Below are positions 1 through 64,000 of a DNA stretch of 64,000 nucleotides, piece by piece. A model generated the notes under the pieces. The model was not told where the DNA came from, ran no database searches, and saw only the letters and a program-made list of their open reading frames with translations. This DNA comes from Sphingobacteriales bacterium 44-61 (GTDB taxonomy: Bacteria > Bacteroidota > Bacteroidia > Chitinophagales > Chitinophagaceae): contig MKTW01000016.1 of NCBI GenBank assembly GCA_001898405.1, positions 1-64,000 on the forward strand. Direction: 5' to 3'. A program made the translations under genes and the position numbers. How positions within the stretch are numbered: position 1 is the first letter of the stretch; each line of letters starts with the position of its first letter.

Positions 1-37
1 AAAGCAAAAATCCCGGCTGCCTAAGGCAAACCGGGAT
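1..37 (-). terminator. Intrinsic terminator of the T9SS-substrate gene
   Basis: A 7-bp perfect stem (ATCCCGG at 10-16, CCGGGAT at 31-37) is followed on the minus strand by a T-rich tract (complement of positions 1-10). It lies about 50 bp past the stop codon of the minus-strand gene that begins at 2424. Confidence 0.75.
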
Positions 38-87
38 ATTAATTAAATTTGTCAACCTATTTTAGGACGATACATATAGTCTTCAGG

Positions 88-2424
88 TTATTGTTTCATT
101 ACTCTCTTATAGATCATCATTCCCGAAAGCTCTACCCTGAGAATATAAATTCCTGCAGGTAAAACATTCGTATCATCCAATGAAAGCTGGTTCACGCCAT
201 CACGGACATCGAATGATTTTCTTTTTACTACTTTCCCCAGGTTGTCGATCAGCACAGCTTTAGCAATGCCGCCTCTTTCGGTTGAGATATCGAAGAACAA
301 CTCACGCCCGAAAGGATTAATAACAGAAACAAAGTCGAAAGTAGCAGGTTGCGAGGTCAGTTGCAACACGCGGGAATAACTACCCTTGTTGTCTGCAGTC
401 CGCAAATTGATCCTGTAATAGGTTTTGCGGGTAAGATCATTAGGATCAGTGTATGAATAAGAGTGTTGTTCATTTACATTGCCGCCATAACCGTTGACAG
501 TGGAGATGGTAACAAAATTTGTTCCGTCATAACTTCTCTGAACATCATAAAATATTGGCTCGTCTTCGTTGGTTACTGTCCACTTGAGCACACTTTTACC
601 ACTGCGTACAGATCCGTTGAATGATAATAGTTTGGTAGCAAGCACCCCGCCGCAATCAATTACATTGAGTGTTACACTGTTCATCAGATCGGTAGAGCGG
701 CAGGCCTCACTTGAGAGGTTGCCTGTGCTGGTAGCCAGTATAAGCCTGAATTTCTTTCCATTATCTGATAATGTAGTGATCGGTGTTGTATAAGTGCTCC
801 AGTATTCCCACATATTCAATTCAGTATTGAAATGAGGCGTACTGTCTCTTGCCGAGCCAAGATTGGTCCAGTTAGCACCGCCATCATCACTGGACTGCCA
901 TTGATGATACCGGTAGTTATCGAAATAAGAACGGATGGTATCTGTCAGTTTTAAAGGATTGCCCTGGCAAACGGTCGGTGTGATGGTAGGAGAGTATTTC
1001 ATGTTGGGCAAGCAGGTAGCTACACCAATGTCATCTATTGCCCAGTCGTTGCCGCCACCGCCTGGTGCATTGTTACGGATCGTAACGGTCATACTTGTTT
1101 GGCCGGCCCTTGTTTTGAATACGAATCCTTTTTTCACCCAAAGACCAGTGTAGGGAATGTTTCCGCTGGTATAATAGTCTTCTCCGTCTATTTGAAAACT
1201 AAGGTTGGGTCTTACGCCGGAAGAGTCATTGCCTGGACCGGGAGTATAACCGTTGACTGTAGCGCCTTTACCGGTTGGGTCGCATCCACAACGGCGGCAC
1301 ACGTTCCTGAACCAGGCAGAGAATTCATAATAAGTTTCTTCGCAAAGCCCTGTGATGGTTTGTGAAAAAGCGAGATTGGTTTCATAACTGGCGTTGACAA
1401 TGACCGCATAACCGCCAGTGCCGGGATAATTACCCGAATATAAGTCGGCTGCTCCTGTATGGTCGCCTATAATATCCCATACTGTGAATACACGGGAACT
1501 GCTGCCAGGCCCGGATGAGTAAGCGACATCGGGATCGGTGGTGCCATCTGCACTGGTCGTATTGGCCAATCCATAAAAGTTGTCATTCGGTGTGCCACTG
1601 CCAAAAGTCTTGAATGTATAGGGAAGTGGCACAAACGTAGTGCCTCCCATTCTGTTTTGCGAAGCACCCGAACCAAATGTACCGCCATATTCTCCCACGA
1701 TAGCATTGGAACCGATAGCATTGGAGCATAAGCCATAGTCAGGGGATATTCGGATGCTGTAAGGGGTGAACCGGGAAGAAACCACGGTTGCATTCGATCC
1801 TCTCAGGTAACGGAAATTACCGGCAGGAAGGGTAACGCTTTCATCAATCGCTACAGTTGGAGCATCTTTGATCTTTATCCGGTAAGCATACACGCGGATA
1901 CAGGTGCTGCCCCAAAAGGAAGGTGTGAAATAGTTACTTCCCCAAAGGCGGCCACCATTGGTGTTGCTCTCTCCCTGTGTGTTTACGTTTGCAAGACCTG
2001 CAGCATTGCCGATATTGAAGCGAAGGCGGCCGGTTGTTTTATCGATGTGCCCGGAGTCGGCATCAGCAGCATCGCTATAGGCATATTGCAAAAGCCCCTC
2101 ATTGGAGATCATCTGCATGGAATTGTCGATGTAATCGAACTTGGCGAGGTTGATCGTGTCATTGTAACGCACATTGTTCAGCCTGTTGGTAGAGCCGCTG
2201 CTCCCATCTGATATCGCAATGGTAGCCCTCACCTCAATGATGTCGCCAGGCAAAAAAGTTCCCCCGTTGGGCCGGCTGATATTGATGAAACTCTTACCGG
2301 TTTTCACGGTAGGCTGCGCCACAACCTCCATGGCAGGCAATATGCAAAAAGCAAGAAAACAGTGCAGTAGCCTAACCTTCCTACACCACGCCAGAAAAAG
2401 AGTACTGGGTAAAGCTGTTTTCAT
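88..2424 (-). CDS. Large secreted protein with C-terminal T9SS sorting domain
   Basis: A 778-residue exported protein. The N-terminus has a basic, then hydrophobic segment ending near VVAQ (about residue 37), consistent with a signal peptide. The middle is Gly/Ser/Asn-rich with paired cysteines (CRRCGC around residue 375), typical of extracellular adhesin-like proteins. Residues about 600-690 resemble the FN3-like module that often precedes the sorting domain (ILKW-type strand, DVQRSYDG, YYRINL). The last 80 residues have the type A T9SS pattern: a beta-rich domain with LPAGIYILRVE and a basic end (KRVMKQ). By family knowledge such proteins are exported by Sec, carried across the outer membrane by the T9SS and trimmed by PorU; porU and porV are present at 27.6-32.2 kb. 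No catalytic domain was recognised; adhesion or matrix binding is a guess. Confidence 0.8.
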   Translation of the reverse strand: MKTALPSTLFLAWCRKVRLLHCFLAFCILPAMEVVAQPTVKTGKSFINISRPNGGTFLPGDIIEVRATIAISDGSSGSTNRLNNVRYNDTINLAKFDYIDNSMQMISNEGLLQYAYSDAADADSGHIDKTTGRLRFNIGNAAGLANVNTQGESNTNGGRLWGSNYFTPSFWGSTCIRVYAYRIKIKDAPTVAIDESVTLPAGNFRYLRGSNATVVSSRFTPYSIRISPDYGLCSNAIGSNAIVGEYGGTFGSGASQNRMGGTTFVPLPYTFKTFGSGTPNDNFYGLANTTSADGTTDPDVAYSSGPGSSSRVFTVWDIIGDHTGAADLYSGNYPGTGGYAVIVNASYETNLAFSQTITGLCEETYYEFSAWFRNVCRRCGCDPTGKGATVNGYTPGPGNDSSGVRPNLSFQIDGEDYYTSGNIPYTGLWVKKGFVFKTRAGQTSMTVTIRNNAPGGGGNDWAIDDIGVATCLPNMKYSPTITPTVCQGNPLKLTDTIRSYFDNYRYHQWQSSDDGGANWTNLGSARDSTPHFNTELNMWEYWSTYTTPITTLSDNGKKFRLILATSTGNLSSEACRSTDLMNSVTLNVIDCGGVLATKLLSFNGSVRSGKSVLKWTVTNEDEPIFYDVQRSYDGTNFVTISTVNGYGGNVNEQHSYSYTDPNDLTRKTYYRINLRTADNKGSYSRVLQLTSQPATFDFVSVINPFGRELFFDISTERGGIAKAVLIDNLGKVVKRKSFDVRDGVNQLSLDDTNVLPAGIYILRVELSGMMIYKRVMKQ

Positions 2425-2573
2425 AAGCAGGATTATAGTTATTCAAAAGATGGATTTACAGGTCCAAAATACATGGATTACAGAGACAAAGCAATAGTAC
2501 TTTGGGCATCTCAGCCTACGTGTATTCACTTATACTTTTTCCCCTGCCAAAGCAAGTAGTTTTATTGTATTTC

Positions 2574-2605
2574 GACCTATGTTTTTTAAACGAAAAATAT
2601 AGGTC
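2574..2605. repeat. 32-bp near-perfect inverted repeat
   Basis: GACCTAT at 2574-2580 is mirrored by ATAGGTC at 2599-2605, and the inner bases are T-runs facing A-runs with one G-T position, giving a stem of about 13 bp with a 4-6 nt loop. It sits upstream of the T9SS-substrate gene (start 2424) and downstream of the small gene ending at 2679. It could be an operator or a transcript hairpin. Confidence 0.5.
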
Positions 2606-2635
2606 AAACAGTATAAATCAGTTACGCATTTAAAA

Positions 2636-2660
2636 TAAAAAAGGGCCCAATGGGCCCTTT
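2636..2660 (-). terminator. Intrinsic terminator after the small hypothetical gene
   Basis: AAAGGGCCC (2640-2648) and GGGCCCTTT (2652-2660) form a 9-bp stem with a 3-nt loop, followed on the minus strand by a T-rich tract. It lies 18 bp past the stop at 2679. Confidence 0.8.
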
Positions 2661-2678
2661 AAACATGAGCTTTTTTGA

Positions 2679-2954
2679 TTATTTGAATTGGTTGAACCAG
2701 CTTTTTTTACCGGAATTCAGGCCTTCGGAAGGAATGGCCATTCTCGAAACAGGGTCATTTACAGGAGCTTTATAAGGATTGGACATCGGTGATATCCTGA
2801 TCCGGCTCATCGATTTTGCTTTGCTATCAAGTAATTCTTTCAGGTAAGCTGACTCTTCATCCCTATTGGCTGGTTCAGTAGCTTCAGCCCTGGCCTGCTC
2901 CAAAGTTTTGAGCGGATAGGCTGAAATGTATGATGTACGCTTCATTTCTTTCAT
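2679..2954 (-). CDS. Small hypothetical protein (about 91 aa)
   Basis: Family not recognised. The product is basic and polar, with no signal peptide or membrane segment. The middle (about residues 15-45) is rich in Ala, Glu and Lys and likely helical; the rest is rich in Ser, Pro and Arg and ends in KKSWFNQFK. The frame extends upstream to a TTG at 2984, but the ATG at 2954 (MKEMKRTSY) or the one three codons later is a better start. A strong terminator follows directly, supporting an expressed gene. It is upstream of the T9SS-substrate gene on the same strand but separated from it by that terminator, so the two are probably independent units. No function is assigned. Confidence 0.5.
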   Translation of the reverse strand: MKEMKRTSYISAYPLKTLEQARAEATEPANRDEESAYLKELLDSKAKSMSRIRISPMSNPYKAPVNDPVSRMAIPSEGLNSGKKSWFNQFK

Positions 2955-3032
2955 AGATTCGGATTTTGAATGAATGGAAACCAAGAGGCAAGTTGGGCCT
3001 TTTTCGCCTCAATTGCAAGCGGATGAACATAA

Positions 3033-3066
3033 AAAAAAGAGAAGAACCTTTATTCCTCTCTTTTTA
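3033..3066 (-). terminator. Intrinsic terminator of fumC
   Basis: On the minus strand a stem AAAGAGA/TCTCTTT with inner GAA/TTC pairs is followed by eight T residues (complement of the A-run at 3031-3038). It lies about 30 bp beyond the fumC stop codon. Confidence 0.7.
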
Positions 3067-3094
3067 CGCTAGTGCTTTTACGATTTATGTTCAA

Positions 3095-4495
3095 TCAACT
3101 CAGCTTACCCACCATATTACCCGGCACCACCCACTGGTCAAACTCTTCCGGAGTAACATAGCCAAGCTTTACGGCCATTTCTTTCAGTGTCGTTCCTTCC
3201 TTATGTGCTTTCTGGGCAATTTCTGCTGCTTTGTAATAACCGATTTTGGTGTTGAGCGCTGTTACCAGCATCAATGAATTGTCGACATGCTTTTTGATAT
3301 TTGCTTCGATCGGTTCCACACCAACAGCACATTTATCATTGAATGAAACGCAGCCATCGCCGATCAGTCTTGCACTGTGCAGGAAGTTGTAGATCATTAC
3401 CGGTTTAAACACGTTCAGTTCAAAATGACCGGTAGCACCTCCGATATTGATTGCCACATCATTTCCCAAAACCTGTGCGGCTATCATGGTCAGCGCCTCA
3501 CATTGTGTGGGATTCACTTTACCAGGCATAATGGAAGAACCCGGCTCATTATCAGGAATGAATAATTCACCAATTCCGCTGCGCGGGCCGGATGATAACA
3601 TGCGGATGTCGTTGGCGATCTTCATCAAGCTTACAACTACAGTTTTCAGTGCCCCATGCGATTCAACAATAGCATCGTGAGCTGCAAGTGCTTCAAATTT
3701 ATTTTCTGCTGTTACAAAAGGAAGACCGGTGAGCTTCGCAATATGTTTTGCAACATTCACTGCATAGCCATCAGGAGTATTGATACCTGTTCCTACTGCC
3801 GTGCCTCCTAAAGCGAGCTCACTTAAATGAGGCAGTGTATTCTTGATGGCTTTCAGGCCATGGTCCAGCTGTGATACATAAGCACTGAATTCCTGTCCCA
3901 CTGTAAGAGGGGTCGCATCCATAAAATGCGTGCGGCCGATCTTTACCACATTCATGAACTGCTTGCTTTTGGCAGCCAGCGTGTCGCGCAATTTTTGAAT
4001 GCCTGGAATAGTGGTCTCCAGCAAAGTTTTATAGGCTGCGATATGCATGGCCGTTGGAAAGGTATCGTTGGATGATTGTGATTTGTTGACATCATCATTG
4101 GGGTGCAGGAATTTATCTTTATCCGTTAATGCACCTCCTTTGATCACATGGCCACGGTAAGCGACCACTTCATTCACGTTCATATTGCTTTGGGTACCGG
4201 ATCCGGTTTGCCATACCACCAGGGGGAAATAAGCGTCCAGTTTGCCTTCCAGTATTTCATCGCATACCTGGCCGATGAGGTCTGATTTTTCTTTGGGTAA
4301 AACGCCGGCTTCGAAATTGGTGATCGCTGCTGCTTTTTTGAGATAAGCGAAAGCCCTGATGATCTCTTTAGGCATTTTATTGATGTCCTGGGCTATCTGG
4401 AAATTATCAATGCTGCGTTGTGTTTGCGCTCCGTAATAAGCTTCAGCAGGCACTTTCACTTCGCCCATGGTGTCTTTTTCTATTCTGTATCCCAT
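3095..4495 (-). CDS. fumC: Class II fumarate hydratase
   Basis: Interconverts fumarate and L-malate in the cytosolic TCA cycle; iron-independent homotetramer. The 466-aa length is normal for FumC. The family signature [11 protein letters not shown] is at residues 319-329 with the catalytic serine of the SS loop at 320-321, and GRTH at 187-190 carries the catalytic histidine. [13 protein letters not shown] (97-109) and [11 protein letters not shown] (141-151) are the other conserved substrate-binding stretches. The ATG at 4495 gives the usual [13 protein letters not shown] start. A TAnnTTTG box lies about 40 bp upstream and a terminator follows, so it is probably monocistronic. The argininosuccinate lyase of the same superfamily in this window (argH) has the different signature SSIMPHKKNPD. 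Confidence 0.97.
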
Positions 4496-4536
4496 AACGT
4501 GTATTTAGAGAAAAGATGAAAAAATGATTTGGGTGG

Positions 4537-4544
4537 CAAAGTTA
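4537..4544 (-). promoter_or_regulatory. Candidate -7 box (TAACTTTG) of fumC
   Basis: The complement matches the Bacteroidota -7 consensus TAnnTTTG, 41 bp before the fumC ATG, giving a leader of about 35 nt. No good -33 TTTG was seen at the usual 19-bp spacing. Confidence 0.4.
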
Positions 4545-4599
4545 GGGATATCGGGGTAAAGGTATTTTAGCTTTTGGGAGAAGGTTGATGTAAGTTTGA

Positions 4600-5940
4600 A
4601 TGAAAATCGCTTGCATGAGAACGAAAGTTATATTGACCTCATTCCTCCTCACTCTTTTCTTTTCCGGTATTTCCCAGGAATATGTTCCAACACAGGAAAA
4701 TCTTGCTGCCAGGCAACAGTTTCGCGATAACCGTTACGGCATGTTCATTCATTGGGGACTGTCAAGCGTGCTGGCCGATGGTGAATGGGTGATGAACAAC
4801 CGGAACATTAAAGTGGAAGACTACAAACGTCTTCTCCGTGCCTTTAATCCTGTTGATTTCGATGCAGCCAAATGGGTGTCTGTAGCAAAGAAAGCAGGCA
4901 TGAAATACATTGTATTCATCACACGCCACCATGATGGTTTTTCCAATTGGGACACCAAACAATCCGATTGGAAGATCACCAATACACCTTATGGAAAAGA
5001 TGTGTTGAAAATGCTGGCGGAGGAATGTCACAAACAAGGCATGCAATTGGGTCTTTATTATTCCACGCTCGATTGGTCCCGCAGCGATTATCCTTATGAA
5101 ACCGGACGCACGGGTAAGGGTACAGGCCGCACAGAAAAAAGCAACTATGCTTCTTACCTGCAGTTCATGAAAAATCAATTGACAGAGCTGCTCACTAATT
5201 ATGGTCAGATCATGTCTATCTGGTTTGACGGTCATTGGGACCAGACCAATCCTGAAGGGCATGGCGACCGTTCCTCACGTATCGACTGGAAGTACCCTGA
5301 AATATATGAGCTGATCCATCGCCTGCAACCACAATGCCTTATTGGTAATAATCATCACTTGGCACCAATACCAGGCGAAGACTTCCAGATGTTTGAACGT
5401 GATCTGCCTGGCGAAAACAAATCCGGGTTAAGCTTTCAGCAGGCATCAGCACTGCCATTAGAGACCTGCGAAACGATCAATGGATCATGGGGCTATAGCA
5501 TCACTGACAGAAAATATAAAACAGTAAGCCAGGTAATACAGTTGCTGGCAGGTGCTGTGGGCCGTGATGCCAACCTCCTGTTGAATATCGGACCTATGCC
5601 CAGCGGACAGATACAACCGGAATTTGTTGATACACTTGCTGCAGCCGGACAATGGCTACAACAATTCGGCGAAAGCGTGTATGGAACAAGAAGGGGGCCT
5701 CTTGGACCTCAACCCTGGGGCGTGACCACGCAAAAGGATAAACATATTTATGTACACCTGTTCAGCATGCCGGCAGACGGGCAGGTAGTTATTCCAGGCT
5801 CCTTTAAAATTGCATCAGCTAAAGTGATGGGAGCAGGTACGACGATAAAGTTCAGGCAGCAGAAAGGGAATGTGATGCTATCTTTAGATGGAATAACATT
5901 GACCGGACCGGATACGGTTATTGACGTAGTATTAAAATAA
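4600..5940 (+). CDS. Alpha-L-fucosidase, GH29
   Basis: Predicted exported hydrolase that releases alpha-linked L-fucose from glycans. A signal peptide occupies roughly residues 1-26 (hydrophobic core, then ISQE); MRTKVILTS at 4615 is an equally possible start. The GH29 barrel begins with RYGMFIHWGLSS (45-56); TRHHDGFSNW (108-117) is the substrate-binding histidine motif, and SIWFDGHW holds the expected nucleophile Asp210. The C-terminal part has GRDANLLLNIGPMPSGQI, typical of the family. At 446 aa it has a catalytic domain and a short C-terminal beta domain but no extra carbohydrate-binding module. The next gene, also GH29, starts 11 bp downstream, so the two are very likely co-transcribed. 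Linkage specificity cannot be read from sequence alone. Confidence 0.92.
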   Translation: MKIACMRTKVILTSFLLTLFFSGISQEYVPTQENLAARQQFRDNRYGMFIHWGLSSVLADGEWVMNNRNIKVEDYKRLLRAFNPVDFDAAKWVSVAKKAGMKYIVFITRHHDGFSNWDTKQSDWKITNTPYGKDVLKMLAEECHKQGMQLGLYYSTLDWSRSDYPYETGRTGKGTGRTEKSNYASYLQFMKNQLTELLTNYGQIMSIWFDGHWDQTNPEGHGDRSSRIDWKYPEIYELIHRLQPQCLIGNNHHLAPIPGEDFQMFERDLPGENKSGLSFQQASALPLETCETINGSWGYSITDRKYKTVSQVIQLLAGAVGRDANLLLNIGPMPSGQIQPEFVDTLAAAGQWLQQFGESVYGTRRGPLGPQPWGVTTQKDKHIYVHLFSMPADGQVVIPGSFKIASAKVMGAGTTIKFRQQKGNVMLSLDGITLTGPDTVIDVVLK

Positions 5941-5951
5941 AAAAGGAAAAT

Positions 5952-7364
5952 ATGAAAAGGATTTTTAGTGTTACCGTTCTTTTCTTTTTTTTCACTATCG
6001 TGCAGGCGCAAAAGCAAGCTCTTCCTACCAGGCAGCAACTTGCCTGGCATGATATGGAATACTATTGGTTCATTCATTTCGGGCCAAACACGTTTACAGA
6101 TAAAGAATGGGGCCATGGTGACGAACAGGCGGATATCTTCAATCCTACAGAGCTGGACTGCCGCCAATGGGCACGCATAGCCAAACAATCCGGTGCCAAA
6201 GGCATTATCATCACCGCCAAACATCATGATGGATTTTGCCTGTGGCCAAGCCAGTATTCAACACATACTGTAAAACAAAGCCAGTGGAAAAATGGAAAGG
6301 GAGATGTGTTAAGGGACTTATCCAAAGCCTGTAAGGAATATGGTTTGAAGTTCGGTGTTTATCTTTCACCCTGGGACAGGAATCACCCGCAATATGGAAC
6401 ACCTGCCTACAATGACGTGTATGTAAATACCATGAAAGAATTGATCACCCATTATGGGCCTTTCTTTGAATTCTGGTGGGACGGCGCCAATGGTGAAGGG
6501 CCTAATGGCAAAAAACAGGAGTATGATTTCAGGCGTTTTGAACAGACCATGCGGCGCTTTGCACCCAATACCGTTGTGTTCAGTGACATAGGCCCTGATA
6601 TAAGATGGGTAGGCAATGAAAAAGGAATAGCGGGTGAAACCAACTGGAACTATCTCGACACTGCAGGTTTTAAAAGAGGAGAAGGCGCGCCCCCTACTGA
6701 CACACTTAACCAGGGAAATATTAACGGACGCAATTGGATCCCTGCAGAATGTGATGTAAGCATCCGGCCAGGCTGGTTCTACCATGCTGAAGAAGATGAT
6801 AAAGTGAAAACACCGCAACAATTATTCGATTTGTATCTTAAGTCAGTAGGCCGTGGCGCTAACTTGTTATTGAATGTGCCGCCCGACAGGCGCGGATTGA
6901 TCAATGAAAAGGATTCAGCCGCTTTAATGGAATTCAAGGCGCTGCGTGAAGAAAGCTTTGCCAATAATCTTGCCTTTGGCAGCAAGGCCGAATTGCATAC
7001 CAAAGGAGGTATTTTCAGGAGAACAAAGTTTACAGATGGCGATCCGGCAAGTGCTGAAACGCTCGCGGATTATAAGAATACAAGCCTGTGGGTGAAATTC
7101 GATTCTGTCAGAAAAGTCAATTGTGTCGTGTTGCAGGAAGGACTGACAAATGGGCAAAAAGTAAAATCTGCCAAACTGATATTATTAAATGGTATACAGG
7201 AAGTAAAGCATATAGATATTACTACTATCGGGAGAAAACGGATACTTGTGTTCCCGGTACAGGATATCAGTAGCATCCGTTTGCTTATCCGTGATGCAAA
7301 AGGCGCTCCTGTTATTAAAGAGATCAGTGCTTATTTATTGCCCGAAGAGCTTACAGCCCTTTAA
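5952..7364 (+). CDS. Second alpha-L-fucosidase, GH29
   Basis: A paralogue of the upstream gene, in the same operon. A signal peptide (residues 1-20, ending VQAQ) is followed by the GH29 barrel: WFIHFGPNTF (39-48), TAKHHDGFCLW (88-98) and EFWWDGANGEG with the probable nucleophile Asp177. GRGANLLLNVPPDRRG is the conserved late barrel segment. The C-terminal 130 residues look like a beta-sandwich (possible F5/8-type fragment), which is more common in subfamily B enzymes. Because the two paralogues differ clearly in sequence, they probably act on different linkages (inference). The 3' end overlaps the convergent crotonase gene by 14 bp, so no terminator separates the two transcripts. Confidence 0.92.
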   Translation: MKRIFSVTVLFFFFTIVQAQKQALPTRQQLAWHDMEYYWFIHFGPNTFTDKEWGHGDEQADIFNPTELDCRQWARIAKQSGAKGIIITAKHHDGFCLWPSQYSTHTVKQSQWKNGKGDVLRDLSKACKEYGLKFGVYLSPWDRNHPQYGTPAYNDVYVNTMKELITHYGPFFEFWWDGANGEGPNGKKQEYDFRRFEQTMRRFAPNTVVFSDIGPDIRWVGNEKGIAGETNWNYLDTAGFKRGEGAPPTDTLNQGNINGRNWIPAECDVSIRPGWFYHAEEDDKVKTPQQLFDLYLKSVGRGANLLLNVPPDRRGLINEKDSAALMEFKALREESFANNLAFGSKAELHTKGGIFRRTKFTDGDPASAETLADYKNTSLWVKFDSVRKVNCVVLQEGLTNGQKVKSAKLILLNGIQEVKHIDITTIGRKRILVFPVQDISSIRLLIRDAKGAPVIKEISAYLLPEELTAL

Positions 7365-8130
7365 AAGAAGCTTTTCTTTTTTCCATAAAAGCGGCAGCAC
7401 CTTCTTTGGCATCGGCAGTAGCGATCAGGTTACCGAATGTTTCTATTTCGATCGCATAACCATCCTGTCTTTCATTGAATACAGCATTGGCTGTTTTAAT
7501 GCAACCTGCAATCGCCAGCGGTGCTTTCGAATTGATCAGTGTTAAAATGGAACTGGCTTTGCTGAGCAGTTCTTCTGACTTTACCACATGATTCACCAGG
7601 CCATATTGCAAGGCAGTAGCAGCATCGATCATATTACCTGTCATCAATAGTTCCATTGCCCTGCCTTTGCCGATGAGCTGTACCAGGCGTTGTGTGCCTC
7701 CATAGCCGGGTATCAGACCAAGATTCACTTCAGGCTGCCCGAACTTCGCTGTTTCACTGGCTATTCGGAAATGACAGGCCATTGCCAGTTCACAACCACC
7801 TCCCAAAGCGAATCCATTCACGGCAGCGATGATGGGCTTGGGACTGTTTTCAATTTTGGAGAAAACGAGGTCCTGCCCTTTTTGTGCCAGTGCTTTGCCT
7901 CCCGCAGCATCCAATAAGCTGAATTCACTGATATCAGCACCTGCAACAAAAGCCTTTGGGCCACTGCCAGTGATAATGGCTGATAGGATAGCAGGATCGC
8001 CGATCACTTCATCTATTGCTTTGCCGAGCTCTTCAATTACTGTTTTATTCAGGGCATTGAGTTTGTCCGGGCGGTTGATAGTGATGGTCGCGATCTGGTT
8101 AACGGTTTCAACTAACAGGCTGGAATACAT
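7351..8130 (-). CDS. Enoyl-CoA hydratase/isomerase family protein (crotonase)
   Basis: Crotonase-fold enzyme, most likely hydrating short-chain enoyl-CoA in beta-oxidation or butanoyl-CoA metabolism. The oxyanion-hole segment AFVAGADI, the first catalytic glutamate in GGGCELAMACHF and the second in FGQPEVNLGLIPGYGGTQRL are all present, so it should be an active hydratase of the rat ECH1/FadB type. The C-terminus (MEKRKASFKG) is also typical. The frame is open to 8223, but the ATG at 8130 (MYSSLLVE) gives the standard 259-aa length and is preceded at 8143-8150 by a TAnnTTTG box. It ends inside the convergent fucosidase gene. The precise acyl-CoA substrate cannot be told. Confidence 0.93.
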   Translation of the reverse strand: MYSSLLVETVNQIATITINRPDKLNALNKTVIEELGKAIDEVIGDPAILSAIITGSGPKAFVAGADISEFSLLDAAGGKALAQKGQDLVFSKIENSPKPIIAAVNGFALGGGCELAMACHFRIASETAKFGQPEVNLGLIPGYGGTQRLVQLIGKGRAMELLMTGNMIDAATALQYGLVNHVVKSEELLSKASSILTLINSKAPLAIAGCIKTANAVFNERQDGYAIEIETFGNLIATADAKEGAAAFMEKRKASFKGL

Positions 8131-8142
8131 GGCATTTTTTTT

Positions 8143-8150
8143 CAAAAGTA
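8143..8150 (-). promoter_or_regulatory. Candidate -7 box (TACTTTTG) of the crotonase gene
   Basis: It matches TAnnTTTG on the minus strand, 12 nt upstream of the ATG at 8130. The predicted 5' leader is only about 6 nt, which supports the internal start codon. Confidence 0.55.
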
Positions 8151-8204
8151 AATGATAAGCTGCAAATATCTTCCCACACAGGCGCCGGAGGCAGATTTTA
8201 AAAT

Positions 8205-8212
8205 TATATTTG
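8205..8212 (+). promoter_or_regulatory. Candidate -7 box (TATATTTG) of the GH88 gene
   Basis: A perfect TAnnTTTG match 22 nt upstream of the ATG at 8235, giving a leader of about 15 nt. It is divergent from the crotonase -7 box 55 bp away. Confidence 0.45.
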
Positions 8213-8234
8213 TTGACAATCAAAAATCCATTGC

Positions 8235-9449
8235 ATGACCGTTCATTCGCTGCGCAGGCAAAACCTTATCCCGGTAGTTTTACTGCTTTGTCTTTCCTGT
8301 TTGTCTTTGTGCACCTATGCACAGGGAAAAAAGAAGATCGAAAAGCTTATTCAAAAAAATATGGAACTGGCGGCCAGGCAATACAAATTCATGGCCAGCC
8401 TTACACCAGCCGATTCAATGCCCCGCACTTATGATGCAGCGCAGGATAAGCTTGTTTCAAGCGATACCCGGTGGTGGACCAGTGGTTTCTTTCCTGCTTC
8501 GCTCTGGTATATTTATTCCTATACAAAAGATACAGCCATCCGTTCGGAAGCAGAAAGAAGACTTGCCTTGGAAGAAAAAGAGAAATACCTGACATCGAAC
8601 CATGATGTGGGTTTTATGATCTTTTGCAGTTTTGGAAATGCCTATAAGATCACACATAACCCTGATTACAGGGATGTATGTGCTGTTGCGGCTGAGACGC
8701 TGATCAAAAGGTATAAGCCATCTATCAAAGCAATACAATCATGGCAGGCATTGACTGCGCCTAAAAGCCCTGTCATTATTGATAATATGATGAACCTGGA
8801 ATTGCTCAACTGGGTAAGCGACGAGTGGCGTGAGCCGAAGTATAAAGCTATTGCGATTGCTCATGCCAATACTACAATAAAAAATCATTTCCGTGCAGAC
8901 AACAGTTCTTATCATGTAGTAGAATATGATCCTGCTACCGGCAAAGTGCTGGAGAAAAAAACAGCGCAGGGGTACAGTGATGAATCAGCCTGGGCCCGTG
9001 GCCAGGCATGGGGATTGTATGGCTACACCATGATGTACCGTTTCACTACTGAACCAACCTACCTGGAGCAAGCCCGGAAGATCGCAGCATTTATTTTAAA
9101 CCATCCTAACCTGCCGGCCGACGGTGTTCCTTACTGGGATTTCAATGCACCTGTTGATAAGCATACATTGCGGGACGCATCCGCTGCGTCTATTATGGCT
9201 TCGGCCTTGCTGGAACTGGCACAGTATACAGAAGGTGCTGAAAAAACACGATATATTTCCATGGCTGAAAAAATACTGACCACACTTTCTTCCAAAACAT
9301 ATCTTGCGAAATATCGCCAGAACGGCGGATTCCTGTTGAAGCATGGTGTAGGCAATCTGCCTGGAAAATCAGAAGTGGATGTGCCGCTTACTTATGGGGA
9401 TTATTATTTTATTGAGGCGATGCTGAGGTATAAACAATGGTATTTGTGA
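8235..9449 (+). CDS. Unsaturated glucuronyl hydrolase, GH88
   Basis: Exported enzyme that removes unsaturated uronic acids from oligosaccharides left by polysaccharide lyases, acting by hydration of the enol-ether double bond. The signal peptide covers residues 1-30 (hydrophobic core, TYAQ). The (alpha/alpha)6-barrel is marked by RWWTSGFFPASLWY, HDVGFMI (Asp124, equivalent of the family's first key Asp) and IIDNMMNLELL (Asp183, second key Asp). AWARGQAWGLYGY, RDASAASIMASALLEL and LTYGDYYFIEAMLRY are strong family landmarks. At 404 aa it is normal length. It lies close to the fucosidases but is separated by the crotonase gene. No polysaccharide lyase or SusCD pair is in the window, so the natural substrate is open. 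Confidence 0.93.
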   Translation: MTVHSLRRQNLIPVVLLLCLSCLSLCTYAQGKKKIEKLIQKNMELAARQYKFMASLTPADSMPRTYDAAQDKLVSSDTRWWTSGFFPASLWYIYSYTKDTAIRSEAERRLALEEKEKYLTSNHDVGFMIFCSFGNAYKITHNPDYRDVCAVAAETLIKRYKPSIKAIQSWQALTAPKSPVIIDNMMNLELLNWVSDEWREPKYKAIAIAHANTTIKNHFRADNSSYHVVEYDPATGKVLEKKTAQGYSDESAWARGQAWGLYGYTMMYRFTTEPTYLEQARKIAAFILNHPNLPADGVPYWDFNAPVDKHTLRDASAASIMASALLELAQYTEGAEKTRYISMAEKILTTLSSKTYLAKYRQNGGFLLKHGVGNLPGKSEVDVPLTYGDYYFIEAMLRYKQWYL

Positions 9450-9473
9450 TAATCTTACAGTAATAAGTTTCTC

Positions 9474-9881
9474 TCAAAACTGTCGATTCTCTTTCACCCA
9501 ATCAGTAATATATCCCGCTATTTCAGTAGTTGGTGTGCCAGGAGCAAACAGCTTTCCTACACCAAGCTGATTCAGTTGCTGCATATCATCTTCAGGAATA
9601 ATACCACCACCGGTAAGGAGTACATCGTCCATACCTTTTTGTTTCATCAGTTCAATCACTTTGGGAAATACAGTCATGTGGGCGCCAGAGAGAATACTGA
9701 TGCCGATCGCATCCACATCTTCCTGCAAAGCAGCATTCACTACCATTTCAGGGGTTTGGCGAAGGCCGGTGTAGATCACTTCCATTCCAGCATCGCGCAG
9801 GGCGGTGGCAATTACTTTGGCGCCACGGTCATGGCCATCCAGCCCTACTTTAGCAACTAAAACTCTGACAGGTCTGTTCAT
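9474..9881 (-). CDS. Stand-alone cobalamin (B12)-binding domain protein, mutase small subunit type
   Basis: A 135-aa protein consisting only of the B12-binding fold found at the C-terminus of methylmalonyl-CoA mutase. The cobalamin-coordinating motif DxHxxG is visible as [11 protein letters not shown] (residues 13-23), with GISILSGAH and [11 protein letters not shown] as the second and third binding segments. It probably pairs with a separate catalytic subunit (isobutyryl-, methylmalonyl- or hydroxyisobutyryl-CoA mutase), which is not in this window. It starts 20 bp after the gltX stop on the same strand, so it is likely co-transcribed with gltX. The exact mutase cannot be decided. Confidence 0.85.
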
Positions 9882-9901
9882 ATGGAAGTTTTTACCCGTT
9901 A

Positions 9902-11425
9902 TCAGGCAAATAAAGATAATGCGTTTTTGATTCGGTGTATGGTTTCTTCTTTTCCGAGAAGAGCTGCAATATCAAATACATGAGGGCCGAATTTCCCTCC
10001 CACCAGCATGATCCGGAATGGCATCAACACCTCACCTGGTTTAATTTTATTAGCAGCTGCTATTTCTTTGAAGTTGGCTTCCAACTCATGTGCTTCCCAT
10101 ACCGGGCTGAGCTCAAAATTGCGGATCACTTCAGCAAAGAAAAGATTCTTGGCATCATTCCATTTGGGCTTTACTGATTCTGTGTCCAGCACAGCCGGCC
10201 GTTGAAAAAAGAAACCAGCCTGCTCATAAAAATCAGGTAGCAAAGTGCAGCGGTCTTTGACAAGGCCGATCACTTTTTCCAGCAATGCCTCATCATTTAC
10301 GGTAAGCCCTTTTTCTTCCAGTATTGTTTTTACAACGGGCTTCAGTGCAGAAGCATCAGCGTTCTTGATCCATTCGTGATTGAACCATTTCGCTTTTTCA
10401 TAATCGAATTTAGCGCCGGCGCTATGCACGCGATCGAGGCTAAATGCATTGATCAATTCTTCTTTGGTAAAGATCTCTTTTTCTGTGCCATCATTCCATC
10501 CCAGCAGGGCCAGCAGGTTGATGAACGCTTCAGGCAAAAATCCTTTTTCGCGGAAGCCTTCAGTCAACTCATTCGTTTTAGGGTCTGTCCAGTTCATCGC
10601 AAAAACAGGGAAGCCATATTTTGCACCGTCTCTTTTACTGAGTTTCCCGTTGGGGCCGAGTATCAATGGCAGGTGAGCCCATTGCGGCATTTGATCAAGC
10701 CCGAAAAGATATTTCCAGCAAAGGATATGCACCGGTGCACTGGGCAGCCATTCTTCTCCGCGGAATGCGTGGGTGATCTGCATCAGGTAATCATCCACTA
10801 CCACGGCTAGATGATAAGTGGGCATATTATCCGCTTTCAGTAAAACCTTATCATCTACCAATGATGTATCAAAGCTCACTTCACCGCGGATCATATCGGT
10901 AAAAGAAATGGTTTCCTGTTCCGGCATTTTAATGCGGATCACATGGCGGGTTCCACTATCAAGCAGTTGCTGTGTCTCCGCTTCTGACAGCGAAAGGGAA
11001 TTGCGCATCTTCATACGCAGCGTATGGTCATATTGGGGGGAAGGATTTTGTTCTGTTTTAAAATCCTGCCGCATCTTTTCCAGTTCTTCGGGTGTATCAA
11101 AAGCGTAATAGGCATGACCGGCTTTCACCAGTTGCTCTGCATACTGCCGGTACATCGGTTTGCGTTCACTTTGCCGGTAAGGGCCGAAAGGGCCGCCATG
11201 CAGCGGACTTTCATCGGGTGTAAGGCCTACCCAATCCAGGCAATTAAAAATATATTCTTCGGCACCGGGCACATAGCGGCTCTGGTCCGTGTCTTCAATC
11301 CGCAGCACAAAATCACCGCCATTCTTTTTTGCAAACAGATAATTATACAAAACCGTTCTTACTCCGCCCAGGTGCAAACCACCGGTGGGGCTGGGAGCGA
11401 ATCTTACACGTGGTCTCTTAGTCAT
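9902..11425 (-). CDS. gltX: Glutamyl-tRNA synthetase
   Basis: Charges tRNA-Glu (and possibly tRNA-Gln, for transamidation) with glutamate. A class I synthetase of 507 aa, normal length. The HIGH-type motif is in [12 protein letters not shown] (residues 10-21) and the KMSKS-type motif is KLSKRDG (261-267). [10 protein letters not shown] (41-50) and the [11 protein letters not shown] segment (221-231) are glutamate-binding landmarks. The ATG at 11425 is preceded by TATCTTTG only 4 nt upstream, so the mRNA may start at or next to the initiation codon. The region upstream is filled by the large inverted-repeat element at 11443-11574. Confidence 0.97.
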
Positions 11426-11429
11426 GCGG

Positions 11430-11437
11430 CAAAGATA
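11430..11437 (-). promoter_or_regulatory. -7 box TATCTTTG of gltX
   Basis: A perfect TAnnTTTG on the minus strand, 4 nt from the gltX ATG. It lies 5 bp from the left arm of the inverted repeat at 11443-11574, so any -33 element must lie inside that arm. Confidence 0.6.
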
Positions 11438-11442
11438 ATGAT

Positions 11443-11574
11443 TGAACGACTCCTTCCCGTCTTACCGCCTTACCGTTAAAAAACAGGAAGTAAATTTTTC
11501 TTACCGGTAAGAAAATAGTAAGGCCAGTAAATAAGTCTCACCGGTAAGGCGGTAAGACGGGAAGGAGTCGTTCA
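11443..11574. repeat. 132-bp palindromic element with 33-bp perfect terminal inverted repeats
   Basis: The left arm 11443-11475 is the exact reverse complement of the right arm 11542-11574 (33 of 33 bases). The 66-bp centre contains a perfect 20-bp palindrome (11496-11515, core CTTACCGGTAAG). The heptamer CTTACCG or its complement recurs in both arms and the centre. The element fills the space between divergent gltX and the deacetylase gene. No ORF was seen in it. Confidence 0.9.
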
Positions 11575-11587
11575 GCCATCCAATTGT

Positions 11588-11595
11588 TATCTTTG
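11588..11595 (+). promoter_or_regulatory. -7 box TATCTTTG of the polysaccharide deacetylase gene
   Basis: A perfect TAnnTTTG 4 nt before the GTG start at 11600, mirroring the gltX promoter on the other side of the palindromic element. It predicts a nearly leaderless transcript. Confidence 0.55.
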
Positions 11596-11599
11596 ATCG

Positions 11600-12253
11600 G
11601 TGAAATATTTTATCAAAACACCCTGGTGGCTTAAAAAGATCTACTCATCTTATGTATGGAGTGTGCCGGTAAAAGAAAAACTTTTGTATCTCACGTTTGA
11701 TGACGGGCCGCATCCATCTGTTACGCCCTTTGTGCTGGACGAATTACAAAAGCATGAAGCAAAAGCAAGTTTTTTTTGTATCGGGAAAAATGTGCAGGCT
11801 TATCCGGAAGTCTATAAGAGGATCCTGGATGAAGGCCATGCGGTAGGCAATCATACCCAGCATCATTTGAATGGGTGGAAGACGGATAACAAGGAATATC
11901 TCGCCGATATACATGAGGCAGGAAAGTATATTGATTCCGTTTTGTTCCGTCCGCCTTATGGAAGGATCACTTCTTTCCAGGCAAAGAACCTTTCACAGGC
12001 AATGAAAAAACCGGAAGCAAAAGTAGTTATGTGGGATGTGCTTAGTGCTGATTTTGATGAAACCTTATCGGGCGAAAACTGTTTACAACATGTAATCCTG
12101 AATGCAGGGAAAGGTTCGATCATCGTATTTCATGATAGTGAGAAGGCATGGAAAAGGCTTGAATTTGCGTTGCCGGGAGTATTAGATTTTTTCAAAAAAA
12201 GAGGCTATCGTTTTGAAAAATTAGCAGCGCCCGTTTCAGCGCATACGCTATAG
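11600..12253 (+). CDS. Polysaccharide deacetylase, NodB/CE4 family
   Basis: Metal-dependent deacetylase of N-acetylated glycans such as peptidoglycan or chitin oligomers. CE4 motif 1 is LTFDDGPHP (residues 31-39, catalytic base Asp34 and metal-binding Asp35), motif 2 is NHTQHH (84-89, His85 and His89) and motif 3 is RPPYG (117-121). The later DVLSADFD and IIVFHDSEKAW segments fit motifs 4 and 5. At 217 aa it is the minimal NodB domain. There is no clear signal peptide; the first 22 residues are basic and aromatic, so a membrane-associated location is uncertain. The start codon is GTG, supported by the promoter box 4 nt upstream. A terminator follows at 12313-12342, making it monocistronic. 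Substrate is inferred from the family only. Confidence 0.9.
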   Translation: MKYFIKTPWWLKKIYSSYVWSVPVKEKLLYLTFDDGPHPSVTPFVLDELQKHEAKASFFCIGKNVQAYPEVYKRILDEGHAVGNHTQHHLNGWKTDNKEYLADIHEAGKYIDSVLFRPPYGRITSFQAKNLSQAMKKPEAKVVMWDVLSADFDETLSGENCLQHVILNAGKGSIIVFHDSEKAWKRLEFALPGVLDFFKKRGYRFEKLAAPVSAHTL

Positions 12254-12312
12254 TAAAATTACTTATTTATAGAGTCTTGATTCTAAAAAACTGATAATCA
12301 TATAAAAATTTA

Positions 12313-12342
12313 GGGCCTGGGTAGAAACCCTGGCCCGTTTTT
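12313..12342 (+). terminator. Intrinsic terminator of the polysaccharide deacetylase gene
   Basis: The stem GGGCC-T-GGGT / ACCC-T-GGCCC (one T-T mismatch, loop agaa) is followed by G and five T residues, about 60 bp past the stop at 12253. Confidence 0.75.
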
Positions 12343-12465
12343 AATCCGTACCCTATGAAAACTGGCTTAAAGGTAAAATAAATTTTCATTTATGCAAACA
12401 AATTTCCAACTGTTTGTTGAGTAAAATAGCCCAGATTTCAGTTGATTTTTGTCAAAGCAATCATT

Positions 12466-13233
12466 ATGCAATTGATAGATACACACGCACATCTTTATTC
12501 CAACCAGTTCAGCAGCGACAGGCCTGCCATGCTGCAACGCGCCCGGGAAGCGGGGCTCAGCAAGGTTTTGCTGCCCGCAATTGATTCCGGGTCGCATGAA
12601 AACATGCTGAAACTGGAAGAGGAAAACCCCGGTTTTTGCCTGGCAATGATGGGATTACACCCTTGTTCCGTGAAAGAAGACTATGAGCAGGAATTAAAGA
12701 TCGCGGAAGAGCATCTTGCCCGCCGTGCCTTTATCGGAGTAGGCGAGATAGGGCTTGATTTTTATTGGGACCTGACATTTAAAGAGCAGCAGTTCAGGGC
12801 TTTTCACCGTCAGATAGAATGGGCATTGCAATACGGTTTGCCGATCGCCATCCACTCCCGCAATGCGAATGATGAATGCATCCAGGTAGTGAGAGAGCAC
12901 CAGAAAGGGGCCCTGAAAGGTGTATTCCATTGTTTTTCCGGCACAGTGGAGCAGGCCAGGCAGATGATCGAACTGGGCTTTTACCTGGGCATTGGTGGTG
13001 TGCTCACTTTTAAAAATGGTGGATTAGACAAAGTGATCGAGGAAATTGACACCCGCCACCTGGTGCTGGAGACCGACGCGCCCTATCTTGCGCCAGTTCC
13101 TTTCCGTGGTAAACGCAATGAAAGCAGTTATATCACCTATGTGGCTCAAAAACTGGCTGATCTGAAGCAGGTCAATGTGCAGGAGATAATTGATCAAACC
13201 TCACAGAATGCGCAAAATTTATTCGGACTCTAA
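12466..13233 (+). CDS. tatD: TatD family metal-dependent DNase
   Basis: Predicted Mg-dependent 3'-5' exonuclease/deoxyribonuclease of the TIM-barrel amidohydrolase-like TatD family. [12 protein letters not shown] at the N-terminus gives the HxH metal ligands; [11 protein letters not shown] has the bridging Glu and Asp; IAIHSRNA and HCFSGT provide further ligand histidines, and [10 protein letters not shown] the last Asp. About 255 aa from the ATG at 12466 (MQLIDTHAH), the standard TatD start; the frame is open from 12442 but the extra eight residues are not expected. tRNA-Ser lies 62 bp downstream. Confidence 0.95.
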
Positions 13234-13245
13234 GCGCTGATCCCG

Positions 13246-13253
13246 TATTTTTG
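13246..13253 (+). promoter_or_regulatory. Candidate -7 box (TATTTTTG) of tRNA-Ser
   Basis: A TAnnTTTG match between tatD and the tRNA. It predicts a start near 13260, about 35 nt upstream of the mature tRNA 5' end. Confidence 0.45.
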
Positions 13254-13295
13254 CAACCCCAAAACCGGGAACAGTCGATTGTTCCAGTTTTACCC

Positions 13296-13382
13296 GGAGA
13301 CGTGTCCGAGTGGTTGAAGGAGCACGCCTGGAAAGTGTGTATACGGGAAACCGTATCGCGAGTTCGAATCTCGCCGTCTCCG
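13296..13382 (+). tRNA. tRNA-Ser, anticodon GGA
   Basis: An 87-nt cloverleaf: acceptor GGAGACG (13296-13302) pairs with CGTCTCC (13375-13381), discriminator G. The anticodon loop CTGGAAA gives anticodon GGA at 13330-13332, closed by CACGC/GTGTG. A long variable arm (TACGG-gaaa-CCGTA), typical of serine tRNAs, and the T-arm GCGAG-TTCGAAT-CTCGC are intact. The 3' CCA is not encoded. It decodes UCC and UCU. Confidence 0.97.
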
Positions 13383-13449
13383 CTTAAGGAAATGGTCAAT
13401 TTTGATTGTTTCCTTTTTTTGTGCAGTCAATTGTATGACTTACACCATT

Positions 13450-14667
13450 TTAATTTTGATCTTGATTTGCAATCAGGAAATCCATCAGGTTTACATGAAT
13501 GATTCCTTCTTTGCTTTTACCGGTAGAAACATCATTTAAGGTTACTACATATTTTGGATAGTTGTCCTCAATTTTCAGAAGGTTACCAAACTCACGTTGT
13601 GCTGTCGTTTCATCATTGTCAAGGGTAAGACAGACCTGTACATATAATTTATCCCCGTTCTTAATTCCGATGAAATCAATTTCTTTATCATCCAATTTCC
13701 CAACGAAGACCTGGTAGTCCTGCTGTATCAGGTGGAGATAAACTGCATTCTCTAATAACTTATGTATGTCTGTACGTTGGTTAAAGCCGACGATTGCATT
13801 GCGCAAACCAATATCTTCAAAATAATATTTCTCGCCGATCTCAAATATTTTCAATCCTCCTATTTCTGCACGAACCACTTTATGTACAATATAGGAGTTG
13901 CCCAGCGATCTTAAATAATTGATCGTTAACTGGGGTGACATATCAACATGCTGCGACTTTAAATATTTGCTGATATTATTGGCAGAAAACAGACTACCTG
14001 TATTATTGGCAAGATAAATTACCAGGTTCTCAAGAAAAGAAACATTACGAATATTCTCACGAGCCACCACATCTTTTAATAAAATGGTGGAGTAAACATT
14101 ACGCAGATATTCAAAAGGAAGGTCTTCCAGCAGCCCGATGTTTGGAAGAAATGGCATTCCACCATATCGAAGATACTGTAACACGGTGTCAAATGTATTG
14201 TTCAGTTGATGAAACTCCATAAACTCTTTGTAACTCAGGCTGTGTATGTGAAAGGCTATATACCTGCCGGCAAGATGTGTGGCCAGTTCACCGGAAAGCA
14301 TATTTGCATTACTGCCGGTACAATAGATATCACAAACATTTTTGGCCAGCAAACTGCGCAGACTTCGCTCAAAAGCTGCTACTTCCTGCACTTCGTCTAT
14401 AAAGAAATAATTATTTTTATTCGAAGGAAATTTGTCTTTCAAGAAAGCACTCAGGTCTGCATGCGTTTTGATGGTAACAAACTCATCCAGCTCCATGTTT
14501 ATATATACAATATTCGCATCCGGATCAGTACTACGTAAATAGTCCATTAGCTGAAGCAGCACATAACTTTTTCCTATACGGCGTTGTCCGGTTAAAACTT
14601 TAATTATTTGTTTATTAACAAAAGGAATGATCTTTTCAGTATAAATGGGTCTATCTATAAGTTTCAT
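13450..14667 (-). CDS. AAA-type ATPase with C-terminal DUF4143-like region
   Basis: A 405-aa protein of the widespread, poorly characterised ATPase family with an N-terminal P-loop domain and C-terminal DUF4143. Walker A is GQRRIGKSY (residues about 28-36), Walker B is NNYFFIDEVQEV (around residue 88), and the sensor region is YCTGSNANMLSGELA. YIAFHIHSLSYKEF is a typical family segment. The C-terminal 130 residues hold KLDDKEIDFIGIKNGDKLYVQV, which resembles the restriction-endonuclease-like fold often found here. No cellular role is established for the family. The gene is clearly A+T-richer than its surroundings and begins the accessory patch after tRNA-Ser, suggesting horizontal acquisition (inference). 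Confidence 0.85.
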   Translation of the reverse strand: MKLIDRPIYTEKIIPFVNKQIIKVLTGQRRIGKSYVLLQLMDYLRSTDPDANIVYINMELDEFVTIKTHADLSAFLKDKFPSNKNNYFFIDEVQEVAAFERSLRSLLAKNVCDIYCTGSNANMLSGELATHLAGRYIAFHIHSLSYKEFMEFHQLNNTFDTVLQYLRYGGMPFLPNIGLLEDLPFEYLRNVYSTILLKDVVARENIRNVSFLENLVIYLANNTGSLFSANNISKYLKSQHVDMSPQLTINYLRSLGNSYIVHKVVRAEIGGLKIFEIGEKYYFEDIGLRNAIVGFNQRTDIHKLLENAVYLHLIQQDYQVFVGKLDDKEIDFIGIKNGDKLYVQVCLTLDNDETTAQREFGNLLKIEDNYPKYVVTLNDVSTGKSKEGIIHVNLMDFLIANQDQN

Positions 14668-14686
14668 GTATGAGTGAAATTTTAAT

Positions 14687-14694
14687 CAAAAATA
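14687..14694 (-). promoter_or_regulatory. Candidate -7 box (TATTTTTG) of the DUF4143 ATPase gene
   Basis: A minus-strand TAnnTTTG match 19 nt before the ATG at 14667. The surroundings are very A+T-rich, so a chance match is possible. Confidence 0.4.
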
Positions 14695-14846
14695 TATAAA
14701 GTTTCATTTACAACAGAAATTTATATAAATTGGGAAAATATTTTTTCCTAATTTAATCATAGCCAATTAATTATAAATCATTAGGTTGTTTAGGGAAGTT
14801 AAAAGAGGGATCAAGAAATCTCGTCCAGCCCGCAGAAAATTCTATA

Positions 14847-14867
14847 AGCTCGCGCAAGGCGCGGGCT
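14847..14867. repeat. G+C-rich hairpin in A+T-rich DNA
   Basis: AGC-t-CGCGC, loop aag, GCGCG-g-GCT: an 8-bp stem with one mismatch. It stands out against its A+T-rich surroundings. A weak T tract follows on the plus strand, so it could be a poor terminator; no plus-strand gene lies directly upstream. Confidence 0.45.
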
Positions 14868-14969
14868 TATTACTTGGATATGGTACCCAGATTGCCCCCA
14901 ATTTTTTCGCTTCTTCTTTATGGTCAAAAGGACATTAATTTTTATGGGTATAAATAGATACTTTAATCT

Positions 14970-15164
14970 TTAATTATTACTAAGAATATCGACTAATCGG
15001 TAATTAATATAATAAGTCGTGCGCCCTTTCTTTTCCGGTCTAAGTGTTTCACTATCCACCAGTTTTTTTAGCCAAACCGAAGCTGTCTGACGATGAGCGA
15101 TACCTTTGCTTACAAGTAGTGCCGTTCCGACATTAATTGGTTTTGGTGCTGTTAGTTTCGACAT
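14970..15164 (-). CDS. Small winged-helix DNA-binding protein (64 aa)
   Basis: The product looks like one winged helix-turn-helix domain: a first helix (INVGTALLVSKGI), a recognition-helix-like stretch (HRQTASVWLKKLVDSETL) and a wing (RPEKKGRTTYYINY). This pattern resembles the C-terminal winged helix of Fic-family proteins and some small antitoxin-like regulators, so it may be an independent regulator or the remnant of a larger gene. It starts at ATG 15164; that codon overlaps one of three TCGACAT motifs in the promoter region, two of which form an inverted pair at 15177-15205, suggesting autoregulation (inference). No partner gene lies next to it. Family assignment is tentative. Confidence 0.5.
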   Translation of the reverse strand: MSKLTAPKPINVGTALLVSKGIAHRQTASVWLKKLVDSETLRPEKKGRTTYYINYRLVDILSNN

Positions 15165-15176
15165 TAAAATAGATTC

Positions 15177-15205
15177 ATGTCGAATTTTTTGGTAAAAATC
15201 GACAT
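15177..15205. promoter_or_regulatory. Candidate operator: inverted ATGTCGA/TCGACAT pair
   Basis: ATGTCGA (15177-15183) and TCGACAT (15199-15205) form a dyad with an A/T-rich centre. A third TCGACAT copy is at 15158-15164, overlapping the winged-helix gene's start codon. The spacing suits a dimeric regulator. Confidence 0.45.
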
Positions 15206-15347
15206 AAAATAAAGTACGTCCGTTGTTACTGAAGTAATTGGTAAAGCAGAGAAAGCCATTTTATCAATAAATAACTTGATAATCAATTAATTATAAAATT
15301 TCAATGTGTTCAAAAATGGAATCAGGTGTTCGATAGAGACCCCACCT

Positions 15348-15365
15348 CCGCTTTAGCGGAAGCGG
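15348..15365. repeat. Hairpin with GCTTTAGCG core
   Basis: CCGCTT (15348-15353) pairs with AAGCGG (15360-15365) and T residues follow. The core GCTTTAGCGGAAG is very similar to that of the hairpin at 34276-34311, so both may belong to a dispersed palindromic repeat family. Confidence 0.45.
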
Positions 15366-15679
15366 GTTTTCATTTATAATACACCCTATTTCCCGGGCGG
15401 GCTTCGACGGACACGGTCAATGGTGATGTTCCGGCCACAGCTAATTAGCTGCCGTTGAACTGATTTTTTATTGCGCTTGTAAACACAAATACAAAGCACT
15501 TGAGTTTGAGAACTATTTAAAATCGGGTTCAGGCAGAGATTTATGCAAAAAGATTGACCTGACTGCCCAAACCCTATAAAATGAAACAATTTGTCAAAAG
15601 AATGAGACGAATACCATCCGTAAAGAAATAACTTGATCCTAAATTAGCAATGGAAATCATTTCATTAAGTAATAAAATT

Positions 15680-17533
15680 ATGATGAAGGGTTACAAGAAA
15701 TATCTAATGATTGCTGCCTGCGGAATAAGCTGCCTGACTTTATCTGCCCAGGAATGGAAACCGGTAGAAGGAAAGATAATGACGCAATGGTCAGGCAACA
15801 TAGATCCTGCGAAGCCGTTACCGGAATACCCAAGGCCACAACTGAAAAGAAGTAACTGGCAAAATCTGAATGGCTTATGGCAATACGCCATCACGGATGC
15901 AGGGCAGGAAACCATCCCTGCAAATTTTGATGGAAAAATATTGGTCCCTTACCCCATTGAATCCGCATTGTCCGGGGTCGGGAAAACCGTTGGGAAAGGC
16001 AAAATATTGTGGTATAAGACCACGGTTAACCTGCCCAAACTCTCCGGCACCAATCAATTGATATTACATTTCGGAGCGGTGGATTGGCAATGTGATGTGT
16101 ATGTGAACGGAAAGAAAGCAGGCAGGCATGAAGGCGGGTATGATCCCTTTTCTTTCAATATCACCAGCTATCTGAAAAAAGGAAAGAGCCAGGATATTGC
16201 ATTGAGGGTTTGGGACCCGACCGATGAGGGCCCGCAACCCAGAGGCAAACAGGTGAACAAGCCTGAAGGGATCTGGTACACAGCTGTGACAGGGATCTGG
16301 CAAACGGTTTGGACAGAAACAGTGCCCTCTGCCTATATCGTATCTACCAGACACACGCCGGATGTAGATGCAGGCCTGGTGCAGGTAGCTGCTTATACTG
16401 AGGGTACACAGGAAGTGGACGCTGTAAAATTTGTGGCCTATGAAGGATCGAAAGAGGTTGGTCAGGTAACCCTTCCTCCGGCTGTTAGCGGAAGCATTAA
16501 AATTGCGAATGCTAAACTGTGGTCTCCGGCTTCTCCTTACCTATACACTTTAAAGATCTTTCTCTATAGAAATGGCAAACAGATAGATTATGCGGATAGC
16601 TATTTTGCCATGCGGAAATCTTCATTAAAAAAAGATCAGGCAGGAATCGACAGGCTTGCGCTGAATAATGAGTTTGTATTTCAGTATGGTCCGCTTGACC
16701 AGGGTTGGTGGCCTGATGGATTGTATACTGCACCAACTGATGAAGCTTTAATGTTCGATGTGAAGAAAACGAAAGAGATGGGATTTAACATGATCCGCAA
16801 GCATATTAAACTGGAGCCGGCCCGCTGGTATTACTATTGCGACAGCATCGGTGTTATGGTGTGGCAGGATATGCCAAGCGGTGATATGGGAGGCAACCGT
16901 TGGGATATGAGAAGCGGACAGATCTCCGGGTTCAACCGTGATAAACAAAGAAGCGAAGAATCGGAAACTTATTATAGAAAAGAGTGGAAAGCAATAATGG
17001 ATGCGGCCTATAATTTCCCATCTATTGTGGTATGGATACCTTTTAACGAAGCCTGGGGACAGTTTAAAACCAAAGAAATTACAGAATGGACGATGAAGTA
17101 TGATCCATCGCGCTTAGTAAACAGCGCAAGTGGAGGCAATTTCTTTTATACCGGACATATTTTAGATATACACCAGTATCCCGATCCTCAAATGCCGGAC
17201 CCGGAAATTTTTGGGAACAGGGGGCAGGCATTGGTCCTGGGTGAATTTGGTGGGCTGGGATTACCAATGGAAGGACATACCTGGCAGGATAAAAACAACT
17301 GGGGATATCAGAGTTTTAAAAACAAGGACGAATTGCTGAACCGTTATAAAAAACTGATGACAGATCTGAAACGCCTCATTCCACTGGGACTTTCAGCAGC
17401 CGTGTACACGCAAACCACAGATGTGGAAATAGAGACCAATGGCATTTTAACTTATGACAGGAAAGTGATAAAGATGTCTGAGGCAGAACTGAGTGAATTG
17501 CATAATGCCTTATATAAGGTGCCGGTAGAATAA
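15680..17533 (+). CDS. Glycoside hydrolase family 2 protein
   Basis: Exported retaining beta-glycosidase of the LacZ/UidA/mannosidase group. Numbered from the upstream-most frame start at 15650, the sugar-binding jelly-roll domain covers about residues 60-225 (LNGLWQYAI, HFGAVDWQCDVYVNG, GGYDPFSFNIT), an Ig-like domain about 225-330 and a TIM barrel from about 340. The acid/base is Glu467 in IPFNEAWGQF and the nucleophile Glu532 in LVLGEFGG. FNMIRKHIKLEPARWYYYCD is the conserved barrel strand-helix region. ATG at 15680 or 15683 gives a clean signal peptide (basic start, IAACGISCLTLSAQ), so the ten extra upstream codons are left out. The GH43 gene follows 58 bp later. Specificity cannot be settled; the length (about 617 aa) fits small secreted GH2 enzymes. 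Confidence 0.92.
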   Translation: MMKGYKKYLMIAACGISCLTLSAQEWKPVEGKIMTQWSGNIDPAKPLPEYPRPQLKRSNWQNLNGLWQYAITDAGQETIPANFDGKILVPYPIESALSGVGKTVGKGKILWYKTTVNLPKLSGTNQLILHFGAVDWQCDVYVNGKKAGRHEGGYDPFSFNITSYLKKGKSQDIALRVWDPTDEGPQPRGKQVNKPEGIWYTAVTGIWQTVWTETVPSAYIVSTRHTPDVDAGLVQVAAYTEGTQEVDAVKFVAYEGSKEVGQVTLPPAVSGSIKIANAKLWSPASPYLYTLKIFLYRNGKQIDYADSYFAMRKSSLKKDQAGIDRLALNNEFVFQYGPLDQGWWPDGLYTAPTDEALMFDVKKTKEMGFNMIRKHIKLEPARWYYYCDSIGVMVWQDMPSGDMGGNRWDMRSGQISGFNRDKQRSEESETYYRKEWKAIMDAAYNFPSIVVWIPFNEAWGQFKTKEITEWTMKYDPSRLVNSASGGNFFYTGHILDIHQYPDPQMPDPEIFGNRGQALVLGEFGGLGLPMEGHTWQDKNNWGYQSFKNKDELLNRYKKLMTDLKRLIPLGLSAAVYTQTTDVEIETNGILTYDRKVIKMSEAELSELHNALYKVPVE

Positions 17534-17591
17534 TAATGGGTGCTTTAAAATTATCATGGGCATGTCAATGGTGTTGGTAAACTGAAAAATA

Positions 17592-18626
17592 ATGAATATC
17601 ATAAGGTCAATAATGATCTGTACCGTTGTTTCAGTTTTAAGTGCTTGCAGCATTCAAAAAGGACAAACTGAACGGGTAACTTTTACCAACCCTTTATTGC
17701 CATCAGGAGCCGATCCTTACAGTTTTTACAAAGACGGATATTATTACTATACGCATACTACTGGAAAAAGCCTGGATTTATGGAAAACGAAAAACATGGC
17801 GGACCTGAAAACCGCACAGCATAAAACTGTGTGGACACCTCAGCCCGGCACGATGTATTCCAAGCAAATATGGGCCCCTCAGATTCATTTTATAAAGGGT
17901 AAATGTTATATGTATTTTGCAGCAAGCGATGGTAATAACAGTAACCATCGTCTGTATGTGGTAGAAAATGAATCAGCTGACCCCATGGAGGGGCAATGGG
18001 TACTTAAAGGCAAGGTCGCGGATGTTACCGACAAATGGGCCATTGATGCCGATGTGTTTGAGCATAAAGAACAACTATACATGATATGGTCCGGTTGGGA
18101 AGGAGATGTGAACGGTCAGCAAAATCTTTATATCGCAAGGATGAAAGATCCATGGACGATAGAAAGTGAAAGAGTGAAAATATCCAGTCCGGAGTATGAG
18201 TGGGAGAAACACGGCATTTTAAGAGAGCCGGAAACACCTGTTGTATATGTCAATGAGGGCCCCCAGTCCTTACGGCATAAAAACAAGCTTTTCATTGTGT
18301 ATTCAGCAAGTGGCTGCTGGACTGATTTTTATACGCTGGGTATGTTATCGATTGAAGCGGATAAGGATCTGCTGAATGCTGCCAACTGGAAAAAATATCA
18401 TGAACCGGTGTTTAAAGCTGCCCCGGAAAATGGCGTATATGCTGCAGGGCACAACTCTTTTTTTAAATCACCGGATGGGAAAGAGGATTGGATATTATAT
18501 CACGCCAATTCACTTCCCGGGCAAGGTTGCGGAGGCCACCGTTCTCCCCGTGCTCAACGATTTACATGGAATAAAGATGGTACGCCGCATTTTGGAAAAC
18601 CGGTGAGTGAAAAAGGAAAACTTTAA
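17592..18626 (+). CDS. Glycoside hydrolase family 43 lipoprotein
   Basis: Five-bladed beta-propeller enzyme, typically an alpha-L-arabinofuranosidase or beta-xylosidase. A lipoprotein signal ends in VLSAC (Cys19), so it is probably anchored in a membrane. The general base Asp is in LLPSGADPYSF, the pKa-modulating Asp in WAIDADVFEH and the general acid Glu in LREPETPVVY; AGHNSFFKSPDG supplies the calcium/active-site histidine region. GCGGHRSPRAQRFTW near the C-terminus is also typical. At 344 aa it is a single catalytic domain without an extra lectin-like module. Probably co-expressed with the GH2 gene just upstream, on the same strand; together they suggest plant or microbial hemicellulose side-chain removal (inference). 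Confidence 0.9.
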   Translation: MNIIRSIMICTVVSVLSACSIQKGQTERVTFTNPLLPSGADPYSFYKDGYYYYTHTTGKSLDLWKTKNMADLKTAQHKTVWTPQPGTMYSKQIWAPQIHFIKGKCYMYFAASDGNNSNHRLYVVENESADPMEGQWVLKGKVADVTDKWAIDADVFEHKEQLYMIWSGWEGDVNGQQNLYIARMKDPWTIESERVKISSPEYEWEKHGILREPETPVVYVNEGPQSLRHKNKLFIVYSASGCWTDFYTLGMLSIEADKDLLNAANWKKYHEPVFKAAPENGVYAAGHNSFFKSPDGKEDWILYHANSLPGQGCGGHRSPRAQRFTWNKDGTPHFGKPVSEKGKL

Positions 18627-18726
18627 TTGCTGACCTGATTCACTCCTTATCCCCCCTTTTGGGTGAGTCCTATTCTTTATTTTCTTAGTAAATTTAGTAC
18701 AGTTCTCCACCTTCAAACTTCAACAC

Positions 18727-20418
18727 ATGAGAACGGTTTCGCCAATAATGGCTTCTATTGCTGCATGCTCCTGCCTGCTTTTTATAACCTGCAAGCAAAA
18801 AAACAATACTCCCGCCAAAGAAGACATCACCGCCCTGCAGCTCAAACGCGGCGCTGTTGTTACCTGCGGACCCCCTAACCAACAATTCGGATCAGTCGCA
18901 TTTGAAAATTCCTGTTCACCAAAAGCAAAAGCTGATTTTGACCTGGCATTAGCACTACTTCATTCATTCGAATACGACGAAGCCGAAAAAGTATTTGCGA
19001 AGATCATTGATGAAGAGCCTGGAACAGCAATTGCTTATTGGGGAGTAGCCATGGCAAATTTTCATCCGCTTTGGTCGCCTCCTACTGGCAGTGAACTGGA
19101 AAAAGGTGCAAAGGCTATTGCCATTGCACAATCGCTTTCCAATAAAACGAAAAGAGAAGCAGATTATATTAATGCTACTGCCCAGTTTTATAAAGACTAT
19201 GATAAAAAGGACCATCGCAGCCGTGCCCTTCTTTTTGAAAAAGCCATGGAAAGGATCCATGCTGATTATCCTAAGGATGAAGAGGCAGCGGTATTTTATG
19301 CACTGGCTTTAAATGGCGCCGCTGATCCGGCCGATAAAACATTCAGCAGGCAAAAAAAAGCCGGTGATATGCTGGCGGCAATGTATTCCGAAAAGACCAA
19401 TCACCCCGGCCTTGTCCACTATATCATTCATAGCTACGATTCTCCGTTGCTGGCTCCGTTGGGCCTCGCTGCTGCAAGAAAGTATGCTTCTGTGGCGCCC
19501 TCTTCTGCTCATGCACAGCACATGCCTTCGCATATTTTTGTCAGGATGGGATATTGGGATGAAGTTATTCAATCCAATACCGTTGCCGCAGAATCTGCAA
19601 GATGTTATGCAGAGAGCACCGGCCTTGAAGGGCATTGGGATGAAGAACTGCATTGCCTGGATTACCTGATATATGCCTACCTGCAAAAAGGAGATAATAC
19701 CAGGGCCAAACAGGAATGGGATTACCTGAAGGATATGAAGAAAATTGAGCCGGTGAATTTTAAAGTAGCGTATGCGTTTGCAGCCATTCCGTCCCGTTAT
19801 GTATTGGAAAATAAAATGTGGAAAGAAGCTGCAACGCTTGAAATAAATCCGATCGGCTTTAGCTGGCAGCAGTATCCATGGCAATCTGCCATCCTTTATT
19901 ACACCAGGGGATTGGGATCTGCCCATGCCGGCAATATCGCTGCAGCAAAAACAGAGCTGGGAAAACTGAAATCCATACAGGACACACTGACCCGTCAAAA
20001 AGATGCGTACAAAGCCAATCTTGTACAGGTGCAGGCAAATACGGTTGAAGCATGGATTCTTTTTAAAGAAGGAAAGACTGCTGATGCGTTGAAGCTGATG
20101 ACGGATGCTGCGGATCTGGAAGACAATACACAGAAAATGGCTGTTACTCCCAGTGAAGTATTACCTGCGCGTGAACTGCTTGGTGATATGCTGCTGCAAT
20201 TGAATGAACCGGCAAAAGCATTACAGGAATACGAAGCCAGTCTCCTGCAACATGCCAACCGGTTTAATGGATTGTATGATGCCGCACTGGCAGCTGAACG
20301 GTCAGGAAATAAGGAAAAAGCAAAATCATATTATCAGCGATTGTTAAGCATTGCTGATCCAAAAGATCAGGAAAGAACTGAGTTGAAAGCGGCCCGGCTC
20401 TACCTCAACAAAATATAA
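18727..20418 (+). CDS. Tetratricopeptide-repeat lipoprotein
   Basis: A 563-aa exported protein with a lipoprotein-like N-terminus (hydrophobic core, LLFITCKQKN with the probable lipid Cys at 22; Thr before Cys is less usual). After the signal come TPR-like helical pairs: FDLALALLHSFEYDEAEKVF (about 75-95), GTAIAYWGVAMANFHPLWSP (about 100-120), and further pairs near 240-330 and 440-560 (EPAKALQEYEASLLQHANRF, RSGNKEKAKSYYQRLLSI). The GVAMANFHPLW pattern recurs in a Bacteroidota family of TPR proteins without known function. It probably acts as a periplasmic scaffold. It is on the same strand as GH43 and cydAB, but 100-bp gaps on both sides argue for a separate transcript. Confidence 0.8.
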   Translation: MRTVSPIMASIAACSCLLFITCKQKNNTPAKEDITALQLKRGAVVTCGPPNQQFGSVAFENSCSPKAKADFDLALALLHSFEYDEAEKVFAKIIDEEPGTAIAYWGVAMANFHPLWSPPTGSELEKGAKAIAIAQSLSNKTKREADYINATAQFYKDYDKKDHRSRALLFEKAMERIHADYPKDEEAAVFYALALNGAADPADKTFSRQKKAGDMLAAMYSEKTNHPGLVHYIIHSYDSPLLAPLGLAAARKYASVAPSSAHAQHMPSHIFVRMGYWDEVIQSNTVAAESARCYAESTGLEGHWDEELHCLDYLIYAYLQKGDNTRAKQEWDYLKDMKKIEPVNFKVAYAFAAIPSRYVLENKMWKEAATLEINPIGFSWQQYPWQSAILYYTRGLGSAHAGNIAAAKTELGKLKSIQDTLTRQKDAYKANLVQVQANTVEAWILFKEGKTADALKLMTDAADLEDNTQKMAVTPSEVLPARELLGDMLLQLNEPAKALQEYEASLLQHANRFNGLYDAALAAERSGNKEKAKSYYQRLLSIADPKDQERTELKAARLYLNKI

Positions 20419-20481
20419 CCCCGTAATTAGGGTATCCGGCATTTTTAATGCATCGTTCTTTTAAATTCAATTCAGCCGCCC

Positions 20482-20489
20482 TATCTTTG
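20482..20489 (+). promoter_or_regulatory. -7 box TATCTTTG upstream of cydA
   Basis: A perfect TAnnTTTG with a TTTT -33-like element at 20459-20462, exactly 19 bp upstream. The predicted start is near 20496, so about 87 nt of leader precede cydA. Confidence 0.6.
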
Positions 20490-20497
20490 CACCGTGT

Positions 20498-20533
20498 ATG
20501 AATAATCACCCTGATCATATTATCAATTCATAA
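20498..20533 (+). CDS. Candidate leader micro-ORF of cydAB (11 aa)
   Basis: ATG at 20498 opens an 11-codon frame, MNNHPDHIINS, ending in TAA at 20531-20533. Its position about 2 nt after the predicted transcription start matches the leaderless starts of other genes in this window. The stop is followed at once by another ATG (TAAATG), whose 19-codon frame runs through the terminator hairpin and past the cydA ATG. Existence of the peptide is inferred from position only. Confidence 0.3.
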   Translation: MNNHPDHIINS

Positions 20534-20538
20534 ATGAA

Positions 20539-20563
20539 AGCGAACAAACGGTTCGCTTTTTTT
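20539..20563 (+). terminator. Intrinsic terminator/attenuator in the cydA leader
   Basis: AGCGAAC (20539-20545) and GTTCGCT (20551-20557) form a 7-bp stem with a 5-nt loop, running directly into seven T residues (20557-20563). It lies between the promoter and the cydA start codon, 20 nt before the ATG at 20583, so it should terminate transcripts unless overridden. Confidence 0.7.
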
Positions 20564-20582
20564 ATGCCTAAAACCGATGGTT

Positions 20583-21965
20583 ATGGATGTTGAAATTCTA
20601 TCCCGCATACAATTTGCCTTCACCATTGCTTTCCATTATATCTATCCTCCTTTAAGTATTGGCCTCGGGCTTACGCTGGTGATCATGGAAGGGATGTATC
20701 TGAAAACGCGTAATCCCATTTATGAAAAAATGACGCGGTTCTGGATCAAAATATTTGCGCTCATTTTTGGTATTGGCGTGGCTACAGGCATCATCATGGA
20801 ATTTGAATTTGGAACCAACTGGGCGGCTTATTCCAAATATGTAGGAGATATTTTTGGCAGTGCGCTGGCGGCAGAAGGAATTTTTGCTTTTGCATTGGAG
20901 AGCGGTTTTCTTGGTATCCTTTTATTTGGATGGAACAGGGTGGGGCCTAAAGTGCATTTCTTTGCTACCGTGATGGTATTCCTTGGCTCGATGTTCAGTG
21001 CCGTATGGATCGTGGTGGCCAATAGCTGGCAGCAAACACCGGCTGGATATCATATTGTGGGGGAAGGGATGAATGCGCGGGCGGAGATCACTGATTTCTG
21101 GGCCATGGTATTCAACCCTTCGAGTGTTGATCGCCTTACACATACATGGTTGGGCGCTTTTCTCGCCGGTTCATTCCTCGTATTAAGTGTGAATGCCTAT
21201 TATATCCTGAAAAAGAAACACCTGGAAATTGCAAAGCCTGCTTTTAAAATAGCATTGACTGTGGCACTCATCAGTTCTTTATGCCAGCTTATTTCAGGAC
21301 ATAGCAGTGCTGATGGAGTGGCAAAGAATCAACCGGCCAAACTGGCTGCTATGGAAGGACATTATGATAGCAGTGCCGCTGCAGATATGTACCTCTTTGG
21401 CTGGGTAAATGATAAGGAACAGAAAACAAGCGGACTGGCCATCCCTGGTGGGCTTTCCTTTCTTGTGCACCAGGACTTCAAAGCGCCGATCACAGGACTG
21501 AATGCTTTTAAACCGGAAGACCGGCCAGGCCAGGTGAATGCTGTTTTCCAGTTTTACCATATCATGATATCAATAGGAATGATCCTGATCGCCCTCACTG
21601 TATATGCATCATGGTTGTGGTGGAGAGGGAAACTGTTTGATAAAAGATGGCTGATGCTGGTGTTTGCCTGGGCCGTTCTTTTGCCACAGATCGGTAACCA
21701 GGTGGGCTGGTTCACTGCAGAAATGGGAAGACAGCCCTGGGTGGTATATGGGCTGCTGCGTACTTCAGATGGATTATCGAAAAATGTGCAGGCACAGCAA
21801 GTTCTTTTTTCTCTGATCCTGTTCACGCTGGTGTATACCATCCTGTTTATCCTGTTCCTTTATCTGCTGAACAAAAAAATTAAACACGGGCCGGTGGATT
21901 ATAACACCAAAGAGGTGATTGATGAAGGAAGTAAAAGAGATAACCCAATTCTTCAACACGGCTAA
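20583..21965 (+). CDS. cydA: Cytochrome bd oxidase subunit I
   Basis: Quinol-oxidising subunit of the high-affinity cytochrome bd oxidase in the inner membrane. Numbered from [10 protein letters not shown] at 20583 (460 aa), the heme ligands match E. coli with an offset of one: His18 in FHYIYPP (b595/d ligand), His187 in LTHTWLGAF and Met381 in [12 protein letters not shown] (b558). The conserved acids Glu98 and Glu106 ([14 protein letters not shown]) of the proton path are present. The Q-loop between about 245 and 310 is of the short type. ATG at 20577 would add two residues (MV) and is less likely. cydB follows 11 bp after the stop. The upstream terminator hairpin implies regulated read-through, as expected for an oxygen-responsive oxidase (inference). 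Confidence 0.96.
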
Positions 21966-21976
21966 AATATTATCAT

Positions 21977-23011
21977 ATGGGCAGTTTTCTCGGTTTGGAT
22001 TACAACGTATGGTGGTTCCTGGTTTTCGGAGCCGTTATATCAGGGTATGCCATCCTGGATGGCTTTGACCTTGGTGCAGGCGCTTTGCATCTTTTCTTAA
22101 AAAAAGAACAAAGCAGGCGCATAGCATTAAATGCTATTGGACCGATCTGGGATGGGAATGAAGTATGGCTGGTAATTGGAGGTGGTGCTTTATTTGCCGG
22201 GTTCCCGGTAGCGTATGCTGCTATCTTCTCAGCATTTTATATCCCCTTTTTTATTTTTCTTATCGGCTTAATATGGCGTGCAGTGGCCATTGAGTTCCGG
22301 AGCAAGGAACCTGGCCGCCTCTGGAGGCTTAGCTGGGATTTTGTGTATTCATTTGCCTGTATTGTGATCGCGCTCTCGTTGGGGTTGATGCTGGGAAATG
22401 TTGCGCTTGGCCTGCCCTTGAATGATCAGAAAGAATTTACCGGCAACTGGCTTAGTTTCTTCAATCCTTTTTCCATCCTGGTAGCGGTCACGACCTTAGC
22501 GCTGTTTATGATGCATGGAGCCATCTACCTTGCCATGAAAACGGAAAACCGTTTATATACCAAACTCACTATCCTTGCCAAAAACTTCACTGTTTTCTTT
22601 GTGATGAGCTTTGCGATCACTACAGTGTATACCCTTCTGTATATCCCGCACCTAAGCGACCGGATCAAATCCAATCCCCAGTTCTTTATCTTCCCTTTGA
22701 TCATGATGCTGGCAATCGCTAATATCCCCCGCATGTTGAATAAAGGAAAATACCGGCATGCATTCGCCAGTTCCTGTGTCACTATTGCCTCATTGCTCAT
22801 TATGGTAGCGATAGAAGTCTTCCCTAACCTGCTATACGCTACCAATGATGCAGCCAACAGCATCACTATTCATAACGCAGTTGCTTCAGAAAAAACAATG
22901 AAGATATTATTGCTGATCGCATTGATAGGAACACCGCTGGTAGCATTGTACACAAGCTTTGTGTTCTGGACGTTCAAGGGGAAAGTAAAGCTAGACGAAA
23001 TGAGCTATTAA
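21977..23011 (+). CDS. cydB: Cytochrome bd oxidase subunit II
   Basis: Structural partner of CydA. The N-terminus has the family signature WFLVFGAVISGYAILDGFDL with GAGALHLF, followed by about eight hydrophobic helices. GPIWDGNEVWLVIGGGALFAGFP (residues about 55-77) is the conserved second landmark, holding the Asp next to the heme-bearing face. At 344 aa it is close to the usual length. Its start is 11 bp after the cydA stop, so the two are one transcript. No cydX-like small ORF or cydCD transporter lies next to it. The long hairpin at 23014-23133 begins 3 bp past its stop and probably ends the transcript. Confidence 0.96.
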   Translation: MGSFLGLDYNVWWFLVFGAVISGYAILDGFDLGAGALHLFLKKEQSRRIALNAIGPIWDGNEVWLVIGGGALFAGFPVAYAAIFSAFYIPFFIFLIGLIWRAVAIEFRSKEPGRLWRLSWDFVYSFACIVIALSLGLMLGNVALGLPLNDQKEFTGNWLSFFNPFSILVAVTTLALFMMHGAIYLAMKTENRLYTKLTILAKNFTVFFVMSFAITTVYTLLYIPHLSDRIKSNPQFFIFPLIMMLAIANIPRMLNKGKYRHAFASSCVTIASLLIMVAIEVFPNLLYATNDAANSITIHNAVASEKTMKILLLIALIGTPLVALYTSFVFWTFKGKVKLDEMSY

Positions 23012-23013
23012 CA

Positions 23014-23133
23014 CGAATGGCGCTAATGAATCCGAATGACGTGAGTTAATAAAGAAGCCGCGAATAGCACGAATTCGTGTCATTCGCGGCTTCTTTATTA
23101 ACTCACGTCATTTGTATAAATTAGCATTATTCG
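23014..23133. repeat. 120-bp inverted repeat (78-bp near-perfect core) between convergent genes
   Basis: The arms 23035-23065 and 23082-23112 are exact reverse complements (31 bp). The 16-bp centre holds a 12-bp palindrome (CACGAATTCGTG, 23068-23079). Outside the core, GCTAAT/ATTAGC and CGAAT/ATTCG pair at symmetrical spacing, extending the symmetry to 23014-23133. It fills the gap between cydB and the DUF983 gene and may act as a bidirectional terminator or be a REP-like element. Confidence 0.9.
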
Positions 23134-23138
23134 CGCTT

Positions 23139-23597
23139 TTACCAGTTGGTGCCCTGATCCAGGTTCAACCTCTCCGATGCATCGCCCGGTTTGGTGTGTT
23201 TCCAGTCCCGGTCATAGCGGACGAACCAGGAGATCCAAAGGCTGCGGCTTAACCGCATCAGCCAGGGTTGGAGAATGATCAGGAAAACGGCATTGATCCC
23301 CATCCAGTAGAAGAAGCGGTTATCATTTACCGACAGGCCGATAAAGACCCACCAGACTATCAGGCTGGCTACGCTCAAAGCGATCGTCAAAGCATAACTT
23401 ACATAGCTGGTGCCATAATAAAAACCTACTTCAATTTCTGTAGGCTGACCACAAACAGTGCAAGTTCGGTTCATGGTCATATTCTTTTTGAGGTTGATAC
23501 TGACTGGATATTTGAAAAGCTTGCCTTGCCTGCATCGGGGGCAGCGGCAACCAAGTGCTGAAACGAAGTACCCCCGGTTTATAGTTTTTTCTGACAT
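23139..23597 (-). CDS. DUF983 family membrane protein with zinc-ribbon motif
   Basis: A 152-aa protein with an N-terminal zinc-ribbon-like pair, CRCPRCRQGKLF (about residues 14-25) and CTVCGQPTEIEVGFYYG (about 42-58), followed by two hydrophobic segments (about 60-85 and 92-112) that should form a membrane hairpin. This layout is characteristic of DUF983, which has no firmly established role. It is the last gene of a minus-strand run murF, TauE/SafE, DUF983, with a 64-bp gap before it, so co-transcription is possible. Confidence 0.85.
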   Translation of the reverse strand: MSEKTINRGYFVSALGCRCPRCRQGKLFKYPVSINLKKNMTMNRTCTVCGQPTEIEVGFYYGTSYVSYALTIALSVASLIVWWVFIGLSVNDNRFFYWMGINAVFLIILQPWLMRLSRSLWISWFVRYDRDWKHTKPGDASERLNLDQGTNW

Positions 23598-23661
23598 CTG
23601 TGAAGGGTAATTTTTTGCAAAGGTCGGCTTTTCATGGCAGAGAACATAAAGAAAAGTTTCC

Positions 23662-24474
23662 TTAAATATGTTCCAGGAATATCTCTTTCACAATGATATA
23701 TATACCCATTATTAGTATAAACCATCCGAATCCCTTTTTTAAGGAAGAGCCAGGGATCCTGTCGGCAAGCCTGCTTCCAATAAGCAGCCCGGCAATGGAT
23801 AAAGCTGTGAAAGAGAGCATTAAGGACCAGTCATACTCAAATTGTTTTAAACTGAAAAGAAAGCCGAATAAGGAGTTGATGGCAATAATCAGAAGGGAAG
23901 TGCCCACCGCTGTTTTCATTGGCAGCTTAAGAAAAATCACCAGTGTTGGAATGATCAGAAAACCACCGCCTGCTCCCAGCAAACCGGTGATAACGCCAAT
24001 AAGCAAGCCCAGCAATAATAATGGAATGGCCTGGTAAGTATGTTCGCTTTCTGCTTCAGCACTCAACCATTCTTCCCTTTGGCTGCTGCGTATCATGGAA
24101 ACGGAAGCTACCAGCATCAGCAGGGCAAAGATCACCATCAGGAACATGGGTTTATGTACCTGTATTTTTCCAATGGAAAATAAATGATCAGGCAATGCAG
24201 GCAGCAAATAATGCCTGGTGAGGAAAATGGAAAAAATAGAAGGGATGCCAAATTCAGTTACTGCTTTAAAATTCACCAGCTTTTTTCCATACGACCTTAA
24301 TCCGCCGATCAAACTGGTAGCGCCTACGATAAACAATGAACTCGTCGTAGCCAGTAGCGGGTTCACCGACATGAGGTATACCAGTACAGGCACCGTGAGA
24401 ATGGAGCCACCACTGCCCACCATTCCCAATGAAATGCCGATGAGTACAGAAGCGAGGTATCCGAGAATTTCCAT
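23662..24474 (-). CDS. Sulfite exporter TauE/SafE family permease
   Basis: A 270-aa integral membrane protein with about eight hydrophobic helices in two related halves. The first half has SVLIGISLGMVGSGGSILTVPVLVYL and the second GLLIGVITGLLGAGGGFLIIPTLV; the repeated G-x-G-G-(S/G) pore motifs are diagnostic for TauE/SafE (formerly DUF81). Family members move organosulfur or sulfite-type anions, but most bacterial members are uncharacterised, so the substrate is unknown. It starts 11 bp after the murF stop on the same strand, implying co-transcription. Confidence 0.88.
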   Translation of the reverse strand: MEILGYLASVLIGISLGMVGSGGSILTVPVLVYLMSVNPLLATTSSLFIVGATSLIGGLRSYGKKLVNFKAVTEFGIPSIFSIFLTRHYLLPALPDHLFSIGKIQVHKPMFLMVIFALLMLVASVSMIRSSQREEWLSAEAESEHTYQAIPLLLLGLLIGVITGLLGAGGGFLIIPTLVIFLKLPMKTAVGTSLLIIAINSLFGFLFSLKQFEYDWSLMLSFTALSIAGLLIGSRLADRIPGSSLKKGFGWFILIMGIYIIVKEIFLEHI

Positions 24475-24485
24475 TATTGTTTTTA

Positions 24486-25790
24486 TTACTCCAGTATTTT
24501 TTCCATTTGCATGCTGCGACTGCCTTTGATAAGTGCATAAGCGTTTTCAAATTTTTGCTCCTGCCACCATTGGCGTGCCTGTGCTGCTTTTTCAAACCGG
24601 AGAAACGGATGCTGGGTTTTCAGGAAATCACCACCTACAAGTACCACTTCTTTCCAGGGGTATTGTTTGATCAGGTCAATAATAGAGATATGCTCCTGCA
24701 GGCTTTCTTCACCTAATTCTGCCATACCTCCCAGCATCAGTATTTTATTATCGGCCTGCAGGCGTGCGAAATTTTCAATGGCCAGTTTCATGCTGCTGGG
24801 GTTGGCATTGTATGCGTCCAGAATGATCTTATTGCTTCCTCTTTCGATCAGTTGCGACCGGCTGTTGGAAGGAATATAATTTTCAATGGCTTTTTTAATC
24901 AGTGCATCAGACACTTTGAAAAGCTTGCCCGCCGTAACAGCAGCAAGCACATTAGGCAGGTTATAATCGCCTACCAGTTGTGTGCCGATGATCTTTTCGT
25001 TGATGCCTTGCTGGATGGCCACTTGCAGAAAAGGATCGCTTTCCCGGATAGTACCGATCACATGTGCATCGCCATGCGTTCCATATTTAATGATACCGCT
25101 GATACCCTTGCTCATTTCATGCAGGTATTCATAGTCCCAGTTTACCAATGCAAAACCATGGGCAAGCGTCCGCAGATAATCAAACAATTCTCCTTTTCCT
25201 TTTCTTACACCTTCAATTCCTCCAAACCCTTCCAGGTGGGCTTTGCCTGCATTGGTGATCAACCCGTGGGTAGGTTGCGCATATTCGCAATAACCGGCTA
25301 TTTCTTTTTGATGATTGGCGCCCATTTCAATCACGGCTATTTCTGCATCCATTTTTATTTTAAGCAGGGTGAGGGGAATGCCGATATGATTATTCAGATT
25401 GCCTTCTGTTGTATACGTTTTGTAAGTAGTGGAAAGCACGGCATGGATCAATTCCTTGGTGGTGGTCTTTCCATTGCTCCCGGTAATGGCCAGGAATGGC
25501 ACCCGTCTGCCATCAGGCAGGTTATTGAATTGCTCGCGATGATGCCGGGCCAGTTGCTGTAATGCTTCCAGCACATCCGCAACAAGAAATGTTTTGCCCG
25601 GTATTTCAAATTCCTTTTCATCGATCACGGCACAGGCTGCGCCGGCTTCAATGGCTTTGGCGGCAAAACTGTTTCCATTAAAATTCCCGCCTTTCAATGC
25701 AAAGAAAATATCGCCTGCTTTCAGCTTCCGTGTATCTGTTTGCACAGATGGATATTGCTGGTAGATCTCGTATAACCGTTCTATTGACAT
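24486..25790 (-). CDS. murF: UDP-N-acetylmuramoyl-tripeptide--D-alanyl-D-alanine ligase
   Basis: Adds D-Ala-D-Ala to the UDP-MurNAc tripeptide, the last cytoplasmic step of peptidoglycan precursor synthesis. The Mur-ligase P-loop is ITGSNGKTTTKE (102-113). The N-terminal UMAG-binding domain has DTRKLKAGDIFFALKG (19-34); VIEMGANHQKEIAGYC is the conserved central segment, and LDAYNANPSSMK and LMLGGMAELGEE mark the C-terminal domain. The 434-aa length is normal. A perfect TAnnTTTG box sits 4 nt before the ATG, so the gene has its own, nearly leaderless, promoter separate from gldJ, whose terminator is just upstream. Confidence 0.96.
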   Translation of the reverse strand: MSIERLYEIYQQYPSVQTDTRKLKAGDIFFALKGGNFNGNSFAAKAIEAGAACAVIDEKEFEIPGKTFLVADVLEALQQLARHHREQFNNLPDGRRVPFLAITGSNGKTTTKELIHAVLSTTYKTYTTEGNLNNHIGIPLTLLKIKMDAEIAVIEMGANHQKEIAGYCEYAQPTHGLITNAGKAHLEGFGGIEGVRKGKGELFDYLRTLAHGFALVNWDYEYLHEMSKGISGIIKYGTHGDAHVIGTIRESDPFLQVAIQQGINEKIIGTQLVGDYNLPNVLAAVTAGKLFKVSDALIKKAIENYIPSNSRSQLIERGSNKIILDAYNANPSSMKLAIENFARLQADNKILMLGGMAELGEESLQEHISIIDLIKQYPWKEVVLVGGDFLKTQHPFLRFEKAAQARQWWQEQKFENAYALIKGSRSMQMEKILE

Positions 25791-25794
25791 ACAA

Positions 25795-25802
25795 CAAAAA
25801 TA
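25795..25802 (-). promoter_or_regulatory. -7 box TATTTTTG of murF
   Basis: A minus-strand TAnnTTTG 4 nt from the murF ATG, implying a nearly leaderless transcript. It lies only about 20 bp after the gldJ terminator stem. Confidence 0.55.
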
Positions 25803-25813
25803 GGTTGGATAGT

Positions 25814-25843
25814 AATAAAAAACCCTCCGTTTTTGCGGAGGGT
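25814..25843 (-). terminator. Intrinsic terminator of gldJ
   Basis: ACCCTCCG (25822-25829) pairs with CGGAGGGT (25836-25843), an 8-bp stem with a 6-nt loop; on the minus strand it is followed by a run of six T residues. It lies 22 bp past the gldJ stop. Confidence 0.85.
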
Positions 25844-25864
25844 CTTAAGCTTATTGAAAGTTGA

Positions 25865-27409
25865 TTATCTTCTTTGTCTTTTGGTCGGGAATTGCTGACC
25901 AACTTTGCGGCCATTACCTTCAGGGCTTCCCATGCGGTCCATTGCGCAACGGAAACCGAGTGTGCTCAGCGCCTGGTCTTCTTCCAGGAAGCGGCGTGTG
26001 CCGGGGCTCAGCCAGTAAGCGCGGTCGTTCCAGCTACCACCTTTGTACACTCTTGATTTATCACTGATCAGGGTAGTCATACCATAACCATATGCAGCCT
26101 GTGATGCAGTGTCACCATCGAGATAGTTGATCACATTACCACGCTGATAGTTGCGGCGGTTTTTGCTTTCTTCATCTGTTACAGCCACCATTCTTACACG
26201 GCCGGTTGTATCATTGATCTCTGCTTCGCCGTCTGCATTCTTATAGATCTTCTGGAAATTGTTACCACGATAAGGAGCAGGCATATCATCAAAGTCCATA
26301 GTTGAAAGAGGCCTGTACACGTCCTGTACCCATTCGCTTACGTTGCCGGCCATGTTGTAAAGACCGAAGCCGTTGGGGAAGAAAGATTTTACATCAGCAG
26401 TGTAGAAAGCCCGGTCGTTCAGACCACCAGCCACACCGGCGTTATCACCTGAACCACGTTTAAAGTTGGCCAGGAACTGACCCTGCCAGCTTCCGTGACG
26501 GGTATCGCGCAGTCCGTTCACATTTTGTGACCAGGGATAGATCTGTTTGTTGGATTGCAACTCCTCACCACGTTTACCTTCTTTTTTGCTGGGGCGTGGG
26601 TTCTGATCGATCAGACCATAAGCCGCATATTCCCATTCAGCTTCAAAAGGCAGGCGGTAATCAGGCAGCAGGAACCCGTCTTCCATTGTCACTTTTGTAC
26701 GGGGCTGGCCTTGTGGCGTTTTCAGGCTGTTCTTTTTGGAAGTAGCCGTTTTGCCAGGAGCGGTTTGATAAAGATCAAGCAGGTAAGATTTGGTCGTGAA
26801 ATTGTTGCTGCCTTGCTGGCCCATCAGGCTTTGCTTGTTGATATAGCCTTTTTCCATAAGAATACCTTCATTCACACGATCACTTCTCCACAGGCAAAAA
26901 TCAGTAGCCTGTCTCCAGGTAACACCTACTACAGGGTAGTAGTTAAAACCCGGGTGGCGGAAATAATATTCTACCATGGGTTCATTATAGCTCAACTCGC
27001 TACGCCATACAAGCGTATCAGGCATAGCTCCATCAATAATGGGTTGGTTGACCGGATCGGAAGGATCAAACACTTTTGCGAGCCAGTACAGGTATTCGCG
27101 GTAATGCACGTTGGCAACCTCCGTGCGGTCAATATAAAATGAGGGAACTGATACCCGGCGGGGGATATTGTTCCAGTCAGACATCACATCCTCGTCTGTT
27201 TGGCCCATTGTAAAGGTACCACCCTGTACAAACACAAGGCCCGGACCTGTTTGCTGATCTTTGGCCTTGGCTACCTGGTAGCCACCCATATTCTTATCAT
27301 TATAATTCCAGCCGGTTACATCCGATTTAGCGGATTTCTTCTTGAACAGATTGCACGAAGACATGAGCACCGCACAGGATAGGAGGATTACTAAGTTTTT
27401 CACTTTCAT
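25865..27409 (-). CDS. gldJ: GldJ-type gliding motility/T9SS lipoprotein with SUMF1 (FGE-sulfatase) domain
   Basis: Outer-membrane-associated lipoprotein needed for gliding motility and type IX secretion in its family. The signal peptide ends in the lipobox LMSSC (Cys18 from MKVKNLV at 27409; four extra codons upstream are possible). TGWNYNDKNMGGYQVAK just after the signal is typical of GldJ rather than GldK. The SUMF1-like domain runs from VFVQGGTFTMGQTDEDV through YIDRTEVANVHYREYL, to YNMAGNVSEWVQDVYRP, YKGGSWNDRAYWL and TLGFRCAMDRMG. It is divergent from porU/porV and adjacent to murF, an arrangement I recall for the Flavobacterium gldJ locus. A terminator follows the gene. Confidence 0.88.
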   Translation of the reverse strand: MKVKNLVILLSCAVLMSSCNLFKKKSAKSDVTGWNYNDKNMGGYQVAKAKDQQTGPGLVFVQGGTFTMGQTDEDVMSDWNNIPRRVSVPSFYIDRTEVANVHYREYLYWLAKVFDPSDPVNQPIIDGAMPDTLVWRSELSYNEPMVEYYFRHPGFNYYPVVGVTWRQATDFCLWRSDRVNEGILMEKGYINKQSLMGQQGSNNFTTKSYLLDLYQTAPGKTATSKKNSLKTPQGQPRTKVTMEDGFLLPDYRLPFEAEWEYAAYGLIDQNPRPSKKEGKRGEELQSNKQIYPWSQNVNGLRDTRHGSWQGQFLANFKRGSGDNAGVAGGLNDRAFYTADVKSFFPNGFGLYNMAGNVSEWVQDVYRPLSTMDFDDMPAPYRGNNFQKIYKNADGEAEINDTTGRVRMVAVTDEESKNRRNYQRGNVINYLDGDTASQAAYGYGMTTLISDKSRVYKGGSWNDRAYWLSPGTRRFLEEDQALSTLGFRCAMDRMGSPEGNGRKVGQQFPTKRQRR

Positions 27410-27588
27410 TGTTTTTTGCATAAACCTATGAATTGGAATAAATTTAACGCGGTATGAGGTAAAATTATTGTCCGCCGATTAAATTTTACTACCGGGATTG
27501 CGAATATAAACACTTTGGGTAAAATGCCTTTTAGCATAAATACTTTTTTTACTTCGTTAATCCCCCATAAAATCAAGGGGTTATTGCT

Positions 27589-30500
27589 ATGCTGCTAGGG
27601 AAAAAACAACTGCTTGTGACCTGTTTGCTGGGCATCATTTTCAATGCCCATGCCCAGCGGCAATACAAGCCTTCATCTGTGCTGGCAGCCGGCAATTTTT
27701 ACAAAATTGCTGTAACGGCTCCGGGCATCTACAAAATCGATATTCCCTTTCTCAGCAGCCTCGGCATCAATACCTCCAACCTGCCTTCCGGTGCCATCCG
27801 GCTTTTCGGAAATGGCGGTGCCATGCTCGCTGAAGCAAATAATGCTCCCTGGACGGATGATCTTACCGAAAATGCGGTCCAGGTAGCGGATGGCAATGAT
27901 GGCGTACTGAACGGCAGCGACTATATTCTTTTCTATGCCAACGGCCCCGATAACTGGATCAAAGATTCGGCCAACCAGCGGTTTACACACCAGAAAAACC
28001 TTTATAGCGATAAATCGTACTATTTCCTAAGTGTCGGGGGCCAGGGTAAGCGGATCGCCGACGCCCCGTCAGCAGGCAATCCCGACCTCACCATTACCAG
28101 TTTTTCCGGACGATATTTTCATGAACTGGACACCGTCAATTTCCTGAATAGCGGCAGGGAATGGTATGGAGAAGAGTTTTCGGCTATGCCGGGGCGTGTA
28201 CTCACCCGGGACTTTCCGCTCGGAATACCCAATATTTTATCCGGTTCACCCCTGCAGTTGCGTACGCACTGCATCAGCCGCTCGGCCGGCGTCGGCAGCA
28301 GTTTTTCAGTGGCGATCAGTGGTGTTCCCAGCGGGCAGATCAACCTGCCGCCGATAGGCACAGGCGCCTATGATCTTTTTGCCCGTGAAGCCACTTCACT
28401 CAATACCGCTCCTGCATCGGCTTCTGTAAACAGTATCAGTTACACTTATGCACCCGGCAGTGTGAATGCGCAGGGGTGGCTCAACTGGTTTGAAGCATTC
28501 TTCAGGCAGCAGCTTTCGCTCAGTGCAGTGAACCAGTTGCCATTCCGCGACTGGCTTTCGGTAGGAAACCATACAGGCGAATTTCTTATCAATGGAGCAA
28601 CTTCCGCCACACAGGTTTGGGATATTACTGATCCGCTTTCCCCGGTAAAGATGCCCGGCAGTATGGATGGAAGCACCTTCCGTTTCGTGAATGACTGCGG
28701 CCGGCTGCGGGAGTATATAGCTTTTAACGGGCAGGGATTTTTAACACCTGTTCCGGTTGGCCGTGTTGCAGGCCAGGATCTGCATGCAAGTGCGCCGGCA
28801 GACTATATCATTGTTACCTACCCGCTTTTTCTGGAGCAAGCGCAGCGGCTTGCGCAGCATCATCGCCAGCGCAACGGATTAAGAGTGGTGGTAGCTACCA
28901 CTGAGCAGGTGTATGCAGAGTTTGCAAGCGGCAGCCCTGACCCTGTTGCTATCAGGGACTATGTAAAAATGTATTTTGATAAGTATGGAGTCGATCCGGC
29001 CAACCGTCCGCGTTATCTTCTGTTGTTTGGTGATGCTTCTTATGATTATCGGGATCGCCTGACGGGCAACACGAATTTTGTTCCTGCATATGAAAACAAT
29101 ATCTCACTGGATGTACTGAACTCTTATGCTTCTGATGATTTTTATGGTTTTTTGGAGGATAATGAAGATATCAATTCCGGTATCGTGATCAATACCCTGG
29201 ATATCGGCATCGGTCGTGTGCCTGCAAAGAATAACACGGAAGCAAAGAATTTTGTAGATAAGCTCGAAGCTTATTTCAATGCCAAAAGTTTCGGCCCCTG
29301 GAGAAATAATCTTTTATTCATTGCAGATGATGAAGATCAGAACCTTCATTTGCAGGATGCAGAAACGGTGACGGCAACAGTTTCTTCAGTAGCGCCTGTG
29401 TTTGATCAGCAGAAAATATACCTGGATGCGTTTCAGCAGGAAAGCGGCTCAGGTGGAAGCCGCTATCCGCAGGTGAACCAGGCGATCAATAACCAGGTGT
29501 ATAATGGAGTGCTGATGTGGAATTTTACCGGGCATGGCGGTCCTGGCAGGCTGACAGAAGAAACCATACTGGACCAGGAAATGGTGAACAGCTGGAATAA
29601 TCCCAACAGGCTTCCTTTGTTCATTACTGCCACCTGCGACTTTGCACCTTATGATAATCCCTATGTCAATTCTCTCGGAGAAAATATTCTACTTAGACCC
29701 AATACAGGTGCCATTGCTTTAATGACCACTACCCGCATTGTGTTTGCATTCAGCAACCGCATCATGAACAATAACTATCTGCAGTTTGCCCTTCAGCCCG
29801 ATGCCAACGGCCGCTATCGCAGCCTGGGAGATGCAGTACGTGAAGCCAAGAATTTTACTTATCAGAGTTCGGGTGATATTACCAATAACCGCAAGTTCAC
29901 CCTGCTTGGCGATCCTGCCATGACACTTGCATTTCCAGCCATACAGGCCCGCCCGGTGAGTATTAATGGCCGGCCGGTTTCGCAGGTGGATACACTTCAG
30001 GCAACAGAGAAAATAATCATAGAAGGAGAAGTAACGGATATGCAGGGAAACCTGCTTACAGACTTCAACGGGAATATTTATCCTACCGTGTTCGACAAAC
30101 CACGGCAGGTAACCACTCTTGCTAATGATCCCGGCAGTCAACCTGCTACATTCACCACACAAACCAACCAGTTGTTCAAAGGGAAAGCTTCTGTTGCAAA
30201 CGGACGTTTTTCTTTTACGTTCAAAGTGCCGAAAGATATCAATTACCAATATGGCAATGGTAAGCTCAGCCTGTATGCAGAGAACGGCGTGAAAGATGGA
30301 ACAGGGTATTTCAGCAATTTCATAGTAGGCGGCAGTGCCAATGCCGGCAGTGATGATAAAAACGGACCGGAGATCAAAGCCTATCTGAATGATGAACGGT
30401 TTGTGAATGGCGGAATGACCAATGAAAACCCGGTTTTACTGTTGAAGTTATCAGACAGCTCAGGCATCAATACAGTAGGCACCGGCATCGGGCATGATAT

Positions 30501-31014
30501 TGTGGCCACATTGGACAATGACAACAACCGCTATTTTGTGCTGAATGATTTTTATCAGAGTGACCAGGACAGTTATCAGCAGGGAACAGTCCGTTTTCAA
30601 TTGACCGACCTTGAGCCCGGCACACATACATTAAAGATCAAAGCCTGGGATGTATTGAATAACTCAAAAGAGGTATTGCTTGATTTTGTAGTGGCCAAAG
30701 ATGAAGATCTTGAGATCAGTCATGTGCTGAATTACCCCAATCCGTTCACTACAAATACACAGTTCTGGTTTGAGCATAATAAACCGGGGCAGAACCTGTT
30801 GGTAAGAGTGCAGATTTTTACTGTTTCAGGCAGGATAATAAAAATGATCGAACGGACAATAAATACCCCCGGCAATCGTTCAAGTGAACTGGATTGGGAC
30901 GGACGTGACCAGTATGGACAGAAAATCGGACGGGGTGTATACCTCTATAAGCTCTCCGTAATCGTTCCCGGTAAATCAAAAAAGGAAAAAATAGAAAAAC
31001 TGGTGATTTTTTAA
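27589..31014 (+). CDS. porU: Type IX secretion system sortase PorU (C25 gingipain-like)
   Basis: Cell-surface cysteine protease that removes the C-terminal sorting domain from T9SS cargo and links the cargo to lipopolysaccharide in characterised species. A signal peptide covers residues 1-22 (FNAHAQ). The peptidase C25 domain has LLFGDASYDYRD and the catalytic pair His649 (FTGHGGPG) and Cys683 (TATCDFAPYDNP). The C-terminal 90 residues are a FlgD-like/T9SS domain (YPNPFTTNTQFWFEHN, GRGVYLYKLSV) that stays attached in PorU. At 1141 aa it matches the family. porV follows 70 bp downstream and gldJ is divergent upstream. Confidence 0.93.
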   Translation: MLLGKKQLLVTCLLGIIFNAHAQRQYKPSSVLAAGNFYKIAVTAPGIYKIDIPFLSSLGINTSNLPSGAIRLFGNGGAMLAEANNAPWTDDLTENAVQVADGNDGVLNGSDYILFYANGPDNWIKDSANQRFTHQKNLYSDKSYYFLSVGGQGKRIADAPSAGNPDLTITSFSGRYFHELDTVNFLNSGREWYGEEFSAMPGRVLTRDFPLGIPNILSGSPLQLRTHCISRSAGVGSSFSVAISGVPSGQINLPPIGTGAYDLFAREATSLNTAPASASVNSISYTYAPGSVNAQGWLNWFEAFFRQQLSLSAVNQLPFRDWLSVGNHTGEFLINGATSATQVWDITDPLSPVKMPGSMDGSTFRFVNDCGRLREYIAFNGQGFLTPVPVGRVAGQDLHASAPADYIIVTYPLFLEQAQRLAQHHRQRNGLRVVVATTEQVYAEFASGSPDPVAIRDYVKMYFDKYGVDPANRPRYLLLFGDASYDYRDRLTGNTNFVPAYENNISLDVLNSYASDDFYGFLEDNEDINSGIVINTLDIGIGRVPAKNNTEAKNFVDKLEAYFNAKSFGPWRNNLLFIADDEDQNLHLQDAETVTATVSSVAPVFDQQKIYLDAFQQESGSGGSRYPQVNQAINNQVYNGVLMWNFTGHGGPGRLTEETILDQEMVNSWNNPNRLPLFITATCDFAPYDNPYVNSLGENILLRPNTGAIALMTTTRIVFAFSNRIMNNNYLQFALQPDANGRYRSLGDAVREAKNFTYQSSGDITNNRKFTLLGDPAMTLAFPAIQARPVSINGRPVSQVDTLQATEKIIIEGEVTDMQGNLLTDFNGNIYPTVFDKPRQVTTLANDPGSQPATFTTQTNQLFKGKASVANGRFSFTFKVPKDINYQYGNGKLSLYAENGVKDGTGYFSNFIVGGSANAGSDDKNGPEIKAYLNDERFVNGGMTNENPVLLLKLSDSSGINTVGTGIGHDIVATLDNDNNRYFVLNDFYQSDQDSYQQGTVRFQLTDLEPGTHTLKIKAWDVLNNSKEVLLDFVVAKDEDLEISHVLNYPNPFTTNTQFWFEHNKPGQNLLVRVQIFTVSGRIIKMIERTINTPGNRSSELDWDGRDQYGQKIGRGVYLYKLSVIVPGKSKKEKIEKLVIF

Positions 31015-31084
31015 GGCCTAATAGTATAAAAGCCAATATTTTATCCCTGTTTTAAACCAAAACTTAATTACTTTATTTACATTA

Positions 31085-32242
31085 ATGCAAAACACACTAT
31101 CAATGAGACTGACTGCTTCAAAACTGATCGCTTCTTTGTTGATCTTTAGCGGCATACTTTCTACAGCAAGAGCACAGGATAAAATTAATGTGGTCACAAC
31201 GGCGGTTCCTTTTCTGCGCATTTCTCCGGATGCCCGCGCAGGTGGTATGGGTGATCTTGGATTGGCTACTTCACCTGATGCCTCTTCCGGTTTCTGGAAC
31301 ATGGGCAAAGTTGCTTTCAATGAATCAAAAGGCGGCGTAGCTGCAACCTATACTCCCTGGTTGAAACAGTTGGTGAATGACGTTTACCTCGCTTCCCTTT
31401 CCGGCTATTATAAATTTGCTGACGATCAGGCTATCAATGTAGGCCTCCGTTATTTCAGCCTGGGTAATATCCAGTTCACCGACGGTGCAGGTAACTCCTG
31501 GGGTAATGGCAAACCAAGAGAGTTCAGCATAGATGCAGGTTATTCACGCAAACTGTCTGATAAGTTCGGTTTGGGTGTGGCCCTGCGCTATATCAATTCC
31601 GACCTCACCAATGGCGTTCCTTCTACAGGTTCTAGTTATAAAGCAGGTAATGCTGTAGCAGGTGATATCGGTTTGTATTACGATAACAAAACAGAAGCTG
31701 GTAACGGTTTCACTTTCGGTGCAGCATTGACCAACCTGGGTTCTAAAATTTCTTATACCAGCAATGCCAATCAGAAAGATTTTATTCCTGCCAATTTTGG
31801 TATTGGTGCAACCTGGAATAAAAGCTTTGATGAGCAAAACAAGATCATGATCGGTCTTGATCTGAATAAACTGCTGGTGCCAACACTGGAAGGCAATCCT
31901 CCAACCCAGCAGCAGATCGATGATTACCGTAAACAAGGTCCTGTCAGCAGCTGGTTCAAATCATTCAGCGATTTTCCTGGTCAGGCCAACGTGTCGCTCG
32001 GTGCAGAATACTGGTATAACAACCAGTTTGCACTTCGTGCCGGTTATTATTATGAAGATAAGTCCCGCGGCAACCGCCGTTATTTCACAGCAGGCCTGGG
32101 CCTTAAATACAATATTTTCGGTTTAAACTTCTCTTATCTTGCTCCTTCAGGAAGTGGTGTTACGCAAAACCCGCTTTCCAACACCATGCGTTTCTCTGTG
32201 TTGTTTGATCTTGACGGAGATGGCGGAGGAAGTAATGAGTAG
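31085..32242 (+). CDS. porV: Type IX secretion outer membrane protein PorV (LptO)
   Basis: FadL-like outer membrane beta-barrel that carries cargo from the translocon to PorU. A signal peptide ends at ARAQ (about residue 31); MRLTASK at 31103 is an alternative start. The conserved PorV N-terminus is VPFLRISPDARAGGMGDLG, followed by SSGFWNMGKVAF and repeated amphipathic beta strands. The C-terminus (NTMRFSVLFDLDGD) ends close to the last strand, as expected for a barrel. 385 aa, normal length. It lies directly after porU on the same strand and is followed by a strong terminator, making porU-porV a two-gene unit. Confidence 0.93.
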   Translation: MQNTLSMRLTASKLIASLLIFSGILSTARAQDKINVVTTAVPFLRISPDARAGGMGDLGLATSPDASSGFWNMGKVAFNESKGGVAATYTPWLKQLVNDVYLASLSGYYKFADDQAINVGLRYFSLGNIQFTDGAGNSWGNGKPREFSIDAGYSRKLSDKFGLGVALRYINSDLTNGVPSTGSSYKAGNAVAGDIGLYYDNKTEAGNGFTFGAALTNLGSKISYTSNANQKDFIPANFGIGATWNKSFDEQNKIMIGLDLNKLLVPTLEGNPPTQQQIDDYRKQGPVSSWFKSFSDFPGQANVSLGAEYWYNNQFALRAGYYYEDKSRGNRRYFTAGLGLKYNIFGLNFSYLAPSGSGVTQNPLSNTMRFSVLFDLDGDGGGSNE

Positions 32243-32261
32243 TTGAAAAAATAATTTAGTA

Positions 32262-32295
32262 AAAGCGCTTCTGATCAGAAGCGCTTTCTTTTTTT
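32262..32295 (+). terminator. Intrinsic terminator of porUV
   Basis: A perfect 26-bp palindrome (32262-32287; AAAGCGCTTCT arm, gatc centre) followed by C and seven T residues, 20 bp past the porV stop. Confidence 0.9.
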
Positions 32296-32386
32296 AAAGA
32301 GGGATCGAAGATTTTTAAAGAAGGTATAATGCAACGTGGCGCCCTTCGCGTAATCTTTGCGCTCTTGGCGATACTCTCTTCTGACT

Positions 32387-32394
32387 TATCTTTG
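32387..32394 (+). promoter_or_regulatory. -7 box TATCTTTG of ispF
   Basis: A perfect TAnnTTTG 4 nt before the ispF ATG, with a CTTG near-match to the -33 element at 32364-32367 (19-bp spacing). It predicts a nearly leaderless mRNA and fixes the start codon. Confidence 0.6.
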
Positions 32395-32398
32395 CGCC

Positions 32399-32878
32399 AT
32401 GTCATACAGAATAGGATCAGGCGTTGACTTTCATCAACTCGCTCCCGGCCTGGAGCTTTGGATCGGCGGTGTAAAGATTCCCCACGCAAAAGGTGCTGTT
32501 GGCCATAGTGATGCCGACGTATTGCTTCATGCGATCTGCGATGCAATGTTAGGCGCATTGGCCCTGGGTGATATCGGTGTTCATTTTCCCGATACAGACC
32601 CGGCTTATAAAGGAATTGACAGCAAGATCCTTTTGCAGAAAACAGTAGCGCTTATTCAGAAAGAAGGATATAAGATCGTCAATATAGATACATCGCTTTG
32701 CCTGCAGGCTCCCAAAATAAAACCGTATGCTGCCCAAATGCAGGAGACCATTGCCGGAATAACAGGGCTCACCATTAAGGATGTTTCCATCAAAGCCACT
32801 ACCACGGAGCAGATGGGCTTTGTAGGAAGGGAAGAAGGGTTGATGGCGTATGCGACGGTGTTGCTGGAAAAACGTTGA
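32399..32878 (+). CDS. ispF: 2-C-methyl-D-erythritol 2,4-cyclodiphosphate synthase
   Basis: Cyclises CDP-methylerythritol 2-phosphate in the non-mevalonate isoprenoid pathway. Zinc ligands are Asp10 and His12 (SGVDFHQL) and His44 (VLLHAICDAMLGAL). HSDADVLLHA and DIGVHFPDTDP are family hallmarks, and KATTTEQMGFVGREEG is the C-terminal trimer/CDP-binding segment. About 159 aa, normal length. The frame is open 14 codons upstream of 32399, but MSYRIGSGVDFH is the expected start and the promoter box sits 4 nt before it. No other MEP-pathway gene is in the window. Confidence 0.96.
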   Translation: MSYRIGSGVDFHQLAPGLELWIGGVKIPHAKGAVGHSDADVLLHAICDAMLGALALGDIGVHFPDTDPAYKGIDSKILLQKTVALIQKEGYKIVNIDTSLCLQAPKIKPYAAQMQETIAGITGLTIKDVSIKATTTEQMGFVGREEGLMAYATVLLEKR

Positions 32879-32934
32879 CCACTCGGCCACCGATCATCGG
32901 GCACTCCAACGAACAATCAAATACCTAATCCCTT

Positions 32935-32942
32935 TATCTTTG
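32935..32942 (+). promoter_or_regulatory. -7 box TATCTTTG of dut
   Basis: A perfect TAnnTTTG 5 nt before the dut ATG at 32948, again implying a nearly leaderless transcript. No clear -33 box at 19 bp. Confidence 0.55.
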
Positions 32943-32947
32943 CGCCC

Positions 32948-33391
32948 ATGCCTACAATCGAGATCAAGATCATCAATAAATCATCCAACGCACTGCCTGA
33001 ATATGCCACTACCGGCTCTTCCGGCATGGATATCAGGGCCAACCTGGATATACCCCAGACCCTGCAACCGCTGGAAAGGACATTGATCCCCACCGGACTG
33101 TTTATCGAATTGCCCCAGGGGTACGAAGCCCAGATCCGGCCCCGCAGCGGACTGGCTATCAAACAGGGAATTACCTGCCTCAATACGCCCGGCACGATTG
33201 ATGCGGACTATCGGGGAGAAATAAAAGTGATCTTAATAAACCTTTCCCAGGAAGAACAAGTCATACATCACGGCGACCGGATTGCACAAATGGTAGTGCA
33301 AACCGTGGAGCAGGTACAATGGAAACCGGTGGAAGAAATTGCCGGCACTGTAAGAAGTGCAGGTGGATTCGGCCATACCGGTAAGCAATAA
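32948..33391 (+). CDS. dut: dUTP diphosphatase
   Basis: Hydrolyses dUTP to dUMP, keeping uracil out of DNA and feeding dTMP synthesis. The five trimeric dUTPase motifs are visible: SSGMDIRA (motif 1), [12 protein letters not shown] (2), [16 protein letters not shown] (3, with the catalytic Asp), GDRIAQMVV (4) and the C-terminal P-loop-like [10 protein letters not shown] (5, slightly altered from the usual RGxGGFGSTG). 147 aa, normal. The DUF4292 lipoprotein gene begins 15 bp downstream on the same strand and is likely co-transcribed. Confidence 0.96.
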
Positions 33392-33406
33392 ACCATAAAT
33401 TCAAGA

Positions 33407-34225
33407 ATGAGGATAACGCTTGTTTTAGTAGCAGCTATTTTATTAATGGCTTCCTGCCGGTCAACCCGGAAAATACAAACGGTGATCTCCAATAAAAGAG
33501 ATACCAGCCTGGTAGTTAATCCCCCTGCAGATCATTCAAGAGAAGATACACTGGCCTTCATCCATAAAGCAGTGGCTAATATGAAAGCCGCTCAACTGGA
33601 CTTCACCACTTTTTCCGCAAAGATCAACGTGGATTACCAGGGCTCTGATGGTAAGAAGTATGATGTGAACGCCAATCTTCGCATGTATAAGGACAGTGCC
33701 ATCTGGATCTCCATTACCGCCATCTTTGGTATTGAAGGGTTGAGAGCCTATATCACAAGAGACTCTGTGAAGATCCTCAATAAGCAGGATAAAACATATA
33801 CCGCCCGCAGTGTGGCTTACCTGCAGGAAGTAACAGCCCTGCCGCTTACGCTTCATTCCCTGCAGGAGATACTCATCGGCAACCCTGTATTCCTGGATAG
33901 TAATATCATTTCCTATTCCCGGTCGGGCAACAACTCCGTATCACTGCTGAGCATAGGCGATTGGTTCAAAGGCCTGCTCACACTGAATGCCGCCTATAAA
34001 ATTGAGAACAGCAAGCTGGACGATATTGATATCAACCGGAGCCGTACCTGCAACCTGAGTTACACGGACTATGAGAACAAAAAAGGGGTCGATTTTTCCA
34101 CCAGGCGCCGGATCACGGTGGCTGAGAAGGGAAAACTGGACATCAAGCTGGATTTCAAGTCGTATGACTTTAATGAAACGTTAAGCTTCCCCTTTAATGT
34201 GCCGAAAAACTATAAAAGGGATTAA
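33407..34225 (+). CDS. DUF4292 family lipoprotein
   Basis: A 272-aa lipoprotein; the signal peptide ends in LMASC (Cys17). The mature part begins with a polar linker and then a beta-rich domain (LDFTTFSAKINVDYQG, NLRMYKDSAIWISIT, GLRAYITRDSVKILNK) characteristic of DUF4292. The fold resembles LolA/LolB-type half-barrels, so a role in lipid or lipoprotein handling at the outer membrane is plausible but unproven. It is 15 bp after dut and 114 bp before the EnvC-like gene, with a palindromic repeat in the second gap. Bacteroidota genomes often keep DUF4292 next to an EnvC-type peptidase gene (recalled, not checked), which suggests an envelope function. Confidence 0.82.
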   Translation: MRITLVLVAAILLMASCRSTRKIQTVISNKRDTSLVVNPPADHSREDTLAFIHKAVANMKAAQLDFTTFSAKINVDYQGSDGKKYDVNANLRMYKDSAIWISITAIFGIEGLRAYITRDSVKILNKQDKTYTARSVAYLQEVTALPLTLHSLQEILIGNPVFLDSNIISYSRSGNNSVSLLSIGDWFKGLLTLNAAYKIENSKLDDIDINRSRTCNLSYTDYENKKGVDFSTRRRITVAEKGKLDIKLDFKSYDFNETLSFPFNVPKNYKRD

Positions 34226-34275
34226 GGGATAAAATTTTAGAGCCCTTGTTTCGTTATAATTTCTTTATCTGTTGA

Positions 34276-34311
34276 AGCTTTAGCGAAAGGGGATCCGCCT
34301 TCACTAAAGCT
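34276..34311. repeat. Imperfect palindrome with GCTTTAGCG core
   Basis: AGCTTTAGCGAAAGG (34276-34290) and CCTTCACTAAAGCT (34298-34311) pair with one mismatch and one bulge. It sits in the DUF4292-EnvC gap, 28 bp before the EnvC-like ATG. Its core resembles the hairpin at 15348-15365. Confidence 0.55.
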
Positions 34312-34339
34312 GCGGCGGACAAAGTCCAAAAATCTTGAC

Positions 34340-35665
34340 ATGAAAAAATACCTGCTGACTACCCTGCTTTTCTTTGCTGCAATAAGCTGGACCATGGCCC
34401 AGCAAACCAACAATAAGGAAGAACTGGAAAGAGAAAGAAAAGACATCCAGGGCGAGTTGAAAGAGATCCAGGACGTATATAACAGGGTGAAAGGTGAAAA
34501 GAACCAATCCCTTGCCCAGTTGAACATGCTCAAGCGTAAGATCTCCCTGCAGGAACGTTACATCACCAGTATCAACAAAGAACTTAAGATCATTGACGAC
34601 GATATGTATCTCAGCAATCTGGAAATATACCGGTTGCAGAAACAATTGGACACGCTTAAATCACAATATGCCCGCACCGTAGTGTATGCATATAAAAACC
34701 GCAGCAGTTTCAACTACGTCAATTTTATTTTTTCCGCCACCAGTTTTAATGATGCCGTCCGCCGCATTTCCTACCTGAAAAGCTACAGGGCTTACAGGGA
34801 AAAACAGGTGAACACCATTCATGAAACACAGGAACTGATCGCTAAACGCCAGCAGCAGCAACTTGTCAGGAAACAGCAGAAGAATGATGCATTGAAAACG
34901 CAGACAAAGGAAAGGGAAGCACTCGCAGATCAACGCCAGGAAAAAGATCATATCGTATCCGGATTAAAATCGCAGGAGAAAGACCTGCAAAAGCAAATAG
35001 CAGTCAAGAAAAAACGTGACAGGGATATTCAGAATGCGATCGCAGCCATCATTCGCCGCGAAATTGAAGCAGCCAAGAAAGAAGAAACGGCAAGATTAGC
35101 ATCTGCCAAGAAAGCAGCCGAAGAAGAAAAAGCAAGAAATGCATCAGCAACACCTACACCAGGCAAACCTGCTGCAACCAGTCCTTCTGTTGCCGCAACA
35201 GCACCTGCTAAAAAGCCTGAAAGTTATCTTGAGTTGAATGCAAAAGATATTGAGCTTGGTACCGATTTCGGCAATAGCCGTGGAAAGCTTCCCTGGCCGG
35301 TTGATAATGGATTTGTAAGCATACCTTTTGGCCCCTATACCATTGAAGGCACCAAACTCAGGGATGATAATCCCGGTCTTACCATCGGCACCCGTTCAGG
35401 CGCTCAGGTAAAAGCCGTATTTGACGGAGTGGTTTCAGCCGTGCACAACTATGGCGATGGTGCAGCGATCATTATCAGGCATGGTAAATACTATACTTCT
35501 TACAGTAATCTTTCCGGTGTAAATGTATCTAAGGGTGCAACTGTAAAACGCGGACAGGTGATCGGCCGTGCCGGTGATTCAGACGATGGCTCCAGCGGAA
35601 GGATTGACTTTATGCTGCTAATCGAAGCAAAGAATGTGAATCCAGCTCCCTGGCTCAGGAGATAG
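34340..35665 (+). CDS. EnvC-like murein hydrolase activator (degenerate M23/LytM domain)
   Basis: A periplasmic protein of 441 aa: signal peptide 1-20 (SWTMAQQ), long coiled coil about 25-130 and again 170-265 (KEELERERKDIQGELKEI, KEEETARLASAKKAAEEEK), a Pro/Ala linker, and a C-terminal LytM domain from about 320 (LPWPVDNGFVSIPFG to APWLRR). The usual metal ligands look lost: the first histidine motif is absent, the YxHL motif reads YSNL, and HFE-type HxH is replaced by RIDFMLLIE. As in E. coli EnvC, it therefore probably activates amidases rather than cutting peptidoglycan itself (inference). Its 3' end overlaps the convergent bshA by 11 bp. Confidence 0.88.
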   Translation: MKKYLLTTLLFFAAISWTMAQQTNNKEELERERKDIQGELKEIQDVYNRVKGEKNQSLAQLNMLKRKISLQERYITSINKELKIIDDDMYLSNLEIYRLQKQLDTLKSQYARTVVYAYKNRSSFNYVNFIFSATSFNDAVRRISYLKSYRAYREKQVNTIHETQELIAKRQQQQLVRKQQKNDALKTQTKEREALADQRQEKDHIVSGLKSQEKDLQKQIAVKKKRDRDIQNAIAAIIRREIEAAKKEETARLASAKKAAEEEKARNASATPTPGKPAATSPSVAATAPAKKPESYLELNAKDIELGTDFGNSRGKLPWPVDNGFVSIPFGPYTIEGTKLRDDNPGLTIGTRSGAQVKAVFDGVVSAVHNYGDGAAIIIRHGKYYTSYSNLSGVNVSKGATVKRGQVIGRAGDSDDGSSGRIDFMLLIEAKNVNPAPWLRR

Positions 35666-36788
35666 CAGGCTGAAGAAACTGTTCATACAGTTTTTCATAC
35701 TGCGGCACGATCGTATGTATATCGAATTTCTTTGCATGCGCCGCTGCCCTTTCTTTAAAACCTTTCAGCGTTTTATCGTCTTTAAGAATAGCTAAGGATT
35801 GTTGGCTCATGGTCACCACATCGCCGACATTGGCCATATAGCCGGTTTCACCATTGATATTTATTTCCGTTAAACCGCCGGCATTGGTTGATACTACCGG
35901 CACCCCTGCTGCCATTGCTTCCAGTGCTGCCAGGCCAAAGCTTTCATAATCGGAGGTGAGCAGAAAAAGATCAGCGATAGCGAGAATATCTTCCATTTGT
36001 TCCTGCTTGCCCACAAACCGGATCTCATCACTGATATTTAATTCCCTTGCAAGATCTTCTGCTGTGGATCGTTCAGGTCCATCGCCAACAAAAAGAAGCT
36101 TGGCAGGAATATGTTTTTGTACTTCGTTAAAAACCTTCACCACATCCTGCACACGTTTTATCTTACGGAAATTGGAAGCATGTAAAAGTATCCGCTCTCC
36201 ATTGGGCGCGATCACTTTCCGGAATGCATCGATCGGTTTGCGGACAAAACGTTTTACATCCACGAAATTGTAAATCACCTCTATATCTTTTTCGATACAG
36301 AACGTTTTGAAAGTTTCATCACGCAGGTTTTTCGATACAGCAGTGATGCTGTCGCTTTGGTTGATCGAGAACGCTACCACAGGTGCATATGTTTTATCTC
36401 TTCCCACCAGGGTGATGTCGGTGCCATGTAAAGTAGTGATCACGGGTATATGCTTCCCTTCCTTCGCCAGGATCTGCTTGGCCATAAAGGCCGCTGAAGC
36501 ATGGGGAATGGCATAATGCACATGGAGGAGGTCCAGGTTATTGTTCTTGATCACATCCACCATGGTGCTGGCCAAAGCCGTTTCGTAAGGGGGATAATCA
36601 AAAAGCGGATAGGTAGGTACCTGCACTTCATGATAAAATATATTGGGAATGAACCCGGATAAACGGACGGGCTGCTGGTAAGTAATAAAATGGACAAGGT
36701 GGCCTTTTTGAGCCAAAGCTTTGCCGAGTTCTGTCGCCAAAACACCGCTTCCGCCAAATGTAGGGTAGCAAACGATTCCGATACGCAT
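35655..36788 (-). CDS. bshA: N-acetyl-alpha-D-glucosaminyl L-malate synthase (bacillithiol synthesis)
   Basis: GT4 glycosyltransferase that joins UDP-GlcNAc to L-malate, the first step of bacillithiol synthesis. MRIGIVCYPTFGGSGVLATELG is the BshA N-terminus; LLHVHYAIPHASAAF, TLHGTDITLVG and NLRDETFKTF follow. The GT-B donor-site motif is SDYESFGLAALEAMAAGVPVV with the E-x7-E pair, and LLFVGDGPERS is the first C-domain strand. 377 aa, normal. It ends inside the EnvC-like gene (11-bp overlap, opposite strands). bshB and bshC are not in this window. Confidence 0.94.
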   Translation of the reverse strand: MRIGIVCYPTFGGSGVLATELGKALAQKGHLVHFITYQQPVRLSGFIPNIFYHEVQVPTYPLFDYPPYETALASTMVDVIKNNNLDLLHVHYAIPHASAAFMAKQILAKEGKHIPVITTLHGTDITLVGRDKTYAPVVAFSINQSDSITAVSKNLRDETFKTFCIEKDIEVIYNFVDVKRFVRKPIDAFRKVIAPNGERILLHASNFRKIKRVQDVVKVFNEVQKHIPAKLLFVGDGPERSTAEDLARELNISDEIRFVGKQEQMEDILAIADLFLLTSDYESFGLAALEAMAAGVPVVSTNAGGLTEININGETGYMANVGDVVTMSQQSLAILKDDKTLKGFKERAAAHAKKFDIHTIVPQYEKLYEQFLQPAIS

Positions 36789-36944
36789 TTGTATGATTAT
36801 AAGTTAATATGGCCGCCCCGGTCTGTTGAGCTTTGCCCGGCAGCACCTAAGGTAACAGTTTTAAGGCACTAAGGTTTGACGTTTATCTTAAATCTTTCTT
36901 CCTTGCTCTTTAACTTTTATCTTTAAGAAAAAATTTCTACTGCA

Positions 36945-38315
36945 ATGCGAGCATTTCTTTTTCTACTAAGTTTTTTATTAGTAGCCCAAATCCTTCCGGC
37001 CCAGGATGATTCCCTGATGATCCGTAAGATAGCCGATGAAATACTTCAGAACAGCAAGGCTTATGAAAATCTCCGCGTGCTTACCAAACAGATCGGTGGC
37101 CGGCTTGCCGGTTCGCCCGGTATGGTGAAAGCAGAAGCATGGGGCGCTAAAACCATGAAAGAATCAGGTGCGGCCAATACCTGGCTGCAGGAATGCATGG
37201 TGCCGCATTGGGTGAGAGGCGGTAAAGATGAAGCGAGCGCAGAATATGACAATGGGAAAAAAATAAAAAAGACCCTTGATATTGTTGCCCTTGGCAATTC
37301 CATTGGCACCGGCCCCAAAGGATTGAAAGCACAAGTGGTAGAAGTAAAATCATTTGCTGACCTGGAAGAAAAGAAAGACCAGGTAAAAGGAAAGATCGTT
37401 TTCTATAATTATAAATTCAATCCCAACTTCGTCAAAACCTTCAATGCTTATAGCGATGCGGTAAAATACCGCGGCCAGGGCCCAAGCCAGGCTGCCAGAT
37501 ACGGAGCTGTTGGTGTAATCGTTCGCAGCATGAGCCACAGTACGGATAATAATCCGCATACAGGTTCTACCCGTTACGATTCTGCATATCCCAAACTGCC
37601 TGCAGTTGCGATTGGATTAAAAGACGCTGATGAACTGAGTACGTTGCTGAAAACAAAACCTGTTAGCGTATCACTGAAAACAAATGGACATTTTCTTCCT
37701 GATACCATCGGTCATAACGTGATTGGTGAACTGAAAGGCAGCACTTACCCCGATGAGATCATTACCATTGGCGGCCACCTCGATAGCTGGGACAATTGTG
37801 AAGGAGCGCATGATGACGGCACCGGTTGCGTACAAACGATGGAAATACTGCGCAGCCTTGTAGCGCTTGGCTACCAACCGAAAAGAACGATCCGCTTTGT
37901 ATTGTTTGCCAATGAAGAAAACGGCTTGAGAGGCGGAACGAAATATGCAGCAGAAGCCAAAGCTAAAAATGAGAAACATGTTTTCGCCCTTGAGAGTGAT
38001 GCCGGTGGTTTTACACCACGCGGATTCGGCTTTACTGTATCAGATGCGCAGTTTCAGAAAATCCTTTCCTGGAAGCCGTTGCTGGAGCCTTATGGTGCCA
38101 GTGATCTTACACGCGATGGTGGTGGTGCAGATATAGGACCGCTCAACCGCACATTCGGAACACCTGTTGCAGAATTGAACCCCGACTCACAACGTTATTT
38201 TGATATACACCATTCCCGCAATGATGTGTTTGAGAACGTGAATAAGCGCGAACTTGAACTGGGCGCTGTGAATATGGCAGCCTTGATTTACCTGGTTGAT
38301 AAATACGGTTTGTAA
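36945..38315 (+). CDS. Secreted M28 family zinc aminopeptidase
   Basis: Exported di-zinc peptidase of 456 aa, probably an aminopeptidase or carboxypeptidase of the PGCP/Q-type. Signal peptide 1-19 (LLVAQILPAQ). A PA-like insert covers about residues 120-230. Zinc ligands are His in IGGHLDSWDNCEGAHDDGTG (with the bridging Asp and Asp nearby), the general base pair EE in VLFANEENGLRGG, Asp in ALESDAGGFTPRG and the last His in FDIHHSRNDVFE. The following acetyltransferase gene begins 1 bp after its stop codon, so the two are translationally linked. Confidence 0.92.
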   Translation: MRAFLFLLSFLLVAQILPAQDDSLMIRKIADEILQNSKAYENLRVLTKQIGGRLAGSPGMVKAEAWGAKTMKESGAANTWLQECMVPHWVRGGKDEASAEYDNGKKIKKTLDIVALGNSIGTGPKGLKAQVVEVKSFADLEEKKDQVKGKIVFYNYKFNPNFVKTFNAYSDAVKYRGQGPSQAARYGAVGVIVRSMSHSTDNNPHTGSTRYDSAYPKLPAVAIGLKDADELSTLLKTKPVSVSLKTNGHFLPDTIGHNVIGELKGSTYPDEIITIGGHLDSWDNCEGAHDDGTGCVQTMEILRSLVALGYQPKRTIRFVLFANEENGLRGGTKYAAEAKAKNEKHVFALESDAGGFTPRGFGFTVSDAQFQKILSWKPLLEPYGASDLTRDGGGADIGPLNRTFGTPVAELNPDSQRYFDIHHSRNDVFENVNKRELELGAVNMAALIYLVDKYGL

Positions 38316-38316
38316 A

Positions 38317-38763
38317 ATGGGACCTTACGAAGTAAGAAAAAATGATTTCCTGATCAGTACAGACAGGTCTTTGCTGAACCTGGATATAATTCACGGGTAC
38401 CTCTCCAAAGAATCATACTGGGCAATGAATATCCCAAGGGAACTGGTGGAGAAATCCATTGAACATTCACTTTGCTTTGGGATCTATCATCAACAGCAAC
38501 AGGTTGGTTTTGGGAGACTGATCACCGACCAGGCAACTTTTGCTTACCTGGCAGACGTGTTTGTGCTGGAAAGCTATCGCGGAAAGGGCTTATCTAAATG
38601 GTTGATGGAGTCCATTCATGCCCACCCGGAATTGCAGGGATTGCGGAGATGGGTGCTGGGAACACGCGACGCCCATGGACTGTATACACAATTTGGCTGG
38701 GCGGAACTTCCTGAAGAACTCAGGCACCGGTTTATGCACAGGCAGGACCGGAAAACGTACTGA
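38317..38763 (+). CDS. GNAT family N-acetyltransferase
   Basis: A cytoplasmic acetyl-CoA-dependent transferase of 148 aa. The GNAT motif A is LADVFVLESYRGKGLSKWLM (Q/R-x-x-G-x-G/A as YRGKGLS), with FGRLITD on strand 4 and a C-terminal DAHGLYTQFGWAEL motif B, which is characteristic of a subgroup related to small-molecule acetyltransferases. The ATG at 38317 is chosen because it follows the upstream stop by 1 bp; the frame opens seven codons earlier. The acceptor substrate is unknown. It ends directly next to the convergent argH stop, with no intergenic base. Confidence 0.88.
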   Translation: MGPYEVRKNDFLISTDRSLLNLDIIHGYLSKESYWAMNIPRELVEKSIEHSLCFGIYHQQQQVGFGRLITDQATFAYLADVFVLESYRGKGLSKWLMESIHAHPELQGLRRWVLGTRDAHGLYTQFGWAELPEELRHRFMHRQDRKTY

Positions 38764-40098
38764 TCACGGCTTCAGCAACGCGTCGATAGCGGCATGCACT
38801 TTTTCGAATGCAAAGGAGCTGATCACAGCATCCATTTGCTGTTTCACTTTTTCTGTGCCCAGATTTCCAATACTCCCTTCATGTGTATGATGAATATTGG
38901 TATCGTAGGTAAACTTACCTGCTTCAATATTTAAACCCACCTGCTTGTAAGCATCGCGGAATGGAATGCCTTGCAATACCAGTTTATTCACTTCTTCCAC
39001 GCTGAACAGGTATTTATATTTTTCGTCTTTGACGATATCTTTTTTGATCTCGATATTCGACAGCATCAATCCTGCCATTTCAATACAATCCTTCAATGTT
39101 TTGAAGGCCGGGAATAAATGTTCTTTCAGCAATTGCAGATCGCGGTGATAGCCAGAAGGGAGATTGGTGGTCATCAGCATGATCTCATTCGGCAGGGATT
39201 TGATCCTGTTGCAATGCGATCGGATCAGTTCAAACACATCCGGGTTTTTTTTATGCGGCATGATGCTGCTGCCGGTAGTTAGCTCCGCAGGGAAGCTGAT
39301 AAAATCGAAATTCTGGTTAAGGTATAAGCAGGCGTCCATGCTCAGCCTCGCAAGTGTATCTGCAATATTCGCTAAAGCCTGTGCTACTATTCTTTCTGCT
39401 TTGCCGCGCCCCATTTGTGCATACACCACATTATAATTCAGCTCTGCAAAACCCAGTAAACGGGTGGTCAGGGTTCTGTTGACAGGAAAAGAAGAACCAT
39501 AGCCGGCTGCAGAACCCAGCGGGTTTTTATTCACTATATCATATGCTGCTTTCACTGTTATCAGATCATCCACCAGTCCTTCAGCGTAAGCGCCAAACCA
39601 TAAACCAAAAGAAGAAGGCATGGCCAGTTGAAGGTGGGTGTATCCCGGCAGTAAATGATCTTTATATTTTTCGCTCTGGCTTTGCAGCAGTTCAAACAGA
39701 GGTTGTATGTTATTTACCAGTTCTTCCAGTTCATTGCGGAGAAAAAGTTTTACATCTACCAGCACCTGGTCGTTGCGGCTGCGGGCGCTGTGTATTTTCT
39801 TCCCGGTATCGCCTAATGCCTGTGTAAGCAATAGTTCAACCTGGGAATGGATATCTTCCACATCATCCTGCAATTTGAATTCACCACTGGCGATAAGGGC
39901 ATAAATACGTTTCAGCTCAGCCTGGAGAACGGTTAATTCTGTTTTGGTAAGCAGATTCACCGATTCAAGCATCTGGGTATGTGCCAATGAACCCAACACA
40001 TCAAAACGTGCAAGATAGAGGTCCATTTCACGGTCTTTGCCGACAGTAAAGGTTTCTACTTCTTTGAGTGATGCAGTATTTTTTTGCCAGAGCTTCAT
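38764..40098 (-). CDS. argH: Argininosuccinate lyase
   Basis: Last step of arginine synthesis: cleaves argininosuccinate to arginine and fumarate. The family signature TGSSIMPHKKNPDVFEL carries the catalytic serine; HSRSRNDQ-type loop is seen as IHSARSRNDQVLVD and the catalytic histidine region as LPGYTHLQLAMPSSFG. 444 aa, normal length. It is the last gene of the minus-strand arg operon, 15 bp after the M20 deacylase stop. Confidence 0.96.
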   Translation of the reverse strand: MKLWQKNTASLKEVETFTVGKDREMDLYLARFDVLGSLAHTQMLESVNLLTKTELTVLQAELKRIYALIASGEFKLQDDVEDIHSQVELLLTQALGDTGKKIHSARSRNDQVLVDVKLFLRNELEELVNNIQPLFELLQSQSEKYKDHLLPGYTHLQLAMPSSFGLWFGAYAEGLVDDLITVKAAYDIVNKNPLGSAAGYGSSFPVNRTLTTRLLGFAELNYNVVYAQMGRGKAERIVAQALANIADTLARLSMDACLYLNQNFDFISFPAELTTGSSIMPHKKNPDVFELIRSHCNRIKSLPNEIMLMTTNLPSGYHRDLQLLKEHLFPAFKTLKDCIEMAGLMLSNIEIKKDIVKDEKYKYLFSVEEVNKLVLQGIPFRDAYKQVGLNIEAGKFTYDTNIHHTHEGSIGNLGTEKVKQQMDAVISSFAFEKVHAAIDALLKP

Positions 40099-40113
40099 GG
40101 TTTCAGTTTTTTG

Positions 40114-41187
40114 CTATACGACCTTTTCAAGAAAATGAATGTACAGTTCAATGCCCTCATTGATCTCTGAAAGGTAAATATATTCATCTGCTGTATGACT
40201 TCTTGCTGAATCACCAGGTCCTATCTTTAATGCAGGAAAAGGCATCAGCGCTTTATCGGAAGTGGTGGGTGAGCCATAATAAGTTCTTCCCAGTTCTATG
40301 CCGGCTTTAATGATCGGATGTTCCAATGAAATGGAAGTGGAGCGAAGGCGCGTGCTTCTTGGTTTCACTTCGCAGCTTACATGCGTTTTGATGATATCGA
40401 TCACTTCCTCAAAGGTATACAGTTCATTGATCCTTGTATCTACCACAAAACGGCAAACAGCGGGCACTACATTATGGGCTTTATTTTCTGTTTCAATAAC
40501 AGTGACGCTCATTTTGGAAGGGCCCAGCAGGGGAGATATTTTTTCAAGCTGGTAGGTCCTGAACCATTCGATATCCTTTAGCGCTTTATAAATGGAATTA
40601 TCACCTTCATTGCGTGCAGCATGCCCGGCTTTTCCATGGCTAACACAGTCGAGCACCATCAGCCCTCTTTCAGCAACGGCCATCTGCATCTGGGTAGGCT
40701 CTCCAACAATGGCGAAATCGATAGCCGGTAAATAAGGAAGCGTTTTTTCAATACCACCGGTTCCGGAGATCTCCTCTTCGGCTGTAGCAGCTAAGGCAAT
40801 ATTGTAACGGAGCGAAGGGCGCTCGTAAAAATGAAGAAAGCTGGCGATCAGTGAAACCAGGCAACCACCGGCATCATTGCTGCCGAGACCGAATAACTTT
40901 CCATCTTCCACTACAGCAGAGAAAGGGTCTTTGGTGTATTGTGGGTTGGGTTTGACTGTGTCATGATGGGAGTTGAGCAAAATGGTAGGTTTGCTTTTAT
41001 CAAAATGGCGGTTAAAAGCAAACACATTATTACCTACCCGGGAATGTTCAATGTTCCTGGTGCCCAGGAACCGGCAAAGCAAACCTGCAGTCTGATCTTC
41101 TTCGCGGCTGTAGGAAGGCGTAGTGATCAGTTCTTTCAGCAGGGCGATTGCATCCTGCTGCAAGGTATATAGGCTATTGCTATTCAT
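40114..41187 (-). CDS. argE': M20 family deacylase of arginine synthesis (N-acylcitrulline deacylase)
   Basis: A cytosolic zinc peptidase-fold enzyme of 357 aa. Metal ligands: His/Asp in LLNSHHDTV, the bridging Asp in LGSNDAGG, the catalytic Glu pair in AATAEEEISG, Glu/Asp in VGEPTQ and the last His in ARSHTADEY. In Bacteroidota with an acylornithine carbamoyltransferase, this partner removes the acyl group from N-acetyl- or N-succinylcitrulline rather than from ornithine (established for the pathway; applied here by context). It overlaps argB by 8 bp. Whether the acyl group is acetyl or succinyl depends on the carbamoyltransferase (see argF'). Confidence 0.9.
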   Translation of the reverse strand: MNSNSLYTLQQDAIALLKELITTPSYSREEDQTAGLLCRFLGTRNIEHSRVGNNVFAFNRHFDKSKPTILLNSHHDTVKPNPQYTKDPFSAVVEDGKLFGLGSNDAGGCLVSLIASFLHFYERPSLRYNIALAATAEEEISGTGGIEKTLPYLPAIDFAIVGEPTQMQMAVAERGLMVLDCVSHGKAGHAARNEGDNSIYKALKDIEWFRTYQLEKISPLLGPSKMSVTVIETENKAHNVVPAVCRFVVDTRINELYTFEEVIDIIKTHVSCEVKPRSTRLRSTSISLEHPIIKAGIELGRTYYGSPTTSDKALMPFPALKIGPGDSARSHTADEYIYLSEINEGIELYIHFLEKVV

Positions 41188-41965
41188 TTATAATGGTTGT
41201 TCCCGAACTTCCATCAATGAGCTTTCCGAGATTTTCCGCTTTTCCAATGATCACTTTTTTTACACCATTGTTCAGGGCAGTAAAAGCATTGTCCAGTTTA
41301 GGGATCATGCCGGCAAAGATCTTTTCTTTTTCTTTCAGTTGCCTGTAATAGGTTGGGGTAAGCTCCGGTATCACCGTGCTGTCATCTTCAGCATCCAGCA
41401 ATACGCCTGATTTTTCAAATGAATAAACCAGGCTTACTTCAAAATCTTGGCTCAGGCCTTTGGCCAATTCCTGTGCGATAGTGTCTGCATTGGTATTCAA
41501 TAACTGTCCCTGCTGATCGTGTGTGATCGGGGCAAAGACGATAGTAATACGCTGATCGAGCAGGTTTTTCAATAGCCCGGTGTTTATTGCATCCACATCC
41601 CCGACATAACCATAATCCACTACAGGATGCCGGCGTTTATGGGCAAGGATCGCGTCGCCATCAGCACCGCAAAGACCAAGTGCATTACAGTGGTGCGATT
41701 GCAGGCGGGCTACAATGTTCTTGTTGATATAACCTGCATACACCATTGTAACGATCTTCAATGTTTCTGCATCAGTGATCCGGCGGCCATCTACCAATTG
41801 CTGATGTACGCCCATTGTTTCTGCCAGTTTGGTAGCCAGTTTACCGCCACCATGTACAAGTATCTTGGGGATGTTGATACCGGCAAACTCTTTCAGGAAG
41901 GAAAACAGCTTTACTTCATCATCAATGATATTGCCGCTGATCTTTATGACTAATAAACGGTTCAT
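41180..41965 (-). CDS. argB: Acetylglutamate kinase (amino acid kinase family)
   Basis: Phosphorylates N-acylglutamate at the gamma-carboxyl. A 261-aa amino acid kinase: KISGNIID (N-terminal Lys-phosphate loop), VHGGGKLATKLAE (glycine loop), GRRITDAETLKIV, and NTNADTIAQELAKGL (acidic Mg-binding segment) are all present. It lacks the extended N-terminal helix of arginine-inhibited hexameric forms, as far as can be judged. It overlaps argF' by 4 bp at its start and the deacylase by 8 bp at its end. Confidence 0.94.
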   Translation of the reverse strand: MNRLLVIKISGNIIDDEVKLFSFLKEFAGINIPKILVHGGGKLATKLAETMGVHQQLVDGRRITDAETLKIVTMVYAGYINKNIVARLQSHHCNALGLCGADGDAILAHKRRHPVVDYGYVGDVDAINTGLLKNLLDQRITIVFAPITHDQQGQLLNTNADTIAQELAKGLSQDFEVSLVYSFEKSGVLLDAEDDSTVIPELTPTYYRQLKEKEKIFAGMIPKLDNAFTALNNGVKKVIIGKAENLGKLIDGSSGTTIINE

Positions 41966-42924
41966 TTATTCTTTAGTATTTCACTCAGCACCACCTGGGC
42001 AGCCCATACGCGGTTGCTTGCTTCCTGGGTCACAAGGCTGTTGGGCCCGTCCAGCACTTCATCACTCAGTTCTACATTTCTTCTCACCGGTAGGCAGTGC
42101 ATTACTTTCGCCTGGTTGGTTATCTCCAGTTTTTTATTGGTAAGCATCCATTGGGGATCGCTTTCATAGATCTTGCCATAATCCTTGAAAGTGCTCCAGT
42201 TCTTTACATACACATAATCCGCATCTTTCAAAGCTTCATCCTGGTTATGGGTGATGGTCGCTCCTTGTGTAAACTCTTCACTCAACTCATAATCTTCGGG
42301 ATGTGTGATCACGAAATCAGCTTTTCCCCAGGCATTGATCCATTGGGAGAAGCTGTTGGCCACGCATTGCGGAAGTGGTTTCACATGAGGTGCCCAGGTG
42401 AGAACGATCTTTGGCTTGTGGGCAGCCGGCTTCAGGCGGCTGTGTTCCTGTATTGTGATAATGTCCGTTAATGATTGAAGCGGATGCAGCGTAGCGCTTT
42501 CAAGGCTTACTACAGGGATACCTGCATATTTGATGAACTGTTTTATGTACAGTTCACTATAATCGTCTTCACGGTTTTTTAAAGAAGGAAAAGTTCTTAT
42601 AGCAAGAACATCGAAATACTTGCCGAAAATGGGAGCAGCATCTTTAACGTGTTCCACCGTATTTCCGCTCATGATCGCTTCTTCTTCAAACTCAAGCGCC
42701 CAGCCTTCACTGCCAACATTGAACAAGATGGCGTCCATTCCAAGATTTTGTGCAGCAATCTGTGTGCTTAGCCTTGTGCGCATACTGGGATTAAGAAAAA
42801 GGCAGCCGATACGCTTGCCCGCACCCAGTGTTTTATCTTTAAAAGGGTCAGCTTTATATGCCAGCGCTTTTTTCACCAGCCCGTCAATGTCAGCGGCATC
42901 ATGGGCAGAAATAAAATTTTTCAT
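41962..42924 (-). CDS. argF': N-acylornithine carbamoyltransferase (acetyl- or succinyl-ornithine)
   Basis: Carbamoylates N-acylornithine to N-acylcitrulline. The carbamoyl-phosphate loop is FLNPSMRTRLST (SMRTR in place of the usual STRTR), with HPLQSLTDI and MHCLPVRRN downstream. MKNFISAHDA at 42924 matches the known family start; nine further codons upstream are possible. Numbered from there, residue 90 is Val in GNTVEHV. In the Xanthomonas acetylornithine enzyme this site is Glu92 and in the Bacteroides fragilis succinylornithine enzyme Pro90; as I recall, replacing Glu92 by small non-acidic residues shifts the enzyme to succinylornithine. Val here thus points to a succinyl substrate (inference). 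Confidence 0.93.
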   Translation of the reverse strand: MKNFISAHDAADIDGLVKKALAYKADPFKDKTLGAGKRIGCLFLNPSMRTRLSTQIAAQNLGMDAILFNVGSEGWALEFEEEAIMSGNTVEHVKDAAPIFGKYFDVLAIRTFPSLKNREDDYSELYIKQFIKYAGIPVVSLESATLHPLQSLTDIITIQEHSRLKPAAHKPKIVLTWAPHVKPLPQCVANSFSQWINAWGKADFVITHPEDYELSEEFTQGATITHNQDEALKDADYVYVKNWSTFKDYGKIYESDPQWMLTNKKLEITNQAKVMHCLPVRRNVELSDEVLDGPNSLVTQEASNRVWAAQVVLSEILKNK

Positions 42925-42961
42925 GTGCACGTATTTATTGTTCCTGGCCACATGGAATTCT

Positions 42962-43013
42962 GCATAATAAAATATTCATTGACCCTGGGCATGGAATAAA
43001 TATTTTATTATGC
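42962..43013. promoter_or_regulatory. 15-bp perfect A+T-rich inverted repeat inside the arg operon
   Basis: GCATAATAAAATATT (42962-42976) and AATATTTTATTATGC (42999-43013) are exact reverse complements with a 22-nt loop. It lies in the 95-bp gap between argD and argF'. The right arm overlaps GAATAAATATT, close to the ArgR-box core GAATwwwwATTC. Candidate ArgR site or an mRNA hairpin. Confidence 0.5.
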
Positions 43014-43019
43014 TTCATT

Positions 43020-44186
43020 TCATGCTTCGTTTACGGAAGTTGAAGTGGGGACGAGTTTTTGTATTTCTTCTTTTAATGAATCGATGAATTGTTCGGCATC
43101 CCTTTTCTTCAGAGCCAGGGATGGAAGCAAACGGATAACGTTTGGCTTGGCTTCACCGGTAAATATCTGCTGATTCCACAGCAGGTTTTTCTTCAGGTCC
43201 TTTAACTCTTCAGGAACATCAAACCCGATCATCAATCCGCGGCCTCTTACATTTTCAATTTCAGGAATATTGTTCAGTTCATCTCTAAGGTATTTCCCTA
43301 CCATCACTGCATTGCCCATCAGTTTTTCTTCTTCAATTATTTCGAGCACTGCCAGTGCTGCTGCACAAGCAAGATGATTGCCGCCGAAAGTAGTGCCCAG
43401 CTGAAAATGTTTGGGTTTGATATGCGGAGCGATGATAATACCTGCTACAGGGAAGCCATTGCCCATGCCCTTGGCCATGGTATAAATATCTGCGTTCACA
43501 CCGGCAAAATCATGACTGAAGAATTTGCCGCTTCTGCCATAACCACATTGCACACTGTCAGCGATATACACTGCACCATATTCATCGCAAAGGCTGCGGA
43601 TCTTTTTCAGGAAACTTTCATCAGCCACATTGATACCACCTACACCCTGGATGCCTTCCACGATCACAGAAGATATTTCCTTCCCGTTTTTGCGGAAGCA
43701 ATCTTCCAGCGCTGCACTGTCATTGAAGGGAAGAAAGATCACATTCTCCGTTTCATTAATTGGTGCGACAAAGTTTTTATTATCTGTGACAGACACGGCC
43801 AGTGAAGTACGGCCATGAAATGATTTACTGAAAGCAACTACTTTTTTCCGGCCATTATGGAAAGAAGCAAGTTTTAAAGCATTCTCGTTTGCTTCAGCAC
43901 CGCTATTGCAAAGAAATAACTGGTAATCGGGTTTGCCAGACACTTTGCCCAGTTTCTCCGCCAATTGTTGCTGCAGCGGGATCCTGATGGAGTTAGAGTA
44001 AAAAGCCAGTTTCTCCAACTGATCTTTAATGCGGCTCACCCAATGAGGATGTGTGTGGCCAATGCTGATCACGGCATGACCTCCGTACAGATCAAGATAT
44101 TGTTCACCTTTATCGTCCCATACATAGGACCCTTTTGCTTTTACGATAGTAATATCGTTGATAGGATATACATCAAACAGGTTCAT
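43020..44186 (-). CDS. argD: N-acylornithine aminotransferase
   Basis: PLP-dependent class III aminotransferase converting N-acylglutamate semialdehyde to N-acylornithine. GGHAVISIGHTHP and NSGAEANENALKLA are the substrate and phosphate-binding stretches. The PLP contacts are VQCGYGRSGKFFSHD and the Schiff-base Lys in YTMAKGMGNGFPVAG; FGGNHLACAAALAVLE follows. 388 aa, normal. It starts 50 bp after the argC stop and is followed by a 95-bp gap with a palindrome before argF'. Confidence 0.95.
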   Translation of the reverse strand: MNLFDVYPINDITIVKAKGSYVWDDKGEQYLDLYGGHAVISIGHTHPHWVSRIKDQLEKLAFYSNSIRIPLQQQLAEKLGKVSGKPDYQLFLCNSGAEANENALKLASFHNGRKKVVAFSKSFHGRTSLAVSVTDNKNFVAPINETENVIFLPFNDSAALEDCFRKNGKEISSVIVEGIQGVGGINVADESFLKKIRSLCDEYGAVYIADSVQCGYGRSGKFFSHDFAGVNADIYTMAKGMGNGFPVAGIIIAPHIKPKHFQLGTTFGGNHLACAAALAVLEIIEEEKLMGNAVMVGKYLRDELNNIPEIENVRGRGLMIGFDVPEELKDLKKNLLWNQQIFTGEAKPNVIRLLPSLALKKRDAEQFIDSLKEEIQKLVPTSTSVNEA

Positions 44187-44236
44187 AACAGAAATTTTCC
44201 CAAGGTTATATTGTCATGCCGGACCCTGATCCGGCA

Positions 44237-45220
44237 TTAGAAGTAATTAGCTTTTAATTTTAATCCCATGGTTTCTTCAAGACCAAAAACCAGGTTCATA
44301 TTTTGAACGGCCTGACCACTGGCGCCTTTCAGCAGATTATCTACTGCAGAATGAACGACCAGTTTGCTGCCTGCTTTTTCCAATTGTATCACGATTTTGT
44401 TGGTGTTCACCACTTGCTTCAGGAAGATGGGTGCTTTGCTGATATGCGTAAAGGGTTGTCCTTTATAAAAATCAGTAAACAGTGTATAAAGTTCTTCCAC
44501 GCTAAGATCACAGGAAAGAGTGGAGCTCACAAAAATGCCCCTGGTAAAATCTCCTCTCCAGGGAACGAAGTTCAGATCAATCACACCACCGGGTTGCAAT
44601 TGCAAAAGGGATTCGCCGATCTCACCAAGATGCTGATGGCTGAGGGTTTTGTAAGCCTGTATGTTGTTGGCCCTCCAGCTGAAGTGTGAAGTAGGAGATA
44701 AAGCCTGCCCTGCCCCGGTAGATCCTGTGATGCCGGTAGCATACACTTCTTTCAGCAAACCTGCTTTTGCCAATGGCAAAAGACCTAATTGTATGCCGGT
44801 AGCAAAGCAGCCGGGATTGGCAATAGCCGTTGCTGATTGGATCGCTTTCTTATTGAGTTCCGGTAAACCATATACAAACTGACGGTCTCCGATACGGGAA
44901 TGAGCTTTCAACCTGAAATCATTGGCGAGGTCAATGATCTTTACATGGGCGGGGATCGCATTTTCCGTCAGGAATTTTTTTGATTCGCCATGTCCGAGGC
45001 AGAGAAACAACACATCAATATCCGTATTCAGCTCACCGGTAAAAACCAGGTCAGTTTCACCCAGCAGATCCTGGTGCACCTTGTGTACTGGCTGGCCGGC
45101 ATTGCTGCGACTATGGATAAAGGAAACAATGGTACCCGGATGGTGGATCAATAAACGGATCAATTCACCACCCGTATAGCCTGCTCCTCCGATAATCCCT
45201 GCTTTGATTTTTGTAGCCAT
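44237..45220 (-). CDS. argC: N-acetyl-gamma-glutamyl-phosphate reductase
   Basis: NADPH-dependent reductase forming N-acylglutamate semialdehyde. The dinucleotide-binding loop is IIGGAGYTGGELIRLL (residues 9-24) and the catalytic cysteine is in ANPGCFATGIQLGLLPLAK. The catalytic His region LSHQHLGEI follows. At 327 aa it is the short form common in this phylum. Its ATG overlaps the last base of argG, indicating translational coupling. Confidence 0.95.
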   Translation of the reverse strand: MATKIKAGIIGGAGYTGGELIRLLIHHPGTIVSFIHSRSNAGQPVHKVHQDLLGETDLVFTGELNTDIDVLFLCLGHGESKKFLTENAIPAHVKIIDLANDFRLKAHSRIGDRQFVYGLPELNKKAIQSATAIANPGCFATGIQLGLLPLAKAGLLKEVYATGITGSTGAGQALSPTSHFSWRANNIQAYKTLSHQHLGEIGESLLQLQPGGVIDLNFVPWRGDFTRGIFVSSTLSCDLSVEELYTLFTDFYKGQPFTHISKAPIFLKQVVNTNKIVIQLEKAGSKLVVHSAVDNLLKGASGQAVQNMNLVFGLEETMGLKLKANYF

Positions 45221-46422
45221 TAGCTGTTTTCGTTATCTGTCTTTACCAAATGATACATCATTGTCTGGTTGCCGAATATCCGGCTGAAACCTCTTACATC
45301 TTCACCAGTAAAGCCGGTATTCATTTCGCCATACTTGCCGAACTTACTGTTCATCAGATCGTAGCGGCTCTCAATGCCGATGATCTGGAAGCGGTATGGC
45401 TGTAATTGTACAAATACATCGCCGGTTACATTACGCTGGCTGGTTTCAAGGTACGCTTCAATATCCCGCATCACCGGATCGAGTATCTGGCCTTCATGAA
45501 GCCAATTGCCGTAAAACTGTGCCAACTGATCTTTCCAGTTCAATTGCCATTTGGTGAGCACATGTTTTTCCAGTGCATGGTGTGCTTTCAGGATCACCAT
45601 GGGAGCGGCTGCTTCAAAACCAACGCGGCCTTTGATGCCGATGATGGTATCGCCCACGTGGATATCGCGGCCAAGTCCATAAGCTCCTGCGATGGACTGT
45701 AAATATTGTATTGCTTCAGAAGGGTGGCCGAATGACTGGTCATTCACTTTTTTCAGCTCACCTTTTTCAAAGCTAAGCTTTACTTCTTCATTGCCGGTCT
45801 TTGTTACCTGGGTAGGCCAGGCTTCTTCGGGAAGAATGCCTTTGGAAGAAAGTGTTTCCTTACCGCCTACGCTGGTGCCCCATAAGCCTTTGTTGATGGA
45901 GTAAGCAGCTTTGCTGAAATTCATTTCCACGCCTTTTTTCTTCAGGTATTCGATTTCCGCTTCGCGGCTCAGTTTAAGATCGCGTATGGGGGTGATGATC
46001 TCCACACCGGGGATCATGATATGGAAGATCATGTCGAACCGTACCTGGTCGTTGCCGGCGCCGGTGCTGCCATGAGCTACGGCATCTGCATTCAGTTCGC
46101 GGGCATGGTCGGCAATATGAAGGGCCTGGCTTAGGCGTTCTGCAGAAACACTTAAAGGATAAGTGTTATTCTTTAAAACGTTGCCATATATAAGGAATTT
46201 GATAATGCTGTCGTAATAACTTTTAACGGCATTGACGGTTTTGTGTGATTTTACGCCAAGGGAGTAAGCATGTGCTTCGATCTGTTTGAGCTCTTCGGCT
46301 GTAAAGCCGCCTGTGTCTACGATAATGCTATGGACTTCGTAACCCTGGTCTTCGCTCAGATATTTCACACAGAAGGAAGTGTCTAATCCGCCGCTAAAGC
46401 CCAAAACAACTTTTTTTGACAT
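45220..46422 (-). CDS. argG: Argininosuccinate synthase
   Basis: ATP-dependent condensation of citrulline and aspartate. The ATP-pyrophosphatase P-loop is LGFSGGLDTSFCVKYL (residues 7-22), with AHGSTGAGNDQVRFD as the citrulline/aspartate site and WGTSVGGKE downstream. 400 aa, normal length for the bacterial enzyme. It begins 18 bp after the GNAT gene and runs into argC with a 1-bp overlap. Confidence 0.96.
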   Translation of the reverse strand: MSKKVVLGFSGGLDTSFCVKYLSEDQGYEVHSIIVDTGGFTAEELKQIEAHAYSLGVKSHKTVNAVKSYYDSIIKFLIYGNVLKNNTYPLSVSAERLSQALHIADHARELNADAVAHGSTGAGNDQVRFDMIFHIMIPGVEIITPIRDLKLSREAEIEYLKKKGVEMNFSKAAYSINKGLWGTSVGGKETLSSKGILPEEAWPTQVTKTGNEEVKLSFEKGELKKVNDQSFGHPSEAIQYLQSIAGAYGLGRDIHVGDTIIGIKGRVGFEAAAPMVILKAHHALEKHVLTKWQLNWKDQLAQFYGNWLHEGQILDPVMRDIEAYLETSQRNVTGDVFVQLQPYRFQIIGIESRYDLMNSKFGKYGEMNTGFTGEDVRGFSRIFGNQTMMYHLVKTDNENS

Positions 46423-46440
46423 GGTAAACCGTTGTTGGTT

Positions 46441-47157
46441 TTATAGATGAAATAAATAATGCAACAGGGATTTGAGTTTTACACTCCCGCCTTTTTCCTT
46501 TTCCTTATCTTTTTTCAGGAAAGGTTTCAGCAGTTTCCATTGTTTAAAGCGCAGCAATCGTTCAAAGCCCACCGCATTGTCTTTGAAGTATTCTTTGGTT
46601 TCTTCAGGCTCGTAGTGATCTTTCGGATCGTAGAGCATGGCGGTGCACATGCAGTTCTTTCTTTCTTTGCTCATGAGGATCTCATAGTTGACACAGCTTT
46701 TACAGCCGGCCCAGAAAGCTTCGTCCTGCGTAAGTTCAGAGTAGGTAACGGGTTCATAACCCAGGTCGCTGTTGATCTTCATCACAGCCAGCCCGGTGGT
46801 GAGCCCGAATATTTTTGCGTCGGGGTATTTTACCCGGGAGAGATTGAATATTTTTTGCTTGATGGTTTTTGCCACCCCGCTTTTGCGGAAGGCGGGTGAA
46901 ACGATCAGGCCGCTGTTGGCCACGTATTCACCATGGCTCCAGGTCTCGATATAGCAAAAGCCTACCCATTCGCCTTTATCGGTGATAGCGATCACTGCCT
47001 TGCCCTCATCCATTTTCTGGGCTATATATTCCGGGCTTCTTTTGGCAATGCCTGTTCCCCTGGCTTTCGCCGAAGATTCCATTTCATCCGTAATAATGGA
47101 GGAAAATTTCTTGTCATCCTGGGTCGCCACCCGAACGATGATATGTTGATTGTCCAC
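46441..47157 (-). CDS. GNAT acyltransferase heading the arg operon (probable N-acylglutamate synthase)
   Basis: A 238-aa GNAT protein, first gene of the operon. Motif A is VSPAFRKSGVAKTIKQKIF, with strand 4 GFCYIETWS before it; CKSCVNYEILMSKERKNCMC near residue 155 is a cysteine-rich stretch and the C-terminus is strongly basic (KDKEKEKGGSVKLK). No classical argA or argJ exists in the operon, so it most likely makes the first intermediate, N-acetyl- or N-succinylglutamate. Genetic work on a Bacteroides homologue supports such a role, as I recall. The start is GTG at 47157; no nearby ATG is in frame. A 240-nt leader with a hairpin precedes it. Confidence 0.8.
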   Translation of the reverse strand: MDNQHIIVRVATQDDKKFSSIITDEMESSAKARGTGIAKRSPEYIAQKMDEGKAVIAITDKGEWVGFCYIETWSHGEYVANSGLIVSPAFRKSGVAKTIKQKIFNLSRVKYPDAKIFGLTTGLAVMKINSDLGYEPVTYSELTQDEAFWAGCKSCVNYEILMSKERKNCMCTAMLYDPKDHYEPEETKEYFKDNAVGFERLLRFKQWKLLKPFLKKDKEKEKGGSVKLKSLLHYLFHL

Positions 47158-47220
47158 TTGAATAAAGAGTTGAGTATAACGCGGATTACCAGTCCTGAAC
47201 TTGTTTCCGGGAAGAATTCA

Positions 47221-47256
47221 CTGACAGGGACCAGGGTAAGGGGTTCGTCCTGTCAG
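47221..47256 (-). promoter_or_regulatory. Leader hairpin of the arg operon
   Basis: On the minus strand CTGACAGG (47256-47249) pairs with CCTGTCAG (47228-47221), extended by an AC/GT pair past a bulge. The stem contains the stop codon of the Arg-rich mini-ORF in its 5' arm. No T-run follows, so it is more likely an anti-terminator or translation-control hairpin than a terminator. Confidence 0.55.
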
Positions 47257-47294
47257 CATTCAGGGCGGCGTCGGGGGCGCGAAAACGTAAACAC
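47253..47294 (-). CDS. Candidate Arg-rich leader peptide of the arg operon
   Basis: From GTG at 47294 the minus strand encodes a 13-residue peptide ending in FSRPRRRPEC and a TGA stop at 47253-47255. Four of five consecutive codons (CGC CCC CGA CGC CGC) are Arg. The stop codon sits in the 5' arm of the following hairpin, which is the geometry of ribosome-mediated attenuation. An alternative ATG-initiated frame (47299 or 47296) overlaps it in another phase and also cannot be excluded. Confidence 0.35.
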   Translation of the reverse strand: MFTFSRPRRRPEC

Positions 47295-47376
47295 ATCATA
47301 ACCTACTGCATACACACCACTTGTAATGGGCGCATGGAAGGCGATCTGCTTAGTATGTGTCAAAATATTACTCACG

Positions 47377-47395
47377 TTTACAAACAAATTGTAAA
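47377..47395. promoter_or_regulatory. Dyad TTTACAA-n5-TTGTAAA at the arg operon start site
   Basis: A perfect 7-bp dyad that covers or borders the predicted transcription start of the arg operon (about 47397), a typical repressor position. Confidence 0.4.
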
Positions 47396-47403
47396 TTGGA
47401 TTA

Positions 47404-47411
47404 CAAATGTA
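47404..47411 (-). promoter_or_regulatory. Candidate -7 box (TACATTTG) of the arg operon
   Basis: A minus-strand TAnnTTTG with a TTTG -33 candidate at 47435-47438 (23-bp spacer, slightly long). It predicts a leader of about 240 nt. Confidence 0.45.
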
Positions 47412-47460
47412 TAATAATAATTGGGTTATCGCCACAAATTTTTTGTTATAAAAACTGTCT

Positions 47461-47898
47461 ATGGACCAACTAGCTACTGAAAAGAAAAAGACATCCGGCG
47501 CCAGAAGGTTTTTCCGAACGTTTGTTATCGTGCTGGTACTGGGCTTGATCGTTTTCCTGTTCTTCAAATACTTTTTTGTATTTGGCACCGGGGCCAAGGC
47601 CGGGCAGTTGAACTTTATCGTCAAGAAAGGATATGTCTGGAAAACCTATGAAGGCCGGATGATCCTCAGTGGATACCGTACCAACCAGCCGGGCAGTATC
47701 CAATCGAATGAATTTGAATTTTCCGTGGTAGATGAAAAAGTGGCGAACCAACTGATGGGCAACAGCGGCGCTTTCTTTGAGCTCCATTATAAAGAATACC
47801 TGGGCGCATTGCCCTGGCGGGGGATGAGCGAGTATATCGTAGATAGTATCATCTCCATGCGGAGGGCTGAAACGGGTTTGCCGCAGCCTCTTCCCTGA
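47461..47898 (+). CDS. Conserved membrane-anchored hypothetical protein
   Basis: A 145-aa protein: a basic cytoplasmic N-terminus (ATEKKKTSGARRFFRTF), one transmembrane helix at about 21-40 (VIVLVLGLIVFLFFKYFFVF) and a 100-residue extracytoplasmic domain with FIVKKGYVWKTYEGRMILSGY and FELHYKEYLGALPWRGMSEY. I recall homologues in Bacteroidota often being labelled '6-phosphogluconate dehydrogenase', which nothing in this sequence supports. No catalytic motif was seen. It is divergent from the arg operon and ends just before the 30-bp inverted repeat at 47927. Confidence 0.75.
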   Translation: MDQLATEKKKTSGARRFFRTFVIVLVLGLIVFLFFKYFFVFGTGAKAGQLNFIVKKGYVWKTYEGRMILSGYRTNQPGSIQSNEFEFSVVDEKVANQLMGNSGAFFELHYKEYLGALPWRGMSEYIVDSIISMRRAETGLPQPLP

Positions 47899-47926
47899 CC
47901 GGGTTGTTTGTTCCCACCAATCAAAA

Positions 47927-47995
47927 ATTCTTTGTGGTCTTTGTCGTCTTAGTGGGATAATAATGCCCACTAAGACGACAAAGACCACAAAGAAT
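47927..47995. repeat. 30-bp perfect inverted repeat between convergent genes
   Basis: The arms 47927-47956 and 47966-47995 are exact reverse complements with a 9-nt loop (ATAATAATG). It fills the gap between the small membrane protein gene (ends 47898) and the RsmI-like gene (ends 48023). A likely bidirectional terminator; the arm text CTTTGTGGTCTTTGTCGTCTT (split as 10 + 11 bases) resembles low-complexity repeats found between genes in related genomes. Confidence 0.9.
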
Positions 47996-48022
47996 AAATT
48001 TTCCCAGAAGTTCTGAGGGCTG

Positions 48023-48745
48023 CTAAGCCAATAAAAGAAATATCGCCGGGCGCTTATGAATATCTATATTTTCTTTTTTCCAGGCAGCGACGGTTTTAGT
48101 TTTCACCCATTCATTTTCGCCAGTCAAATCCACAGCAATACATAAGCGGGAGCCTGGATTGGCATGCTTCAACAAAGATTCAATAAGTTGATTATTGCGG
48201 TAAGGCGTTTCGATAAAGATCTGTGTGCAATTATTTTTCTTCGATTCTGCTTCCAGTTCTTTAATGGCTTTTACCCTTTGCTGGGTATCAATCGGCAAAT
48301 AGCCAAAGAAACGGAACTGTTGGCCATTCATGCCGCTGGCCATCAGTGCCAGCAGAATGGAACTTGGACCAACCAGCGGGACCACCGGCACATTCATGTC
48401 CTGCGCCACTGCTACCAGCAATTGCCCCGGATCAGCCACACCCGGGCAGCCTGCTTCGCTGATGATGCCGATCGTTTTTCCTTCCTTCAGTTTTTGACGG
48501 AAAATGCCCTGCACTTCTTCTTCTGCCTTATGGATCGTGAACCATTCGTATTCATCGATCACGATCTCTTCACCGGCAGGCAGCCGCTCTTTCCAGAACT
48601 GCTTCAGGAAACGGCGTGCAGTGCGTTCATTTTCCACGAACAGTACCTGGCATTTTTTTACTGCTTCAGCAATGTAAAGCGGGATGGCATTCAGACCCTT
48701 TTCATCGAGCAGGGAAGGGACCAGGTATACAGCTCCTTTTTCCAT
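48023..48745 (-). CDS. RsmI-like SAM-dependent methyltransferase
   Basis: A 240-aa protein of the tetrapyrrole-methylase (SAM-dependent) fold, related to RsmI, which methylates the 2'-OH of C1402 in 16S rRNA. GAVYLVPSLLDEKG at the N-terminus resembles RsmI's GTLYLVATPIGN but is diverged; IGIISEAGCPGVADPGQLLV, VVPLVGPSSILLALMASGMNG and FFGYLPID are the conserved SAM and substrate-site segments, and IFIETPYRNNQLIESLL follows. Bacteroidota often carry this shorter paralogue beside a true RsmI, so the rRNA role is uncertain. The upstream EI24 gene stops 1 bp before its ATG. Confidence 0.85.
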   Translation of the reverse strand: MEKGAVYLVPSLLDEKGLNAIPLYIAEAVKKCQVLFVENERTARRFLKQFWKERLPAGEEIVIDEYEWFTIHKAEEEVQGIFRQKLKEGKTIGIISEAGCPGVADPGQLLVAVAQDMNVPVVPLVGPSSILLALMASGMNGQQFRFFGYLPIDTQQRVKAIKELEAESKKNNCTQIFIETPYRNNQLIESLLKHANPGSRLCIAVDLTGENEWVKTKTVAAWKKENIDIHKRPAIFLLLA

Positions 48746-48746
48746 G

Positions 48747-49493
48747 CTAAGGGGCTTTTACTTTGTGAACGGTGAGCGTGGCAGCAATGATGGCATAAGC
48801 CGGTGCAAAGATGATGATGAGGTGCATCATGTAAAATAATATGCCATTGCCAATGGCCAGCCCTTTATGGCGGCCGATAAAATGAACGCTTTGGGAAGGG
48901 CTGTGATCGTTCCGGGCAAGACTGTAATCCAGCATGGAAAAACCATAATAATAGCACTCCATAAAAAGCGCGATCAGTGGAGTGATCCACCCGATCACGG
49001 GTATCAGCGAAAGAAGAATGAGGGCGATAAGATAAACGGTTTGCCAGCCGCAGTTACGGATGGCAACGCTCATACCCCTTGACACTTCTTTTTTTATATC
49101 AGACCAGCCCGGGGCTGATTCATTGCTCTTGATAATGGATTCCGTTTTGCGGCTGATATACGCAAAAATGGGAGAGCCGATAATGAGACAGATATATTTG
49201 AAAAAGGAAAAATAAAAAAGCAGCAGGGTGAGCCAGAGTATGATGCCGGCAAAAGTGAACAGGAACCCTAAAAAGCTATTCTGGAATTTCTGTATCCAGT
49301 CGCTTACGTGAAGGATATGGGTAATGTATTCGATAACCTCTGTAGCCGACCTCCCGAAAAAATACATGCCTGTTACAAACAGGGCTGTATAAATAAGCCC
49401 TGGTATCAATACCCATTTCCATAACCGGTGCTGCAGGATGAAACGGTGCGCTTCTCCCCAGGATTGAATGGTTATGACTATTTCTTTGAGCAA
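48747..49493 (-). CDS. EI24/CysZ-like integral membrane protein
   Basis: A 248-aa membrane protein with about four to five hydrophobic segments (around 27-48, 70-100, 145-175, 215-240). The LIPVIGWITPLIALFMECYYYG segment and SMLDYSLARNDHSPSQS are characteristic of the EI24 domain family, which includes the sulfate permease CysZ and many uncharacterised proteins. The start is a TTG at 49493 (MLKEIVITIQSW); no ATG or GTG lies in a suitable place, and the hydrophobic start fits the family. Translationally close to the RsmI-like gene (1-bp gap). No sulfate-assimilation genes are nearby, so transport function is not claimed. Confidence 0.8.
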   Translation of the reverse strand: MLKEIVITIQSWGEAHRFILQHRLWKWVLIPGLIYTALFVTGMYFFGRSATEVIEYITHILHVSDWIQKFQNSFLGFLFTFAGIILWLTLLLFYFSFFKYICLIIGSPIFAYISRKTESIIKSNESAPGWSDIKKEVSRGMSVAIRNCGWQTVYLIALILLSLIPVIGWITPLIALFMECYYYGFSMLDYSLARNDHSPSQSVHFIGRHKGLAIGNGILFYMMHLIIIFAPAYAIIAATLTVHKVKAP

Positions 49494-49579
49494 AACGTAA
49501 ATTTGAGTGGTAAATATAGGAAAGAGAATGTTATCCTGACGACAGGGAACAGCAGGATAATTACTTAAAGAAGATTAAA

Positions 49580-50191
49580 ATGTCATTAAAGAAATTACCG
49601 CTCTCGTTTTATCAGCGGGAGAATGTGCTTCAGATAGCAAAGGAACTGATGGGAAAGATACTCGTTACTCAATGGAATGGTATCACTACTTCCGGGCGTA
49701 TTGTAGAGTGTGAAGCGTATGCAGGTGTGATAGATAAAGCTTCGCATGCATATGGCGGCCGGCGCACCAACCGCAATGAGATCATGTATGACGATGGCGG
49801 CTATGCTTATGTTTATCTCTGCTATGGCATCCATCACCTGTTTAATGTGGTCACTAATATCAGGGACATTCCCAATGCTATTCTTTTACGTTCACTTGAA
49901 CCATTGAAAGGAGTACCTGAAATGCTTCTCCGCACCGGCAAGAAAAAGGCAGATTATACGCTTACCCGCGGGCCTGGGAATCTTTCAAAAGCACTGGGCA
50001 TTGTTACCAGCCAGTCAGGAATGATACTGAGCGGAAAACAACTGTTCCTGGCAGACGATGGGTTTACCTACCCTGCAAAGGATATTGCGGCATCGCCACG
50101 CATCGGAGTGGATTATGCAGGGAAAGATGCTTTATTGCCTTACCGGTTTTATGTAAAAGGGAATCCGTATGTAAGTGGAAAACCTAAATGA
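49580..50191 (+). CDS. mpg: DNA-3-methyladenine glycosylase (AAG/MPG family)
   Basis: Base-excision repair enzyme removing 3-methyladenine, 7-methylguanine and hypoxanthine from DNA. The AAG hallmark is SGRIVECEAYAGVIDKASHA with the catalytic Glu, then the intercalating-Tyr region GYAYVYLCYGIHHLFNVVT. LTRGPGNLSKALGI and SPRIGVDYAG are the later DNA-contact segments. 203 aa, normal for bacteria. Divergent from the EI24 gene and ending 10 bp before the convergent symporter stop. Confidence 0.94.
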   Translation: MSLKKLPLSFYQRENVLQIAKELMGKILVTQWNGITTSGRIVECEAYAGVIDKASHAYGGRRTNRNEIMYDDGGYAYVYLCYGIHHLFNVVTNIRDIPNAILLRSLEPLKGVPEMLLRTGKKKADYTLTRGPGNLSKALGIVTSQSGMILSGKQLFLADDGFTYPAKDIAASPRIGVDYAGKDALLPYRFYVKGNPYVSGKPK

Positions 50192-50201
50192 ACTGCGGTT
50201 C

Positions 50202-51524
50202 TTAAACAATTGTTTCGCCTTCGATATTATCCTTCACTATATCTTCCGTTTCATCCACCCTGCTGAAGGCTCTTTCCATTTTTTGCCGGTCAAACTCTTT
50301 TTCATTATTGGCAAGCCAGATAGTGGCTGCACCATTTCCAATAAAATTGGTGATGGCTCTTGCTTCAGACATAAAACGGTCAACACCCAATAGCAGGGCA
50401 AGCCCTTCTATTGGTATCACCTTAATGGTAGCGAGAGTGGATGCCAGCACTGCAAATCCACTGCCTGTTACTCCTGCTGCGCCCTTGGAAGTGAGCATTA
50501 ATATGCCGATGATGCTTAATACCTGTGCAAAGCTGAGCTCAACATGAAAGACCTGTGCGAGAAAGATCATGCACATGGACAGATAAATAGTGGTCCCGTC
50601 CAGGTTGAAAGAATACCCAGTGGGCACTACAAGCCCTACGACTGATTTGGAGCAGCCCATCCGTTCCAGTTTTTCCATCAGCGATGGCAGGGCTGCTTCA
50701 GAAGAAGAAGTGCCTAATACGACCAGCAGCTCTTCACGGATATATCTGAGGAACCGGAATATGCTTACCCGGTACATCCGCAGAATAAAATATAAGACCA
50801 CGAAAATGAAAATGGCCATGGTGATATAAACGGTGCCCATCAGTTTGGCTAATGGCAATAAGGTATTGATACCATACTTACTGATCGTGTAAGCCATGCC
50901 TCCGAACGCGCCGATTGGCGCCAGCAACATCACCCAGTGCAATGCTTTGAAAATATAGTAAGAGACCGGTTTAAGAAAGCGGATCACTTTTTCCCGCCCT
51001 TCATAAAAACTCAAACCGATGCCGCTGAGGATCGCCAGGATCAATACCTGCAAAGTGAAGTTTGCTTTCAGGAACTTCCACCAGCTGAATTCTTCGCTGC
51101 TGCGGGTGTATTGGGAGATATCGCCGCCTTTAACGGCCGACGTGTCCACACCGCTGCCGGGTTGAATAATGATGGCAGCAATAACACCGATCACCAAAGC
51201 AAAAGTGGTAACCACTTCAAAATAGAGCAAGGCCTTGGCGCCTACACGCCCTACTTTTTTAAGATTGCTCATGCTTACAATGCCCAATGTAATGGTCAGG
51301 AAGATGATGGGATTGATAAACAGTTTGACCAGGCTGATAAAAATACCGCTCAGGAATTCGCTGATCGAAATGCCGATCGACATTTCCTGCCCAAGAACCG
51401 TATGCTTAAAAGGTGCAGACAATACAGGGTATAACGCGAGGGTTGGTTTGAAATGCCCGATCAATATACCGGCAGTAATGGCTATAAGAACCCAGAAAGT
51501 GAGATTGGTAAAAAGCTTTCGCAT
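50202..51524 (-). CDS. Dicarboxylate/amino acid:cation symporter (DAACS family)
   Basis: A 440-aa inner-membrane carrier with about eight helices and two hairpins. The first hairpin motif is VLGTSSSEAALPSLMEKL (serine-rich, SSSE) and TM7 has PTGYSFNLDGTTIYLSM, the NMDGT-type motif where cation and substrate bind. The second hairpin is LTSKGAAGVTGSGFAVLAST. These patterns fit DctA/GltP-like transporters; C4-dicarboxylates or glutamate/aspartate are likely substrates, with protons or sodium. It begins 4 bp after the PorP-type gene stop on the same strand, an unusual pairing. Confidence 0.92.
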   Translation of the reverse strand: MRKLFTNLTFWVLIAITAGILIGHFKPTLALYPVLSAPFKHTVLGQEMSIGISISEFLSGIFISLVKLFINPIIFLTITLGIVSMSNLKKVGRVGAKALLYFEVVTTFALVIGVIAAIIIQPGSGVDTSAVKGGDISQYTRSSEEFSWWKFLKANFTLQVLILAILSGIGLSFYEGREKVIRFLKPVSYYIFKALHWVMLLAPIGAFGGMAYTISKYGINTLLPLAKLMGTVYITMAIFIFVVLYFILRMYRVSIFRFLRYIREELLVVLGTSSSEAALPSLMEKLERMGCSKSVVGLVVPTGYSFNLDGTTIYLSMCMIFLAQVFHVELSFAQVLSIIGILMLTSKGAAGVTGSGFAVLASTLATIKVIPIEGLALLLGVDRFMSEARAITNFIGNGAATIWLANNEKEFDRQKMERAFSRVDETEDIVKDNIEGETIV

Positions 51525-51528
51525 GTGC

Positions 51529-52542
51529 TTAGAACTTCGGACAGTTCAGCTTCTTTGCACCCGGATCTACAGGACGTTTAACATAGATCAGTGATATTTC
51601 CACACCGCCTCTCGAATTGGAAGCAGCTTTCAGGGAAGAAGTATTTACATCATAAGAAGCACCGAAATGCCATTCTCCGAATTCCAGCCCAACATAAGGT
51701 ATCAAAGCATCTTCAAAACGGTACCAGGTGCCGAGATAAACATTTGTAGGGATCTCTTCATCGTTATTTACGTTTAAGCAGAAAGCACCACCCACCATGG
51801 TATTCTTGGCTTTGGCCTGCATGCTGTGGTTAGCTGCAAAATGGAATGAGTTATAAGTACCTACCGGTATCTTGGCACCGGCCTGGATAGTGGTGCGCAT
51901 ATTCAGTACAAAATCCCCTTTATTAAAACTTTCTTTTGGCCTGTTGAGGTGATACATGGAGGCACCGAGATAAAAATTGTTATAGCCATTAGTGGTACCT
52001 GTATAAATGACACCGGCATTTACATCAAAATAATTCAGATTTACCTGGCTGGAAGAAAAACTTTCCTGTGTAACACCGGTAAATCCGAAAGGAGTGAGCT
52101 GATCACCGAATGTAAGCTTGCTGGTGTTAAGGCGTTTATTCATGTAAGTTCCCTGGAAGCCGGCCCCGATCTGGTGATAGCCGTTTTCATCCAACCCTTT
52201 ATGATAAGCCATTGAAACACCGAAATAAGTACTGTTCAACGCTCCATCGCCTGCTTTATCGCTATATCCCATGAAGCCGATACCGAACTGGTCATTTTCG
52301 GGGATGCGGTTTTTGAGAATGCCCATATCGAAAGAAGCGGTCATGGTGGTATATGCATTGCTGATCGTCGGCCACTGATTGCGGTAGTTGGCGGCAAACC
52401 TGTAAACACCGTCAAACTTGCCGGTAAGAGCAGGGTTGAGGGTCATCGGTGAAGCGAAGAATTGTGAAAAATTAGGATCCTGTGCAGTTGATACACTTGC
52501 CAGCACAACACAGGCGATCAGGGTCGAAAGGAGTTTTTTCAT
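51529..52542 (-). CDS. PorP/SprF family outer membrane protein
   Basis: A 337-aa beta-barrel protein of the type IX secretion/gliding-associated PorP/SprF family. The signal peptide (1-20, ASVSTAQ) is followed by the family start DPNFSQFFASPMTLNPALTG, then FAANYRNQWPTISNAYTTM and repeated beta strands ending in SLIYVKRP. In the best-studied cases SprF-like proteins pair with a giant adhesin (SprB), and orphan copies such as this one occur in multiple paralogues. No sprB-like gene lies beside it; the downstream neighbour is a symporter 4 bp away. Confidence 0.9.
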   Translation of the reverse strand: MKKLLSTLIACVVLASVSTAQDPNFSQFFASPMTLNPALTGKFDGVYRFAANYRNQWPTISNAYTTMTASFDMGILKNRIPENDQFGIGFMGYSDKAGDGALNSTYFGVSMAYHKGLDENGYHQIGAGFQGTYMNKRLNTSKLTFGDQLTPFGFTGVTQESFSSSQVNLNYFDVNAGVIYTGTTNGYNNFYLGASMYHLNRPKESFNKGDFVLNMRTTIQAGAKIPVGTYNSFHFAANHSMQAKAKNTMVGGAFCLNVNNDEEIPTNVYLGTWYRFEDALIPYVGLEFGEWHFGASYDVNTSSLKAASNSRGGVEISLIYVKRPVDPGAKKLNCPKF

Positions 52543-52764
52543 CTCAGCAATTAAGTTTTTTCACTGGTCAGGCGCATACCAATCAAAGCTTTACCAGCCT
52601 TAGCATAAACGCCTGGACAGCCTGGAAATTGCCTTAAAGAGTATCCGAAAACGGGAAAATACAACAATCTCAAGACCTGCAAAAATTGAAGATCGTTGCT
52701 TGGCGTTGGTAAATTGCCTATAATTTAATGGATTAGCAATTAGGGATTTATGAAGATTGCCCGC

Positions 52765-53415
52765 TTACATCTGCACTTTCACTCCAAAAGCAAGATCACC
52801 GGCATCTCCCAGGCCCGGCACAATATAACCCTTGGCAGTAAGTTCATCATCAATATCACCACACCAGATAGTAACGGAAGGCTCTTCCCTTTTTACATAT
52901 TCAATGCCTACGGTGCAGGCTATGGCTGTGACGATATGGATCTCTTTGGGATGACCCTCTTCTTTGAGGAAATGGATGGTTTTTACCAGTGAAGCGCCGG
53001 TAGCCAGCATCGGGTCGGAAATGATAAGCACCCTGTTTTCCAGTTCCGGGCAGGAGATATAATCGAGGCTGATCTCGAAACTGCCGTCTTTTTTATGTTT
53101 CCGGTAGGCAGAAATAAATGCATTGTCGGCTTTGTCAAAATAGTTCAGCAAACCCTGATGCAGCGGCAAACCGGCTCTGAGGATGGTTGCCAGCACTGGC
53201 TGATGCTGCAGCACTTTGCTGGTAGCAATGCCCAATGGCGTTTGCACTTCTTTTTCTACAAAAGGCAATACTTTGCTGATCTCGTAAGCAGCCGCTTCAC
53301 CGATCCTTTCCAGGTTGCGGCGAAACCGCATACGGTCGGTCTGAACCTCTGTATCCCGAAGCTCACTTACCCAGTTGGTAATAAGACTGTGCTGTTCACT
53401 TAGATTGACGACCAT
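52765..53415 (-). CDS. upp: Uracil phosphoribosyltransferase
   Basis: Pyrimidine salvage: uracil plus PRPP to UMP. The PRPP-binding loop is VLIISDPMLATGASLVKTI (about residues 126-144) and the uracil-binding C-terminal segment is YIVPGLGDAGDLAFG. ATILRAGLPLHQGLL is the first phosphate-contact stretch. 216 aa, normal. The promoter box at 53445-53452 lies back to back with that of the divergent anmK. Confidence 0.95.
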   Translation of the reverse strand: MVVNLSEQHSLITNWVSELRDTEVQTDRMRFRRNLERIGEAAAYEISKVLPFVEKEVQTPLGIATSKVLQHQPVLATILRAGLPLHQGLLNYFDKADNAFISAYRKHKKDGSFEISLDYISCPELENRVLIISDPMLATGASLVKTIHFLKEEGHPKEIHIVTAIACTVGIEYVKREEPSVTIWCGDIDDELTAKGYIVPGLGDAGDLAFGVKVQM

Positions 53416-53435
53416 CTGAAGAGGTTTATCTTTCT

Positions 53436-53443
53436 TACTTTTG
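53436..53443 (+). promoter_or_regulatory. -7 box TACTTTTG of anmK
   Basis: A perfect plus-strand TAnnTTTG, predicted start near 53450 and leader of about 35 nt. It is one base away from the opposite-strand upp box. Confidence 0.5.
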
Positions 53444-53444
53444 G

Positions 53445-53452
53445 CAAATCTA
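53445..53452 (-). promoter_or_regulatory. -7 box TAGATTTG of upp
   Basis: A perfect minus-strand TAnnTTTG, predicted start near 53438 and leader of about 23 nt. It overlaps the region where anmK transcription should begin. Confidence 0.5.
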
Positions 53453-53484
53453 AAGGCTTAAATCTAAAATCTATAATATAATTC

Positions 53485-54576
53485 ATGATCTACAGGGCTA
53501 TCGGATTAATGAGCGGCAGTTCGCTCGACGGGCTGGACATTGTTTTTACAGAGTTGCATGAGAATGGCGGTAAATGGGCCTACGAGATCGTGAAAGCCGA
53601 TTGCTATCCTTACAGCGAAGATTGGACCAAACGTCTCTCCTCCGCCACTTCACTCAGTGCCCGCGATTACCTGCTATTGCACGCGGAATATGGCGATTAT
53701 ATTGGCCGGCAGGTGCTTCGGTTCATTGAAGAAAACGGCTTGCAGTACAAAGTGGCCCTTATTGCTTCGCACGGGCATACCACTTTTCATATCCCAGCAA
53801 AAAAAATGACGGCACAATTAGGTGATGGCGCCGCTATTGCTGCCGTTATTAATCTTCCTGTAGTCACTGATCTCCGTTCACTCGATCTCGCTCTTGGCGG
53901 CCAGGGGGCGCCTATTGTACCAATAGGGGAAAAACTTCTACTGCCAGGTTACGATTATTTCCTGAACCTCGGTGGCATTGCTAATATATCCATGAACGCA
54001 GCATCCTATACAGCTTTTGATATCTGCGCCGCCAACCGCGTACTCAACCTGCTTGCTTCAGAAGCTGGTAAAGAATACGATGAGGATGGAAAGATGGCAG
54101 CATCAGGCCATTTGAATGAAGCTTTACTTGATCAATTGAATGCACTGGACTACTATCAATTGCCTTATCCAAAATCGCTGGCGAATGATTTTGGAACAGA
54201 CAGGGTTTATCCACTGATCAAATCAGCCGGGCTGAACATACCGGACGCTTTACATACATATGCAGAACATATCGCTGTCCAGGTCAGGAATGCCATTACT
54301 TCTTTGCCTAATCATGAAGCAGATCAATCCAAACTACTTGCAACAGGTGGTGGTGCATTGAACAGCTATCTGGTAGAAAGGATCAAAGAACAATTAGCTG
54401 GTCTTGGTATCGAGGTTGTAGTACCGGAAAAAGAATTGGTACAATACAAAGAAGCATTGATCATGGCTTTGATCGGTGTGTTGCGTTGGAGAGAGGAAAA
54501 CAATGTATTGTCTTCTGTTACCGGTTCCAAAAGGGATAGTGTTGGCGGTGCTATGTGGATGGGTTTAGAGTCCTAA
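53485..54576 (+). CDS. anmK: Anhydro-N-acetylmuramic acid kinase
   Basis: Cell-wall recycling enzyme that hydrolyses and phosphorylates 1,6-anhydroMurNAc to MurNAc-6-phosphate. AIGLMSGSSLDGLDIVF is the N-terminal phosphate loop; SHGHTTFHIP, LGDGAAIAAVINLPVVTDLR, QGAPIVPIGEKLL and FLNLGGIANIS are family landmarks, and LLATGGGALNSYL the second ATP-binding stretch. 363 aa, normal. Convergent with the LytTR regulator gene, overlapping it by 12 bp, and therefore next to a predicted envelope-stress module. Confidence 0.95.
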   Translation: MIYRAIGLMSGSSLDGLDIVFTELHENGGKWAYEIVKADCYPYSEDWTKRLSSATSLSARDYLLLHAEYGDYIGRQVLRFIEENGLQYKVALIASHGHTTFHIPAKKMTAQLGDGAAIAAVINLPVVTDLRSLDLALGGQGAPIVPIGEKLLLPGYDYFLNLGGIANISMNAASYTAFDICAANRVLNLLASEAGKEYDEDGKMAASGHLNEALLDQLNALDYYQLPYPKSLANDFGTDRVYPLIKSAGLNIPDALHTYAEHIAVQVRNAITSLPNHEADQSKLLATGGGALNSYLVERIKEQLAGLGIEVVVPEKELVQYKEALIMALIGVLRWREENNVLSSVTGSKRDSVGGAMWMGLES

Positions 54577-55311
54577 TACCGCCTTTAACTTCCCATATCC
54601 ACCCCTGCTCACCGGTACTTTCAATCCTGAACGGAGTATTGCCACATGATTATCCTTTTCATAAGGATCGATCCGCGTGATCTGCTGTACGTTCACAATA
54701 TAAGAGCGATGCGAGCGCACAAACTGCTGCGCATCCAACACCTGCTCAAAATGGCTCATGGTTTTATTCTTCAGGAAATAACCTTCCTGCGTATGGATCT
54801 TTACATAATCATCAGCGGCTTCGAGATAAAAGATATCATGTACCGGAATGATCTTGATCTTGCTGCCATTCTTCACTACCACGCGATTGCTTTGTGAGGG
54901 TGATTGGGACGCTGTGTCGAGCAGCTCTTCTGTTTTGGCAGAGGTATTAGCATTGTTTTGCTGCTGTTCCATCCATTTGGCAACAGCTTTATCAAACCGT
55001 TCCTGGTTGAAAGGTTTTAAGAGGTAGTCAATGGCATGTGCTTCAAAAGCTTTGATAGCATATTCATCAAATGCCGTGGTAAAGATCACATTGGGTGGTT
55101 GCTCTATCAGTTCAAGCATTTCAAAGCCATTGATCTTGGGCATTTGAATATCGAGAAAGATCAGGTCGGGCTGGTGTTGCTGAATGGCTTTCACTCCTTC
55201 AAACCCGTCGCCACATTCGGTTATCAGTTCCAGTTCCGGGTGCTTTTGTAAATATTCCTTTACAATGCTTCTTGCAAGTGGCTCGTCGTCTATGATGATT
55301 ACTTTGCTCAT
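54565..55311 (-). CDS. LytTR-family response regulator
   Basis: A 248-aa two-component regulator: CheY-like receiver (1-120) with the acidic pocket IIIDDEP and phosphorylation site Asp54 in LIFLDIQMPK, the conserved Lys in YLLKPFNQERF, then a LytTR DNA-binding domain (145-248) with RVVVKNGSKIKIIPVHDIFYLEA and FVRSHRSYIVN. It is encoded 28 bp after the LytS-type kinase and should be its partner. The 3' end overlaps anmK by 12 bp on the opposite strand. Confidence 0.95.
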   Translation of the reverse strand: MSKVIIIDDEPLARSIVKEYLQKHPELELITECGDGFEGVKAIQQHQPDLIFLDIQMPKINGFEMLELIEQPPNVIFTTAFDEYAIKAFEAHAIDYLLKPFNQERFDKAVAKWMEQQQNNANTSAKTEELLDTASQSPSQSNRVVVKNGSKIKIIPVHDIFYLEAADDYVKIHTQEGYFLKNKTMSHFEQVLDAQQFVRSHRSYIVNVQQITRIDPYEKDNHVAILRSGLKVPVSRGGYGKLKAVLGL

Positions 55312-55339
55312 GATCCATTTATTTTATAAAATCGTTCTG

Positions 55340-56386
55340 TCAAGCCTCGGATAACTGTGGTATAGTAACCCTGGTTGTGAAAATATTATCTTTTGCTTCT
55401 GTTATTACAAGGTCGTTCCGGTCAAATAAAAGATACAATCGCCGCTGCACTGATTTCAATCCAAATCCCGTGCCCTGCCTGGGTGAAGAGGTTTCCGGAT
55501 CGAAGGGATTGCTGACGATCACTTCCAGTTCATTTTCTTTTGCCACCGTGCTGATGCGTATCACTGTTTCCCCGATCGTATCATACAGCCCGAATTTGAT
55601 AGCGTTCTCTACCAGTGGTTGCAGCAGCAAAGCCGGCAATTTCCTGGAAAGGGAAAGTGGGTCGATGGTTACGATTGGAGTGAGCCTGTTCCCAAACCGT
55701 ACCTTTTCTATTTCAAGATATAATTCAAGGTACTGGATCTCTTCCTGCAGGCTTACCCATTGCGTTTCTTCTTTTTTGATAGTGCCGCGGAGAAAATCGG
55801 ATAATTGCTGTACCATTTTCCTGGCTTCCTCCGGACGGCTGCCGATCAGCGCATTGATGGAATTAAGGCTGTTGAACAGAAAATGCGGTTGCAATTGCTG
55901 GCGAAGTTTGAACAATTCTGCATCCCTGGCCAGTTTTTCCGCATCTGATTTGCGCTCTTCACTGCGCTTCTGGTCCTGCCAGTTGAACCAGATAATGCCG
56001 ATCATCGTTACAATCCCCAGTATCAGAAATGCTATGCTGGAGCGGACCATCAACGAGCGGCGGAGAAAAATAGCATAACCTTCATACGAGTTCAGGGCCA
56101 GGCCCAATAACCATTTGCTCAACAGCAGCCACAGAATGGTGAGTACAACGCACATGCATAGTATATTCAGGTATTGGGTGAACTCGGGAACATAATAGCG
56201 CACCGTATTCATCACCAGCAGGCAGATCAGCAACAGGAGTATATTGCTGATGAGGCTGTCAATAACAGCGAGTTCCACCGGCCAATCGAGCGACCACAAC
56301 AGGATGGCATGATCGGCCATCAATACCACCCATGCGATACTGAAGATGATAAGAAACCGCCTGACGGTGAATAATGATACAGACAT
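55340..56386 (-). CDS. LytS/YehU-type sensor histidine kinase
   Basis: Membrane sensor kinase of the PF06580 (His_kinase) class. With the start at 56386 (MSVSLFTVRRFL) it has 348 aa: about four hydrophobic helices in the first 130 residues, a coiled linker (QDQKRSEERKSDAEKLARD) and the H-box QLQPHFLFNSLNSINALIG with phospho-acceptor His168. The ATP-binding part has LPALLLQPLVENAIKFGL (N-box) and GTGFGLKSVQRRL (G-box). The frame is open 30 codons upstream, but 56386 lies 4 bp after the preceding DUF4288 stop, the usual operon spacing. No extracytoplasmic sensor domain of size is visible, so it may sense within the membrane, possibly through the LiaF-like protein. Confidence 0.92.
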   Translation of the reverse strand: MSVSLFTVRRFLIIFSIAWVVLMADHAILLWSLDWPVELAVIDSLISNILLLLICLLVMNTVRYYVPEFTQYLNILCMCVVLTILWLLLSKWLLGLALNSYEGYAIFLRRSLMVRSSIAFLILGIVTMIGIIWFNWQDQKRSEERKSDAEKLARDAELFKLRQQLQPHFLFNSLNSINALIGSRPEEARKMVQQLSDFLRGTIKKEETQWVSLQEEIQYLELYLEIEKVRFGNRLTPIVTIDPLSLSRKLPALLLQPLVENAIKFGLYDTIGETVIRISTVAKENELEVIVSNPFDPETSSPRQGTGFGLKSVQRRLYLLFDRNDLVITEAKDNIFTTRVTIPQLSEA

Positions 56387-56390
56387 GCTA

Positions 56391-56750
56391 TCAGGCCAGT
56401 TTAAGTAGCTGATGGGTGTGGGTGAAAAAAATGTTTTCTGCTTTTTGGTTGACTGTATAGATGTATGATTCTGCATTGTCCCTCTCTTCTATCCTTGAAT
56501 AAAGCTCTGCACCGTCTATTAGTTCGCTTAGCAGGTAAAGTTCACTGACATTGATGAATTGCCACTGCACCAGTTGCTTCTTGCTGTTATAAAAAGTCTC
56601 CTGTTCTGTAGATCCTAATTCCTGGGCTTTGGTAAAAGCTTCTTCCTTGCTGTTGGCGGCAACCAGCCGCAACTGTTCATCAAACTGTGGCGTGTGTTCA
56701 CCTTCGCCGCAAACGATGCGGAATACCATTTTTGCAAGATACCAGTTCAT
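56391..56750 (-). CDS. DUF4288 domain protein
   Basis: A 119-aa cytoplasmic protein. The sequence MNWYLAKMVFRIVCGEGEH, VAANSKEEAFTKAQELG and QLVQWQFINVSELYLLSEL has the pattern of DUF4288, a small alpha/beta domain of unknown role. No signal or membrane segment. It sits between the LiaF-like gene (68 bp upstream) and the sensor kinase (4 bp downstream), so it is probably part of that operon; whether it takes part in signalling is unknown. Confidence 0.75.
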   Translation of the reverse strand: MNWYLAKMVFRIVCGEGEHTPQFDEQLRLVAANSKEEAFTKAQELGSTEQETFYNSKKQLVQWQFINVSELYLLSELIDGAELYSRIEERDNAESYIYTVNQKAENIFFTHTHQLLKLA

Positions 56751-56818
56751 AATAATCAGTTTGTGTGGTTAAGGTCAGCGAAATGATTGCAGTTGTTATG
56801 ATCAACCGCGGCCAGTTC

Positions 56819-57607
56819 TTAATAACTCTTGATCTCCATTCCTCCGAATATCATTGTCCCCTTCAGCACCAGTGTTTTGGTGGAAGGTTCTGATAGAGCA
56901 GCAAACTTTCTTTTATCGCTGATACCACCGAAGATGGTAACAGCTTCTGATTTGATAGACCAATTGGAAGGCACAATAAGCGTAGCTCCTCCGAATATGG
57001 CCGTTACTTCCAATACGGCTGTACCATTAATGTCAGCCTGCATCAGGTCAACTTCCGATCCGCCAAACACATTCACGATATCCCCTCCCTTGAAGTTCTT
57101 GGAAAGGATCACTTTTTTGGAACCACTGAAGATGCAGGTGGAGTCAATAACATCATCCTGGGAATAGAATTCCTCACCGGTCGGCTTTGCGGTTTCAGCG
57201 TTCATATATGGATTTTTTTTTTCAGAACAGGCTTGCCATCTGCCACGCTTCGGCCGGAGGATGAACACCAGGCCCAGCGCAATCAGTATCAGTGGCCACA
57301 TATGCCTTTTCAACTGACCGTCCATCGCATATTCATTTACCAGGAAAACACCACCGACTATTATAGGCACAAACCAACCTCCATCACGGAAACCTTTGCG
57401 GAGACCTATAAAAAGACCAATTGCGATCAGCAGCATCTGCCAGGTGAATAACCAAACCGGCATGGGAACGCCAAAACTTTTTACCAGCGCCAGACAGCCA
57501 ATAAACAAAAGGAAAAGGCCTGTCCAGACATGTCCGTGCGGATGACGCTCTCTTCTGCTTTCCCACCTCTGACGGGCATCTTCCCTGAAATCCCTGAAAT
57601 CGTTCAT
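56819..57607 (-). CDS. LiaF-like membrane protein
   Basis: A 262-aa protein: a charged cytoplasmic N-terminus (REDARQRWESRRERHPHG), about four hydrophobic helices between 27 and 115 (VWTGLFLLFIGCLALVKSFG, VWLFTWQMLLIAIGLFIG, WFVPIIVGGVFLVN, WPLILIALGLVFILRP), and a soluble C-terminal beta-helix-like domain with repeated GG/Phe-Gly turns (DIVNVFGGSEVDLM, LEVTAIFGGATLIVP, AVTIFGGISDKR, GTMIFGGMEIKS). This is the layout of LiaF/'cell wall-active antibiotics response' proteins, which inhibit a partner kinase in Firmicutes. Here the linked kinase is of the LytS type, not the LiaS type. Confidence 0.85.
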   Translation of the reverse strand: MNDFRDFREDARQRWESRRERHPHGHVWTGLFLLFIGCLALVKSFGVPMPVWLFTWQMLLIAIGLFIGLRKGFRDGGWFVPIIVGGVFLVNEYAMDGQLKRHMWPLILIALGLVFILRPKRGRWQACSEKKNPYMNAETAKPTGEEFYSQDDVIDSTCIFSGSKKVILSKNFKGGDIVNVFGGSEVDLMQADINGTAVLEVTAIFGGATLIVPSNWSIKSEAVTIFGGISDKRKFAALSEPSTKTLVLKGTMIFGGMEIKSY

Positions 57608-57764
57608 TGCTTTTGAATTTTAAGTAAAGCTAGGGCGGAGAAGCGCAAATAGCAATAGGCAAAGGGGCTATAAACCCTGCTTTATCGGTGAAATGCAGGA
57701 TTACGGGGGTGAGCAGCAACATTTTTATTTAACTTTCCCACTTAAACCATCACAAACCAAACAC

Positions 57765-60700
57765 ATGTCTTGTAAAAAACTGATCGCAGCTACTTTGTTG
57801 CTGCCAGCGTTCCTTTTTGCCCAGGAAAAGAAGGATACGAAGAAATGGGATGTTACCAATCCTGATGGTCCTTACAAAACGGTTTCATTTACCGTGGATG
57901 AAGGCACCTGGATGAACCTCGATCTTTCTCCTGACGGAAAAGAAATTGTTTTTGACCTCTTGGGGGATATTTACAGCATTCCCGTTACTGGTGGTGAAGC
58001 CAGGTTGCTGAGGGGAGGGCATTCAATGGATTTACAACCCTCTTTCAGCCCTGATGGAAAGAAACTGCTGTTCACTTCCGATGCCGCAGGTGGTGATAAT
58101 ATCTGGATGATGAACCGTGATGGTAGCAATCCTATACAGGTCACTAAAGAGAATTTCCGTTTGCTGAACAATGGTGCATGGTCGCCTGATGGCCAGTATA
58201 TCGTAGCAAGAAAACATTTTACAGCCAGCCGTTCGCTTGGTGCAGGGGAAATGTGGATGTATCATATCAGCGGCGGGAACGGTCTTCAACTCACTGCCCG
58301 TAAAAATGAACAGCAGGATGTGAACGAACCGGTGATATCACCCGACGGACGTTATGTATACTTCTGCGAGGATATGTATCCCGGCGGCATGTTCCAGTAT
58401 AATAAGGACCCGAACAACCAGATCTTTGTGATCAAACGCTTCGACAGGGATAAAGGAACGATTGAGACAGTAACCGGCGGACCAGGCGGTGCAGTACGCC
58501 CTGAACTTTCTCATAACGGCAAATACCTTTCTTTTATCAAAAGGGTAAGAACAAAAACAGTTCTCTATCTCCGCAACCTGGAAACAGGGGAAGAATGGCC
58601 GGTATATGATCAGCTTACCAAAGACCAGCAGGAAGCCTGGTCTGTATTTGGTTTGTATCCCCGCTATTCCTGGACGCCTGATGATCAGCAGATCATTATC
58701 TGGAGCAATGGCAAGATCTGGAAATTGGATGTGAACGGCGTAAATAAAGCAACACAGATCCCGTTTACAGCGAAAGTGACACAACGCATTTATGATGCTG
58801 TGCGTTTTCAGCAAGACATCAATCCGGATAAATTTGAAGTACACGTGATCCGCCAGGCTATTACATCGCCTGATGGAAAATGGTTATTCTTCAGTGCGGT
58901 CGGCAACCTCTGGAAAAAAGAACTGCCTTCCGGCAAACCACAACGGGTAACCAGCAACAGCGATGCAGGATATGAGTTTGAACCCAGCCTTTCACCTGAT
59001 GGAAAAACATTGCTGTATACTACCTGGAACGATTCTGCTTCCGGAACTATCTGGAAACTTTCTTTGCAGGGAAATGCAAAGCCGGTTAAGCTCAATAAGA
59101 CCAAAGGCATTTTCCGTCAACCTTCTTTTTCGCCGGATGGAAAATGGATCGTGTTCCGCAAAGAAGGAAGCAGCGACGCACTGGGAGAAGCATATACGGC
59201 CAAACCAGGTATTTATATAATGGCTGCTGATGGAAGCCAGGAAAGTTTTGTAACAGCAAGGGGTGATATGCCAAAGTTCAACAAGACCAACGACCGCATC
59301 TTCTATCAAACCGGCAGTGGACTGGCGAGTTGTAAACTGGACGGTACTGATGATAAGGCCCTGCTGAAAAGCACTTATGGCAACCAGTTCACCATTTCTC
59401 CTGATGAAAACTGGATCGCTTTTATCGATCTGCATAAAGCTTATGTAGCCGCATTCCCTAAAACAGGAAAGACTATCGATATCGGCAGCGGCACCGCTGA
59501 TTTCCCTGTGAAACTGGTAAGTAAAGATGCCGGTTTCAACCTTCACTGGAGCAACGACAGCCGCCAATTGCATTACACACTGGGCAGCCAGTATTATAGT
59601 ATCAATCTTGAAGACCGGTTCAGCTTTATTGCCAATAAGCCTGATTCATTGTTTAAAATACCCGAGCAGGGAATTGAAGTAGCATTGGAAATTACAACAG
59701 ATAAACCTAAGGGAACGATCGCGTTTACCAATGCACGCATCATTACCATGAAAGGAAATGAAGTGATTGAAAACGGAACAGTGATCGTGGAAGGCAACCT
59801 GATCAAGGCTGTAGGTAAAACAGGAGAAGTGACTGTGCCGGCCGGAGCAAAAACGATCGACTGCAATGGGAAGACTATTACACCAGGATTTGTTGATGCG
59901 CATGCACATGGTAACCATTTCAGAAGCGGTATCGTTCCGCAAAAACACTGGGCATATTATGCTAACCTGTCTTATGGAGTGACCACGATGCATGATCCCT
60001 CTGCGAATAGCGAATTGGTATTCGGACAAAGCGAAATGATTAAAGCGGGGGTGATGACAGGCCCGCGTGTGTTCTCTACCGGTACCGTATTATATGGAGC
60101 AGACGGTAATTTCAAAGCAGTGGTCAACTCTATTGATGATGCAAGAAGCGCTCTTCGAAGAACAAAAGCGTTTGGGGCCTTCTCTGTGAAAAGCTATAAC
60201 CAGCCACGCCGTGAGCAACGTCAGATGATCATACAGGCGGCACGTGAACTGAATATGGAAGTGGTGCCGGAAGGCGGGTCAACTTTTTATCATAATCTCA
60301 GCATGATACTGGATGGCCACACAACAATTGAGCATAATTTGCCGGTAGCACCATTGTTCAAAGACATGATCGAGCTATGGAAAAATTCACAAACAGGATA
60401 CACTCCCACGCTGATCGTAAACTATGCAGGCCTGAGTGGTGAGTATTACTGGTATCAGCATACGAATGTGTGGGAAAATGAGCGTCTGCTGCGTTTTACG
60501 CCACGTGCAGTAATCGATCCCCGTAGCCGCCATCGCACCATGGCACCGGATGAGGAATATGATAATGGCTATATGCTTACTTCCCGCAGTGTAAAGAAAC
60601 TGGCAGATGCAGGAGTGAGAATAAATATGGGCGCACATGGACAGATCCAGGGTATTGGCGCACACTGGGAAATATGGATGTTGCAACAGGGCGGAATGAG

Positions 60701-61025
60701 CAACCTGCAGGTATTGCAGGCTGCTACCATTAACCCGGCAGTCAATTTGGGATTGGATAAATATATTGGTTCACTGGAAACGGGAAAGCTGGCCGATCTG
60801 ATCGTGATGGATAAAAACCCATTGGATAATATCCGAAACACCGAAAGCATCCGGTATACAATGGTGAACGGAAGATTGTATGATGCGGAAACAATGAACG
60901 AGATCGGTAATTATAATAAGCCAAGAACAAAGTTCTTCTGGGAAAGCAGTGTGAATGCAGCCAGCTTCCCCTGGCATGATGGAACAGAAACAGAAGTAGA
61001 GACCTGTAGTTGCGGGCAGCATTAA
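57765..61025 (+). CDS. Secreted TolB-like propeller / amidohydrolase fusion
   Basis: A 1086-aa exported protein. ATG 57765 (MSCKKLIAATLLLPAFLFAQ) gives a clean signal peptide; the frame is open 24 codons upstream. Residues about 30-650 have repeated PD40/WD40-like units (SPDGKEIVFDLLG, SFSPDGKKLLFTSDA, SLSPDGKTLLYTTW, SFSPDGKWIVFRKEG), probably a beta-propeller. The rest is a metal-dependent amidohydrolase barrel: PGFVDAHAHGNHF (HxH), VKSYNQPRREQ (possible carbamylated Lys), TTIEHNLPVAP and GAHGQIQGIGAHWE, then ATINPAVNLGLDKYIGSLETGKLADL. Homologues are labelled as hydrolases or putative prolidase-type peptidases; substrate unknown. It ends in TCSCGQH, an unusual cysteine pair. Confidence 0.88.
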   Translation: MSCKKLIAATLLLPAFLFAQEKKDTKKWDVTNPDGPYKTVSFTVDEGTWMNLDLSPDGKEIVFDLLGDIYSIPVTGGEARLLRGGHSMDLQPSFSPDGKKLLFTSDAAGGDNIWMMNRDGSNPIQVTKENFRLLNNGAWSPDGQYIVARKHFTASRSLGAGEMWMYHISGGNGLQLTARKNEQQDVNEPVISPDGRYVYFCEDMYPGGMFQYNKDPNNQIFVIKRFDRDKGTIETVTGGPGGAVRPELSHNGKYLSFIKRVRTKTVLYLRNLETGEEWPVYDQLTKDQQEAWSVFGLYPRYSWTPDDQQIIIWSNGKIWKLDVNGVNKATQIPFTAKVTQRIYDAVRFQQDINPDKFEVHVIRQAITSPDGKWLFFSAVGNLWKKELPSGKPQRVTSNSDAGYEFEPSLSPDGKTLLYTTWNDSASGTIWKLSLQGNAKPVKLNKTKGIFRQPSFSPDGKWIVFRKEGSSDALGEAYTAKPGIYIMAADGSQESFVTARGDMPKFNKTNDRIFYQTGSGLASCKLDGTDDKALLKSTYGNQFTISPDENWIAFIDLHKAYVAAFPKTGKTIDIGSGTADFPVKLVSKDAGFNLHWSNDSRQLHYTLGSQYYSINLEDRFSFIANKPDSLFKIPEQGIEVALEITTDKPKGTIAFTNARIITMKGNEVIENGTVIVEGNLIKAVGKTGEVTVPAGAKTIDCNGKTITPGFVDAHAHGNHFRSGIVPQKHWAYYANLSYGVTTMHDPSANSELVFGQSEMIKAGVMTGPRVFSTGTVLYGADGNFKAVVNSIDDARSALRRTKAFGAFSVKSYNQPRREQRQMIIQAARELNMEVVPEGGSTFYHNLSMILDGHTTIEHNLPVAPLFKDMIELWKNSQTGYTPTLIVNYAGLSGEYYWYQHTNVWENERLLRFTPRAVIDPRSRHRTMAPDEEYDNGYMLTSRSVKKLADAGVRINMGAHGQIQGIGAHWEIWMLQQGGMSNLQVLQAATINPAVNLGLDKYIGSLETGKLADLIVMDKNPLDNIRNTESIRYTMVNGRLYDAETMNEIGNYNKPRTKFFWESSVNAASFPWHDGTETEVETCSCGQH

Positions 61026-61046
61026 TTCCTAAGTGATAGCATAAAG

Positions 61047-61081
61047 AAAAAAGCCAATAGCAATGCGCTATTGGCTTTTTT
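61047..61081. terminator. Bidirectional intrinsic terminator
   Basis: A-rich GCCAATAG (61053-61060) and CTATTGGC (61068-61075) form the stem, with A-run and T-run on either side (14-bp total arms). It lies between the convergent amidohydrolase and lipoprotein genes, serving both. Confidence 0.88.
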
Positions 61082-61091
61082 CTTTTCAGGA

Positions 61092-61748
61092 TCATATCGT
61101 CCATTGATCATGTACGATAGCTATCAAATACAACTTATTATTTTCCTTTCGGAACACGAGGCGGAGTGTTTGCCAGTCCATACCATCATATTTCGGATCA
61201 AATCCCGGAAAATAGAATTCAGTAAAATCCGAACCAGGATATACTTCCTTAAGATTATTTAATGAATTACCACCGGAAATAAATTTATTGACAGATTTTT
61301 CTTTAGCGTTCAGGTAGTCTTTATTGTAAACGAATTTGTCGAAATACTGGGAGATATTCATCTTAATAGGCTCACCACTGCCATCATAGGTCCCCCATGT
61401 TAATACGGATGATTTTTTTGCAGCCGCCTGTAGCTCATAAGGAGATAATATCTGTGAATGGGTAGTGTCTATATACGCATAAGGAGAAAATAAAAGCTGC
61501 CATTCTGGATGAATGAAACCTGAAAGTGTTTGAAAATCTTTTTGCTTCAGGGTTGTAAGAATAGTATGGGATGTTTGCAAAAGAAGGGTGTCTGCCTGGG
61601 CATTTCCCTCCGCAGAAAGGCTGTCTTTTGGTTCAATCACAGGTGTAACAGGCTTGCTGGTATCAGCAGAAGTTTCATTTGCCTTTTTGCCGTTCTGGTT
61701 ACAGGCTGTGACGATGCAAACAACAAGGATAAGATAGAAGTATTTCAT
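61092..61748 (-). CDS. Hypothetical lipoprotein
   Basis: A 218-aa predicted lipoprotein; signal peptide with lipobox IVTAC (Cys16), then a Ser/Thr/Pro/Glu-rich linker to about residue 50. The remaining part looks like a compact alpha/beta domain (DTLLLQTSHTILTTLKQKDFQ, LSGFIHPEWQLLFSPYAYID, EFYFPGFDPKYDGMDWQTLRLVF) reminiscent of nuclear transport factor 2-like or 'hypothetical lipoprotein' domains of Bacteroidota, but no family is claimed. It follows ade on the same strand (16 bp after its stop), so co-transcription is likely. Confidence 0.75.
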   Translation of the reverse strand: MKYFYLILVVCIVTACNQNGKKANETSADTSKPVTPVIEPKDSLSAEGNAQADTLLLQTSHTILTTLKQKDFQTLSGFIHPEWQLLFSPYAYIDTTHSQILSPYELQAAAKKSSVLTWGTYDGSGEPIKMNISQYFDKFVYNKDYLNAKEKSVNKFISGGNSLNNLKEVYPGSDFTEFYFPGFDPKYDGMDWQTLRLVFRKENNKLYLIAIVHDQWTI

Positions 61749-61764
61749 AAATGAATAATTGTGT

Positions 61765-63426
61765 TTAACCGATCAATGCAAACTTATCTCCGTCAAACAA
61801 TCCTTTATCGCTTAGCTTCAAATGAGGTATCACTAATAATGCCATAAATGAAAGTGTCATAAAAGGTGAACCCAAACTACTTCCCAGTTCTTTTGAGAAA
61901 CGGTCAATAGCTGTGTAGGCATTGGCCACCTCATATCCATCTTCGTTGCTCATCAACCCTGCTACCGGCAGCGGCAGCACCATTTCTTTTCCATTACCGA
62001 CTGCACTGACCCCACCTTTTTGTTCAATAATAAGGTTGACTGCCCGGCAAAGGCTTTCATCGTCCACGCCTACGGCCACTATATTGTGGCTATCGTGTGC
62101 AACGGAAGAAGCCAGCGCACCTGTTTTTAAACCGATATTCTTAATAAATGATTTTGCTACCGGCGCGTTGCTATACCGGTTCACGACTACTATCTTGAGT
62201 ATATCCCTTTCTGTATCGCTTACCCACCTGCCATTTTCAATTTTCCCTTTTTCTTCCAGTTTATTCGTGATCAATTGCCCGTCGAGGGCTTCTATTACAG
62301 GGATCGTAGAAGCTGAGTGTGGATTAGTGAAAGGAGGAGTATTGCCGGTGGCGCTGATTGCAAAATCATCCGGCTTCAGCTTGTCACAGGAAAAATTATT
62401 GACTATACCGGCTTTCTGCTTTTTGATCAACGATTTTCCGTTCTCAGCTACCAGTTCACCATTGATATAGGTCTTCAGTACGTTGAATTTCTCCAGGTCT
62501 TTTACAACAATGAAATCAGCGGGGTCACCCACTCTTAGTAAACCACAATCGAGCTTATAGTGCAGCACCGGATTTACGCAGGCTGCTTTAAGTATCTTGA
62601 AAAGATCGATGCCTTTTGCCAATGCCCTTTCACAAAGCTGGTTGATATGACCTAACACCAGGCTGTCCGGATGTTTATCATCACTGCAAAACATGATCTG
62701 GTCAGCATGATCATGCAGTAAGTTAACCAACGCTTCAAAGTTCCGCGCAGCGCTTCCTTCCCGGATCAGTATTTTCATTCCATACCGCAGTTTGTCCATC
62801 GCTTCTTCTGCTGTAAAGCATTCATGATCGGTGGATATGCCGGCATCAATATATTGTTTTGCTTCATTGCCTCTCAATCCTGGAGCATGACCATCAACAG
62901 GTTTGCCAAGGCGATGGGCCGAAGCTATTTTTTTCATTACCTCCTCATCCTTGAAGAGTACGCCAGGGAAATTCATCATCTCACTGAGATAGCGGATATC
63001 ATCACGTTGCAATAGTTTTTCTACATCAGTGGAATCGAGGCTGGCGCCTGCTGTTTCAAACACCGTAGCCGGCACGCAACTGGGGGCGCCAAAATTGAAT
63101 TTGAAAGGAACGGTGCGGCCATTTTCAATCATGAATTCCACACCCTGCATACCGCATACATTGGCGATCTCATGTGGGTCGCTGATAGTGCCAACAGTGC
63201 CATGGACCACTGCCAGACGCGCAAATTCAGAAGGAACAAGCATGGAGCTTTCGATATGTACATGACTGTCTATAAAACCGGGAAGGATATAGCCGGGAGT
63301 CTGTAACCCGGAGTCAGCAACTTCTTCAATAGATGCAATCCTTCCATTTTCGACAGTAATTTTAGCCGGATAGATCTTTTCCTGGTGAACGTCTGCAAGG
63401 TTAGCGGTTATGGAAAAAGAAGACAT
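61765..63426 (-). CDS. ade: Adenine deaminase
   Basis: Converts adenine to hypoxanthine and ammonia in purine salvage; amidohydrolase superfamily with an Fe/Mn centre. [21 protein letters not shown] gives the HxH metal motif, [18 protein letters not shown] the next conserved block, [10 protein letters not shown] and [13 protein letters not shown] further His ligands, and FCSDDKHPD the metal-binding Asp. The C-terminal domain has [21 protein letters not shown] and [10 protein letters not shown]. 553 aa, normal for bacterial Ade. The 61748 lipoprotein gene follows. Confidence 0.95.
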
Positions 63427-63492
63427 AGCTGGTTGTTTGAACAGCTAAGATAAGCTATGCAATAAAAGGAGCCGGAGAAAAGAGCAGCTTCG

Positions 63493-64000
63493 TTATGCCT
63501 GTTTTACTTTGAGGGAAGCATTTGCCTTGTCGGCATGCGCTGTGTAAACGGCAGGGACATTTATCTTTCTCGTCCTCTCTTTCATGGTATCTATTGCTTC
63601 TGCTTCGCTGGCAAACATGCCATTGATGTTGACAAGGTTGGCAGCCAGTTTATCATATCGCTTACCCATCAGCCAAACAAAAATGTGGAGATAGTGGATG
63701 CCATCAAAGACCAGCACTTTGCGTTGGGCAAAATTGTCTTTGTTTTTCATGAACTCTACAGGGATCTCTGTGTAGTGAAGAGCGGGACGAAGATGGTGAA
63801 CAGCATGGTAACCATCATTCCAGCAGATCTGGTTGTATTTCGTGTTGATGCAATTGATCGTGTTTTCTTCAGGGTCAGCAGGGTCAACAAAAGCATGTTG
63901 AGCCCAGTTGCCCAGCATCATCACAATACGGGCGAATACGAAAGGTATAATGAATATCCAGAGCGTGGCTTTAAGATTTACAAAGCACATACCTACGCAG
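63493..64000 (-). CDS. Fatty acid desaturase-like protein (5' end outside the window)
   Basis: The C-terminal 169 or more residues of a membrane desaturase; the frame continues to the window edge. WNDGYHAVHHLRP holds the third histidine box (HxxHH), and GNWAQHAFVDPADPE is the second-box region. After a hydrophobic stretch (FDGIHYLHIFVWLMG) the tail is basic and soluble (MKERTRKINVPAVYTAHADKANAS). It probably introduces a double bond into membrane acyl chains, but related proteins (ketocarotenoid or sphingolipid modifiers) share the boxes. The N-terminus and first histidine box cannot be judged. Confidence 0.8.
   Translation of the reverse strand, partial: CVGMCFVNLKATLWIFIIPFVFARIVMMLGNWAQHAFVDPADPEENTINCINTKYNQICWNDGYHAVHHLRPALHYTEIPVEFMKNKDNFAQRKVLVFDGIHYLHIFVWLMGKRYDKLAANLVNINGMFASEAEAIDTMKERTRKINVPAVYTAHADKANASLKVKQA

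Follow-up and report, generated by a model that had tools for sequence, protein, structure and literature searches.

A stop-adjacent short open reading frame and a terminator hairpin before cydAB in some Chitinophagaceae: a candidate ribosome-gated attenuator

In Sphingobacteriales bacterium 44-61, a member of the Chitinophagaceae whose genome comprises 5.58 Mb in 20 contigs, the two subunits of cytochrome bd oxidase are encoded by neighbouring genes, cydA and cydB, separated by just 11 nt on contig MKTW01000016.1. The stretch analysed here, hereafter “the window,” covers positions 1 to 64,000 of this contig. The nearest named relatives of the bacterium suggest a place near Terrimonas: cydA shares 92% identity with the gene of G084, the one other genome of the genus in the comparison, and 85% with that of Terrimonas ferruginea. 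Upstream lies a co-directional gene for a TPR protein, and the 119 nt that follow its stop codon lead to the stem of a predicted terminator. This terminator, a promoter box, and a very short open reading frame (micro-ORF) make up the leader of cydA (Table 1).

Table 1. Features of the cydAB locus in the window
Feature	Position	Strand	Basis and remarks
-7 box TATCTTTG	20482..20489	+	Sequence; Bacteroidota-type promoter
Micro-ORF MNNHPDHIINS, 11 codons	20498..20533	+	Sequence; stop TAA 20531-20533; translation predicted
Intrinsic terminator	20537..20563	+	Sequence; termination predicted
Terminator parts	stem 20537-20545/20551-20559; loop 20546-20550; T-run 20557-20563	+	Sequence
cydA, cytochrome bd oxidase subunit I	20583..21965	+	Pfam PF01654, E 3.5e-167
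cydB, cytochrome bd oxidase subunit II	21977..23011	+	Pfam PF02322, E 3.1e-90

The box TATCTTTG is a perfect match to TAnnTTTG, the -7 consensus described for Bacteroidota (PMC7366714), and its position suggests that transcription probably starts at about 20493-20497. A first-pass annotation of this DNA had announced a strong -33/-7 promoter; the -7 half stands, and inspection of the sequence further upstream reveals no TTTG-type -33 box. The 11-codon micro-ORF was found just as that annotation had drawn it. The terminator had been given a 7-bp stem and seven T: the T count is right, and the arms AAAGCGAAC and GTTCGCTTT form a perfect 9-bp stem around a 5-nt loop, with four G-C pairs in its 6-bp core. 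The hairpin is computed at -12.2 kcal/mol; the folding z-score is -3.54, with 1 of 200 shuffles folding equally well. From the end of the T-run to the cydA ATG there are 19 nt; another ATG, at 20577, is probably not the start, because the relatives begin with MDVEIL. A generic scan of the window reported 12 terminator-like sites where 6.2 were expected by chance, and neither the cydA promoter nor the hairpin was among its results; the promoter was missed because the scan seeks sigma-70 TTGACA/TATAAT elements. Finally, a second frame that opens at TAAATG, crosses the hairpin, and continues beyond the cydA ATG had been proposed as part of the control. It is real in the window and is not conserved, being absent from L102 and, by eye, from most other leaders of the type described below (L125 has an ATG near the TAAATG place, its close relative L124 does not), so it was rejected as a part of the mechanism (L and G numbers are our handles for loci and genomes).

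How widely is this arrangement shared? Among 394 genomes of the family, 70 have a cydA matching at E <= 1e-150, and 68 of them offer a readable upstream region; G122 and G596, whose cydA match is truncated, were excluded, as were cydA homologues of about 31-42% identity and L032, a named record outside that draw. A leader was counted when the box lay 30-75 nt before a terminator that itself ended no more than 60 nt from cydA. By this rule, box and terminator occur together in 12 of the 68 regions, spread over seven genera as judged by genus codes (the window, L102, L104, L105, L106, L124, L125, L126, L128, L131, L132, and L259), while 29 regions have the box only and 27 have neither. All 12 leaders carry a short ORF of 9-16 codons whose stop codon lies 2-6 nt before the stem. 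Its start is placed 4 nt after the box in seven of them and 8-17 nt after it in the other five, the extreme being L106, which uses TTG at 17 nt. The box is found 37-61 nt before the stem in every case if written TAnnTT[TC][GA], and in nine leaders in its strict form TAnnTTTG; the T-run ends 11-23 nt before the cydA ATG. By comparison, an ATG short ORF of any kind is present in just 3 of the 29 box-only regions.

The first-pass annotation had read the locus as an attenuator of the oxidase and had named the conservation of hairpin and micro-ORF before cydA as the check. Both do recur there, although the arrangement is absent from 56 of the 68 related genes, including that of the close relative T. 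ferruginea (L103). A 43-row cydA tree requires five changes of state to explain where the element occurs, four of them forced by well-supported branches, against a mean of 10.6 after shuffling; it was therefore lost or gained several times, and it persists in distant branches of the tree. In eight regions a terminator lies within 60 nt of cydA with no box 30-75 nt before it (L112, L116, L118, L244, L246, L250, L251, and L255), and several of these directly follow an upstream gene. Two further arrangements were noticed in passing. In Ferruginibacter L032, at about 2394-2503, a hairpin and a weak box precede cydA, and a short ORF crosses the hairpin to stop just before the gene. Niastella-type loci, L006, L015, L019, and L024 among them, have cydA just behind a conserved gene with its own terminator, whose product ends in MYGEPCSTVP[IV][FY]KKK or similar; this differs from the attenuator type.

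Could such a combination of common motifs arise by chance? In 464 kb of the host genome (the window plus twenty 20-kb stretches), 34 strict terminators were found, and only one, that of the cydA leader, has the box within 110 nt upstream. With looser rules, the same 464 kb yield 84 terminators, of which 32 are followed by an ORF start; two of these 32 have a box 30-75 nt upstream, and one has a stop-adjacent ORF. G141 and G009 also bear the element before cydA; in 200 kb from each, the loose scan found 36 and 41 terminators, respectively, none with the full arrangement, and no second full match appeared in the 864 kb sampled from three carrier genomes. Across 717 kb of cydA-bearing loci, in which some contigs are present twice, 205 terminators were counted. 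An ORF starts after 110 of them; among these, 35 have the box no more than 110 nt away, and 11 of the 35 also have a stop-adjacent short ORF. All 11 stand directly before cydA; they represent 10 genomes, since L004 and L106 are the same contig. The box with a stop-adjacent short ORF can nevertheless arise by chance, because four places away from cydA show it (two in L035, one each in L067 and L107), in each case with no ORF start after the hairpin.

As a further test of the ORF position, every spacer between box and stem was given 4000 dinucleotide shuffles. Under the rules of the scan, shuffled spacers yield a stop-adjacent ORF at a frequency of 0.06-0.24, which gives a joint probability of 9e-7 when one leader is taken from each of the seven genera, leaders of one genus not being independent. 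Stricter rules set afterwards (ATG only, 0-6 nt) give 6e-10 over six genera, L106 failing them. A Fisher test of the short ORFs (12/12 vs. 3/29) gives 5.8e-8, or 1.4e-5 with one leader per genus, the ORF rules differing between the two groups. An ATG exactly 4 nt after the box is seen in 7 of the 12 leaders vs. none of 34 control boxes near cydA, and in 1 of the 44 TA[CT]CTTTG boxes counted over the two strands of 800 kb.

A BLAST search with the leader in its own genome returned no second copy, the next match having an E of 0.35. A covariance model was built from nine leaders and searched in 294 genomes of the family: none of the nine training leaders scored worse than E 1e-8, the strongest match besides them had an E of 0.0014, and in the host genome the cydA leader was the sole match at E <= 1. 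Two left-out leaders were recovered at cydA (G060, E 0.08; G095, E 0.16), while a third, G559 (L259), by its handle number probably among the 294, was missed at E <= 1. Most weak matches are noise, since 145 of the 294 genomes have at least one at that threshold, and the 21 of the best matches away from cydA that were inspected (L231 at the wrong stretch) resemble ordinary gene-end terminators. Those of L218, L224, L227, L228, and L235 are followed by an ORF start within 50 nt. In L235, on the reverse strand from about 1501, a terminator-like hairpin with a T-run was seen by eye directly before a hisG-like gene, possibly an attenuator of another kind.

The peptides themselves are unrelated between genera: MNNHPDHIINS, MSNDFYHIIK, MILFSYDIILLN, LNQREQHIIPV, MLSNLLTTYK, MNFTTRYCS, MKFNFRYLIIHH, MTFYKNIFFIIM, and MKAHCIHNTRTSILFR, together with near variants. 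No residue is common to all 11 distinct peptides (Asn occurs in 10, Ile in 8, and Tyr in 8), and no sequence is conserved between genera except the box, the start codon, and the hairpin, the spacers being different. Measured from the assumed start, the 12 leaders are 60-84 nt long. Their hairpins range from -11.8 to -17.3 kcal/mol, and the ORF part that precedes the stem is weakly structured, at 0 to -5.4 kcal/mol. No competing anti-terminator helix is conserved across the 12 leaders. By eye, U-runs lie within the ORFs of L104, L105, and L132 and are not seen in the window, L102, or L124, which gives no sign of a U-rich pause tract shared by every leader. A riboswitch or other known RNA family was rejected given this weak folding of the ORF part and an Rfam search whose best match, at 24.3 bits, is far from the gathering score of 51.4. 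The short distance from box to ATG suggests that the micro-ORF starts nearly leaderless. Such starts are uncommon in the phylum: about 3.7% of the 5′ UTRs reported for B. thetaiotaomicron are shorter than 10 nt (PMC7366714), and 5.5% of the mapped mRNAs of F. psychrophilum are given as leaderless (PMC9723704).

The surroundings of the leaders are variable. Among 10 examined, the nearest upstream gene is divergent in L268, L270, and L273, whose terminators therefore cannot end an upstream transcript. It is co-directional in the other seven, where it encodes the TPR protein in the window and visibly unrelated proteins in most others, those of L271 and L106 being alike. A main cydA promoter downstream of the hairpin had been named by the first-pass annotation as a refutation; with 11-23 nt between T-run and ATG, there is no room for one. 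As for a shared DNA operator, none of the candidates separates the two groups: TGTAAC/GTTACA occurs in 0 of 12 element-bearing and 7 of 56 element-free regions, [AG]TCACA in 1 of 12 and 6 of 56, and TTGAT-ATCAA in no cydA region of either kind. A palindrome TGTAA[CT]NNNN[AG]TTAC was noticed before cydA in 21 of 80 named loci (e.g., L028, L037, L044, and L080), mainly of flavobacteria and mostly 44-52 nt before the ATG, with exceptions at 107 nt (L036) and 85 nt (L041). It resembles the operator of a Crp/Fnr-type regulator, and a half-site test did not find it in the 12 attenuator leaders. In L124, L125, and L126, several direct repeats of the type CAGTTA[TC]TCAGTTA lie upstream of the -7 box, where an operator array and a mobile repeat are both possible.

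How might such a leader work? We consider it reasonably probable that the cydAB leader is a transcription attenuator acting by direct ribosome occlusion, of the kind known from E. coli pyrBI. Transcription would begin a few nucleotides before the micro-ORF and yield a leader of about 60-84 nt ending in the intrinsic terminator. If no ribosome followed closely, the hairpin would fold, the short RNA would be released, and cydAB would stay off. If a ribosome loaded on the nearly leaderless start codon and reached the stop codon, its footprint would cover the 5′ arm of the terminator, the hairpin would be blocked, and the polymerase would read into cydAB. The outcome would thus hinge on how the first ribosome fares in a race with RNA polymerase. 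On this reading, inferred from the sequences, the hairpin would stop transcription, the ORF would be translated, and the ribosome would decide read-through.

Three features of the sequences agree with the pyrBI type. A promoter, a leader ORF, and a terminator precede the structural gene in the window and throughout the 12 of 68 regions; the stop codon is so near the stem in all 12 that a ribosome there would cover it; and an alternative anti-terminator hairpin is absent, the ascending arm being little or not paired by upstream sequence in 10 of 12 leaders and weakly paired in L104 and L125. In E. coli, when the distance between a stop codon and the terminator after it was shortened from 28 to 5 bp, termination efficiency fell from about 90% to less than 10%, and uncoupling translation restored it (PMC4824070). 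All 12 cydA leaders have their stop in that range, and therefore a ribosome occupying this codon would be expected to inactivate the terminator. The idea, present in the first-pass annotation, that ribosome movement controls the hairpin thus gains support from this fixed spacing. According to the same source, a terminator located in the initial 100 bp of a coding region can be an efficient one (PMC4824070); the ribosome may therefore often come too late at the cydA leader, and the outcome should depend on the speed of ribosome loading.

Other accounts of the same anatomy fare less well. An unlikely one is that a protein or another trans-acting factor binds the leader or the polymerase and governs the terminator, the micro-ORF being incidental. 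The variation of the micro-ORFs in sequence and length would suit it, as would the want of an apparent signal for a device made of the ribosome only; yet a binding site should be conserved, where only box, start codon, and hairpin are common between genera, and the stop-to-stem distance would be accidental in 12 of 12 leaders. Slightly less credit goes to a constitutive attenuator, in which a fixed share of polymerases reads through and the hairpin just sets a low level of cydAB, with nothing sensed. No sensing element is recognisable and 56 of 68 relatives do without the arrangement, as this account would have it, but a fixed weak terminator needs no ORF, and both the ORF and the position of its stop are kept in 12 of 12. 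The first-pass annotation had offered a small RNA as its alternative, and promoter and terminator would indeed yield an RNA of about 60-84 nt. That this product acts in trans and happens to be encoded before cydA is very improbable: nothing outside box and hairpin is conserved between genera, full matches in the 717-kb scan stand directly before cydA only, and the host genome has no second copy.

Amino-acid sensing by the cydA leader is also unlikely, and an attenuator of the trp/his/ilv kind has only a marginal chance. A short leader ORF before a terminator and the adjacent Ile codons of several peptides recall such systems, but there is no run of regulatory codons and no residue that every one of the 11 distinct peptides shares, terminator and anti-terminator helices that exclude each other are not conserved, and the terminators of such attenuators are described as lying more than 20 bp from the leader ORF (PMC4824070), as against 2-6 nt here. 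Equally marginal is the view that the terminator serves the gene upstream and that the -7 box arose by coincidence, for which the co-directional TPR gene and the eight box-less terminators, several just after an upstream gene, may be cited, against the 119 nt that separate stop codon and stem in the window, the divergent neighbours in L268, L270, and L273, and a box that each of the 12 leaders has 37-61 nt ahead of its stem, leaving no space for a further promoter in front of cydA.

Biosynthesis, metal, and resistance genes account for most of the known leader-ORF attenuators. At pyrBI the signal is UTP, and leaders of this type carry a nucleotide-sensitive polymerase pause tract. Like the proposed occlusion attenuator of cydAB, pyrBI (pyrL) has its leader ORF next to or overlapping an intrinsic terminator, and tight coupling of ribosome and polymerase keeps the hairpin there from forming (PMC4824070, PMC5021804). 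Neither needs an amino-acid code. Differences lie in the longer ORF of pyrL and in the polymerase pausing sites that set its coupling (PMC4824070), compared with an ORF of 9-16 codons that starts nearly at the 5′ end and a target that is cytochrome bd. In Bacillus subtilis bmrB-bmrCD, a ribosome on a small ORF likewise decides transcription past an intrinsic terminator (PMC4191407), with three alternative stem-loops and a response to protein-synthesis antibiotics, whereas the cydA leaders have one hairpin and no resistance gene. The Salmonella mgtCBR leader has a short ORF, mgtM, with an unconserved peptide, and there translation-transcription coupling reads an energy-related, ATP-responsive signal; unlike the cydA leaders, it is 296 nt long, uses alternative stems and no intrinsic terminator, and high ATP promotes expression (PMC3641672). 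Within the phylum, leader-peptide attenuation has been described for amino-acid operons: those of Flavobacterium also have a short ORF in the 5′ region and serve amino-acid biosynthesis (PMC9723704), while the cydA leaders precede a respiratory operon and lack regulatory codons. The top matches of a literature search, mostly without subscription journals, contained no attenuator for cytochrome bd, and “cyd” is not found in the main text of a survey on premature terminators (PMC2965389); the trans-acting small RNA reported to bind cydA mRNA in Rickettsia is a different matter (PMC5105140). Relative to the ribosome-mediated attenuation already known, what we rate as new in the predicted device is its target, cytochrome bd, its minimal anatomy, and its nearly leaderless ORF.

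What would be gained by timing a respiratory operon in this way? One speculative answer, rather doubtful as it stands, is that in some Chitinophagaceae the micro-ORF is a race timer, a gauge of energy or translation: when nucleotides are low or respiration is poor, a slowed polymerase would let the ribosome cover the terminator and the high-affinity oxidase would come on with no sensor protein, and such a device may replace operator control of the kind suggested by the flavobacterial cydA palindrome. Energy or nucleotide supply as the signal is the boldest guess of all. The 12 natural leaders indicate which distances and codons to vary. That the arrangement of tiny ORF and terminator is kept across genera though its peptide is not suggests that the ribosome helps decide whether cydAB is transcribed.
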